NCBI GenBank assembly: GCA_037576195.1
Contig: JAQZDE010000013.1
Coordinates: 1 to 64,000, forward strand
From: Phytoseiulus persimilis
Lineage: Eukaryota; Arthropoda; Arachnida; Mesostigmata; Phytoseiidae
Length of the DNA stretch: 64,000 nucleotides
Reading direction: 5' to 3'
The translations under genes were made by a program, and so were the position numbers. Below, piece after piece: positions 1 through 64,000 of this stretch. The notes under the pieces were generated by a model. It searched no databases. It saw nothing but the letters and a program-made list of their open reading frames with translations, and was not told the origin of the DNA. The first letter of the stretch is position 1. Every line of letters begins with the position of its first letter.

Positions 1-3000
1 GAACTATCTTGTAGAATTGATGAAATTCATATCATTGGAATGGTTTTCGCGTGTGGCTCTTTCACTTCGAACGCAGTTATAAGGTTCCTCTTCTCTTCCC
101 TTCCGTTCGCCGGCTGTTGATGAATATATACAGGATTCATCTAGTTTCCCTCGGAGGTGCGTGTGTCTGAGTGGGGCAAAAAGCGTCTGAGTTCGAGAGG
201 AGTTTGACGAGTTTGTTACAAAGTTGCCATGGAATCGAGAGATACATTAGGGCGAGATTTATTTCATTCCTCGCACAGTTTGTTGATTTTCCAGAGATTC
301 GTATCAATGTGTCAGAGATTCTAGGTCATGTCGGCGAGCCATTTGCGTGATTGGGCCTGGTCAGTACACACGCAAGCGTCGGAGGACTCTCGTCTTCTTT
401 CGTATTCTCGTCGAAGACGCGTCGTTGACGTTGTCGTATTCGCTTAGGGCGGATCAACAGCTTCCGCCCGATGGAATTCGTCATCGGAACGAACGTGCTC
501 CGAGCTCTGGGGGCCTTCCAGGGGACGTGGAGAGAGCCGGCCGAGTTTGAATTGAAAATCGCTTTAGTTAGGTAACGATTTGGTCGTCACGTAAATCGAC
601 TAGCATCGATTCTGGGGAAAATCTCCAGCTCGCTTACATATGGAATATATGTCTAAACCGCCGCCGCAGCCGCCGTTGGTCGCAGCGGGTCTCTCGTTCA
701 CCTATTTTTAGCGCTCATGTTAACTTGAACTCGTCTCTCGCCCGCTGTGAACTCTCAAGGCCAGTCGCGTAACATCTTCAGGACTCTTTGCTTGTGGGCT
801 TTCAGTTCGTTTGAGAAAAGACAGCGGTGACGGCAGCGGCGCAACCAATTGACAACTGGGCGATGCCACTGACCTCGCCCGTACTAACAGCTTGCGAGTT
901 CGACTCTCCAACGGCGTGACTCTTGCATAAATCCTCGATTCAGTTGCCTGCCAACAGTGGACAACACTGTCGGAGCGCCCGATCCAATCGACGCCGCCAG
1001 GTCGCATTCAAAGAGCTCTTTTCGAATCAGTCCCTCCATTAGTTTATAGTTTTCATCGTCGTTCAGACGACCGTCCCGCCGGCTGCGGACTCCGTGCATC
1101 GAGCCGTCTCCGGAGCATTTACGTCACAGGGGATGTTCACCCGAGCGGCCGGACGCGCGACCTTTGTGAAAGTGGTCACAAAGTTCTCCGTTGGAAGTTG
1201 GCTTTCTGAAAAGGCTCTCCTTCCATTGATCGACTCATCGTCTGGCCGGACAGAACTTTGCCGTCTAGTTGGAGAGTCAGTCGGTCCAACAATCCTTCTG
1301 CGCGGCGACAGCGCATCGTCTTCGTATCCAGTGGCGTCAACGAGTTCAGTCAACCGGGCGCTGCACTGCCGCCTGCCTGCGCGGCTATGGCTGGTGGCTA
1401 TGGCATCAGGAGCGGCCGCAGCGACGGCGGTGTAGTTGTGTTTCTCCTCTCGTCAGAGTCTCAGTGAGCCATTGAGAGGAGAGAAGGTTGTCCTTGAGTC
1501 ACAGATATGTTAAGTTAGGTTCAGTAACCCTTCACTCCAGCTTACAGCTCGTTTCGGCCGGCTCGACGTCGGCGGCCGGGACGGCAACAGCCGACGACGG
1601 ACAGATAGCAAAACGCCAGCGCCCTCTGTTCGGCAGAGGGGAGAACAAGCCCGCACGCCGCTGCGTTCGACTGTGTTTCACGTATGGAGAGCGAGCGCGT
1701 GACGATTCCTGAGAAATTCGCGGAAATGTCGTCACCGTTCCTCCCGCTGTCGTTCCGCGGGAAGCTTCGCGCGGGCCCTCCAGGCTCCAGAGGTGGGCCT
1801 GCCTGCCTGTCTCTCGACCCTCGCGGTCAAAGGACTCGTTGCAGAAGCCACGAGAGAGCCGTCCGAGGCATGCGCCTCACAGAACGCCACTGCGTCGCCT
1901 GTGGCCGTCGTGACTGTCTAGAGAAAGTATTATAGTTTCGAACAGACGCCAATCGTCCAACTACTCTTGCCTCGCTCGGTCGCCTGCTCGCTTGGTTGGC
2001 TGAATGACGGCCTGACTTTACGGACTGGCTAGACCACTAGAAGCTCGGCCAATGAACATTTTCGTCCGGCGCGAACGTTCTGGCTCCGATTCAAGATCTC
2101 TTCGAATCCGATTGGGAGAACTAGTTTCCAACGTTGAGCTGTGCGTCTTCGTCCGAAACTCGCTCTCTCAAATCGCCGAAATGACTTTACAAGAACGCCG
2201 AAAGCTGCGGACAACTGATAGAGAATAATGTTATGTAAAACCGCGGAATTCGGGGATAGAATGGAAGACCGAGGGGGACGCAGAAGACGAGGCGATCAAC
2301 GGCTAACTGGTAACGCACAAGCGTAGGCTGTGCGATGGCCAGTGTTGTGGGATACGGCACTTAGCAATAAATTGTATTCGTTTGTTCTTGCTCGGATGTC
2401 GGCCGGGCCGTACGCGGTGGAATTTGAATTCGTGCATTTGGCTCTATTCAATATTCTCCTCCATGTTTCCCCGGGAAACGCCGCGGACGGACCAGCGCTG
2501 AAACTGGGCGACGTTGTGGACTTTTTGAGCTATATTCGGCATTTTGCTCTGCTCTTGCATTCACCACCGGTGGTTCTGGTGCGCGGCACCGGCAGCAGCT
2601 TGTTGAGCTTGAATCTCGACGCCTCCGACGCCGATCCGTAGCTGTACGAGTTCGGAGCTGTTTCGGTGTTAGCGATAGCACTCGAGAGGGCGTTGATCCT
2701 TTGTGATCACTATGAGTCAGTTGTAGAGCCGGCGTCATTTGAATATCGGAGCATTCAAAAATCAAATCCCGGGGACCTGGGACAACCGATGCCGAACTCT
2801 GACTGATCCGTTCGACCAGAAGTCGCAGCACGAGGGACAAACGAAAGGGTACGATCATTATCGAAAGGGTCTGATTTATGACGAGTCAGTGGTTGCTGTT
2901 GAAATGTATCAGAATCTCGACGCGCTTCTCCGGCATTCGAAACCAGCTCTCGTGTTGTGTTTGTGAAGTTCGCGGCTGTTGTGTAACGCTGGGTTTCCGA

Positions 3001-6000
3001 TATCAGAACGTCGCTTCGTTCGTCGACGGGCCACTTGTGGATGCTTTAACGAACGACTCGCTCTGGAATTCTGGTGGCTTTTTGAAACAACAGCTCGGAT
3101 CAGGAAACCAGCGAAAACTCGACCGGATCCAGGGGGAACAGGAAGGTTTCTTCCTCGGTATCGCTCGATGGGACCAATTCTCAGACAAGTGGAAAGTTTT
3201 GCGAGTATGTGGGTCGACCTTCTCGCACTTAGCCCGTCGATGTCTTGCTGGTGTGACCGTTCGGAGAACACTCCGAAAGGATTGGGCACGATCGGGGCAT
3301 GCTGCCGAATCACACCCGCTAACGTGCCCGGCGCCAGCTGACGTACATCGTCGCGTCGCGAGTTCACGGTCGTCGCAGCTGCCTAGTTCCAGCGATGCAT
3401 CGGAGGAGCACATTGGAGCGATGGCGGCGGCGGCGGCCTTAATTGCATTCGAACGCGTCGATCCAGTGATGCAGAGCCCGTGGATCACATGATTTTCCCT
3501 CTTCGCGGATCCGTGCGACAGCGTCCCTCAGACGCTCTTGGAGAAATCTTGGTTGGAAATCTCCTCCTCCCCGGTCTCGTTGGGGAGCGATCGAGCAGGG
3601 GTCGCCCAGGGGCTCTTGGCACCAATGCAGATGTGCGCTACGATTGTATTATTCATACATGCCGCCGACTGAATAGATGGAATCTAGAAATTGGATTATG
3701 CCGACTTCAACGAACGGGAAGGATCGTTTTTCTTCTCTGTCCGAGCGGCGGAATTTCGGTCCGAAGACAAGACGACGGGGTGGACGAATAAAAACACGAT
3801 TCGAAACCACTCCTTAATAGCTACAAAGAGAAGCCCCATCATATTGCGCCGAGTGACCGAAGCGAATTTTCACACAGCCAGCCGCAACTGTCGTTCCAGA
3901 GTCATGCCGAAAAAGCATCTCGCGGTCTGCGAGAGCAAGCGAATTTCTACATGGCGGAACTATAGGCACGCCGGCCAGCCAACGATGCACCGCAGGCCAC
4001 CTTAGTTGTTATACTTGGCTGCTGGTATTCGTGGTTGCCGGCTTGCTCACCTTCGCTTCCGTCTGTTGCAAGGCCGTCACAAGACTCCCTAATAATTAAT
4101 CTTTACTGATTACTTGGAACAGTGCGCGTAACTCGCTCGTCGCGGTTGATCAGGATGTCGGTCGTACGTGAGTTAGGGAACCTTCCGACGCATGGGTCGT
4201 TCGGATAGCGGAACTCAAGAGAAACGACCGCGAAAACGATCCAATGAAAAGAAGATACGTCACCGGTGCCGAGTCGACGAGTCGGACTTTTTCACAACAG
4301 GTTACGGAACTTGGATCGGTTCGGTTGCGGCAGTCGCGAAATCTTGGAGTTCCGGTGAGGTTCGAACCAGCGGTGAATTCCAAACCAAGAAGGTGAGCTG
4401 AAATGCTCGAGTATCATGGCCATCAGGTGATTCGGGACGGATAATCAGAAAACTCGACTCTGGGAGGGAGCCGTTTGCTGGATAGGTAGGCATTCAGCTC
4501 GAAGGGCGAGCCAATAGGTAGAGTAAGGAGAATTTTGCCTTGCGGTAATAACCGACGAAGACGACGACGAGACAAGATGTAATTTACAATGAAATACCAC
4601 CAGAATGAGGCCCCATGGTTAGACGCAAACGGCTTAGCGTTGAAGAAGGGTTAAGTTTAGCGGAGCTAAAAGATGCCCTGGCGGATGGGCCCTGTTTTCG
4701 CTCTCATGCGGCCGCAGCATCCGTCCGATCCACCCAGAGCAGACCGACCGAAAGAACGAGCAACCGAGAGACGAGCTGATGCTCTCAGCGATACTGCGGA
4801 TATCGTGCGGCAGGCGCACGCTGATCATGCAGTGGGAACAACTTTGCTCGGACGCTCGGTCGCCCGGTTTCAGTTCTTCTGAAGCCCAATTTCTGTACCC
4901 TTGAATTCAAGGTCTCTGTTGAACAAGTTCAGTTGGCTTTTCTGAAGACACCAATTATACAAAGAAGCAACGTTTTCGTTCTCTCTCTGCTCGCGATCCA
5001 CGCTCGCTCGGTTGCCTGCCTGTCCATCGGCAGCTTGTTTCGGTGGTTGCGTTTTACTCATTTCTGTCGCCCTCCTCGCTCACTATTGCCGGCGCCGTTG
5101 TCTACCGGCAACGAATTGGCAACGAATGTCCGCCTTAACACCGCTTGCTCCATTCAAGGCTACCCGGAAGTTCTCGTCGTCGTAGTCGTTCTTTTCTTCT
5201 CGGTACGCCGAGAACTCACGTGACGCAATCGATGCCGTGATTAATTATTCCGTTTGATTGAAACCGTAACGCTCCAGTTTGGAGGCTAGGAATGTTTGAC
5301 AATCTTCGGGGTTCCAACATGTATGGTTCGCGTAGCGACGAGACTTTCCAACGGTTAGAAAAAAAGTGGACCCGTCCGGATTGCAGGCGGGTGAGTAAGT
5401 GGCATTGAGCTGATTCACTATCATCGTCATCATCATCACTATCATCATGAGCAACAAGAAAAGTCTGAGAGAAAAACACATAAAAAGCGGCATGGGAGAA
5501 AATCTGAAAGGAATCTAAAGATTCGAAGGCCGTTCGTGAGGGATGTCACTAATAACAGGGGACTCTTTCGCATCGCGTTGACGAAACGCGACGTTTGTCA
5601 GAAATTAAACGTTGTACCATTTGTACCGATCCTATGCCAAGCCTCTTCCAAGATCTGTCTCTGCCGAGGACGCGAACGGCTTTCCCTCTTTCTGCAACTG
5701 AGCTTTCGAACTCCGAGCGAATTCCCGAACTTGAGGGTGACTTTCGAATTATCTGAGGAAAAAGCAGCGGGCACACAGAGCTCAGATAAACCTGCGGTGA
5801 CAGCGGATCTCTCACGGCGCGGGAAATGAAGAGAGCGATTCTACCGCTGAGCTCCGCGATTCACTCTTGACTTGGTCATTGTCGCTTCGCGTCTTCTGGC
5901 TTTCAGCGTCATCATCATCGGCGTCAACGTCAACGAGTTGCCGTTGCCGGTAAAGGGTTGCGTAACGATCCGCTATGCCTGGTCTGATGCAGCGGCTGTC

Positions 6001-7860
6001 GGTGGTGCAGCTTCCACACAGTCCGCCAACACCACCAGCTCTTGCCGACGAAGATGGCGTTTCGGATTCTGGGCTGAACGCCCAGACGTTAGCTATGGTT
6101 TTCCGCTAGCTACGGCATCGACGTTATTGGCGTTCGGATCAAGCTCATGCTGCCGTGACAATTAGCGCAATTCCACCGCCGAACACGATGCGATTTCAAG
6201 CGACGCCGTCAGATCATATGCCCAGATCACTGTAAGCGTCACCCGGAACTGACTTTGAGGGAGTCCAGCTGCCAGTGTCGGCTCAAATTGAAGCTCAAAC
6301 GTATTATTGACTGCCGTACTTTGTGTATTACATCGTAGCTCGGCCTTCAAGAATGGCGCGATTTCTCCTTACAAAATCCTCCACTCACGCGCACACAGTG
6401 ACTGTTAGCGACCAAGGTCGTCGCCTTAATCGCTAGGAACGAAACCAACGGAAGTGGAGGAAGAGCGTTTTTTTCTCAGATTCCCAGTTAATGTATCATC
6501 GTCTTCAGACTCTCCGGGGGATCTGGATCGAGCACTCGGAATCGGTCCGGTGGACGAACGCGACGAGACACTCCGATATCCACGACTAATTTCCTCCACC
6601 TCGACTGGACAGAGGAGAAGTTTGGCGCCAAAAGAATCGCGCGCCTCATTACTCCGATTGGCGCGTTGCGTCCGGTGCTGCTGCTGCTTTCCAGCGACTT
6701 TCAATCGCTGTCCGATGTTCTCAGAGCCCGCGGCGCCCCGATCGGGACCCGCGGAGCGGTTCCCGTTATCGCAATCGAAGGCATCAACGCGATTGCACTA
6801 TGAGCGTCAAGCGAGTTGACGTCGAAACGTTCGAAAGAGTGTCTCGGCTTGTTGAACTCCCCAACAGAGCCACATAAACCTCACACACAATGACAACTTT
6901 GAAATTTGTAGCGAGCCGACCTAGCTTTCGGCGAAATCGCACAAACGAACGGTATCCGACACCAGCATGCCGTAGGAGGCGGGGGCCCTTTCGAACGTGC
7001 CCCGCATTGAAGTCAGACACAGCGCGTACCTCGAGCATTTCGGCGGTTTCTTGCCTTCGTCGTAAGCTCGGTGACATCTTCTGAATTACAAATTATTGTC
7101 GTCCAGTTCAGAAAGACTTGCTCAACCACCCGGAATCATGCGAACAGGCCGAAAATCAAGCACACGATCGCGCTGGGAGTGAGGTGCTGCACTTCACTCG
7201 GTGCCAGGGAGAGGTAAGTCACCAAGAAACCGAACAAAGACCTCCGACGTCGAGTGGACGGTCTTCAAAGAACGAAATGAGGAAGCGCGGGGTATCCCGC
7301 ACCGGTCAGTCATGACCTCAAAGGCGGTGCTCTTAGCGCTGCACATCGCGACAGCGACTCTTTCGATCTGCCGTCTTCTTTGTCAACGTAGATTCGGACA
7401 TATTACTTTGCAGCGGCGGTAGCAACAGCACCAACCATGACCTAGTCGTTGGCTGGGGCCTCTTGAGTTGCTTAGCTACCTGGTCGCCACCGGTTTGCTT
7501 CGCGCTGGCTGAGGTCAGTTAGGTTGCAAGGTTAGCAGCCTCGCGAGGTGGGTCAAGGGTCGGTTAGAGAGGACGATCACAGCCACCATCGCGATCTTCG
7601 AGCTACGAGAGACCGTCTCACGAGGGTGGCGTCGAAGCGCGAATCTCAACCTCTGGAAACGTTCGTCGAACGCGCCACTCGGTGGCCGCCGTTCTCTTTT
7701 TCGTTCCTACGGAGGGCTGGCTGGCTCTCCGACGGGCCCGCTGGCTAACGCTCGCTCTAACCCACTAAACTCTGGAGGCCATGGGGCCCTGCCCCTGGTG
7801 GCCTCTCCATTCGTGGAAGTCCACAGCACGAGGCAGCTGAATACGCCGAACTCCATTCCG
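1..7860. other. Gene-poor stretch, no supported gene
   Basis: I see no exon here that I can defend. Many overlapping open frames of 60-200 codons occur on both strands, which is expected where GC is near 50% and TCGA/CGA words are common. None shows a recognisable domain, and none is linked to a neighbour by phase-compatible splice sites. Isolated AATAAA-like words occur on both strands, for example near 2366 and 3787 on the plus strand, but no coding exon could be tied to them. Regulatory DNA or a very large intron of a gene outside the window is possible. The sequence itself shows neither. Confidence 0.5.
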
Positions 7861-7890
7861 TTCGGCCATAGATAATGCGGTTATGGTGCT

Positions 7891-7918
7891 TTCGTCGTCG
7901 TCGTCGTCGTCGTCGTTG
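7891..7918. repeat. (CGT)n trinucleotide microsatellite
   Basis: A run of about nine CGT/TCG units, visible directly. It lies in non-coding sequence shortly before a tetranucleotide array at 8.01 kb. Confidence 0.9.
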
Positions 7919-8009
7919 TTCCTGTGCTGGTCGAATCTAGAGGATCCGCGCCGGGCCTACCGCTTGCCTTCCAAGCTTTCGGAGGGCCTTAGCAAGCTTG
8001 TTTGGCCGC

Positions 8010-8041
8010 TAGCTAGCTAGCCAGCCAGCCAGCCAGCCAGC
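8010..8041. repeat. Compound (AGCT)n/(AGCC)n tetranucleotide repeat
   Basis: Three or so CTAG/AGCT units pass directly into about five CCAG/AGCC units. Adjacent blocks differ by one base per unit, a pattern repeated at other arrays in this window. Non-coding. Confidence 0.9.
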
Positions 8042-9071
8042 TCGGAAGCTTTAGAGAGCTTGGAGATCCAAGGCCACCATGAACAGCATCTCGAGGGGAA
8101 GCTTCCGGCAAACAACGCAGAAAGCATCCGCCTGTGTTCGTTTACTTTCCCAGATCGATGTTCGCGCCCAGTCTCTCGATATTCCTCCCCAGATTCTCAG
8201 GAGGCGAAACTCATGGATCCAGTCGCAGCCGCGTCACGATGCCACCACACGAGTGATGGTACTCATCAAGCCCCTGACAGGGCCGCCGAGAAAGAGCGTC
8301 GAGAAAATACGTTGTGGAAACAGCGCGCGTAGATCGCGAGCGAATCTAACTTGATTCGGCAAAGACACCCGATGTTCGGGTACTCGTTTCTGGAATACTG
8401 AAGAATCGACGAGTCTCATAGCGCGGTCCTCGACACCGCCCAGATGGCTTCCAAACTGGTTTCAGTATCTCAACGACACTCTTTCCCAGTCGTTCGCCAC
8501 GGATAATCATAATTTAACCTTGTTCGTAGTCTAACCGATAATATATCGAAAGCGGACAACAGACAAACTGTTGTGGACGATCCCGATCCTCTGTCCCCCG
8601 AGCTCACGATAAGCCGGCTAGCTCGCGAACCTCACTTAAGATTTCGCGCCGCGGACTGCAAGTTAGAACCGTGCCGGATGCTGCTAGGAGCCGAGTCTGA
8701 CGTACGGCGACACCTCGAACCGAGTTCTTCTACCTCAACGCGCAAGGGCCTGTGCGTGGTCTCGAATCGGGGATGGTGGCGTGCATCCGAGCCGCTGGGT
8801 GTTACGGAATCTTCGAAGTTTTCCCGTTTGGCAGCTACATCGCGGGATCTGTTAGCTAGCCGAAGGAGCTGAGTCGCCGCTCGTTGTCTGATCGACGACA
8901 ACGGCGGCAACGTCTATGACGGTTTCTTTATTTCTGCCGCGGTTGCTCCTTGGGTTAGTGTATAGCCACGGCAGATGGGCGACGCGTCCAAGGACTTTCT
9001 CTCTTGGATAGATCCAAAACTGCGCTACGGACATTCTTCGTTCGACGTTCCAGGGTTACTTGTGTCGTTAG

Positions 9072-9104
9072 TGGCTGGCTGGCTGGCGGGCTGGCGGGCG
9101 AGGA
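9072..9104. repeat. (GGCT)n/(GGCG)n imperfect tetranucleotide repeat
   Basis: Successive GGCT units drift into GGCG-containing units. It is a short simple repeat in non-coding sequence with no gene association visible. Confidence 0.8.
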
Positions 9105-9766
9105 AGCCAGCGAACAACAGCTTCGTATTTTCCCGCCAAATCTTCGCCGGTTCCCGATGTAGCAGCCTTTAGCCAGCCGGCCGGCTCAGAAGCCCTTCTG
9201 GAAACGCTTCTTCCAACTCTTGCTCTAATCCTGGTCGATCCCGATTCCTCGAACGGAGTCGGCTCCGCGCGCTGAAGATTACCAAACCGAGCCGTACAAA
9301 GACCGGAGGGATCCTTTGCTTCTGAGAGAGTTGTTAGTTCAAGGACAGGTTCCAAATTTATATTCTGACGATGACGTTGTTTCCGACCAACGAACGAACG
9401 AGCGAGCGATCGAAGCAAACGCATCGCTACAAATCCCTCACCGAAGAAGCTGCGGACATTCCTTCGATGGAATCGAAACGATTGAAAAAATACGATGTCA
9501 CGTGATTGCTATTATCAGCCGCGCATTGGCCCCTACCCGGTGTTCCAGGACGGGAAACGATGCAGTAAAGCTGAGGAACTCTAATGCCGAACGGGGCCTG
9601 CGAGTCCTGCACGCCGGTATCGACGTGCACTCAATGAAGGATGGGAGTCGTTGAAACAGATGCGTCTTCATCCGGGGATAGCCCTCTCATGTCGGGGGCG
9701 AGCGTGCTCTGCAGACAGCATCAACTCTTTCGGGGAAAGTGGATATTGTTGCAATCGGCTTAATCG

Positions 9767-9794
9767 ACGGATGCGTGTCAACGGATGCGTGTCA
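9767..9794. repeat. Tandem duplication of a 14-bp unit
   Basis: Two exact head-to-tail copies of ACGGATGCGTGTCA occupy 9767-9780 and 9781-9794. They are followed by a diverged partial third copy that begins with ACGGA. No coding context is recognised. It is probably a replication-slippage product. Confidence 0.9.
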
Positions 9795-12700
9795 ACGGAC
9801 GCACAGTCTGTCTCACGAAGATTCCGTTCTGTCCACAGGGAAGCCGTTGCTTCGGAGAGGACGTCGAGGAAGGAGGGCAGATTCAGAGACCTCTAATCGG
9901 TCGGATGACAAATGTTTCGGGGTGACACCGATGAAAGAAACTGAGAGCACTCGCCGCCGTCAAGAATCGTAGCCATGGCTTCACGGTTGCGAAGCAGCAG
10001 CTTCGACGTCGCGATGCCAGGCGAGGCGCACCTGGGTCTCAGAGCGACTTGGCGAATGCTGAACGCGTTCATTCCTTCCCCGTCCCGTCAGGAAGTCCCG
10101 ATATCTAGATGCGTTTTCTAGTCGAGTCGAGGAAAATAAGCCGATGCAAGGAGGACGAAGAGACAGAGGGCTGCTGGTCGCGTCGAGGCCGAGTCCGTTT
10201 CAGTCAGTCGGACCGTCAGCTAGCTAGATGGACGGATAGATAGATAGCCTAGCTAGCCGGCAAATCGAGCAAGCGAGCAACCGACACAAGCGCCGGGCGA
10301 AGCGAGCCGATGTTGGTGCCGCAGCACACGTTCCACCGTTGAAATTCTGTTCTGCGGCGTTTCTTCTTGTTCCAGCCAAGGCCACGGCCGACCGCTGAGC
10401 TGCCGGGAGCGGAAACTGTTCTTTGCTTCCACGGCGACCGGCTATATCAGCAGCCAGTGGCTACTCGTAGTTGGATCGTTGCTTGCCAGCCTGGCCAACT
10501 GCCTGTTTGCTTCTTGGTTATTGACCGACGAAAAACCTGGCGAAAAGTCGTCGTTCGCTCCTTCGTCAGCGCTTGGTTTAACTGACTGCGACCGTGGATG
10601 GAGTTGCGGGAAGCCTCTCCTCGGGGACAGCTGCAGAGGTGGAACAAAACGCACAAACGTTTCTCGCCTCCCGCTCAGCTGTAACGTCCAGGACCGGCGG
10701 CGTCCCCTCCTCCTTCTTCGCCGATTCGTTCTTTCTGTTGACTTTACGGAACGGAATCCCAGCAAGCTTTCCGACGGTGCGTTATCAAATCCGTACCCGG
10801 CGCATTCGGAAGCTGGCGAGCACAAAACAGTCCGCGTGTTTCCGCCGGCCGTGTCGTGAACCGAGCGACCGGGAGCGAAAGGAACCCAAGAAGGCTACCT
10901 GTCTTCGAGCAACCGGTTCAACACTGACATCAGCGAGAAACCTCAAGCGTTCAGCAGAATGACGTCCTTAACGCCGCCAGCGTGGTCGACAATACGGTGC
11001 TTCTCGCCGTTAATTCTTTCGTCGGCAGCCGGCGTCCTGACTGGCGCCATCGGTCGTTGACGACGGGTTATTGTGGGTGGCGCTGCCGATGTGATGGCTA
11101 TCCACGCTCAGCCGGCCGTCCTATGAATTATTACTCAGTACTCCGCTAGTTGTCTTAGTCGTCGTCGTAGTAGTAGTTGCAGCGGTGGCCTGCGTTTGGG
11201 CGCACGCGTGAGAGTGCTTGACCGTCCAAAGACGAGGCTCAAATGAATTTCCTCCACCGCTACAACGACCAGTGTCGGCGTAGCCGGTATCGAGCTGCCG
11301 AGGACTACGCCATGTCGTCGACGTCATCCTCCTCCGCACCAAGGGGTCGCGACCAGCTCTTGCTGAGGGCTGCACGAGGACCACTCGCATCCTCTGTGTC
11401 CCGGATAGCTGCCCCGTCGATGACTCGAGTATTATTTCGTCGACCAGCGAGCAGCATGGAGATGGACACACTCACAGACATACTCGCCGCTAACAAACAC
11501 CATTAAACAAATGACACCGCGAAGCAGCGGAATGCCAGCTTGCCAACTCTATCAGCTTGAAGAGCAATCACCCGCAGTGACAGAAGAGTGTACATGGCCT
11601 GGCATGAGGCAACGCCAGAATAAGGACTCGTGGTTATGTTTATGGAAACCAAAAACCAATCACATGATCTTCCAGCACCTGATAGCCGCCGCGGCGGCGG
11701 TGGCGAGACCCGTTCGGCGACTTGAAGACAGTTCATAAGAAGCTCTATCGCCGTTCGGCGGTGAAACAGCGGAGCGATACTGGTGGAACTGTCCCGATAA
11801 CCTCTCGGCCGTCGTCGACGTCGTCGAATTCCCTCGGAAGGGAGAACTCCTCGGACCGTAGGAGGGCTCCGATGCGACGCCGCTTCTGCCGCCCCGACGG
11901 GACTGCGGGAAGCTTACAACGCCCCCCGTGCGTGATCTAGGGGCAAGAATACTTTGCTCCGACCAGCGACAACGTCTCAAACGCTGATCGACGTAAACAA
12001 CAGCGACAGCGGCAGACCAACATCAACAACGTTTGAGGAATCGCCTTCAAGTCGAGATGGGTTGAAACTGTCGTTTATGCAAAAACTCTTTTCGCCTAAC
12101 ATAATGGACTGTAGCCGCCGACAAGCGTGGAATGGAGCCAGGCGGGGAGGAAGGAAGAAAAACACCAGCCGTCAGTTTTCCGAACGAACTGACGGAGGAA
12201 TCCAACCACTAGCTAGTCACACCAGAACAGAAAGTAGCCCGGCAGACGGACTGGAGGAAAGTTCCAGAAGAAGTTCAGCCGTCTCGTCTTCCCCTGTCTG
12301 ACGGACTGCAGACGAGACTCGATATTCGGAATGGATTCCGCTTCGTTCGAAAACCGCAGGTCGCTGCGAACGACGTAATGACGGAGACGACGCAAGTGGG
12401 GAATCTGAGGATCTAGCATCAGCGACAACAGCAGCCGCATCGGCAGTTCGGTTTGGACTAAAGTATCATAACAGCAGAATAGGAGATTTCCTTTCGACCA
12501 CGTTGCATCCGATGGCTGGCGAGGAAACTGCTCGGACGTTCTTATGTTTCGCTCGGCGGCGGCCGTGGAACGTTTGAACATGTGTTTTCTATTTTCAAAA
12601 ATAAGCTCTCGCGAATCTCGTCGGCGACACGTTCTCCGACCATGGTTTCAGAGAGGACGGGTTGTCGCCAATGTTTCGAATTGCGGACTTGAAACAACTG

Positions 12701-15051
12701 CGAAATCGAACCAGCGAGAAGAATGTAGTCCCTGGTCCCATGTACCACAATGGCGCCAGTAACTGTGACTTCGGGTTCGATCGGTGGGCTCCGAGGTTCG
12801 AACTCCCAGACGACGACGACCCAGAGCCTTGCCGAGAAATCCGCCGGCTGATCCAGGAATGGAACGGCAAGCATCGCGATCGAGCAGCAGCGGCGAGGCT
12901 CGGAACTCATCAGGTATCCTTTCGTAGGACCCCGTAGCCTCCTGGGCGTCCGACGGGTCCACCGCTGTGATTTGGAGAAAAACTCCCAAAGGCCTATTCG
13001 GATCGATCAGCTGTGAGAATTTGCCTTGTGACGGCGGCGAAGAAGTACCCAGCGAGAGCGAGAAAAATTTCTCTTCCCCCGATCATACATAGATCAGCTG
13101 AAAATCTTTAGCTTCAACAGCTTCACCTGGTACGATTGAAGCTGATGACTGGCGCGGACACGACAGGAACCGAAACAGTCAACACGATCGACAATCGCTA
13201 CGAGCTCGGAGCTTGGGACCAGACGATCAAGGTGCATTCTATTATTGAACGATCAGACCCGATTATTTAGCGAGCTCCGGGCCGCTCTCAGACGTGCTGT
13301 TGACAAGCTCAGAGCTGGACTACCACGACAACTGCCTGAACTAGGTGTCAGACTGGACGTCGTCGTCATTTGGTTTTCTTGTTCCTTGGAACCGCGTAGG
13401 CCGAACCGCCGCACGGGCCGAACAGCGGTCATCGCTCGCTGCTCACGAGTCCAAATATTTTGAATCTGACCTAAAGCTATCTGTCCTCGACCTGATTTCC
13501 AGCATTAAGGCTCAGATCCCACTGCGGGCTTTGATGTCCTAGGTCATCTTAGTCATAACGGAAACGCCGAGGTTGTAGAGCTCAGGCACACAGGTTCGAC
13601 TCGCTTCGTTGTCAGCGATCGGTCCTCGCGCATATGGTCATGATCATTCGGAACTTCGGCCAGAACGCCGCCTGCGTTTCATATTCACTCTGCGCGCGTG
13701 AGTGAGCGGACTGTCGAGAGCGTGACCCTTCCCTGGGTGCGCCGCTTTTTTGAACTTTAGGCCTGATTGGTACCGAAACCCTCGACTTGCGGAGCCAGTA
13801 TCGTTCGTTTCGCAGCGATTCGTCGAGCCGTTCTAGTGATTAACCAACGGGTAGTTACTCGGGACGGCGTCTCTATCAGCTCGATTGTCAGTCGGAATTT
13901 AATCCCTCCCGGGGGCGTTCCGTGTCGCTGGGAAAACTTGGAGAAAGCGGCGACAGCGACCGTTGTTGTCTTGAGCAGCATGGAACGTCGAATTGGTGTT
14001 GCGCGCCGCGAGGGCCAACTCGTGCAGAACGTGCATCGGCTGATTAGCATTACGTATACAATGTCCATGATACATGCATAGTGGAACGAGCACTACTGAA
14101 ATTGTTCGAAACTTCCCTAAACATTCGCTGTTTCCTCTCCCCGGTCCGGCTTCGTCTATGAATACGACGCGCGATTGTGAATAAATATCGTAAAGTTCCT
14201 CGTGGAGATTACGTAAAGCCTCCTCCTGAGGCAGCTCGCAAACGCTGGTCGGGGGATCGGAGGGGAGACAATTTTTTCATGGCCTCCTCTTCGATGAGAC
14301 TGATCGTCCAAGAGAGGGAGAGTTCCCGTTGACACACAGAGATTTCAGATGCTCCAAGTCATGGATCTAGAACTCGTTCGACTGTGCTGTTGCACGTGAT
14401 CACGATTTGTCGCTGCATCCCTGTGGGAAATCTCCAACTCCAGTACTCACCTGGAAAAAAAAGAAATTGTCAGGATCTCGACAGTATGAAAATTCATGAA
14501 GATGTCATTTTTGTTCGACGTCTCAATTAGAACGGTGGTCGACGATGGCTGCCAGTGTTGACAGACTGAACGAGTCGGAAACCGCCCGTCGGAACAGCAA
14601 ACGACCTTATACCGTCGTTAACAGATCATTTTGAGGCGTTATTAATTCGACGATTTCTCGAAAAACGCTATTGCGGACCCCGCGACGCCGTGGAACGAAT
14701 TTATTCTCTCTTTCGTTCTTCCATTTTCCGCCGACGGCGGCTAACGATGTCCGTCAGACGATCGTTAGCCGTCGATCGACAAATTCGTCGAGGTGACAAA
14801 ATGAAAGATAGCATGCTAAGAGCCTCGAACGGTGGAAAGGCCCGGCAGAAGACAAAAAATGAGGAATTAGCATTTATGGCAGGCCGTTTTGAAATGATCC
14901 GCGGCCTAAGCGCCTGACGAACCGAGTGAGATATTCTATTAGACGACACGATAATTTAAATTGAAAACTCTTTCCAGCTTGCGGCCATATCAGTACGCCG
15001 TCGCAATCCTCAGACCGCCGATCTGCTAATAAGGTTATCTTCATCAACGTT

Positions 15052-15070
15052 TGCCTGCCTGCCTGCCTGC
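15052..15070. repeat. (TGCC)n tetranucleotide repeat
   Basis: About four to five perfect GCCT/TGCC units in non-coding sequence. One of a family of short tetranucleotide arrays in the left half of the window. Confidence 0.85.
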
Positions 15071-17878
15071 TCAACAGCAAGAAAGTGCCCTTCTGAACAT
15101 CTTATCAATACACAACGCCGCAGGATTCCATCCTGTGACGCTCTTTTCTCGGAGTTATGTCTTTCCGTCCTTCCTTCATCAGTAGCATTTCGATCGTCGG
15201 ATCGATGGGCGCAGGGATCAATCGATAGGAGCTGGGGCTAGCACGTGAGTGCCGAGCAGCCAGCTCTTTCCGAGGTGTTTTCAAAACAAAACGAAAACTT
15301 GAGCTGAACAGTTCCAAAAATACCGGGGTAATACTCCGCGCGTTGTTTTCCGGCCGCATTGAACGAAACTGTAATACCCGACTTCGGAACAATCTTTAAA
15401 CAGGATTCGATCATGGGGGCAGACAGGATTCTGAAGCTCGTTCTCGCAATTGCGATGAGACCGGTGAAGTAAGGGCTTCGTTGCGACGTTCAATTACTGA
15501 TTACCGGAAACGGATCAGCATTTTCCCGGCCTTGATGCGGGTTACGATTTTTTTTTGATCTCGCGTCAGTCGACTTGCCTCCGATTATTGATAGTTGGGG
15601 GGAAATTGCCAACCGAAATCTCGGCGGGTGGAAGTCGGCGAGGACTCGATCGCGCGATAGGAAATTCCGGTGCGAGGACTCGAGGACAATAGACAAAGGG
15701 GAACCCGGGCTTTTCTCACGCGAAGAATCTAGGGTTGGAGACCTTAGTGGATCAACGAAGAGCAGCCATCGTAGGAGGGCGTCATGGGTTCAAGACGAAC
15801 AAAAACTTCGAGAAAAGCATCATGAAAGACACGAAAGAACCTTGGCTCATGCATCCTTTCTTTCACTCGCAGTCCTCCGGAGGGTTCGTCACCGCGACTT
15901 TTGATATCCGTCCTGTAGGATTTCGCGAAAGTTTCCTCTACCACTTCTCGATTGCAGCGACGTGCTTTCAATTCAGGCACATATTCAGTTGCTCATTGAA
16001 GCCAGTGTGCGCAATGAAGATCGTCAATTGTTCGTTCCAGTTTTCTCATCTGAAGTCACCAGTGTTAGTGGATGCCATTCTTAACCTTACAAAAGGACAT
16101 TCGCGGCCGAGACAGACGGAATAATCGGAACGCCGAACGCTCACAGTCCTTCCACAGGCACTCCGCCAATTTTGTTGTAAGTTTTTCACTCCCAGCTTTC
16201 GCTCGCTCATGATAAAGAACCGCTCGATGTTGATTCTGAAGGCGATCCGCTGGCCAGTAGGTTTCGGCATGACCACCGGAGGAACAGTGTCAGCCAAGCA
16301 CAGTCTTCCTTGTGCTTTCGGGGGATCCTTTGTCTTTTGTCGGGCACGGGGTCAACCTCACCTCACCCTCAAACCATAACCGTAAAATAAATTCGCTCAT
16401 CTCATCGTTTTGGAACAGCGAGTTGTTTGATTTGCTCCGCGCGCGCGCCAGCTAGCTCGCTCTCTCGCTCGCCACGACTCGGGATGTTAGCCTCTCTAGG
16501 AAAAGCTTGGTCATCCGGCTGCCGTCGAGGCAAGTGGGTGAGCGACCACGAGAAAGATCAATTCGTCTGCAGCACAAGTGACCGTTGTGGAGATGGGAAT
16601 CACTAAAGAGAACGAAAAGCGGTGACTACGGAACGATAGCTGCCGCCGTTGTCGTCGTCGTTCTCCAAATCGCGAGGTCCCATATCAAGCCAAACAAACC
16701 GCCAGAGAATTACCGCCGGAATCCCAACCGCCAAAACGACTATTCCGTGTAGAACTGAGTTTTCGTTGTCGAGCGGTTCGCACTTCGGTGTGACTTGCAT
16801 GCTTCCTGCGCATACAGTCGCGCGCACCGCTGAACGGAGCATGTCAGCCGCCGAGAGTCCCGTCATCGCTGGACTTCGTCGGATGGAAAGACAATCGAGA
16901 TCTCTCGTCAATTGAGCGAACATTTGACCCAGAAACGCTTTCCGATTCCGAGGGAATGAATTTCTGTTTGTTTCGCGCCGTTTCGTTCTCTCTCGGTTTG
17001 TGAGAAGTTGAATCAAACAGTCAGTCGTCTCTAACTGGTCATGAAGGCCACCGTCACCATCAACATTAGCGGCAGCGCAGCCTTTCGGAGAGGCCCTCGA
17101 AACATCACAAGGAGTCAGTAGCGTTCTCTCACGCCATTCCACCGCTGGTTTCAGGTGATTCATCCACTAGGATCCAAGAACAGGGGACAGCGGAGCCACG
17201 AATCCGAAAACCTCAAAACAAGTCACAACAGAGCCGAGAGGGACGCGGGGTTCGTTACGTAGATGGACGATCAGCGCTGTGGCCTCCCTCCAAAATCCGT
17301 TCGTATTCAACCCGTTCGACCCAGCGGACAACGAAAGGATGTTCCGGACAGACAGACGGGCGCACTGTCGCCGCCGCGGTCGATATGAAGCCAAGCGAGA
17401 ATAAGCGGAGAGCCAGAAACACAAGCTGTCCGGCAATCGAACAACGGCGACAACGAGATCACGACAACTGCGCCCTTATGGACCTCCTCCTCCTCGGTCC
17501 GAAACGGAATGAGATTTTGACACGGAGCCCGAGCAAGCATAACTGGACACCGCGGTCCCAGTGTTGCGTTTGGCCTGCCCGCATCAAGAGCCTGGACGGT
17601 TCTCCTGAGCTCGTGGATGAACATCACCTATTGAGGGGAAGAACCGAGTTCTCATTCCCTAAATTTCTTTCTCCCATTCCCGAAGGAGGTGGATCAACTC
17701 CGCCTCGTGCACAGCTCGAGCTGACGTAACGTGCGAGCCCGTATGAAACAAAATATGTTGACTCGCTTCGCCCTCCGTATGTTAATGCGTGGACCTAATA
17801 GACGCAGATAAATGTTAGCGACGTCGGAACGCCGGCCGCATGTAAATTGCAACGAAAAAAAGGACAGTGAATTGAAGT

Positions 17879-17884
17879 TTATTG
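17879..17884 (-). promoter_or_regulatory. Poly(A) signal AATAAA for the 17.9-kb minus-strand gene
   Basis: The plus strand reads TTTATT here, which is AATAAA on the minus strand. It begins 33 nt beyond the stop codon at 17917. A canonical signal at this distance supports the exon above it as a genuine terminal exon. Confidence 0.65.
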
Positions 17885-17916
17885 CGTAGGAGGAGGAAGG
17901 AGGAGAGGTCGAAGGG

Positions 17917-18333
17917 TCACTCCATCATTTTATCGCCGATCCCCCTCACGTACCGAGTGGCGTTGTCCACGAGATAGTTGACCCACATAGTGGCTTCGGG
18001 GAGGCATTTGCCATCCGTCGCGTAAAACCTGCTTGTGATTTCGGAACCGTTCGTGGCTGCCACACCGCTGCGGTACAGACTTACGGCGAGGGACCTGAAT
18101 AAAACAACAGAGTCCACGAAAGCGTGTCTGGGCGGAATGGACGGGCGAAGGTTGCGGGGGTGGGTTGGGACACGGCGGGGAGGGGGCAACGGAAAACAAT
18201 GATAGCATTGCTGTCGATCTTCGCGGTCACGTCGTGTGCTTGCGCAATCTACAAATAAGGCAGCGATTGTCATCCTCACCAGGAAGGACGTATGCCGATG
18301 GCGTCGTCGTTCAGTTGAACTCCAAAGCGGTCT
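17917..18333 (-). CDS. 3'-terminal exons of an unidentified protein-coding gene (partial)
   Basis: The last exon is 17917-18094. On the minus strand it follows a strong acceptor (TTGTTTTATTCAG) and encodes about 58 residues ending in RGIGDKMME before a TGA. A second exon, 18280-18333, ends at a consensus donor (GTGAGG) and joins in phase, giving a tail that includes FGVQLNDDAIGIRPS and continues with SLAVSLYRSGVAATN. An AATAAA signal follows the stop closely. The residue mix (Cys, Trp, Asn-Gly-Ser sites) looks like a folded, possibly secreted or extracellular domain, but I do not recognise the family. Upstream exons must lie above 18.34 kb; I could not trace them. The 54-nt exon is the weaker of the two. 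The terminal exon is seen directly in splice signals and frame; any function would be a guess, so none is given. Confidence 0.5.
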   Translation of the reverse strand, partial: RPLWSSTERRRHRHTSFLVRMTIAALFVDCASTRRDREDRQQCYHCFPLPPPRRVPTHPRNLRPSIPPRHAFVDSVVLFRSLAVSLYRSGVAATNGSEITSRFYATDGKCLPEATMWVNYLVDNATRYVRGIGDKMME

Positions 18334-18646
18334 CTGAGCAACCCCCGTCGATCTCTTCGAAATTATCTCGCGACCGAACCTCCGCGCGACTCCCCTCCAC
18401 GCGAGCGAGGAGCCCTTCCGAGTGTCAGGAAGCTCAGCTGGTCGCTGGGCTACCTAGTTAGTTTAGGTTGGACGTATCGGGTTCCGCGCCGACACGGCCA
18501 CCTGCGGAAGGCCGCACAGCGTTACGATGCGGTCCGGGACACGCTCACGACGTAACCAACCAGGCCACTAAAGAGCGTTACGTGACGACAGCGTAATGGC
18601 CGCGATTTCTGTTTAATAATGCTGGAGGATATTTCAGCGGTGAGCC

Positions 18647-18662
18647 GTCGGTCGGTCGGTCG
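18647..18662. repeat. (GTCG)n tetranucleotide repeat
   Basis: About four perfect GTCG units in non-coding sequence. Visible directly. Confidence 0.8.
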
Positions 18663-21600
18663 CTCCAAACGTCCTTCTGTCCTAAATTCCTATCGTGGAA
18701 TCAGCTGATACCGAATCACTGAGATATCTGGCGACCAACTCTTCCGCTCGACCGTGCTCACTTTGAGCCCAACAGCGTCGATCTCTTGCTCCCGAACTCT
18801 TCCGGTCGATGAGGCTTGCTTCAACAACGGTGCGGCTGTGCTGCGAAAGCTGACGAGGTCAGAAGCAATCCCAGCTCAGCCTCTCCGTTGGATTCGTCAT
18901 TTCTACGACACAGAGTTCGTTCAGCCACGACTCCGTATTGAGCATGCGGGGCTCGTTCCTCCCCGCGTACGGTGAGCACGATGGTGCAATTTCAGAGGGA
19001 ACATCGGGTGTTGGAGAATGCGGAAGGGGCTTGTGAATTTCGAGCAACGAGATCACGCAACGAGTGTCACTAGCTCGAAAGGAAACTGTTGTTGTTTGGG
19101 GTAGGAACGGTGCTCGTCTGCCGCGGATGCTTATCGGGGTTGGGATGGATGAATCGATGAATGCATGAGCAGATGGAGGAAGAGGTGGACAAATAGATGT
19201 GAAGAAGGTTCCTCAAGCAGCCGCCGCCGCCGCTGACTCAGGAGCCTCACGTCTGTACGCTCCACGATTGCGTAAATACGACGACACGCGGATAACATGA
19301 ACGACGTTAGAGTGAAATAATGCACGACCCGAAACTTGTAACGAGCATCTGCATATTCGTCGTGCAGACGAGTAAGGCCCCGTTCAGTCTTACTGAGACG
19401 AACTTCGGAACGGACCTAAACGAGTGGTCAGACAAGGAGGAGAACAGTCCGCTCGAGCTCCGAACTCTTTTGCGTCGTCCTGTCGAACAAGACGGAAGCG
19501 ACGATGAAGGTCGAGACTGATCAATATTTAAGTGAGTCAGGTCCGGAATGAATGATTCGAGTATTATCAAGCGACGAGTCGCAACAACGGTACAGCGCAG
19601 CTATTTGAGACCTCTGTCGAGTTCAAGGGTGACGTGGACCAGAGACGAGATCGAGACTCGAAATCGCTGAAGCCAGGCCCTCACTCGTCACTTTGGCTGA
19701 GCCCGATGCTGCTCAGCATGAGCCGAGCTGTAGGAGGACGCTTCTCGACAGAATGTTATCCTTGACCACCGAACAGCTGAAGTTGCGCCTCGCAACCCGT
19801 CGTTCCTCCCCTTCGGAATCCAACTTCCACAGGTTGGACACAGCTGTTACGAGATATTGTTTCTCGAACCGAATCTGCTGACAGCCTGGTTCCAGTCTCC
19901 TGCGGCCGGAGCTGCAGCCCGGAGTGGGAGAACGGTCGTGCGCGAATGAATGCGTGGATGACTTACGAAACGGATGCCTAATGATCGTCTAGAAAGTATA
20001 CCCAGTACCCCATCTGCGTCACAGGTTACAGCAACGGATTCGGAATTAATCTCGGTTTTTTTCGTTCTACTCTTTCGCTCTTTGGCTGGCACGCCGCGCC
20101 GTTGTTCTGTCATTGTGTAATGATGTCACGTGATGCTCACTGCCAGCGTGCCTGCCGATGCTGTTCGAGTCCGCCGAGCAAGCAGGCAGCCACTCCGAAC
20201 CGACGGCGAAGTTAGAGTCAGTCAGTCAGCGTTCGGGATCCGAGCGAAAACGAGTCAACGAAACGCTTCTAGCTGGTCGTCGATCGGTCGAGCCATCGAT
20301 GGAGCAATATATCTGTCTTCCACCGATCATTCGGAGGGACGATTCATCACCTTCGGGTTCTTGTTGCCGTATGGACACACGAATCCAGTTCGGTTATTAA
20401 CACTGTCGCAAAGAGTCGAGTTAGACCAATTATTCCGGAGCTATAGGGTAAGCTGGCGCGCGGCTGAACAGCGCTTGCGTTCGAATCCGAATACGGAGTA
20501 ATACGCGTCCGAGCGCAGATGTTTCATGCTTAACGCATAGCGTAGGCAATAACAAAAATGGAGGAACACAATCAGCCACCGCGCATCTAACAACGGCTCC
20601 CTTGAACGAAACATCACCCAATCGGGAACCTGCCCTTGCGGCTGTTGAAAGCTCGAGATAAGCTCGCCATGTACATTGAAAAGTGAGCTAGAATCACTGA
20701 TTGCTCTCTCGGAGCTCGTTCCACTCTTAACTCTGCGTGCTGTTGTGTCCGTGCGTACCACCGTGGCGAATCGTTTTATTCAAGAGCGAGGAAGGGAGCT
20801 CGACGGGGCTCGACTCGTGAGCCGGGGAGCGGTTCCGACTCAGAGCCGAGCGGCGTAAACAGAGAATTCGTCGGACGCGAGCCTCGGATGACGGGGCCTT
20901 CCGCGAGGCCGAGCCGCCGCCACAGCGACGTTATGGGGCCTCTCGTCTAACCAGGAGGGCTAACCATCCATCGAAACTGGGTCACTCGGTTGCCCGCTGG
21001 CCGTTAGTCGGCCCGCCGAGCGGCCAGCTAGCCCGAGCCGACTAATACTCACAGCGACGTAGTAAAGCCACCATCGACCACAACCATCACAGCTACTCAG
21101 CGAGAACAACGGCAGCCGCAGCACAGAAAGCATGGCTCAACTGACGAATGGCTCTTTCCGAGCTGGTTCTATGTCGAAGACCGACGAAGACAGTTTTCTG
21201 CGGACCGAATTCACAAAATTTCAGGCGCTCCTGGAGGAGACATATTCTCGATACAAGCCTCCTGCGGGTTCGTCGTCGTGTCCCCCGGCAGAAAACATGG
21301 CCGGCTAATCTAAGCGCTCTGCACGACGCCAGAGGATTAGCCGAACAATGTTGACGCTGACTCGAGCACGTGCGACGGGTTCGATCTCCGGCTCCCGTTT
21401 TCTTCGGGAATTCCCGGCGAAGATCGCAGGCGCCGCATCGTGCAGACAGTTGACGATTCTCAGGCGTTGTTCCATCCCTCGAAGCTACCTTCTCCTGTGG
21501 AATGCCTCTAGTCATCGAATCAGTCCAGTAACTCAACGAATTCTGAACCGGATCCCAAATCCGACGCGCCGAGTCCCGATTCAGGCAAAGCTTGGCTGAG

Positions 21601-24600
21601 AGAACGCGAGTGGCAGTGGCAACCTCCTACAGCGCCTTCAGCGAGTAGCACAAACGGGTAGAAGGGCCTTCTGGCTATCGTGCCGGAGCTGGTTGCGTAA
21701 CCCTTCAACGGTTGAGAATGTGCTGCTGAACGCATCGACAAACGCCGAAAGGCGACGACCGCCTCTGCTTCTGGATCCGAAAGGCGAGCTCCAGACGAAC
21801 AATCCTAATGTTTGGTGACTACTCGCTGCCGAAGTCGATGCCATCCCGTGGTTAAAGTCGAACTGCCAAAGCGTTCCTTGAGCCGCGGCTCGGGTTGACC
21901 GAATCGACGAGCGACAAACGATCGTTGCCAAGCTTGTCGTCATCGAACGATCGACGACTTCACGGGGAGCTCGCCCAGAGTTGGCGGACCGAAGGGTTTT
22001 GATAAATTCGATTCGTTACTTCTCCCTCTGTCGATCATGTCATCCTGCTCCTGATCCGGCTGCTTATCAGCAGACATAATACATGCAGGGTGGCGTTGGT
22101 ATCGTTGCCGCAAAAATATTCCTCCTAAATCGAGATATTCGCTGACCAATATAATATTTCCGAGAGGACGTCAAGGACCAGCGAAGTTATTGCTCGTTCG
22201 GCGGAAGCTTGAGTTCAGTGGACCTCTAGGGAGTTCTGTGGGACGATTCGCGTGTTGTGGAGTTGAAGAAACGAATCTGAAAGCGGGGATAAGAGACCTC
22301 GAGAATCTCGCTAGGTTGGTGCGTTGCGAAATCAATGACAGCCACACAACTCTGACGAGAAGCACGATCTGCGCACATGTTCAAGATTTACAAGCGCACA
22401 ACCTCAAAATAGCGCCAGCCTGAAGACGAGGGAGAAGATTGAATTCTAACGGAAACAGCAGCAGTTAGAAGAGCAGGCCTAGCCTCTTTACCGCCATCAG
22501 AAGGCAGCAGCTCTCGGACCGAAAAAAGTTCCTGCGTTCAGTGATGATGAAAACTGCTTCAAATTCTGGAGTGACTTGGACTCTTCCGAGCGGCACGGTC
22601 AACGCCAGCAACTTTTGAGGAATTTCGAACAACTTGTCAACGGTTTCTCCTTCATTGAGCGATTCGAGCCATATAGTGGGAGCTCCTCGTAGGCGACCCT
22701 CATGGAAGATCATACTCCGGTTATGTAACAGTAGGTGAGAGCCAATGATCGATCGAGCTGGAACGTTCCTCGAAGCTGAACGAGAAGTCAACTCGAACGT
22801 CCCGCAGGAAAACAGACGTGTGAGCGGCGCACAGGAAGGCGTCTCTCACACGCAGAGAAGTTTCGCAAAGTTTTTCTTCTAATCGTTTGCAACGAGTCTC
22901 AGGGCATTCAACCTCGCTATGTCGAGGTCGACGCAGATTCACCGCGTGAACTGGCTGATGCCGTTTTTCTCAATTTCCTTAGACAACGAGGGTGTTCTAC
23001 AAAACAAGAGTGCCACAACTAGTGCCACGAGCTTAAACAGAGCCACAGACTGAAGCAAAATTCGATAAGAATATTTCCCGCGTCGAGAGATACCAACAGC
23101 TGTTATGACATGTGGGAAGGGTTGCCATTCGCTCGCTGGAGCCGCTCATAGCTAGCTATCTACGGATCCATCGATGCTCGCTCGTCGCAAAGTCGGTCGA
23201 CTTTCCTGTGGCCATTGATCTCGCAAGGTGTGACATGGGTTCAAAAGTTTCACGCCCAAGCATCGCTTGTGGTCATTCGGAGTTCGTTCCTGGGATTCGT
23301 GTAATTTCTCGATTCTCCGTCCTGCTGATTCCCGTATTTCACTCGCGCTCCAGCTTCTATCGGTGGGGACCTGGAGCAAGCCATAGAGACCACCCGACCT
23401 CGAAGTATCGCCGAATCGGCCAATAAAAGCTCATTGTGAGTTTCTCTCCACATGACCACCAACCGATTCCCGGTCATTTCTCACTGAATCTGATATGAGA
23501 GACGTTTCCGACTTGGGTGACAGCGAAAACGCTTCGCAGCTTTTGAATGCTTTGGAATCACTGTGGCACATTCGAATTCAGTTCTCATCTTTCGTTGTAA
23601 GCTTACGAGATCCAACAACAGTTAGCAACCGCCATAACCGGAAAGAGGTTGAACCATAGAGATGGGTTGGGACGCCTAGATGCACAGAGGAGCGATCAGA
23701 TCACATAAGAAAGATCATTCACACGATATGAGGTTGTCGTGGCAAAGTTTGTCGTCCTCGGAGCACTGAGCGAATACTTCGAGCACACACATCGAACTCA
23801 CACAAGCAGTTCGCAATCGGTCGCACCAGCGGATCGTACAGTTCCCGATTCCCATTGCGAAATAAAAATCAAAGAAGACTCAATCGCTCGAACACTCGCT
23901 CCCATAGAGTTGAATGCACACCTTCCGACCTCCTCGGAGAAAAAAGCCTTCGCTCACAAAAAGCCTCCAAGCAGCAGAGGGTTCTTTGAGGTCACCATGG
24001 GCTTGGTCCACTGCTGCTCCTCTAACCAATACGGTTCTCGTTTTCCGAACGAAAAACCCGCGTCTTTCCGCGCGAAGTTCTCAAAAGAATCTAGGCTGAA
24101 AATCCTGAGATCGCTTCGCTCGCCGTTTGGTCCTGGACAGTATCGCCAGTGCGGGAGGGAACATGGAAACACAGCCACGACCATAAGCACCGAAGTCCAA
24201 GATGGCCTACTCGAAAGAACCCCGAGAGCTGTGAAACCAGTTCGTAGTTCAGGGAGCGATCTGGAGCCAGAGAGTGCCGCGTGTAGTTCGTGGTAATATT
24301 TCATTTAGTGGTGCTCTTCTTAACCACTTGCTTTGGTTTTTGCGACGTGTGAAAGTTCGTTGATCAAACCTGATCAGCTAGGCGAGATCCTTTTCCACGA
24401 CTATCAATATCGGGATGTGTTTTGCTTTCCTGATGACGTTCGTTAAGCATCGGCCACTTTCATCCGAGCTGCTGCTCGTTGTTCAGCGATTTTTGGCTAT
24501 TGCCTTCCTCTGATGCGGGGATTCGAGTCGAGGCGAGAAGGGAAAATGATTTGAGCTCTACGGAACCTTCCTCATGAGCCGGGATCGTGGAATGCCACAG

Positions 24601-25071
24601 AGGTTCGGCCATCGACTCCCCCAAGTTTCCTTTTTCGTCGTGTAGGTGACTCGAGCCGAGGGTTTCGCGATGGGAAAACTCGCTGGATCTGAGTCGAGTT
24701 CCGTAAGGAGTGAACTCTTTGATTATAGTACACGCTTCGAAATATTGAGTGCTTTTGTTTACATAGTGTGTGTCTGTGTGCCTTGAAAGCTTGAGAACCA
24801 GCGAAATATCCCCAGAAATGATCGCTGCTGAAGAGGGAGAAAAACGGCAAAGCGTGAGCACGACGAGACTGCGAACAAGCCGGGGTTGTGTTATTTTCTG
24901 TCGTTGTCCTTCTGCCGCCCTCGCCGCTCTCCCCCCTACGCGAGAGACGAGTTATGGAGTTAACGGACGTTTCTATAATTCATGCAGTCTTGACTGCCGC
25001 CGCCGACGTCGTCGCTGCTGCTGTTGACCTGATTCCGAAGTTGCCTGAGAATATTTAGGAGGAACGAACGA

Positions 25072-25087
25072 ACGAACGAACGAACGC
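25072..25087. repeat. (GAAC)n tetranucleotide repeat
   Basis: About four to five GAAC/AACG units in non-coding sequence. Visible directly. Confidence 0.85.
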
Positions 25088-28000
25088 ATCGACTCTCTGC
25101 CTGACTGCAGCCTAGAGGAGGAGAACTTTAAGAACTCGCCTGAGAATGACTGGTAGGCTGCCTGCCTGGATGGCGGACGGAATCGTTCGCAGAAGTGCGA
25201 GATTTATGACAGAGCAACCGCGAACCACAGAAAGAAAGAAAAGAGCCACCATACTCAAAATACCCTTTGCCTTCTCCCTTTAGCGTCTTGCCGGATCTGT
25301 GGATTAAGCGCTGGTTCGTGTTCTAACGCCAGCAACAAGTTGGAAGTCGCCGTTGCCCACTGCCAGTGATGGAGACAGCGCATGGAATTTCGAAGAGCTC
25401 CATTCTTACTTATTGGACGTGTTTTCTGCGATTTTATTTTTCTTCTCAGAAAATCCGGCGACGGTGACTGCAATCTTCGGCTTTTCGTCAATGAGCATAA
25501 CACAGTGCGAAGTGAATTCCATCCCTTCCCACCGGCCCTCTCGAATATGTCGACACTCGACCAGAGCACACAACCATCAAAACCGAGAATCTGGAAACAA
25601 GTCGCCGTTTTTGCAAATGGTCACATCAGACAGGACATCATTTCGTGAGGTCGTGTCTCGAACATAACCCCCCTCTGTTGTGTGGTTGTCGTCGCCGCTA
25701 ATACGGTTCTTGTATTCGTTATTCTTGAGGTTGTTACCATTGATGTTATTGCGATTGTCCTCGTCGCGGATGCTATTGCATCGACGTGGAAGAGCACGAC
25801 GACGCGACCGCCGTCAGGATTGAATCGAATGATTGCCATTTGACAAACTTCGCCGTCCAGTCGCCAAGCGCTCCTGATCCTCGTTTTTTTTTTCGGAGAA
25901 ATAGATAAAACAAATGCAAAAAGTCTTCGGGTCCCGTTCATGATTCTCTGCTTCCGAATCCAAGCAGCCCTGCCACCGACGGCGATGACAGAGGCAACTG
26001 GCCTCCCTCGCGTGTGCCTCTAACCACTCTGAGACGACCTGCTCTGGCTAACAGCTCACCACCGACAGCAGTTTGTGAGTTCCCTTTCTCTGCGACCAGA
26101 CGACCCTTCCCCAAGTTAACCAGCTGATTCACTATCAAAACTAGGCAACAAACAACAACAAGTCCATGAGCTAAACCAAAACCAGCTTCCGCCGTTCTCC
26201 CTCTTCTCGTGACGTCAGAGGCGATTCCCGGGCCGCCACACAAGGGACGCCGACTCGTCTCCGCTATTCTAGTCAGCGCCACGATCCGCTTACACCAGCA
26301 GTGTTATGTTAGTACGCTGAGCAACAGCCCTTGACCAAGCTTTCTCCAGGCCGCGGGACCTACGCTTCGGACCCACAAATGCGGGCTGGCATCGAAATGT
26401 GAAACAAATGCTGCTGCCAGCTGACTCGTTGAGCGGGACTTGTTGTTAGCCACACGGGATTCTACATACGGAATACGTTCTTGGCGCGAGAGCTGAACTC
26501 TAAATTAAACTCTGAACTCTGTTTCCGTCCTGTTTGGAGCAACGCGAAAACAAACCTGGGAGGAACAATTGGCTGCGAAATTGTATACAGCTGTGAAATC
26601 CGACTGACGAAAACGCTTTACGTCAGCTCTCTCTGAACGGAGCGAGGAACGTCCGCGGCGGTGATATTCGAACACTCCACTCCATAAACAACTTCGAGGA
26701 AGTATTGAATTGCCTCGGTCGAGATAGCAACACTCGAATCGCACATGGCGATATCGCTGATCCGTCCGTAATTGACACCTAGCCACATCGTCGCGAACGG
26801 CTACAGAAGCGACACAAACACTGGTAAACATCGAGCGGATTCTGCAGCTCTGATTTTGAAGAATAGCTTGTCGAGGTTCCACAGACCCCATGAGGTGTCA
26901 GTTACCACAGTCCCGGCTTTTCTCCAAACTCCGCAGAAGATCGAGCAGAGTTGCCAAGTTGAGTTTCGCTTTCCAGATCCAATTCTTTGTCGCGATGACT
27001 CGACCGGATTGCTTCATGGAATCCTTCGAAATCGGGCACACGTGTGTCACGGAGTGCTCTCGGTGAGCTGCTACGAACGGTCTGCCGGACGTAAACTTGA
27101 ATGATTCCACGAGATTTATAGTCAGGAAGCGACGGTTCGTAGAATTTGACCACAACGTCGACAACTCGCGAAACTTCTTGAATCCTCAACTCGATTCATG
27201 CTCGGAGAGAGAAACGAAAAAGCAGAGATTGGACTGTGAGTCGTCTTCGACTTTTGTCGAGACTTCGTGATCAACTACGTGATGGGACAATCGCGCTCCT
27301 TAAGTCAGATCACAAGTAGGCCAAACAACTCGTCAGATGTTCGCAAGGACATCACAGCTCGCCATCACCGCTGGCCCGCCGCTGCGGTTGGTCGTGCTCG
27401 AATTGTAGCACTTTAATCCCGAACTCTTCAACAGGGAAAGAAAGAGCTCAACCGCGAAACATTCGAGCGTCATTTTCCTTTCTCGCTTTATTCAATCATG
27501 AATTCCTCGGGTCTCCTCTGAACAGTTCATGCAACCACTTCACCACGTGTAGAAATGGCACTAAAGTTCAAATGCGAAGCTCGGAGCACGGAAAATATCC
27601 AATTCGCGCACAGTCTTAAGCCTCGTGCCGCAAGCTGAGAGGTGCATCCAACCCAATCACGTGTGTGCACATCACCTTCATGGAGCCGCGCACTTTTTAT
27701 TGGAACAGTTGGCAGCGATCTCTTGGTCGCCGCCACCCGAGCGAGCGACAGTTCAGCCGGCTAGACGGCCGACGAAGTGAGGCTGACCAGACGCACTAGC
27801 TAGTTCACTAGCAGACAGACTAGATTCCTCGCTCAAAACCCACAGTTAACCCTTCTTCAAAGAACACTCTCGCCTCCTCTTGCCTGCCGACAACGATCTA
27901 ACCATCGCCACCACCAACGCAACCACGGACGGGGGGAACGTCGATACGCACTACTAGTTCAGCCTTTTTTCTCTCTCTATTACTTATGCAACGAGCAAAC

Positions 28001-31000
28001 CATCCAGCAGCCAACCAGCAGCAAGTCCAGAGTAAAGGGTGTCTGTGCGCTGGTTGGTTGAGCGCCTTGTCGAACGAATCGTATTATTCCTACGGCGGTG
28101 CCCGTGGTGGCGCTGCTAGTACTAGTTAGTGGAGTCGGATGGCCAGCCGGGAAGAGGCGGTGCAAACTATAACACCACCGCCGCCGGGAGGGAGGCCAGT
28201 CCGAGAGCTGGATGTGCAATCGGACATAAGAGACCAACCCCCAGGGCCGACACGAAACCAAACGGCGACTTTCCCGAGAGTAGTTTGGATGGAAACTCTT
28301 ACCTCGCCCAAGGTCGAATATCGATGACCTAGGAATTATCGCAAACATGCCGAACTGCCCTCGATTGCTGCTGCTGCTGCAAAGATCGTTCCGGTGGGGG
28401 GAGGCGACCAGACTCGCGTAAGGGTTCCGGACGAAGCCGTTCGGAGTAGAGATACTCTTGACACGGGCGCAGTGGGTACCGCGCTTCCTCTGCTGATCTC
28501 GTCGCGGTATCAGCCTCGATCGTGAGCTCTTCGTGGGTTATCGGTGGTCATCATCGGTGCACGATTTATCGATGCACGAGTTCGCTGGTGAACAGAGCCG
28601 CGACAAGACGCATGCGTTTGATGATTCCGCATTCCGCCGATTCTGTTTCGAGCCGCTCGAAATGTCGACTGCGAGCAATCTCAGCCACTTGTTGCTCAGA
28701 TACCCAGAGTTTTGACCTCAGTTCCGCGTCCACGGCGCGCAGAGAGCAGCGGCTAGGAACACTGTTTTGGTCTCGGATATATACATTGCGAAAGCAGGAA
28801 GACCTCGCCGCGGTCGCTCTTCAGTCAGGAACTCTATTCAGATTACGAGGTAACAGATCTCGAAGCGTCCGCTCTCGAAAATAGGAATATGTGTGGACAA
28901 AAGGAGCGAGCGAGAAGCGATCGCGAAACGGTAGAGAGATTTACGATTCCGGCCCGTTCGATCGGCAGGCTTCGCGAAGTCGGATTGGCTGTCAATGCGT
29001 CCGGAATCCGGAGAGGAACACTGGACGCGGAAATTTCCAAAGAGTGACAATGTTTTCGAAAACAGCGAACAGGAGAAAGATCAATCAAGTCTTGGAGATG
29101 AACTCTCTTGACCTTAACCACGTTATGGCGCTGGAGATGCCGACCGGTCAACGTATCCATGTTTTCTCGCAGAGCGCTAGCGGCGTTGGCGAACTGTGTC
29201 CTCGGATATCTGATTCACGAAAGTTCATTCGATTTCATCGCTGTCGGGTTCTCGAACCGCTCGGAAAACATGTTTTCCTTGGAGCGTTGCTCGAAATCGA
29301 CAGCAGTGAAGATCCGCTGGATGAAGTCCCGACGCCGTCTCCTGGGCGTCGGAGCAAACACAAACTAAAGAGTCGGATCGGACGAGAGCGAGTGCGAATT
29401 CATTCAAGGAACGCCGAAAGTCGAACCCTCCAGGAAAACCGATCCACGGACGGATTTCTGTTGATCAGGCCCCTTTTTTGGAGCATGTCTCCGGTCGGAA
29501 GAAGTCCATTCGCTTCTGATTCCCCAGCTTCCGCTCTCAGATTTTTCTAGCGATGCCTTTGATATCAATCGGCCTCAGAATACTTCAGCGCTCAATATGC
29601 CCCGGGCCGAGGTGCGCTAATATGAGCAGTCGGTGCAAGTTTGAGGGCAGGCACTTCACAACGCGGAAAACTCTTTCACCAGAAACCCAGAAAATTACGA
29701 ATCTAGAAAGGAACGTGCTCACGTGACAGACGCTTTGGGCAAACGAACTAAGTGAAGCCGGCGTTATCGTGGAGGGTCGTTGTAAGGTCTCTGTCAGCCG
29801 CCCTTAGAAGAACGATCGGTACGATGGCGATAGCGAACGGACAAACATCCATAAGACGAACGGACGGATACATCGATTTAATTTGACAGGATTCGAAAGA
29901 TAACGCTGGATGACCTCCAACCAAACCTTGCCATTGCTGGAGCGAAAGCACTCCTTCGCTCGATCGCGCCACACGAATGGGCCAGTGGTAACACCACAAC
30001 CGTCGTCGCCAGCAAACAGAGGAAGCTAACCGAAGGAAAACAAATGCGTTCGTTCGATATCGCCGTCCGCTAATTGCCCGCCAAGATACGACATTTCCTT
30101 AATCTGTTTGATCACTCGACTATTACATCGCGGACTTCGCTGGGAAGCTCGACACCGGAACTGAAACAGCAAGGGGCTCAGACCGCATCATCGATAGCTC
30201 CTGAAATCGCAAGGGCCACGCGACAGTATCAGCCGAGCTGTGATCGGTTCTCCGCGAAATCGATGGGAACCAATCGCGTCCCCTACCTGACAGAACACCC
30301 CCTCGACGTGGATGGACCTTGGGCCCAAGACGAAAAGAACGATTCCTCCTGGCGCAGGGTACGCGGGGGATTTTTGTACGCTGGAATTCATAGCCCCGCT
30401 TGCACATAATTTTGCGGATACAATCAATTCAACACAACTTCCGAGCTTGCCTGCTACCCCTGCCAGGCATCACAGCGGCGAAAGTCCTACCTCACATCTC
30501 AGCCCTAGATGTTAGGAATCACGTGTGGTCGAGTTTGTCCGGTGCTTTTTCGACGGATCATGAACTGAGCGGCGCCAGGCAAGCCTTTCTCCGAGCACCG
30601 GGAAAACCACTTCGCCATTTGTCACCTCTCGCGGAGAGCGTCATATCTGACGAGCGTCCGCCGCCGAACGGGGCGATCACGGCGGATCAGAATGAGGAGT
30701 TAATGAGCTCGTGCAAATTCAAAAATGTCCAGTCATCAAAACAAGGCAGGCTTCTACACAAATGGCCCATCCAGTCCAGGCCGGGCTGGAGCAGGCCGTC
30801 TGAGGGAGCTTAAGCGGACTAATGTAACCTAACAGGGGAAATGACCGGCAGCAGGCATGCAGTACGCAGTCATTTCAGGAGCCAATCAGGCCTAGCCAGT
30901 CAGGCAACTGCCTACTCACGGACAAGGCCAACATTCGGCAACTTTGTTGCCGGTTTTGGAACTACGCTGCTGGAAGAGCAACGTCGATCACAGCATCTTG

Positions 31001-32590
31001 ACATCTCCCTCCGGGCTTTTATTCCTCTCTATCCGAGGAGCGATCCGAGGCATTCCAAAATCGAGCTCGGGGAGCTTCGGCAGAAGAACATGGAGTCGGC
31101 GCGGGTTTGCGAGGGAGCTCCGGTGGGAGCCGTGCGCCGAAAACGAGCAGAACGGGATCCTTCCGAACTTCCGGTCCGCTCGTGGAGCGCTGCAGCACTC
31201 GGTAGTCCCTGTCGCGCGCAGAGATCTGTCTCACCTAGACCTTGCGGTCACGGAGCTTTCCCAATCTAGCGGAATCGTTCCTTCTCGCTCGCTAACCCTC
31301 TCGCAGCGCAAGCTCTTCCTGAGCTTAACTAGAGGCAGCATGTATTCTGGAAGTTGTTTTCCAGTAACGATGACGACAACCAGACCTTGAGAATGAACTC
31401 GATAACGAGGCCGAGTGGTTAGCCTTGGAACCATGCCGCTCGCGCTCAGTCATTCGCTGCTAGCCGGTCTGCTCGATCGCTATAACCAACACAACAACCA
31501 CTAGCAAGGCGCCGGCCGTCGCGGTAGCATCATAGTAAACTGAATTCCGCCGTCGCATAACAAAGGGGAAAACAGTCGAACGCATGTCCGAATCTCTCGG
31601 TCTGTCGGCGTTGGCTTCCACTGCGAATTGGATTCCGAACTATAGACGCACCTTAGGGGCGAAAGCATCCGACAGTCGGTTAAGCGGCGAGCCGACCGAC
31701 CGACCAACCAACAGGGGGACGGAAGATTTGAAGGCGAAAGGACATCACGAGGTCGCTATGCAACAACGTTACAACTCGGGCTGTCGCCGCCATCACGTTC
31801 GATCCTCGCACGTGCGGACGCTGCGCCTTCCGATCTCGGTCGGAACGAACACGTGAGACTGGCCGCAAGCTCGCATGAATTCCAGAAGTTCACTGAATCG
31901 ATCGCTTCAGGGAAATGTCCTCGTTTTGCGGAACAGCTGGGCGAAGACAATCGACGTTCCAGCCTTGCTTGTTCTCCCGACGTCGCTGTGCGTGCACGAG
32001 AGGAGGCCATCCGCATTTCGAGACAGACGTATCAGAGTCCGATGCGCATGAAGTTCTTCCGATTCCTCCATCGTAGGCGACGAGGAACGTGTGAGATCTG
32101 TTGTGACTCGAGCGTGGAGCGTAGAACTTACCGGGGAAACATTGCTGCCTGAAGGGCGGAATGGTGAAGTATGTGAGAATACTTCAAACGTCTCAAAATC
32201 CTCGTGCTGCCGCGTCCTCGCTCGCTGTCGGCACGTGAAGTGCTGACAGTCTGTACGGCGCCCTTTCGTTGATCACTTGTCAGGATGATCGCAGCAGCCT
32301 CAGCCGGCTCTCGGATGCAGGACGTCGGAGCCGATCACCGCCGAAAGCACACTGACACACAATCACAGAAGCACAATGTTTCGCGGTAGGTTTTCCTCGC
32401 TTTCGTTGCCCGCTCACTAACTCGCTCGCTCACGTCGCTTGTTCACTTGGACCGTATGGTGGAGTTACTCGAAATGACGCCAGTCACAGGAGAGAGTCGG
32501 CCGCCCCGTTGCCACCATTACCATTGGGTTAGTGGGCTGTCCATTGGTAAGCAGGGGCAGAGTGAGCCGTCCGTCGTCGTTGTTGTTGTC

Positions 32591-32618
32591 GGCTGGCTGG
32601 CTGACTGACTGACTGACA
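32591..32618. repeat. Compound (GGCT)n/(GACT)n tetranucleotide repeat
   Basis: Three GGCT units change abruptly to four GACT units. The two units differ by one base, as in the array at 8.01 kb. Non-coding. Confidence 0.9.
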
Positions 32619-32998
32619 CAGAGAACGATCGCGACAGGACCTACAGACGGAGCGGGCTGCTCACTCGCAGAACGGAGAACGCTTAAAACGCTCGTCGTGG
32701 CTGTCGCTGTTGTTACTGCTAGCGGCGGCATCAGCGGTGGCGGCTAGTCCGTTCGTTCGTTGCTTGCTTGCTTCGTCGGTCGGTGCGTCCTTCCGTTCGC
32801 AACGGTAAACAGCAACGAAAGATAGAGGGCTTTCTAGAGAGACACAAACTATTCGACGCCGAGCAGAATGAGCGAGCAGGCAAACGAACGAAGGCCGCGC
32901 GGAAGCCACGTCCCACCAACTGCTCCCTCCAATAACACCGTCGTCGTCTGTGACGCCGCTGCTCACGTCGTCAACGCAAAGTCTAATGGACCGTTCGT

Positions 32999-33031
32999 CT
33001 GACAGACGGACAGACAAACAGACAGACAGAC
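32999..33031. repeat. (CAGA)n-rich imperfect repeat
   Basis: Repeated CAGA/GACA units with single-base interruptions (GACGGACAGACAAACAGACA-like), in non-coding sequence. Confidence 0.8.
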
Positions 33032-36000
33032 TGTCGGATCGACCGACCGAACCGAACACTGCGGGCACGGAGGTAGACACTGCTTCGTTTGCCCCCTCTT
33101 CTCTCAATCGTTAGACTGGTGAGCAGCGCTGCTGGAACTGCCGTAACCACCACTGCGAATTCACTGCGGAACACTGTGTCTAACTGAACTGGCCGTCACT
33201 GAAACACTGACTGACGGCAATGGCCCTGTCAGAAGATACTGTAGTTGCCCGCTCCCTCCACGGCCAACCACGCTTACCACCAACCACTAGCACCACCATC
33301 ATCACCAAGTTCAGCACAACCACCACCATTACCATCACCGGATCAGCATCGACGACGACGACAACAACAGCAAAAACGGCTAAACCGTATATTGGTGAAA
33401 GTATCGGCGTTAAAGCGAGCAACATAATTACACGCGGACATTATGCGCCGACGCGCGGACTGTTGCAGCCCGACAGCCTCTTTGCTATATGCACTCGCGG
33501 CACCGGTAGCGCACGCTCGATGGCCCCTCTCGCCGCAACAGAAATCTCCATTTTCGAAGCGAGCGAAACGGAGGATCGCAACCCGCTCAACACCTCCATC
33601 ATCGACGCGAACCGCAACGATGCTCGGCAACCGAGGACGGCTGTCTTACGATTCTGCAACCGACGACTGGGGCATCTCGTCTCTGCAGTCCCAGTTCTTA
33701 ACAGCAGTAGTCTGGACGAGGTGACGGAGGCCGGCAGCTTAACCTACTTTACTACTAGACTCTACGTTACTCTACGATGTCGGCTCGAAAGAGTTAGCTA
33801 GCCGTTCGGCTGGGCCCGAAGAAGAATCGGGCCGAACGAGCGATCGGCAGGCCCACAATGCCTTCTAAACGAACCAACCTCTCAAATTCGAGGGAACAAT
33901 CGAACTTCGTTCGCGTCGCTCACACCGAACGCTGGGCGATTCCCTGCCCTCGGAGCTCCTCCGCAAGGAGCAACCTCCGAGCAACGAACTCTCGCTTTCA
34001 CGGGTCGACCTTGACGACACAACTGAACGCCCACTCCCAGTCGACCCGAATCCTTCCGCGATTTCGCGGCCGCTCTTTCTTGCCGCGAAAGTTCGTCGGG
34101 TGGCTCGAACCACTCAGTCTGAGCTCCACACCACGCTCGGTAGCCCGCGGCGGTGAAACGTTACGGGAACTTCCAAGCGGAGCTCTCGGGTTCTCTAGCG
34201 CGAGACCTATGACATCATCCCCGAACGTCGACGGCAGCCGCCGACGTCACTCGAGCTCCGACGGCTCTTTCTTCAGTCGGTTAGTCGGGCCAACTTATAG
34301 CCGGCCGGTTGTCCATCTTCGCCGAGGGGAATATCGGGTTCAGCGTAGTGGATCGCGTCAAGCGCCTGTTAGGCTTCCAGAACGCTTGGCCGCCCCGACG
34401 TCCACTCTGTCCAGCATGGCGAGCATAACAGCGAGCTCTGGATGATCTGTTCCATCGATTTCTTTCGGGTGCCGTTTGTTTCGCCGAGTGAGTCGGAATC
34501 CGAATTCGTTGCCGTCGCCGTTGTTGTCGTCGTCAGTTTGTCGGAGCTACGACTAAGCGCGTTTCGCAATAACGAAGGTTACTAGCAGCCGCTGCCGCCA
34601 TCGCGACGACGACCGACTAAGCCATAGGATCCTTTAACAAACGAACGTCCGAGCGGAGGAGGCATCGCCGAAAACTAGACAATTCCGCGCTGCCGGCTCG
34701 CTGTTATGAATCTACCGTCAGAGAATTATGCAGTAACGCAGACGATCCGTACAAACATCAACAACAACGACGACGTCGCCACCGACCGGCGATTCAAACG
34801 AGCAACAGCAGCGGCTGCAGCAGCAGCAGACCAACCGCCATACACGCATTTCCAGAGCCGGCGACTCTTGATTATTCCGCGACCGTGGTGGTTGTGTTGT
34901 ATCAAGCACAGAAAAAGCCGCGCGCAGTGTCCGACTCCGAGATGACGAAAGCGACGCTATCGTACAGTTTTCTGTGGAAGCTCGCTCGCGGATTCCGACG
35001 AGGTTTCCAACAGTTATTTCTTTTACAAGTGTTCCGATCCTTCGAACGGGAGTCGGTACGGCGCGAGCTCGAAAACGCGTGCTGGAAGCTCCGGCTGCTG
35101 AGAATCCTGGAAATTCGGAAACGACATGCGTCGACGTTCACCCGGAAGGTACTCACCATTCTGGAAGGGAGTAGTCCGCAGGCAGAAGGCACTTCCAGTG
35201 AACTACAAGTCTGTCAAACCATTTCGATGTCGGCAGATTTCTTTTCTATACTTCAGAACAACCGAGGTTCGAAGGGGTAGAACAAAAAAGAAACCGCACG
35301 ACAAGTCTTGCAACACAAGCCTCGGTCAAGGTTCGGAGGTCTCCTAGTCGGAGTTCGTGCAAACTAGCGACCTGAACCTGGCGGGCTGTAGGAATTCTGT
35401 CCTGCACTCCAGTTCACCGGGTGGCCCCTGCGACGTTAGCACATGGCTCGTCTAAAGCACACTACTACTAGTTGGACGAGCGCGACAAGCAATCGCGCTG
35501 CCTCTGTGAGCCCTGCGCGCGCACCAATGGAGAGGGCCCAGCGGCTGGCGGGCGGCCAGCCAGCCAGCCAAGCTCGCTGACTGACTGTCGCGGCGGCGGC
35601 GGCGTCAGCGCTACACTATACAGCGATTCTTCGGCGGGCGGCAGCGTCTCGCGCGGCAGCATCTCGTAAGGCCCTCGAACGAGCAGGCCCGATCAGAACC
35701 TTCTCGCCATTCGAGACAGAAAGCTCCACTAGCCGATCTTCCGTACTTCAAACTCTGAACGAAATCGCCTCAGACACGCAGCGACCCTGTTCCATGTCGG
35801 AGGGCTCCGTCCTGAAAGAACTTCGGGAAGGATCAGGAACCCCGCCGCGATTCCCCTAGCTCGCGCATTCTCCTGAGGCATCGGGGTCCTGCACAGTCGT
35901 GGTCCGTTCACTGTGGTTAACACTGCGCTCGTCGGCGCCAAGGGTGTTGGTCAAATTTGGTATCGCGTTTGCTCGCGCATCTCCAGCACCCCGCACCACA

Positions 36001-39000
36001 GAACGTCCACCCGAGCAACACGATGCGCTCACTGACCCACATTCTCCTAAACTTTACCTAACCTGACACGTGACACACGTCCAACAGGTGATCGGATCCA
36101 AGCTTGGCAAGAAAAGTAGAATTAGGTGGAGAAAGTTTTCTTGCCGTCGGAGGCAGATATTCATTGTTCAAGTGACTTGACGCCCGCTCGCCACCGACGT
36201 CGTCGGGCAGGAATTCGCGGGGACTAGCGTCAGAGCGCTGAGAGCCGCGCTTTCGATTATCAGCAGCTCCATATCGAGGGTCTGACACACGGGGTACATC
36301 GGACCTCCGAAGTAGTTTTCGAGGCGCCCGACATTTGTCAGAACTCACTCTCGACGACTTCGGAAACTGAAGCTTGCTCACTCGAGTCTATCGGTACACG
36401 AGTGTCACTGGACCGGCGGTTGCGTGACATCGTTGCATGGATTTCGAACGCGCAGCCTGTATTATGTATGAGACCATCTTGAACTATTCATTAGTACCAA
36501 TGATGACGACAACCGGTGTTGGATCGTTTTCGTCGTCGCTGCCACCGTCCATCCATCGGCCTAATTCAACCTTGAACTCCAGGCGTTCGCTCTACGTCGA
36601 TGATGTGTTCTTGGTCGAACGAGTTCTTGGTGGACGTATTGACCGAGAGCAGCCAATCGGGAAACCAGTCAAGCTCATTCCGACAACTTGCGTCCTCGTC
36701 AGCGATATCTGGATGAATGCAACCAGCCTGTTCGAACCGTTTCGAACTTTTCCTCCAGTCGTCGGCATGCTTCTGGAACCTAAATGCGCGAACTTTCAGG
36801 CAAACACGCAAACATCCGGTCGATCGGGAAGATTCTCGCATCATCAACTGTGGCGGTCCTAATCTCGAGGAGCTGGAATGGGAGGAATCTGGCTGGGCTG
36901 TCCTAGAAGCTACTTGATCGCACCGGAGCGAAGCCAGAGTCAAGGAATCCAACGACCGCGTTTGATACTCAACGCGATGAACGGATTTTGTTGTAGCGTT
37001 GGTGGAAATAGATCTTTGGGGCATAGTTTCGGGTTCTTGAAACATCCAAAACAAACACAGTTCGTGCTTCCCGATATGACAATTCGAGCAGCCTCCTAGA
37101 GAGCCGCGGCCGCGACTACTCCAGCACCACATTGGCACTGAGCGCTAACATCACACACGATGTTTTCTCTTGAGAATTATTCGAAAATCGTTACGTGTCT
37201 CTCTCGCCGAGAACGCTTCTTTCTTTCTTCCTCCCGCGCCGCTGTCGAAGCTTGTCCGCAAACTCGGCGGAACCAGCACCGAAATCACAGAACCATTCAC
37301 GGATCAACCGATCGGTTCTTTACTCCGTGCAACCAATCGAACTGTTCGGGTTTAGACCGAACACGCTGCGCGTCCGTTGTCTCTAGCGTTGCCGCTAGTT
37401 CGAATGTTTGGCTTCGATAGATCTCAGGCAGGGAACAGATATTCGGCCTCCTCCTCATTCTTCTCCGTTTCTCGCTCACATGCTTTAGGTTCCGTGGGGT
37501 CGTTGACCCACTTTCATGTCGAAAAGCTCGTTTATGCGTTGCCTAACCGCCTGCAGCCTGGTTCAGCTGGTACAGCTAGCTCATCTTACCTAACCAGTGT
37601 ACCTCCTTTTATGGGAGGTTTGAGGTGCTGCTGTGATGGAGCAGCAGCGTCTTCAGCCAGCGATGACGCAACCGATTTCAAACTCACGGAGCAACCGCCA
37701 CCGAAATAGCGTCCCTAATCAGAGAACACTGACTGCATGAAGAAACCGTTTTCATAACGTTTCGGATAACTCGGAACGGGCTTCCTCGAAAGCAATCGAT
37801 CTGTTTCAATGCATGCGCTAGGACCAGGAAGCTCCGAGCGGATCTTTCTGAAGAGTGGGTCAGGTGAGCGGATGGAAGGTGGGTTGAAATATGAAGCTTT
37901 AGCGAGCGTCGCATCGAAACCCGGGACTGTAATCCAGCCGAGTTCAACTGAGCCGTCTCCGGACTAGAAGCCATCGGCACCCGGTTGCGGCTAGCGTCCA
38001 AGCGACTGTCCTCGCTCATCGGAACGTTACCAAGATGCTCAGTCGGGGGCGGCGTGAAAGGGCGCTCAACCACGTTCGCTCTGACGAGACTGAGATGGAC
38101 ATCTCAGACATTCATCGGAAGGTTGAAAAGCTGTCACCTAATCGAAAAGCATCTTTCGAGTCCGCGCGAGTCATACATTTTCAAGTCGACGTCTCGTTTC
38201 CCTCAGAGATGGCCGAACGGTACAGAAGAAAAATTTGTGTACTGTCTCCTGCTTGATAGTCGGAGCGATCCGATACTGGTATGTTTCACAGCCGGGAAGA
38301 CGTTAGGCTGGGGTCGTCGACCTTCTTGAATTTTGTCGGCTTTTCGGAGAGCCAAGAAGGCCCCATTTCTGGGTTAGCAGCCCAAAACGTAGCAGCGACG
38401 ACAACATCTGGGTTGGGTTGGAGCCGTTTGGGCTTGGTTAGTCCGCTGGTCGTTCACCCACAAGCGACCGTAAGTACTCACTGATACAGAGCTCTTCTGT
38501 CACCCCGTGATATCGTAATCTCATTGGTGGGGGTTGACAAGTTCACTCCTCCATCACCCCTGCTACATGTGCGGGAGGTTTCGTAGTTCGTGAATTCTAC
38601 GCCGGTAAGGTCGGGAACACGATTTTAGCGAAAACCCTGATACTTCCTTTCGTCACTTCTCACTCCACTTCTTTCCGATCTTAAGGAGCAAAACATCCGT
38701 TCTGTTGTTGCTTCGAATGTGGCTGCAATGAGCAGGTTCTTAAATACCGACAAGGGATCGCGAGTTGCGGAAACTTTACTGGTCCATCCACATTAGTATA
38801 CGCTGAACCGCCATCAATTGATTCGGGGATTATCGCCGAAATCGTTGAATCATGTCAGACTGACTCTCAAACAGTGTCTCGGATGTCGCGAAACACCCCC
38901 TTTGGACCCCTCCCCGCCCCCTCCTGATGACATCGCGCGCATCGATCGCTCTCGGTCTCTTTTTCTCTGTGGAACTGAGGCGCCTCTTCTGTTGCAGCGA

Positions 39001-40986
39001 GGTCGATCAAGGTCTGGAAGTTGTATGCGTGGGACCGAGGGTCAATCATCCCGGGAAGTCAGACTTATCGAGGTCCGTCCTGTATCCCCCCACTCAGACC
39101 CACCCCTGGAAGAGGGGGGGGGACCGAGCGTTCCAGGCTCGCTTCGCGCATCTCATGGTTTGAAGTTTCTCGAACCTGCTGATCGACGAACACGGGCCTG
39201 TCGGATTTCGGAAGGTGATAGAACTGGGTGTTCCTGGCTAGCTGGGCCGGGTAACAGATGGAGATCTATGGCAGTTTTCCAGGAGGTGCGTGGAAGTGCC
39301 GCCTCATCAGCCAGTGTTTCCGCGAAAAGCTATTCGCGTTACCATTGAAAGAAGAAAGAGCCTAACCTCTTCCGTTCGCGGTGGAATGACCGAGGCTGTT
39401 CTGACCTTCCGAGAGAGAATCCCAGTCGGGTAACCACAGTCTTCCCGTTCCGATGTTTAATGGAGAAACTGTGGACGAAGAAATTCCTCGGAGGAGGAGA
39501 TTACGCCGACCGATGAGAGCGAGATAATTTTCCGAATATGCTCCCAGAGTAGGCATCCCTTCTCTCGAGCAAGGTGGGACTCCACCCGTTCGCGCAGCGG
39601 GCAGCTGAACTAGTGGCGGACTACTAACTACAAGCGCCGCCCGTCCAGTCTGCAAAGAGTGAAGTGCTCCAAGGCGGTGTGTCGGTTATGCGAAAGGGTT
39701 AGATTGGTTGGCAGCCGTCGGCCGTCAAAGCGCCGTAACTAGTCGATGCAACGCTTAACCACCACTAGTATTCTAGTACGGATTATGCCGGTGCTGGAAA
39801 GGGTGGAGGACGGGGAAGAGTTGGCAATGCGTCGGGTGCTCGCTCGCAATTGGTTAACGTCTGCCTCCCAGAAGGCGGGCTGGGTTGCGTTGCGTTAACG
39901 TTAACCCTTCCAAAACAAACAGAGCGTAAGCAAACGCTGCCAACTGGCGAGCGGCTAGGCGGGCCCATACGACCAGAATCATCATAGTTCGCCGGTTCTC
40001 TTCCGGCGAGCTTTCGCTACTTGAACGCTTGCATTTGTGGATCTTTGGAGGATCAATTCTGCTCCAACCCACTCCGACGCTAACTGGGATCATCTGACCG
40101 CGATGGTGGAAGCGGTGATCTCTGCATTCCGGTGCATACGAGTCGGCACGGTCGGATCTTGGACACTTGCGACGCTGGGTTGTTCAGTTGAGTGAGAGCT
40201 CGAGTCTGTTCCTTCTCTTTTTGCTTCCACAGGCGCGGCATTACACATCTTGTTTTAATGTTTTTTTCCGGATCAGATCGGAGCAAACTGTAACTTGAGG
40301 AGGAGTTTCCGATGTCAGAGCATATTCCATTGCTAAACGCGACGATGAAGGTTCGCGAGATGGAAAATTTGGCGCTCTGGAGAAGGAGGAGACGAGCCGC
40401 TTTGTAGGATCGCTTCGATATGCATCGCTTCTATACGTGGAGCTCACAAATAACACTGCTCTCAGAAACAGTTCCGCGTCAAGTGACTCCTGTTTTTCGA
40501 ACCTCGACGATGTTTCCATGACTTTTCATTTAGCTCGGTCTTCTCTATGTTTCAGAAACTTCTCTTGCATCGCCCAGCTCCAGTTAGGCTTGGAAGCCAT
40601 TCAAGCGATGATACACATAGCGGGAGAACCCGAGCAGGAAGATGAAGAGAAATTCCGGACCAGATCATTCCCAAACAAAACGCGGGGTGAGAGACACAAA
40701 GTTATCACAAACAATGACCAATACAACTACCATGTTCGATGGATAACCTTTGTACTCCTGTCGTCGCGAGATCCGAATTTATGCTTCACCGCGACCGAAA
40801 CGCCCTTCGACCCTCATAACTCCTCTGAATTACACACAAACAACGAGAGGATCTCGCTTCAAGTTATCTAACTGATTCACGAACGAAACCTTCTTAACCT
40901 CGTCGCGGAGTCGTGCCCGTTCGGGAATCACACTTCCCTGCTTCCTCATCGCACTCTGTATCGGAGAACTGCCTCCCGCTTCGGTC

Positions 40987-41108
40987 ATGACGGAGGACGC
41001 CTCACAATCAACTCCTGCTCCTCACTCTCAGACTAATCCAGAAGATACTAAAGAGCTGAATCTGAAACGTTCTGGGGATGGGCGCGTTTCATCGGAGACC
41101 GTGAACAA
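40987..41108 (+). CDS. Possible first coding exon of an unidentified gene (partial)
   Basis: An ATG opens a 40-residue frame beginning MTEDASQSTPAPHSQTNPED. It is hydrophilic and low in complexity, like many disordered N-termini, and it ends at a consensus donor (AACAA|GTGAGG) just before an in-frame TGA. The residue mix is more protein-like than surrounding frames. I could not find a convincing phase-2 partner exon downstream. An acceptor near 41778 (CCTCTCAG) gives a frame that soon ends. This is a suggestion from one start codon, one donor and composition; it may be chance. Confidence 0.25.
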
Positions 41109-43806
41109 GTGAGGTATTCTTCTGATGCAAGTCTCGACCCGAATTCGAGTTCGGGACGAAACTTCGCATGGACTCATATGGTGGCAGCTCATGTATTAGC
41201 TGAGAGTTGACCGCCAACTAGTCTCCTTCAACCGGACTTGTATGCAGGGGCGAACTCGTATCAGATGAGATCGAATTATGCCGACAACCGAGCAAGCTCT
41301 TTCCGGGCCAAAATATATTACGGGTTCAATTCTGAGGTGCGGGTTGAACTTGACAGGAGCCCAGGCAGCGAACGGGGAAAGAGAAGTCTGTTTTTCAATG
41401 AGTTATGATATCGATAGATTTCCGTTTATTCCGCTTTGTTCTCATCCAACATTCGAAGTGCATTCTCTTCTCTGTCACTCTGCACAAGGATTGACATAAT
41501 TTTCTCGTCTGCACTCCGCCTTTTAGGTTCCTCTGTTAACTCACACTGCTCCACTGTTTCTCCAACATTCTCAGAAAAGAATATTTTCACATATTCATTT
41601 ATAGATGTCTTTATATATAGTATTCATATCAATCGATCAATGCATTCATCCTCTCATCGAAGAATCACCATTCGTAAAAAATATTGGGTAAGCCGAATAA
41701 CTCCTATCCGATGATAAATCTCTCCGTGATATAAATATTTTTTTTCTCCATGAACGGTTCGGAATCGACCCTCTCAGTGGATATCAATGGATTTTCGTTC
41801 GTCAGAAGAAAATGCGGAAGATATTGCCAAAGTTGGTAACTTCGACCCGCGGACGACCAGGCTCGTTCGCTCCGCCCTAACCCTTCGCACGAACAGTGCC
41901 TTCCACCGAAGCCGAAGGATCCAGGTTTGTTTTCTTACTTTTCTGCTTTCTCGTTTCAAAACACAGCGGGACGGAAAACCAGAATCCGTTCTAACTGTGG
42001 GTTTTCAATGCGTGGCGCCGAGCGGAGCAGCGAGGAACGTGTTCCGCTCGGGGAAGACAACAAAACGTGAAGATTGTGGGCCCAATTCGATAGAATCTGT
42101 TCTAATTTACAACTAAGGCGACGATGTTGTTCTTAGTGGTCGATCCGATGGTGGCCTTGAACGCTCGGCAGTCGATGCCATCACCGTAGGGACCCATGGC
42201 GGAAAAGAAGAGGGGAATAAATCTTGAAGGAGTCCTTAGATGAAAGAAAAAATATTTTCTCTTATTCAGCTTGTTCTGGTTCCGCTCAGCACAAGTTTAA
42301 CGTACGCAACGTCTTCGCTCGCTAGATCTATCTTGTACAAAGTTGGATTCCCTGTTGGCTCAACAATGGTCCGTCCCGCTCATAACAATTTGGGCGGTCA
42401 AGTTGCGTTACCGTTTTTTCCTCAAACTCCGCTCATACGAACCTCGCTCCGCGATCTATCGATTCGCCTAGTTTGTCCTTTGTGACGCCGATTTTCCGAA
42501 CAGTTTTCAGTGTTTCTGATTCATACTCTTGCGTCACTCTTCCACCATTCCCTCCTGAATGTGTCTCCGGTTTATATTATCTTAAATATATTTACAATCA
42601 CATCGACTGGGGGCTATTTACACAAAAAGTCCCTGGACCTCAATGAGGTTGACATATCTCCATAGACTATTTGAAAACAGGACAGCATAGTAGACAGGCC
42701 AGTCGGGTGGTAGGAACAGAGAGCGATTTTCAGAAGCAGAATCCTTCTTAATAAATAGATGCGGTGGACCAGGTCCAAAATGCTCTCACACCAGTGCGCT
42801 GATACTCTACCACTGGACGCGGTACAGAGACTCATTCATCCAACCGCTAACCAAATGAATATCAATTGATCTTCTGGGTTCGGCACTGAGGCTCACGCTG
42901 CAGGAGGCGGCGCGCATGACTAGGATGGCTCGCGCCTGATATCTCAGAAGGAGTTTCCGAAGCGAGCAGGAACCGGACGATGAGATGATCTCAATACTGA
43001 TGGGAAAAACATTCAAAAACACAGATCTCGCCGAATTCTCGTCATCTGGCCAGTCGCCTGAGAGCCAATAGCCTGAAAGTCATCATCCTCAGTGCTCTTA
43101 CATCACTGACTTACGTGGTTACTCTCCATTCCGCAGCACTTCCGAATCACTCGGTCGCTCAGGAATTGGAATTCACTCGAAACTGCAGGATTGTCATCCG
43201 ATTCAGCATCATGCTGCCAACCCGGATCTTCGCTTGATGCACCGCAGCCGACCTAAGAGAGTTGTGCTAGCGATTACTGGATCCGAGTCGAGGACTTCGA
43301 CCCGAGTCGAGTTTTGTTGCCGACCCGGAATGGCTCCGCCCGGAGATTCCGATAGAGCATAGAAAGAACCCGCATGAGCGTCACACGTCGATCCGCTGAA
43401 CCCGATGCAACGAAAAAAAAACGACAATTAACGGACGAGATCAAACAAAAGGCATCACAATCTACCAACGGTGCTCGACAACGCGCTCTGACCCTCTCAA
43501 TGAGGTTCCAATCTTAATCGCCGTGGATCTCGGTTTGGGAAACGTCATTTTCTCTAGCTACTCCAACGTCTCTTCTTTGATATTCTGCGCTCTCGGCCGC
43601 CGGTTCGCTCGTAGACGTCGTTGGCCCTGTTGTGACGAGCAAACATTCAACTGCTTTGCTGAAGACCGTGGTCTACACCACCCGAGTGGATTCCTGCTAA
43701 TGTTGCTGCTGGCGCTGGAGCCGCCGCTCGTGGCATTGTTAACATTGCTGTGCACACTGCCGTCGACGTTGTCGTTGATGTTCTGAATGCTAGGTACCCT
43801 AACACC
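41109..43806. other. AT-richer intergenic stretch, probable 3' flank of the BAH gene
   Basis: The DNA between about 41.4 and 42.7 kb is noticeably richer in A/T than the rest of the window. The minus-strand BAH-domain gene ends at 43807 and its 3' UTR must run into this stretch. I see no AATAAA on the minus strand close to the stop. The first clear one (TTTATT on plus) is at 41425-41430, about 2.4 kb away, so either the UTR is long or a variant signal is used. Short frames with protein-like stretches occur on both strands (for example minus 42102-42297), but none can be tied to splice partners. Confidence 0.4.
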
Positions 43807-46800
43807 CTAACTATCCCTTGTGTTCACCACTTGGACAGTGGGGTTCTTCAAGATACGCTTCTGTCGGTAGTCGTAGACTTTGCGACAGAAAAACACGAGG
43901 TCGGCGGTCACTCTGCCTGGGTCTGGCAAATACGACTGTCGGGGATTTGGGTTCATGGGAGGAACGATCCGCGCCACCCGCGACTTCACCCCTTCCTCGA
44001 GCTGCTTCACCTTCGAGCGATAGCGACAGTACTCCGCGAACGAGAGTACATAGCACTTGTCCTCAATACACGCGACAGAGTTGTAATCGCAGTGTTTCGA
44101 CGCGAAAATCTCATCCTCCATATGGTTCGAGCGTCGACCTTGCTCCGTGTGTTCGGGTCTGGAATCGAACATGGTCGTATGAGACGGAGCAGCAGGGAAC
44201 TTTTTGATCTCAGGGACCGCGAGTCGACGGTTCATCTTCGCTACGATCGGAATATGTGAAATTTTCACTGACCTGTAATACCAAAGCAAACTTATCATCA
44301 TTTCACCCTCTGGTGTCTGCCAAAGGGAGCCGACCTTAGCGACAAACGGAAGGTCGATAACGCGGGGGCCACTCTTTAGTAGCACGCAGTCTCTCGGTCG
44401 GATGATATCTCCTTCTTGATGCTGTATGCCGTTGTAGCACCAACGAACTTGGGCACCGTACCCGTACTGCTGCTCGTTGCTGGTGCAGACTCTGGAATGT
44501 ACACGAGAGCGTCCGTTAGACAACTCCAGATCCTCTGGGAGATGGAAGCGGCATTAGCTCCGCGGGAGAACTCATCACGACTCGACGACAAGACAGCGGC
44601 GACGAGATCGAGCAAGACCAGGGGGAGGACGAACTTTCTGCACTCACTTCTTTAGGAATGGTTCCCCAAGCCATGACCAGCCGTGGGGCTGTTTCCTCTT
44701 GCCGGGACTGTTTTTGATGGGAGTATCAACTTTAATACCGGTGAGGACTCCGCTCTTTTTCTCCTTGTCGCTAATTCGTTCCAACTTTGCTACTGCAGAT
44801 CCGAGCCCTGAAGCTGGAGGAACTTGCATCTTTCCGCGCTTCCCCACTGCTGCAGCAGCTCCGACAGCTGTCTGACAAGATGTCACCGGATCACCTGATG
44901 CTTTCGGATTTGACCCTGACGACTCCTGGATTGTCACCACTGTGACTTTGCCGCTACCGGCGCCGCCTGCGACACCGTTCGAACGGGTTTGGTTCTTCAT
45001 CACCATTGGTACCACCACCTCCACTGTGAAGTAGAGAGTCGGATCAAGTCGTCGTCTATAGGAGGGCTTTCGCCTCGTTACACAGAATCGAGTTTGACCC
45101 GATCCCACAGAAGAGTTCATGCGTTCTTTCCTAATCTGTCAGAAAAATGCATACCGGGGGGAGTGTTTCGCTGTAGCTGTGGCTGTACTTGGATACCACT
45201 TGGTCCAGGCTGGTTCTGGTAGTTGGCTTCCCCGTTCTCCCGTCTCGCTTCAGGCAGATGCACGACGAGGTTTCTGGCGGGGACCCTCGGCGTCATAACC
45301 GGAACAGCGTTCGCTGATCCCTGCACTCCGACGAAGGGACCGTTGGGATGAAATGCGATCGGTTTGTGGATCAGGGGGACCTGGAAGCATTTCTACATCG
45401 TCAGGGAGCTGCTAGCTTCCGAATCTGGCATCGATGTCGATGGACGGTCGGAAGTTTTGCCACATCTCGATGATATAAACAATTATTTCGAAACAACCGA
45501 GAGCCGCTCGTGGCCACATGAATAGGAAACGAGGACAGACGACAGAGAAGTCCGCAGCTTATAACAAGCGGACTAGACGAGCGTTGGAGTCACTCGACCG
45601 CTGTTGGGATGACGCATTACCAGAGCACGTCGCCCAACACTCGAAAGTCCACAGCGGTTTCTATACACTGTTAGATCAAATGATAATATCTCAAATCGAC
45701 TGATTGCTGGCATGCTATTCACCGAGCCAGCGACTCGTTTTCAAACTCAGGGGAGCATAGTTCCCAAAAATCATTGAATAACTGAAGAGCTAGCTCTCCG
45801 CTCTCTCCATTGAGAGCGTTGTCGCGTTTGCTTGTTGGTCTTATGGTAACGGATCCGTTCGAGTGACTCGCAATCCAAGTTCCCAAGCTGTGATCCGACA
45901 AGACCATAATCAAGCATTATCCCACAATCGAATTCAGGGAACCCCGTTTCTGAGATCAGAGTCCCGGGACAAAGTTCTTCTTGGAAGAAAAATTCTCGAT
46001 AACTCGTTGCAATGCGGTCTGCCCCGCCGATCAGACACGAGCTATCTCCCCGAGCCCTGCATACCTGATAGTAGGTCGGAGTCAGTCCGAAAGGGGCGGC
46101 CGGCTGAACGGATTGCTGAACAGCGATGTGTGGCGCGGCTACGAGGTATCCACCAGGATTCACATTCATGTTCGTATTCAGGTATACCGTGTTACTCTGC
46201 AGCTGCGCTCGAACCCCTGGAAGGGAGAAGGCTACTTTCGTGAGCTCCGACGACCGAGAACGTTCCATCCGACCGAGGATCAACGGGCCTCGAGATAGGT
46301 CAAGATCTGAATTTTCGGCCTAGCGGGTGCCCTGTGAGCGGTTCCTTAACGACGAAATACCTTGGGGATTTTGCGCATTCACAGCTGTTGAGGACGCAAG
46401 GCTGAATGTCGCAGTTTGATTCGGTAAAGGAACAGGCTGCGGAGGATTCAGCATCAGGGGAGGTCTCGTCAACAGAGTAAGATTGTTGTTGCCGGCGCCA
46501 TTGCCGCTAGTGCCGGGTTGGCCTACACCGAGCACGCTGCTGGAAACGGTACTCGAGGTAGAGTAGCTGGAAAATGGAGATCGCCTGTTAGCGTTTCGAG
46601 CTCCTCATGGGGGGGGGGAGGAGGGCTCGCCGATCCAGATTGAACTATATTCCTTGCCGCTGTCGTGTCCGAATTAAAAACAAGTTGAGAATGAATCCTT
46701 ATGTTTGCATGAAAATACCGTCGACACGTAGGGCCAAGAAAGTTCCTAGTTCAAGATTGAAATCGACTCACGAAAACGTTCTTGTAACTTGAGCATCTTT

Positions 46801-48917
46801 TACGCTCGTCGATGCTAGTTGAGACACTTTGGTTTCCACAGAGTTGCTAGCCTCTTTGTTTGTCAACTCTTCCAGATCTCCTTTCTTCGGGAGCTTCGGT
46901 CTGAGAGCCTTGGGAGGACTGGCGGAGGTTTTGGACGTTCTCATTTTCCGCCGACGGATCTTCGTCGTTTGAACTATCTGAACGATCTCTTCCTCTTCGA
47001 CGGTGGAGTTCTTTTCCTCTTCTTCGATGTCTTCGATTTTTATGACACTCCCAGCTGATACTCCCGTTGAGCTCGGGCTGGTCCCACTTGTACTCGGCTC
47101 CGAAACCGGTGCTGGAGTCGGAGGGACAACAGGTTGCTCTTTCTTCTTCGGCCGCTTCTCGTCGTGACACAAACTCGCCGCTAGAATCGCCTGAGCGTTG
47201 AGAGAAGCCATTCGTCGACAGCGGCCAGGAATCGCAACCGCCATCATCTTCCTGTCAACCCTGGGACTCGAGTGGCCGTTGTTCGTAGTTGTTACCGCCT
47301 CGATTGTCACGTCAGAGTCGGTGTCTACTTCGGTGGTTGGTTGCGACGAGCCTGCGGAGTGATTTTGTATTTTTTTCTCGCTCGACACCCGGAATTCATT
47401 GGAAGCATAAGCGTGGATAGCGACGCGCAGCGGAATGAGAACACTGTGCGACGCCGCCGCCAATCTGAGCGAAATCAAAACTCACCGGTCGATGCCGGAG
47501 GAGCAACACTCTCGCTCGACATGCCCGGGCTGATCAAGTGCAGAGTCTCACCGTTGATGCTCCCGTTGCCAATCATATTCAAAGTACTCGTACAACTGTT
47601 ATTGCTGCTGCTTCCGCCATTGTTAACATTGTTGTTGCTCGTGCTGGAAGTTGACGCGACGCAATTGGTCGAATTGGAACTGGATGAGGTCGCGTGCTGC
47701 GTAGAACGATTCGTTTCATTTTCATACATAATGTGCACTTTGGCCATTGCGTTCAAGCTGGCGACACGTCTGAAAATTCCACGGATGGAAATATACATTA
47801 GGAAGATCCCGGTACCTCAACGATAGGATTATGCAAGCCAGACTCCTCGGGGCCGCCCGCTTCAAGGGCTCAGAGGGAACACCATGGAATTGGGTCGCTC
47901 CCGATCACAGACAATAATTCCTCATCGAGTGCGTTTGTCCAGCGGAAAAGAATCTCATTCGTCACAGGCGACGCTCAAAGTGAAAGGAGCTCGTTTGAGA
48001 TCTCAACGTATGTGACGGAGCTCTAATCAGGATGGGCGATTCTTCCGCCTTTTTCAAGTTTCTGAAATCTCTTTCCAGTTTACGTACGGGGGGACAACTC
48101 CCGCTCCGTCTGACTCATCATCACTAGGATATTCAACCGCATGCGACTCATTGAAGGTCGATGGGAAGAGACGCGCCTGAGAGAAACTTCAGAAACCAGG
48201 CTTCGCTCGAGGCACGATTGAAGAGGACTCACCGGGGCAGACAAGTGAGAACTTCAGTTCCAAAACCCCATCCATTGGCCGCGACGGCGCTTCCAACGAC
48301 GTTTCCGTCTTTCGCAGGATCATCTCGACGTTTCTTATCGTCTTTCACAGTCCCGTTGCTGACCGGCTTCTTTTTCTTAACATCGTTGTTGACTGATTTT
48401 CTCGTCTTCTTCTCAGACGGAGTTCCGCTTATCGCCGATGCAGCAACTTTCTTCTGCTTCTCCTTCGATGTCTGGAAGGCACTGGCGTGTTGGTATTCTG
48501 CTCATCAGACACTAGTCAAAAATCTACACTCCCTGAGCACGGTCTCCGTACTCTTCCCTCTGGGAGCAAAGCAGGAGGTTCAACTTGCATGCTCACCTTA
48601 GATTGTTGTGATGATGGGCCCGAAGAAGCTCCGTCCTTCTTCTTCTTCAACTCCTTCAACTTCAGCTCCTTGAGTTCTTTAACTGCCGAAGCAGCCTCTT
48701 TCTTTTTGGACATCGGCGTCTTCCTCGGCGGCGCCAAGGGAGCTGCCTTGGAGTCTTTCTTCTTTTTTGGAGGGCCCTTGATGTTTTGTGCGACTCCACT
48801 GGATCCTCCGGCTCCCCCGAGCCCCGAGGACCCCTCGTCCTTCTCCTGAGGTTTCATCTCAAGGCGGAACTCCGACGAACGCCTCCATCGCGAAGCCTTC
48901 GAGCTGGAATCAATCAT
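43807..48917 (-). CDS. wge: BAH-domain chromatin protein, winged eye/BAHCC1/TNRC18 family
   Basis: Ten coding exons, in transcript order: 48597-48917, 48233-48471, 47486-47769, 46772-47351, 46361-46566, 46065-46216, 45155-45380, 44648-45023, 44273-44491, 43807-44158. All junctions are GT-AG with matching phase and total 985 codons (984 aa) if translation starts at the ATG that opens the first exon; further 5' exons are possible. The N-terminal third is Lys/Ser/Glu-rich and disordered. A basic RR-x-ASLNA motif occurs twice (about residues 187 and 327). HGWSWLGEPFLKK near residue 785 precedes the BAH domain (about 815-945), which contains IIRPRDCVLLKSG, the cage-type LLWYYRPEHT, FASKH and NSVACIEDKCYVL. 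The family-typical end FFCRKVYDYRQKRILKN closes the protein. Known: Drosophila Winged eye promotes heterochromatin and imaginal-disc fate changes; the vertebrate BAHCC1 and TNRC18 BAH domains read methylated histone H3 tails. A nuclear chromatin-reader role here is by homology. Family assignment is strong; the exact start is uncertain. Confidence 0.92.
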
Positions 48918-49100
48918 CTGCATTAAATCGAGCGAATAGAACCTTCGCGAATGGTGGTGCCCAGGACACTCACGGCACCCAAGTTCTAAATATCTTGACG
49001 CATAATCGTGGATGTCCGAGGACGGACAACTAATTCGAAACAGCGTCCCCGATGTCTTTCGGAGCGACCCCCAAATCGGAAGTTGGAGAACTCGTTTCCT

Positions 49101-49121
49101 GGGGGGAGGGGGGGGGGGGGG
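49101..49121. repeat. Poly-G tract
   Basis: An interrupted run of about 20 G on the plus strand (six G, one A, then about fourteen G). It lies upstream of the BAH-gene coding exons on the opposite strand. Similar shorter runs occur near 39111-39121, 46608-46618 and 56037-56048. Confidence 0.9.
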
Positions 49122-51118
49122 CGAGGAATCGTCACCAGAGCTTATTTGCACGTCTCGCGATCCAGACACAGAGCTAAAATTTCTGCGAATTCCCGAACTT
49201 ATTTCGGTAATCAACTTCGAGCGGGAAATATATCCTCCTCGGAGCCGGTGATCATCGTCGAAGATAATGTAATGGATCGGATTCCTGACGGGATGGTTCG
49301 TGCGTTCCCTCGATTTCACCTCAAAAAGTGGCTCAACAAGATTTCTATGTGTCGAAGACAGTTTCCCAGCGAAAACTTCCAGTCTTAGGAAGAATTCCAT
49401 CATTGGTTAAATCACTCCGCCGAGCGTTAAAATTCAGGAAAGAAGAAAAACAGGTCGAGCAGTGCCGTCGAAGCGCACCCCTGATTACCGGCGTTCTGAA
49501 AACGATCGGACAAATGCATGACCGTTCGCGGGGACGAGGCAGTCGGAACCGAACTGAACACCGGACACTGCCGTCTTCCATCCGCTAAGCCACCCGGAAA
49601 ACCTGTGGCCAGAACCTCGCGGCGTTGAGCAAGCCTGTTCGAAAAAACGGCTTTTGGTGGTTGAAGTTTAGTGTTCCAGAAGCGACGACATAATGCACTC
49701 CGAGTAGAAGCTGTATGGAATATAATTGGGAGTTCGCCGAGCTAAGTTCCCTCTCGGTAAAGTCACGAACTGAGGCGAAATTCCAGCGTCGCGTCGTCCA
49801 ATCGAATGCGCCGAAATTGTATTCAAGCTGGCGTGAGGACCGGGTCGGAACTCTCAAACTGTCCACTTCCTTGATCACGAAAGCGGCGCGTTCCGGAACT
49901 TGCGAGGCTTCATCGCAGATACACAAGCCAGGCGGTGGACGAGGCGGTGACGACTGAGAGCTGATTGGAAGTCAAATCCAGGAACGTTTGGGAAAACCAA
50001 TCTCCGGAAAGTAACAACTCGACCCGGGCCGCCACGGACATTCCACAGACCTGTCCTGAGGTTTGAGTAGAGCGTTTTCGCACCGGTTCTGGGTCATTCC
50101 ACTCGGTGCTTTGCTCATATTTTTCGCTCAAGCTCCGTAATTTTCTGTTAGTCGAGACCACTGCAAATCACCGGACGGATGGGCTCCAAACATCTTCCAA
50201 CCAGCTGCGACACTTGACGACGGGCAGACATTGACGGCTCTCGGTTGTAGCCCGGTCGAGCAAGTAGTCGCACCGTGTTATGCCGGAAGCGCTCCGACTG
50301 ATAGTTTTCCAAACATATTGCGAATAGGGGACTTGACAGAAAGTGGCAGAATCACGCCATCGGGACGGAATATGGGGACTTGCATTGTGAGATCAACGGA
50401 AAAGTCGTCGGATCGCGACGTCGTCCATCCTCTGAACGTTACCCGAGCTACCAAACGAGTGATTCTACGGATCGACCCGAGCCCTGCCCGTGGGGTCGGG
50501 GAAGGAGCTGGATGCCCGAATGACAGCGTCTCCGGAACATCACCGAATTGAGGAACTTGGCGGAAAATTTTCTCACCGCAGCTTTTCCGCATCGTTCCGC
50601 GGTGACGGCGGAGACTCGGAAGCTGCGAGCGGAAGAGGATCGAACAGAAATCAATCACTGAACGAGCCAAGGTTCAGGGGAGGATTGGACTCGACGGAAC
50701 TGTAGCAGTTCAACTCATCGCGATAATTACGCGTGCGGACCGCTGGGAGCTCTCATGCGGTGGGAGGAGGGAGGGCAGACCTTCCTTGCTTGCTCATTTG
50801 CGTGTCCGCCCGTTTACCTACCCGCCTGAGTTTTCCACCGAGCCGCTTCTCTGACGTTTGTATAATGGATCTAGGGTTTGCAACTTACCGTCGCAAGCAA
50901 GGCAACTAAGCTGCTGTTCTGCTTGGGATCACATCACTGCGTCAACGGTTGCACTGTACACATTAGTTCGAGTATGTTCGTGCGATTCTGCAACATCTGC
51001 ACGCGTGCCTGCACAAAACTATAGTTCCGCTGTTTGTGCCACCCCGATTCTGTTCCGTAATCCGCGGACGTAACTGTGAAATTGATGCTTCCCGGTGGCG
51101 GGCCGAAGAACTAACTGA

Positions 51119-51141
51119 CGGACTGACTGACTGACTGACTG
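51119..51141. repeat. (GACT)n tetranucleotide repeat
   Basis: About five perfect GACT/CTGA units in non-coding sequence. It is the same unit as in the compound array at 32.6 kb. Confidence 0.9.
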
Positions 51142-52354
51142 CTTGCCTTTCTGCCTGCCTGTTTGCTCGGTCCTTCCTCCCGTCGGTCGGTCAGACAGAC
51201 GATAAGCAATGTGTGCTATGGAGGAGAAATGGTAGTAGAAAAGCTTCACAATGCGTCCGCGAGCACAACTAGATCCGGCGAGGGCTCCCGGCGGCTGCCA
51301 TTCGCCAGTCGGCCGCCGCTGCGTAGAGGAGCTGGAGAGGGTTCACTCGCATTCTCGTTCACGTTCCTGTGGCCAACTGTGCAGGTTGAAGGAGCGCCAA
51401 CCACCACCTGCTCATTCTCACTGCATTCAGCGCCGCTCACAGCCTGGATCGCGTATCGGTTTTCAGGGCTCAAGCCCGGCCCGCGAAAAGCCAATTCCGA
51501 GAACGCCCGTTGCGATGCATTCTGACAAGAGATCCGATCCCTCGTCACGCGCTAGAGCTGTCGAGGCTTTTCTCAAGCAATCATCGATATAAATGCCTCA
51601 GCAGAGAAGTATTTTCCGGTTTCATGGAGCTCCCCCCACTCGGCGGTTCACGAGAACAGAGCGAGCATCGGAAATCAATCGGTGACTCGCGCATTCATTC
51701 TAGTTGGAAATTTCCGAGATCATAAGTTCACTTCCTGAGATCCCGAACTCCTCTGCGCTTTGTGGAAGTTTTAAATGACTCTTTGCGCTCGGAGCCTCAG
51801 GCTATCACCTGGTGGAATGATCAGCTGATTACGATGACAGATGATCACTCGAAGGCGTAGCAATGGAACTAGCCGGATGTACTCGATGTATTACCGCATT
51901 CCGTCGGGCCCGTCGCTGAACTCAACCGAGGGAACAAGCGTGCATCGGTCATTGCAACTCTGATCGAGTTCTTTCGAACAATTAAGGTTCGGATACTGGC
52001 GCGCGCAAACCCTCCCTCTTATATCCTTCCGCCACTAGTTTCGTTATTGTATTGGCTCCGGACGACGCGCGAGCGGCGAGTGGGAAAAAACTTTCGGATC
52101 CGAAGAGAGCTGGAACACTGAACACACAGCTGAACGACTATCCAATCATCAGCGTCATCGGTTCGTGGAATTCACGTCTTGTATATCCCACTGCTGCCGC
52201 TCGAGCTCATGCGCCCTGTGCTAACTACATTATTGTAGTCGCCGCATTCACCACTAGGAACCAGGGCTGGGTTCAGGAGTGTCACCGAAGCCAAGAACCA
52301 TAACGAGGAGAGCTCTTGTGTTACAGAGTGGTTGGACCCCTGAGCATATTGAGA

Positions 52355-52948
52355 ATGGGAGAACTAGATCCATTGTTCACGAAAGCCTTGAGACTGCTAC
52401 ACTCACGCCCCAGGGAGTCTGTCGATTCGCTGGCACAGCTCATCGAGGATGTGGTTGCACAGAAACACGGACCACAAGCACAAGCGATGATCCTGGCCGC
52501 CATCAAAATTAATCCCCCGGGCAAATCTATCGCGCCCGCAGCAAGTATGTTCGCTCGTTTCTGATTCTTTGACAGATAGATAACGTAACTCTGTTCGGAT
52601 GTCCGCATCGACGAGAATTTCCACTGACACCCTACGTTCGCGGATTTTGATGAGCGCTTGTCTTCCCTTCAAAGTTACATATCGTCCTAGAAGTCTCTAG
52701 GTCAAGAGGATCACCGAGAGACAATGACTCAGGTGGAAGTGATTCTCCTTTCAGGGACAGATGAACGCAAAAAATCAAACAGCTCGTCTTCGTCATCTTC
52801 ATCTTCTGAGAAGCGGGATAAAATGAAGGAGTTCATGAAGAAGAAGTCTTCGAGCGCATCATCGTCCATGCCCAGTTCGCCGTCGCACAAAGTTTCCTCT
52901 AGGCCCACCTCCTCGAGCTCGTCTTCTTCATCTTCTAAGACCAAATGA
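52355..52948 (+). CDS. INTS12: Integrator complex subunit 12-like protein, short form without PHD finger
   Basis: Two exons, 52355-52544 and 52755-52948, join through a GT-AG intron with matching phase to give 127 aa. The N-terminus reads GELDPLFTKALRLLHSRP and continues with a helix ending in EDVVAQ. From memory this matches the start of animal INTS12 (human [20 protein letters not shown]). That segment is the microdomain shown in Drosophila to bind the Integrator core and suffice for snRNA 3'-end processing. The rest is Ser-rich, with a basic EKRDKMKEFMKKK patch and two long serine runs. Human INTS12 is far longer (about 460 aa) and carries a Cys-rich PHD finger; none is encoded here, nor in plus-strand sequence down to the opposing RRP15 gene. 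Integrator cleaves snRNA 3' ends and attenuates Pol II transcripts in the nucleus. Either this lineage shortened the gene, or a distant exon was missed. The gene converges on RRP15. Confidence 0.72.
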
Positions 52949-53428
52949 CATTCAGCCAACAACCACAAAGGTTCATTGGATAGCAAGAAACGATCGAGAA
53001 TGGACGAGCTCTTCGAATCCGTTCCGGAGCCCGGACATCGTTGATCTGCGCATGGTTCGCCCATCACATTGAGCGAAGAAATTATTACTGTTGTTAAACC
53101 ACCAACGTTCAGATTGATGTACCTATTTAAGATTTTATCGCCAATGAACAATCATCACTCAGAATAGTGAGACTCGGTAAGAGAAGTTCAACTGTCCACC
53201 GCCGTGCTTGAAAGGCTGGCCTCTGGCTTGGACATCGTATCTCGAATCATTCCTCGGTGATTTTTTTCGGAGGAAGAACCGTCATCCTACCCTGCAAGAG
53301 GTTTCTCTTCGTTCTAGATTCGCAGGCATACGAAGACGAGGGCAAACTTCGAGGAAAAATGCTATGACGGCGAACGCCCTTGGAGTTCCATTTCTCATGT
53401 CTGAAGTGCGCTTTGAGAGGTTCCCTGA

Positions 53429-53434
53429 TTTATT
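53429..53434 (-). promoter_or_regulatory. Poly(A) signal AATAAA of RRP15
   Basis: TTTATT on the plus strand is AATAAA on the minus strand. It begins 43 nt past the RRP15 stop at 53477 and implies a very short 3' UTR. Confidence 0.75.
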
Positions 53435-53476
53435 CCACTTCTCGACGAAATATAAACATGCTATTTACAAAAAAAA

Positions 53477-54674
53477 TCAATCGATATCGCTCTCGGCTTG
53501 CTTATCCCAATCCCTCATCTTGGAATTCATCATGAAGTCGTCTTTCAAGGCTTCCCATTTCGATTCGTCCCCATTCTTCTTCTTCTCTTGGATTTTGTAC
53601 AAAGTGTCCATAAATCGACCTTTCTTGTACCGACGGTCTTCTTCGTCAGACGAGTTGGCCTTCGCTTCGGCTCGCTGTGGATCAGACAGGGCGTTATGTA
53701 CTGTAATTTTGGAGGGACACGAAAATGATGGAGCTCGTTCATGAGTGAGAACGAAACTGTATGTGCCATCTGCGAGCTGAGGAACCCATCCTGTGCGGTT
53801 CCGTTCAAATCTCCTCGTGATATGACCATGGCATCTTGTATTCACCAATAAATAGGGTACCTGTTGCTCTTGATGTTTGTTGACGGCATTGAAGAGCTGC
53901 ACGACTCCTTTCGTGGCGGTTCTCAGAAGATTTTTCTCGTATGGGTCTCCCGGCTGGGCTTGAACTAAGGCGAAATTCAAGCGCTCTTTTTTCCGACGGA
54001 TCTTGTCAAGGTACTCTTTCTTTTCCGTCGTTCCATCATCGGAGCTCGATCCGTCGCCTTCTCCATTCCCTGACACTTCCTCCTCATCTACAACATTGCC
54101 TAGAACGGAATCACATGGAACCTTGAGCGGTGGATAGGCTGGGTAGGAACAAACAAACCTAGGAACAAAATTATCGCTCCGGTGCGCGGGTTCGGATGAT
54201 GCCGAGCTTCAGAATCACAGCTCAGCAAAAAAGGACAAAGAGGAAGAGAGCGCTCACCTTCGTCATCGACAATCTTCATGGGCACTCTGGGTTTTTGCTT
54301 GCTGGGCTTGGCTTTCTCGAGCTGCTGCATCTCTTTCCGGCGTTCGATCTCTGCATCTTTTCGTGCTTTGGAAAGGACTATCGTTTTCTTGCTATTCTTC
54401 AGCTTCGGATTCTGCGTCAGGACTTTGGTGAACACATTGGCCCATCCTTCGTTTCCACCGACAACTCCCTCGCAATCGGTCTGCCGGGGAAATTATCGAA
54501 TTGTTATCCGCTAACATCAATGCTACATCATGGAATCATTTGGAAGAAACATGTTTGAGCCGCGTTTCCTGGTTCTTTGACCAACCGATATCCTTAGACA
54601 CTCACTCCTTCATCGTCACCAACGTCACTTTCCGGCGTTTCAGAATCTGGATCTCTGCTGGGAACTTCTGTCAT
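53477..54674 (-). CDS. RRP15: RRP15-like ribosomal RNA-processing protein
   Basis: Four exons in transcript order, 54606-54674, 54258-54480, 53861-54099 and 53477-53674, join through GT-AG introns with agreeing phases into a 242-aa protein from ATG to TGA. An acidic N-terminus (DSETPESDVGDDEG) is followed by EGWANVFTKVL, a Lys-rich charged helix, the family core NLLRTATKGVVQLFNAVNKH, and the C-terminal WEALKDDFMMNSKMRDWD. These match human RRP15 (GVVQLFNAVQKH, ILRDDFMMGASMKDWD), which is 282 aa. RRP15 acts in the nucleolus in pre-rRNA processing and assembly of the 60S subunit. If the second intron were left unspliced the reading frame would stay open, but the spliced form aligns better and removes a hydrophobic insert. 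The gene is divergent from the zinc-finger gene and convergent with the INTS12-like gene. Confidence 0.95.
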
Positions 54675-54762
54675 TGTGCTACCGTTCTGGCCTACACTGC
54701 TTGTGGCATCGATTTCCTCCTGCCGCACGTGCTACTGGTGTTCTTGTTTCACGGCTGCCGTG

Positions 54763-54769
54763 TTTTATA
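54763..54769 (-). promoter_or_regulatory. TATA-like element upstream of RRP15
   Basis: The minus strand reads TATAAAA here, 89 bp upstream of the RRP15 start codon, leaving room for a TSS about 30 bp downstream and a 5' UTR of about 60 nt. The position is reasonable, but a single AT-rich heptamer is weak evidence. Confidence 0.4.
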
Positions 54770-55304
54770 AACACAGCAGACAGCTTTCGGAGAGGAATCG
54801 CTCCCCAGCGTCGCCAATGCTGGAGTCCCCCATATTCTCGAGCGGAAGCTTTCCTTTCCGAAACTAGTCGATGCTCGATTCCTGTCGCCATCTCGAAGTA
54901 CGCAAAGGCATCATTCACCCCTCCATCTGAGCTTTTGATAATGTATTGGAAGCTAGAAATCTCGATTCAGTGGCGAACTCTGTGAGGAATCGGGCCTGTG
55001 ATGTCGATGAAATATTCAGTGTCCCTGGGCGGGTAGCGAGTCAAATTAACGAAGGTTTCCCCGGCCTGAAGGTCGTGAGTGATCGGCTTTCACAACTATG
55101 GAGGAAGCCACAGAGGCTCCCCACGTCCGGGAGTCGCTCCCAGGTGTGGTCCGTCAACAAGAAACCGTTCGTACTTTCCTTGTTGCTGTGCAATAGTTAT
55201 GTACATCACAGCTCGCGAATCGCGCTCTATATCTGAACCAGTTTGAAGTGTGACTCGAATAACGCTCGAATCAAACCATCATTGATCACATCTCTATTTC
55301 ACAG

Positions 55305-57106
55305 ACCATTCTGAAGTGCAGTGACTGCCAAGTGACCTTCTCTACGCGAACGAATTTGAATCGACACGTGCGTAAACGTCACCCGGGACTCGTGCGATGT
55401 GGAATCTGTGATGGGGAGGTTCGTGGACGCTCAATGCATCTTCGTTTCGCTGAGCCGAGATCAACTTTTTCCCAGATCCCACTCATTAAGTTGCCTTACA
55501 GGTGGAAACTAATATCGACAGGCACCTCAAGGAGATCCACGGTGTCGTCCTCGAGTTCTCAAAATTGGTCTTCAAAAGTGAAATTCGTGAGTGAGCGCCA
55601 TGACCATGCATCCATTCCTGGGATGCCTTCTTGTCAATATAACTCAATGTAACCCAGAGGTACTCTGCAGACTTCCAGTTATGGAAGGTTGAGGAGGAAA
55701 AACGATCCGGAGCGCAGTACGTCAGCACATCGGGCACGAAAAAAACCGCCTCCTGTGTGGCCAAGAGATATTTCGTGTGTCGCCGCTCCGGCAATTTCCA
55801 ATCGAGAATTCCAGATCAGAACCGGGTAAGAGCTGAGCCTTGGAAGCTCGAATCTGATTTGCCCCCTCTCCCCACTGGGCTGAAGGGATTTAGAAGATTC
55901 GCGGAACGGAGGCGGCGATTATCCAAATTGAATATTTCTGTGATTTTACCCATCATCAGACGAGTACCTCTCAGAGATTTCTGGTGCCAGAGGCCGATCG
56001 GCTTGCCACACCACCAGAGCAGCCTGAGGAGTAGAGAGGGGGGGGGGGAGAAGCTGAATGAAACTGCATGTTCAAGATACTTGGTCGCAGAAATTGAACC
56101 TCGATATTCGAATGGGTGGGCACGCATGATCGCATCTCATCCTGGTGAGAGTTGGGGACACCATTTTGAGCTCGAAAGAACGGAGAGCTAGAGTGTGAAT
56201 CCGATCCATTTCAGGCACAGAAGAAGCGGCGGGCTTCGATCCGTTGTGGGGTCAAGTGCCCTGCGAAAATGACTCTCACAGTCGATCCCGCGGGAGCTTA
56301 CATCGTCGAATACCAGCAAACTCATTTCGGCCACGATCGGGAGATCCCGAAGCAGCACGAAATCGCAGGTAGGGACTGAACGTATGTTTCTACGACTGGA
56401 CATGTTCCCCGAGGATCTTAGGCCACGTTCACGTCTTACAGCAGAGAGGAAGCCGTTGGGATTCTTGGAAACTATTTGGGAGCTGCGGAATTCACCTCGT
56501 TGGAGGCGCTACGAAGACCGCGTCCACATGCATTTCGATAGGAAGCAGGCCGTGTTGATGGTGGCAGAGGTTGGTGTGACTATTTGGAGACGATTTCGGA
56601 TATGCAGCGATCTGACGCAATCAAATCATGCACAGGAGTCAGAGGAGCTTCAGAAAGTTGGGTTTTTTTCTTTAGCACGCCTGCACCCCTTGCTCGATTA
56701 CGAACATCGGAGAAGCCAGCGTGGCATGGTAGACATCTCGTGCGCTGGCCGCTGCCGAACGTTTCAAGATCGTCTGAAACCCCAGGGCGCTGCAAGCCCT
56801 CTCTTCCTATACGGCGATCTCTCTGTTTTGGGAAGGCTCTTCGATCAACTCACTGTCGAAGATTCACACTCGATGGAACGTTCGCATTTTTTCATCAGCT
56901 TTCGGGCACCTCTTTCCACACCTTCACGGTGCATCCCTCCCGGCCTACCTCGTTTTATCCGCGCAGTTCGGTTAGCTTCTGGGAGGCGAAAACGAGCGCT
57001 TATGAGGGGAAGTTTGCTTAAGCGCTCATTCTGCAATGCCTCTTCGGTCTCTCTTCTCCATCGTATACAAACGTATTCGCGATCCCATAAGTGTATTCCT
57101 CCATGA
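55305..57106 (+). CDS. C2H2 zinc-finger/FAR1-like protein related to MULE transposases (5' end unresolved)
   Basis: Phase-compatible exons 55305-55418, 55502-55586, 55671-55825, 56215-56368 and one starting at 56442. The first has a C2H2 finger (C-x2-C-x12-H-x4-H, CSDCQVTFSTRTNLNRHV) and the CGIC half of a second, completed in the next exon by TNIDRHLKEIH with a shortened spacer. Then come FQLWKVEEEKRSGAQYV and YFVCRRSG, followed by KKRRASIRCGVKCPAKM and YQQTHFGHDREIP, the Cys/His pattern of the FAR1-like DNA-binding module next to MULE transposase domains in many arthropod proteins. The last exon may stop at a weak donor (56569) or stay open to the TGA at 57104-57106, passing LKPQGAASP, which resembles a segment before the transposase core. 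No catalytic DDE-type core is visible. The N-terminus was not found; the only nearby candidate is an ATG at about 55099 without a fitting donor. It is probably a transposon-derived or domesticated DNA-binding protein, or a decayed copy. Confidence 0.62.
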
Positions 57107-57977
57107 GAAAGAAGGATGGTGATATGACAGAAGTGAGAAGAAATATGTGGGAAGGATCGAAGTTGAAGCTTTCTGGTTCAGAAAGCGTGGAGAGGGTCAC
57201 CATCAGACTCCGGAGCCGAACTACGGAGTGAGGACGAGTCCATCGATGTTCCATGAGAGAGTTGACCTCGGTTTCAGTTTCACCGGTATTGTGTGTTCCG
57301 ATGGATTCGTGGTACGGTTCCGGAGTTTGGTCACTATGCAGCAGGCTCTACTTGAGGCAAACCGGGAGGAGCTGTCTAGGGTAGAGAGCAGCACGAGCGA
57401 TAACCCGATCTGAGACTCCGCGTTGAATCACCCATTTTCGAACGCAGGTCGCAGTGGTCCATTCGGATGTCTTCAGACCGAGCTTCCTGAGCACTATCCT
57501 TTTCCATGAAACCACGGCGCCATCGGTTTACGTGCGTGGTGTCGAGATCAGTCCGGAATCTTTGCGCTGTGGAGACCTGGGTTCTGACGCTGGCTGTTTC
57601 AAGCTCATCCTAACAGTCATCAATTCACCGAAGTGCCCTGGAGTGAGCGACCAAGGAGACGTCGTATTCACCATGGGGTGAGTAGATTCCGTCCAGCAAA
57701 GTGCGTTCCACGGCTGAAGCTCGACTGATTTCTTCCTCACGCTCGCTGATCCGAAACCTCACATGTATTCTCCTCGAAATCCGAGAATCCGGATGAGACG
57801 AGCTATCTTACGTTGACGAGCTCAAGGTTCATTCACTGTCCTTACAGTTACCTGGACACGACGAATCGATGGAGACACGAGAACTGTCCTATTTTCAGTT
57901 CAGGCGGAAAGGTCTGCCCTGATTGCGATTCTCTGAAGGCTCTTCTGAGCGACATTTCCCTCAATGGGTACAGTTGA
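57103..57977 (+). CDS. Unidentified spliced ORF, 195 aa, with a C-terminal Cys-rich patch
   Basis: Four exons, 57103-57227, 57278-57380, 57448-57677 and 57848-57977, all GT-AG with consistent phases, run from ATG to TGA and total 196 codons. An in-frame TAA lies 15 nt upstream of the ATG. Three donors are strong (GTGAGG, GTAGAG, GTGAGT). The middle reads VVRFRSLVTMQQALLEANRE, a likely helix; the end contains WRHENCPIFSSGGKVCPDCD, a possible zinc-binding patch similar to Cys clusters in some arthropod transposase-like proteins. I cannot name a family. The ATG overlaps the TGA of the upstream zinc-finger frame, so these exons may instead be the 3' half of that gene, joined by a splice I did not resolve. 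The 3' end converges on IF1 with only about 160 bp between stop codons. Confidence 0.5.
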
Positions 57978-58076
57978 AGTCGATTGGTTATGGAGGAGCT
58001 TCTGAGCTGTTCCAAGATGATGGAATGCCAGCATAAAATCGACACAGTGGTTTCCAACTCTGTACGAACAACTCTC

Positions 58077-58082
58077 TTTATT
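58077..58082 (-). promoter_or_regulatory. Poly(A) signal AATAAA of IF1
   Basis: TTTATT on plus, AATAAA on minus, 52 nt past the IF1 stop codon. The IF1 transcript end then falls within about 100 bp of the 3' end of the opposing 195-aa gene. Confidence 0.75.
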
Positions 58083-58133
58083 CCCTGAACGTATTATCTG
58101 TTCATAGGTGGTAGGTGCATGAGGCAGGACATT

Positions 58134-58753
58134 CTAGTTCTTCTTGAGGTTAGCCAGGGTCTCCTTGTGCTTCTTGATAGATTGCTCGTGCTGCTTAATC
58201 TGGAGCTCATGTTGCTTGATTTCTTCCTCGAGATGTTGATGCAGCTTTGAGAGCTGCTCCTGTTGCAACTTCCTGCAACGTAACTTTTTGCTCAGGCTCG
58301 AGTTCGGGCGTTGGAATCCGTCTGAACCGACTCTCCAATAGCCGTTCGAAGTTTTTCCCAGTATCGGTTTTCAAGTCTGAACCTGAGAACGAGATTTGGT
58401 CCGAACGCACCTGAAGTACTGATCCTCCTGTGCGGCTTCGCGTTTGCCGAAGGAGCCTCCAGCGTCCCGGACTGATCCTCCAGAGCCGCCACCCTGAATG
58501 ACAGAGAAAGAGCCCTGATCATTGAAGACTCGCTCCGAATCGTTCCCCAGCTGACACCGACGTCATCCATCGACACAGCCGCCTTTTTCAGGCAGATGCA
58601 AATAGGTATCGGAAAGGACGCTGGGATTAGAAGTATTCGCAAAATAGTTTTGCTCACCTTGCCGGCACCACTACCTGATACGCCGTCGCTCATGGCACGG
58701 GTCCCTCTGTTTCGGATCAAAACTATTGGTGAATAAGCCGAAAGCTGCTTCAT
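58134..58753 (-). CDS. ATPIF1: Mitochondrial ATPase inhibitor IF1
   Basis: Three exons in transcript order, 58658-58753, 58411-58493 and 58134-58272, join in phase into 105 aa, close to the human precursor (106 aa). A basic N-terminal presequence (MKQLSAYSPIVLIRNRGTRA) suits mitochondrial import. It is followed by a Gly-rich linker (VSGSGAGK, GGGSGG) and the inhibitory segment SVRDAGGSFGKREAAQEDQY, nearly identical in pattern to vertebrate IF1 ([20 protein letters not shown]). The C-terminal helix LEEEIKQHELQIKQHEQSIK corresponds to the dimerisation coiled coil. Known: IF1 binds F1-ATPase in the mitochondrial matrix when pH falls and blocks ATP hydrolysis during de-energisation, with histidines acting as pH sensors. 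Here histidines recur every seven residues in the coil. The start is the first in-frame ATG; the ORF extends ten codons upstream without another ATG. A poly(A) signal follows the stop by 52 nt. Confidence 0.95.
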
Positions 58754-61700
58754 ATAGACATACTGATCGAAAGAGCGATTCAAGCATCAATTTTCTTAGA
58801 CTTTTGCTCTGAACGACCTCTAGAGGTGGTTTATTGAACGTCAAGATGCAGTTCCCAGGAATCTGATTATTTCGTTACATAATGGGTTGAAATCCCTCTT
58901 TATCGAACCTCAAAGAACCCATGTATCACTCACACTTTGAAGACATTCTCAACGGTCACCAGTTTCGCCAAATTCGAGGCTTTTAGGCAGGCCATTGCGT
59001 TCTGACTTTCACTATGAGGCTCACTAAGCCGCGGAAGCTAATACGCGGGACTCTTTCCCAGGTCGGTAAAACAAGGCTCTCTATGGACGCAAATGATGAG
59101 AACGTGTAGCGCTTTCCTTCTCACGGAGTTCGCTCTGAGCTTGGATTCCCTGGCCGTCAGTGAAGCATACAGAATGTGACCAGGGTGGCCTGTCAAGTCC
59201 CTGACGCAGAAATGGCATACCCCGCCCGCCCCAGGCGGTCCTTTCCTGTTACAGTGAACTTTGTAGTAGTGTCAAACTGCAGCCAAAACTCCATTCCCCG
59301 AGAAGAATTCCGAGTTACGTTACGACTGTGAAAAAGGATCACGCTGGTTTCGATGAGAAAGAGAAGAATCAGAATAACGCCATCGGCTCCGCAGCTATCG
59401 AGTTCGGAGAAATCGCCGACACTGTGATCATGATAACGGAATGCCGTATCTCTTCTAACAAAAGGGCATACCCGCGAATTTTTCAAACCCTCTCCTGGCG
59501 CCCGCTCTTTGACACATGCACAGTCAATCGAGTATTCCCTCCGCTTCGGAGATAACGGTGATTTCTGTCATGGTCCTCGCTGATTTCAGTTGGGATATTT
59601 TCACGCCAAAGTTCTTTAGGGACTTTGAGAAGGAAACGTCGTGCAACACAGGAGCATCCCGAGACAGGTTTCAGCCAGTTCGAAAAGGGCGGTTCTGAAG
59701 CCGAGCGGCAAGCTTCTACTGCCTATCGCTCCCTCGAATACTCGCACTCCTTGCGCCGGGCAAGCACTGCCCGATATCCTTCCATCGGTCCCAAGAACGG
59801 CTTCACGTGCCCCCGGAGATCGCCGCGGAGAGATTCCTGCCCGCTGACGTTATCTCAGGAGGTCGCACCCTGCCATGCTCTGTTCGCGACGCCACACTCC
59901 TTGGAAGTCCGTGTTCTGAGAATCTCAGCTCGATGTATCCGGTACCGATCGCATACACACCAGGATATTTGCGGCTCCTCCGCGGATTTACTCGAAATTG
60001 CCAGGCAAGCCGGCCATGATGCCTCCTTCATTGATTTTTTCTCGTTTCGCCCACTTCAGCTGTTTGATGCCACGAGGGCTTACCAATGGCGTGTTCGGCC
60101 AAAGCAGCGCCCGAGGCACACCGGCGAAACTGTTTCTCGTCTCTCTTAACGCTCAAGAGCGCTGATGCGCTCAGCCCTTCGTGAACCGGGATGATCATGA
60201 CTTATGATCCACCTTCGCTCGCTGAAAGACCTCTCACAGCTGCCCATTGTAACGAAGACCATAAGGAGAATTCGCGTGGCAACGCGTAGAAACGGGAACA
60301 CGCTCCCATCACCGTATTGGATGATGAAGCTGAGGAACCCACCGGAATCGCCACTCCCACATGTTCCCTGGAAGAGACCAGCATTTAACAGTCATCCATC
60401 TCATCATGAACCCTTCTCGACGGGTCAGACTAAGACTCCTATCCTGCGCTATCTCAGCTCCAGAGGCGCGATTTGGTTCTTGATTCGGATTGAATCCCTG
60501 CTGCAGTTCACGAGATTGATGGAACTTTGAATCCGTGAGTCTCCGACTTCGCGCCCAACTGAGGGACAGAGATGCAAGTCCAAATTTGTGTCCTCTGGGG
60601 CACGCTCCGGTGCCTGAGAAGAATCGAGTTTTCATCGTTGCGTTTTGCAGTCGAAGAGATTCACAGAAGTTCATGTCTTCCTTGTCTCCTTCTACCCCTC
60701 AGGTCTGCACCCCCATTTTCTCTGGTGCGGGATTTCGTTGCCGAGACGGACTGAAACCCCAATGCAGACATAAATAAGGGCAAAATTTGAACTCCGATAT
60801 TGCACCCATCAGATCTCTTGGGCGTTCGGTAGTTTGGGAGAAAAATCAATTAGGTTTCTTCTCCGGAAACAAAAATTACGGTCTCACGACCTTAGCTTCG
60901 CGCCCCCTCTACTGCGGTCCCTGTCAGCTTCGCACCCGGGGCACGTTACCCCTCTGCCCCATTCCTGGCTACGCTCCTGGTACCTATCGAGGAGGTTCTA
61001 GTTATATTCGTGTACACAAAAGGGACCGACCGATGATACTGGCCCCGGCAGCCCGATTCGAAGAGGGCCCGAGCCACCCCTGATCCTCGGAGTACTTGCC
61101 GATCGGAAACATGATGTTTCACAGGAGACGTCGTTCTTTTGATAGTGCCTGTTCATCAGTCCGGGCGAGATTCCTAGCAGCAGGCCCTCGCGACGGCTTG
61201 ATACTCTATTTCGAATCAAACGCCAACGACGTCCCGATACCCACTTTGGGCCCTTCCGAGTTGGGAACTCCCTAGGTTTCGGTCCCGAGCTTTTCTTTGC
61301 AACGGCAGTGTCCGCGGGTAGCATCCTCGTTGATCCCCGGGTTGATTTCGAGACCATGCATACAACCAGAATGGGTGAGACGCAGTTGAAAGCAGTTCTG
61401 AATTTGATCGAATACATCAATAAGATGTGATCGCACAAGCTCCAGATGAAACATCAAGTTTCGATCGGTTTCTGCTTATTTTATTCTGCGTTCCTCAGAG
61501 AACATTCCGGGCGACGTAACCCCAACCCTTGTAGCGTAACGAGCCGACCCGGCTCGGAACATACTCCGCTACGCGATCATTCGTCCACGCGGAAACCTAT
61601 TCCTTAAGCTCTAAATTTCTGGGAGAAATGGTGAAGTGCACTTGGGAAAAAACTCAAAAGCGGAGACAAGATGAGGAACGAGAAACCACCAATATATACA

Positions 61701-62912
61701 TATTATATTCCAACTCGTCGGGGGGTCTTTCCGTGATCGGACTCACACAGTGGGATACGGATTCGCGATACAAATCGGAGAATTATCACCATGAAAACTC
61801 GGACTATGCGGTAGAGACCGACAGAATCATGAATTGGGCAAATAGCAGTCGCGTCACACCTTCCACGGCAGTGGTTGTCGTTCTTCTTGGGCCCGTGGTC
61901 CCCCTAACGACGGAAATAGTAACTCGTGGCCCCCCGTAACCCGTCCCAACTTCTGAGTGAGAAGACGAACGAATTCGGCTGAAGAGATCAAAAAAGTATG
62001 TGGACTTCCGGAGTATCATCAGGTTCCATTTAAGGCAAATATGACACGAGATTCCTTCCGACTACAAGTGATAGTCCAAGCTCCTGGTTCGTGAACATGT
62101 GTTTAGTGTGACGTGTCTCGGGGAAATCCCCTGAGGCTCCTCTGAAATTCGCTGGGGCCTTCTTCAACGCCACATGGCTCCAGGTTGAGAACGATTCTTA
62201 TAGGGCCTCAACTCTTAAACGGTGTGTCACTATTTTCCAAGTAAAGAGTGTCTCTCTAAAAACGAATGATGGTTGGACTACGAGGGAGCCATCAGAACGT
62301 GGATTTCAGATCGTACAAATCAGGCAGGCATTCTCCTGCGCAGATCTTCACAAGTGCTGCCGCCTCCATGGGACGGCTGACTCATGGACAAGAATGTATT
62401 GAAATTCTCGACACGACTTTGGTTTGCCTATGTCACATGAATTCCCCGTCTCGCGTTGGTGCTTCACAGGGAACTGGATCGAGAACATACGTTTCAGAAG
62501 TTCCCATCCACAATCCGGAGGCGAAAACACGGTTGTTTTTCGGTATGGCCATGACGATGGTGATGATGATAAGATCCACAACGAGGATTATGCAGCGAAA
62601 TTGTTTTTAAGCACAATGCTGCAGCCGTGAAGATAGTTGCGACCTTCAGTCACTTCTACTGCAATCGGGCTTCCAGTCTGAATACCGCTCCCTCCACCTT
62701 CGGGGGGAGCGCAGCCTATGTCAGATGGTTCATCCTGTTCATCCTTGGCTTCCCGGAATACCGAACTCATACAATCTGAGCCCAACTTCGTTCCTTGCCT
62801 GAGATCTTACCAAAAGTTTGAAGAGGCTGAGTCCCGGTGAATAGCAAGAGCTAGTCAGATCGTGTCTGAAGTTTTCCTCCTTTCAGAACTAGTCTCAAAA
62901 GAATTCGAAATC
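58754..62912. other. Intergenic or unresolved stretch right of IF1
   Basis: Open frames are frequent on both strands (for example plus 59625-60149, minus 60309-60674, minus 60998-61438), but their residue composition does not favour one strand and I found no chain of phase-compatible exons. A minus-strand AATAAA is present at 61480-61485, so a minus-strand gene could end there, yet no terminal exon above it is convincing. The plus-strand frame ending at 61430 is protein-like but lacks a clear acceptor. The IF1 promoter must lie just right of 58753; I see no distinct element. Confidence 0.4.
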
Positions 62913-63018
62913 ATGGAAACAGACTCTGAAGTCGCTAGCTCTGTCGAGCTGGGACCTCCTCGAGGCGGTCAAACTGGCAGCGTCCCTGGAATCGGCATCG
63001 TTGACCATGCACCATCCG
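62913..63018 (+). CDS. Possible first coding exon of an unidentified gene (partial)
   Basis: A good acceptor (TTTTCCTCCTTTCAG) ends at 62886 and is followed 26 nt later by an ATG. That ATG opens a 35-residue frame starting METDSEVASSVELGPPRGGQ and ending at a donor-like G|GTCAGT in phase 1. An N-terminal acidic, Gly/Pro-rich segment after a leader intron is a common gene start. An acceptor near 63200 (CTCGATGCAG) would join in phase to a short, highly basic 23-residue tail ending before TGA. I do not recognise the protein and do not include that second exon. Confidence 0.3.
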
Positions 63019-64000
63019 GTCAGTCCATTCTCAGAATACGTGATCAAAGTTCTAAGAGTGGAACCCGCGCGTCTCATTCAAGACATGTTAAGAATTCGGC
63101 TGAAAAAAAAACTTCACCATGATCCGAGCTGGAGTGGCCTCCAGGAGGGCTACTCAAGATTCTCTTTATTCCTGGAGTTTTTCCTCGATGCAGAACGCGC
63201 CCATCGAGAAACTCGGAAACTCAAAAAACGGCCTCTCGAGAAAGCTTCAAAATCGTTGTTTTATTGAGAGGTACTCGGAAACAAGGATTGCTAGGAGCTA
63301 CGTATGCTCAGCGTGATCGATTTCGCTGTGGGGATTCGCGTAACGACAGTCTCAGCTACAACTGGTCCGCTGCGACCATATTTCCCATTTCCACAATGAC
63401 AACTCTCTGACCTCTGACCCTACGATCGGGGCGGAACCCAGCTGAAAGAAGATCTATTCTTGACAGCTTTCTCCGACGAGCGTCACAACGATTCAGCTCA
63501 TTGAGATTCGATGCTTCCGGACGAGTAGGTATATCGAGTTCTCGAACATCGCTCAAGATAATTGACTACAGTCGCGAAGCTCCCTGAATCATGGAAAACC
63601 CCCATGTGAGGAAATTCCCTCGCCTGAGGGCCGCTCCTGTGGAAAGGATCAGTACCATGCACTCCTGTCCTACAATCGATTTCATTGAAATCGGAGCCGA
63701 AGAACTCCAGGAGCCTCATCGGAAACGGTTCGCCCGGCTAGACGTCAGTCTAATTTTCTGCGAGAGACGTGACTCCGCGCTCGTTGCCTGTATTACGAAA
63801 ACACTCCGATGATGGAGTATTGCGACGACGGCGGAAGCGGGCAGCCCGCAACGCTGATTTTGGACTGAGCGGATATCCCAATCACTACAGCCAGACATTG
63901 ATCGTGGAAAGTTGAAATTATTAGTTCCTCGATCGGATTAACGCAGCCCAATATAGCAATGCCCTCAACGAGGGGAATATTCGAACTATCGTAAGAGATG
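63019..64000. other. Unresolved right edge of the window
   Basis: Frames of 60-88 codons occur on both strands, including minus 63356-63556 and plus 63591-63812, without splice partners inside the window or recognisable motifs. Exons of a gene that continues beyond 64000 are possible. A minus-strand AATAAA lies near 63260. Confidence 0.35.

Follow-up and report, generated by a model that had tools for sequence, protein, structure and literature searches.

A candidate natural minimal INTS12 in the mite Phytoseiulus persimilis, predicted to keep the Integrator-binding segment without a detectable PHD finger

Does the mite Phytoseiulus persimilis encode an INTS12 that lacks the PHD finger, the zinc-finger domain by which this RNA-processing protein is usually recognised? 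The question is raised by a short gene at positions 52355-52948 of the window, the whole stretch of 64,000 nucleotides that was analysed, which forms the first part of a 75,000-base contig (C13). The initial annotation described a predicted protein of 127 aa that begins with the INTS12 hallmark segment and continues as a Ser/Lys-rich tail, and proposed that it might be a natural minimal INTS12. The features of the locus are as follows.

52355..52544, plus strand: first exon of the INTS12-like gene, with the part that matches the human INTS12 N-terminus (residues 3-36) and about 27 more residues after it
52361..52459, plus strand: segment similar to the N-terminal part of human INTS12 (33 aa, 45% identical)
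52545..52754, plus strand: predicted intron of 210 bp, GTATGT...TTTCAG, from splice-site scoring
52755..52948, plus strand: exon 2, a Ser/Lys-rich tail with no Cys, ending in TGA, from translation and splice-site scoring
53477..54208, minus strand: stop-to-stop frame of RRP15 with a Pfam Rrp15p match, tail-to-tail neighbour

The INTS12-like gene is predicted as a compact two-exon gene on the plus strand, and its spliced frame stops at the TGA at 52946-52948. The start ATG at 52355 is in a strong context, with A at -3 and G at +4. The donor CAA/GTATGT (52545) has A at -1, where G is usual. With a generic donor matrix, this donor is the top-scoring GT within 52355-52960 (score +2.9), and it outranks 98.7% of the 3,422 plus-strand GT sites in the window. 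Among the AG sites of 52601-53480, a rough score places the acceptor CTCCTTTCAG/GG at 52755 at the top. Splicing at another AG, 52761, would keep the frame and shorten the protein by two residues, to 125 aa. The 127-aa product contains 34 Ser, 15 Lys, and no Cys. The hallmark segment and the Ser/Lys-rich tail of the initial annotation are both borne out by the gene model, the composition, and the alignment described below. The Ser residues of the tail are encoded by six different codons, and TRF found no tandem array in exon 2; exon 2 thus suits coding rather than microsatellite sequence, and its origin as a microsatellite product was rejected. The tail is probably disordered. A single-sequence AlphaFold model of the exon 1 peptide had a mean pLDDT of 65.3, with low-confidence helices at residues 6-17, 23-38, and 40-52. 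Such helices would fit a peptide that takes up its fold on binding a partner, but the model is too weak to serve as an argument. Rfam and tRNA scans across the 64-kb window gave no match in either case.

Alignment analysis showed that residues 3-36 match the N-terminus of human INTS12 without a gap (15/34 identical); this likeness to the human and mouse proteins lies near the start of the protein. The INTS12 N-terminal motif ELDPxFxKALxxLHS..., taken from the human sequence, is present in the mite protein. The local alignment of the two N-termini scored 83, a value reached by none of 20,000 shuffles, the highest of which scored 56 (Gumbel p ~1.6e-8). When the 35 N-terminal residues of human INTS12 were searched against the 181-Mb genome at E<=10, only one match was returned, at 52361-52459 (E 0.007). 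Of the whole human INTS12 query, the PHD part was checked and is identical at 65 of 66 residues to 1wev, the solved structure of the mouse INTS12 PHD. The whole-protein query matched 14 places in the genome, among which 52361-52462 ranked tenth (E 0.995, 44% identity over 34 aa). It is the only one of the 14 matches that covers the N-terminus; eight of the nine better-ranked rows align to the PHD part.

A Pfam search of the 127-aa protein found no family at E<=0.01, and for a version of the sequence that differed by one wrong residue the sole match was Macoilin (E 0.94), which fell short of the cut-off for that family. The exon 1 peptide matched no solved structure at E<=1. Without a family or a structure match, the INTS12 assignment rests on the N-terminal segment. 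The similarity of the tail to the C-terminal tail of human INTS12 was not significant, as 4,169 of 5,000 shuffles scored as high, and a C-terminal Lys-rich motif common with the human protein was rejected on the same shuffles. One might suppose that the N-terminal match is convergent, that the gene is not INTS12, and that the true INTS12 has been lost or has become too divergent to detect. The homology is indeed confined to about 34 residues, in a protein that Pfam does not recognise and whose tail adds no significant similarity; however, the match is ungapped, occupies the same N-terminal position, is unique in the genome, and reaches the small p value given above. Convergence is thus very improbable.

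The locus also appears to be single. The exon 1 protein matched only its own locus in the genome at E<=10, and a DNA-level search with the INTS12 region returned a single copy at E<=1e-5. The neighbouring RRP15 frame, which has further exons past 54208 by eye, gives the one Pfam Rrp15p match of the whole genome; as this match is on C13, the contig appears not to be a redundant duplicate. For RRP15 as for INTS12, C13 is the only contig with a match. The assembly consists of 127 contigs, at least two of which are exactly round in size (C13 with 75,000 bases and C58 with 50,000 bases), as if cut at fixed steps by a scaffolder. This suggests scaffolding debris, and the assembly may be imperfect. 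A second, PHD-bearing INTS12 might then fall in an assembly gap, and the C13 locus might be a shortened paralogue. This is improbable, as the 181 Mb hold neither a second N-terminal match nor a second DNA copy.

The predicted protein contains no C4HC3 PHD finger: it has no Cys and no Pfam match, so the zinc ligands of PF00628 are lacking. Scans for PHD cysteine patterns over positions 1-75000 of C13, on both strands and in six frames, found neither a full pattern nor an N-half pattern. What was found are partial pieces. Middle-PHD-like pieces occur at 71468-71512 on the plus strand (64-aa frame) and at 37055-37090 on the minus strand (192-aa frame). Double-CxxC stretches occur on the plus strand at 47558 (22-aa frame) and at 55317 (C2H2-like by eye). 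There are 12 isolated W/Y/F-x-CxxC pieces, and only the one at 53392 is both on the plus strand and downstream of the 52544 donor. No combination of these pieces makes up a finger. A frameshift or mis-splicing that hides a PHD was rejected, as no frame of C13 holds a full or N-half pattern. Beyond RRP15, the open frame at 55263-55652 (plus strand) includes a C2H2-like zinc-finger stretch by eye.

The genome was searched for an INTS12-type PHD elsewhere. The Pfam PHD model (PF00628) gave 53 matches at E<=0.001 among 114 scored candidates, none of them on C13; typing covered some of these 53 places. With the same model, the human INTS12 PHD scores 36 bits and clears the cut-off of 24, so a normal single-exon INTS12 PHD should be detected. 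Searching with the human INTS12 PHD at E<=10 yielded 12 places, all of them outside C13 and led by C3:36332766 (E 1.4e-5). When the PHD was divided into overlapping queries, the C-terminal part found five places, none on C13, and the N-terminal part found no place. The N-terminal part thus missed even known PHDs, and a finger interrupted by an intron might go unnoticed. By PF00628, the human PHD, its two overlapping parts, and the whole INTS12 query, no INTS12-type PHD was found elsewhere in the genome.

The gene might be longer than predicted: exon 2 could be skipped through a long intron, or the PHD could be encoded in split exons, and either an isoform or the true transcript would then encode a normal INTS12. 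Six-frame searches detect whole exons only, half-PHD exons are poorly detectable, as the N-terminal query illustrates, and the contig stops at 75,000. The piece at 71468-71512, beyond the window, has a loose C-x3-C-x6-H-x2-C spacing and is the sole middle-PHD-like piece downstream on the strand of the gene. It is probably a chance occurrence; no CxxC lies in the preceding 15 residues, and no plus-strand W/Y/F-x-CxxC follows. Moreover, exon 2 has no good donor (the best, at 52875, scores -5.6 vs +2.9 for 52545), and the gene has limited space on its 3' side, as RRP15 lies some 0.5 kb downstream on the opposite strand. The C13 scans for full and N-half patterns and the C-terminal PHD query also speak against a longer gene, which we consider unlikely. 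The absence of the PHD from this gene and from the plus strand up to the next gene, as first proposed, is therefore upheld. The search for a C4HC3 exon beyond the 52544 donor was carried to the end of the contig and met only the partial pieces, and neither another INTS12 locus nor an INTS12-type PHD was found genome-wide.

The PHD places nearest to the INTS12 type were considered individually. The first finger at C3:36332766 (L009) matched MTF2 at E 2.2e-9 and the INTS12 PHD 1wev at E 6.5e-8; the MTF2 match is only slightly better, so typing by a single finger is not sharp. In an open stretch shortly downstream lies a second finger of PHF1 type (E 1.2e-12). This locus, the PHD nearest to the INTS12 type, was rejected as a detached INTS12 PHD and assigned to a Polycomblike gene. 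Three other PHD loci were also rejected as INTS12. One contains an FHA domain in addition (L011, presumably PHF12-like), one has by eye a SAM-like stretch after it (L010), and one has a PHD with no other Pfam assignment above the cut-off (L012).

Several PHD-bearing frames occur in pairs. The open frames at C4:25947883 and C4:27229393 (592 and 594 aa) are near-identical by eye, lie on opposite strands about 1.28 Mb apart, and combine a PHD-like finger with a C-terminal part that resembles an acetyltransferase. We take them to be KAT14-like, and they are possibly a recent duplication. The frames at C1:5168241 and C1:5180108 (700 aa each) have identical scores, as do those at C1:54456912 and C3:24633449 (495 aa each), which suggests recent gene copies.

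The mite protein differs from human INTS12, which we take to have 462 aa, in its length of 127 aa and in the lack of a PHD and of any Cys; the C-terminal tails of the two are not significantly similar. In Drosophila, truncation experiments reportedly defined an N-terminal microdomain, which would correspond to exon 1 of the mite gene. The fly truncation is experimental, whereas the mite genome appears to encode a PHD-less form naturally. According to PMC5364626, which cites Chen et al. 2013 (JBC), the PHD is dispensable for snRNA processing. The same paper, from 2017, describes INTS12, and particularly its PHD, as highly conserved in 66 metazoan ORFs, and so loss of the PHD is not the default expectation. 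It also proposes the recognition of H3K4me3 for INTS12.

In C. elegans, T23B12.1 is presumably a PHD protein and would then represent the opposite part of INTS12 from that of the mite protein. Like the mite protein, it is a small INTS12 candidate (INTS-12, 25.9 kDa; PMC6390993), and PHD is among the domain labels explained in a figure legend of that paper. In that paper, INTS-12 depletion caused no significant transcriptome change, the class of subunits to which it belongs contributes mildly to snRNA processing, and INTS-12 was not detected in an INTS-6 pull-down. C. elegans is said to lack an INTS12 homologue in PMC5364626, whereas T23B12.1 is called INTS-12 in PMC6390993. These conflicting calls would fit the view that PHD-led searches are an unreliable guide.

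Genes for INTS1, the reported partner of INTS12 (E 2e-62), and for INTS2 (E 4.9e-222) were found on C3, so the Integrator complex is very likely present. A 2024 structure paper states that INTS12 binds the flexible INTS1 N-terminus and that INTS12 is itself unresolved in Integrator structures (PMC11062913), and a 2022 review describes INTS12 as largely unstructured and as supporting INTS1 stability, and lists its role in Integrator among the open questions (PMC9006982). The best reading of the locus is a natural INTS12 that appears to be cut down to its Integrator-binding segment and a Ser/Lys-rich tail. The proposal of a natural minimal INTS12 gains support, at the level of sequence, from the N-terminal match, the single copy, and the lack of a detectable INTS12-type PHD. 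No other INTS12 turned up in the genome, and we consider it likely that the two-exon gene is expressed as a 127-aa PHD-less protein. This protein would most probably act by docking its N-terminal segment onto the flexible INTS1 N-terminus. The docked short INTS12 would then support INTS1 and Integrator in snRNA 3'-end processing and promoter-proximal termination. The INTS1-docking job would be kept, and contact with histones or DNA, which is attributed to the PHD, would be missing. The snRNA role of INTS12 is described as mild in human bronchial cells (PMC5364626) and in C. elegans (PMC6390993), so its retention for snRNA processing is uncertain.

The INTS12 literature covered here (PHD, microdomain, structure, evolution, loss, mites, and C. 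elegans), with most subscription papers lying outside that coverage, makes no mention of a natural PHD-less INTS12; it yielded no paper on the subunit in mites. Loss of a dispensable domain agrees with the earlier fly work. If true, a PHD-less INTS12 would give structural studies a minimal partner to work with, and its comparison with PHD-bearing relatives would test the contribution of the PHD, such as the H3K4me3 link proposed in PMC5364626. The chances seem evenly balanced that a whole lineage is without the INTS12 PHD. In that case the INTS12 of its Integrator would be no more than a peptide that docks onto INTS1 and carries a disordered tail, the presence or absence of INTS12 called from the PHD in other animals may be in error, and the N-terminal segment would be the true mark of the subunit. 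A natural PHD-less INTS12, if true, would suggest that the INTS1-docking segment is the indispensable part of the protein.
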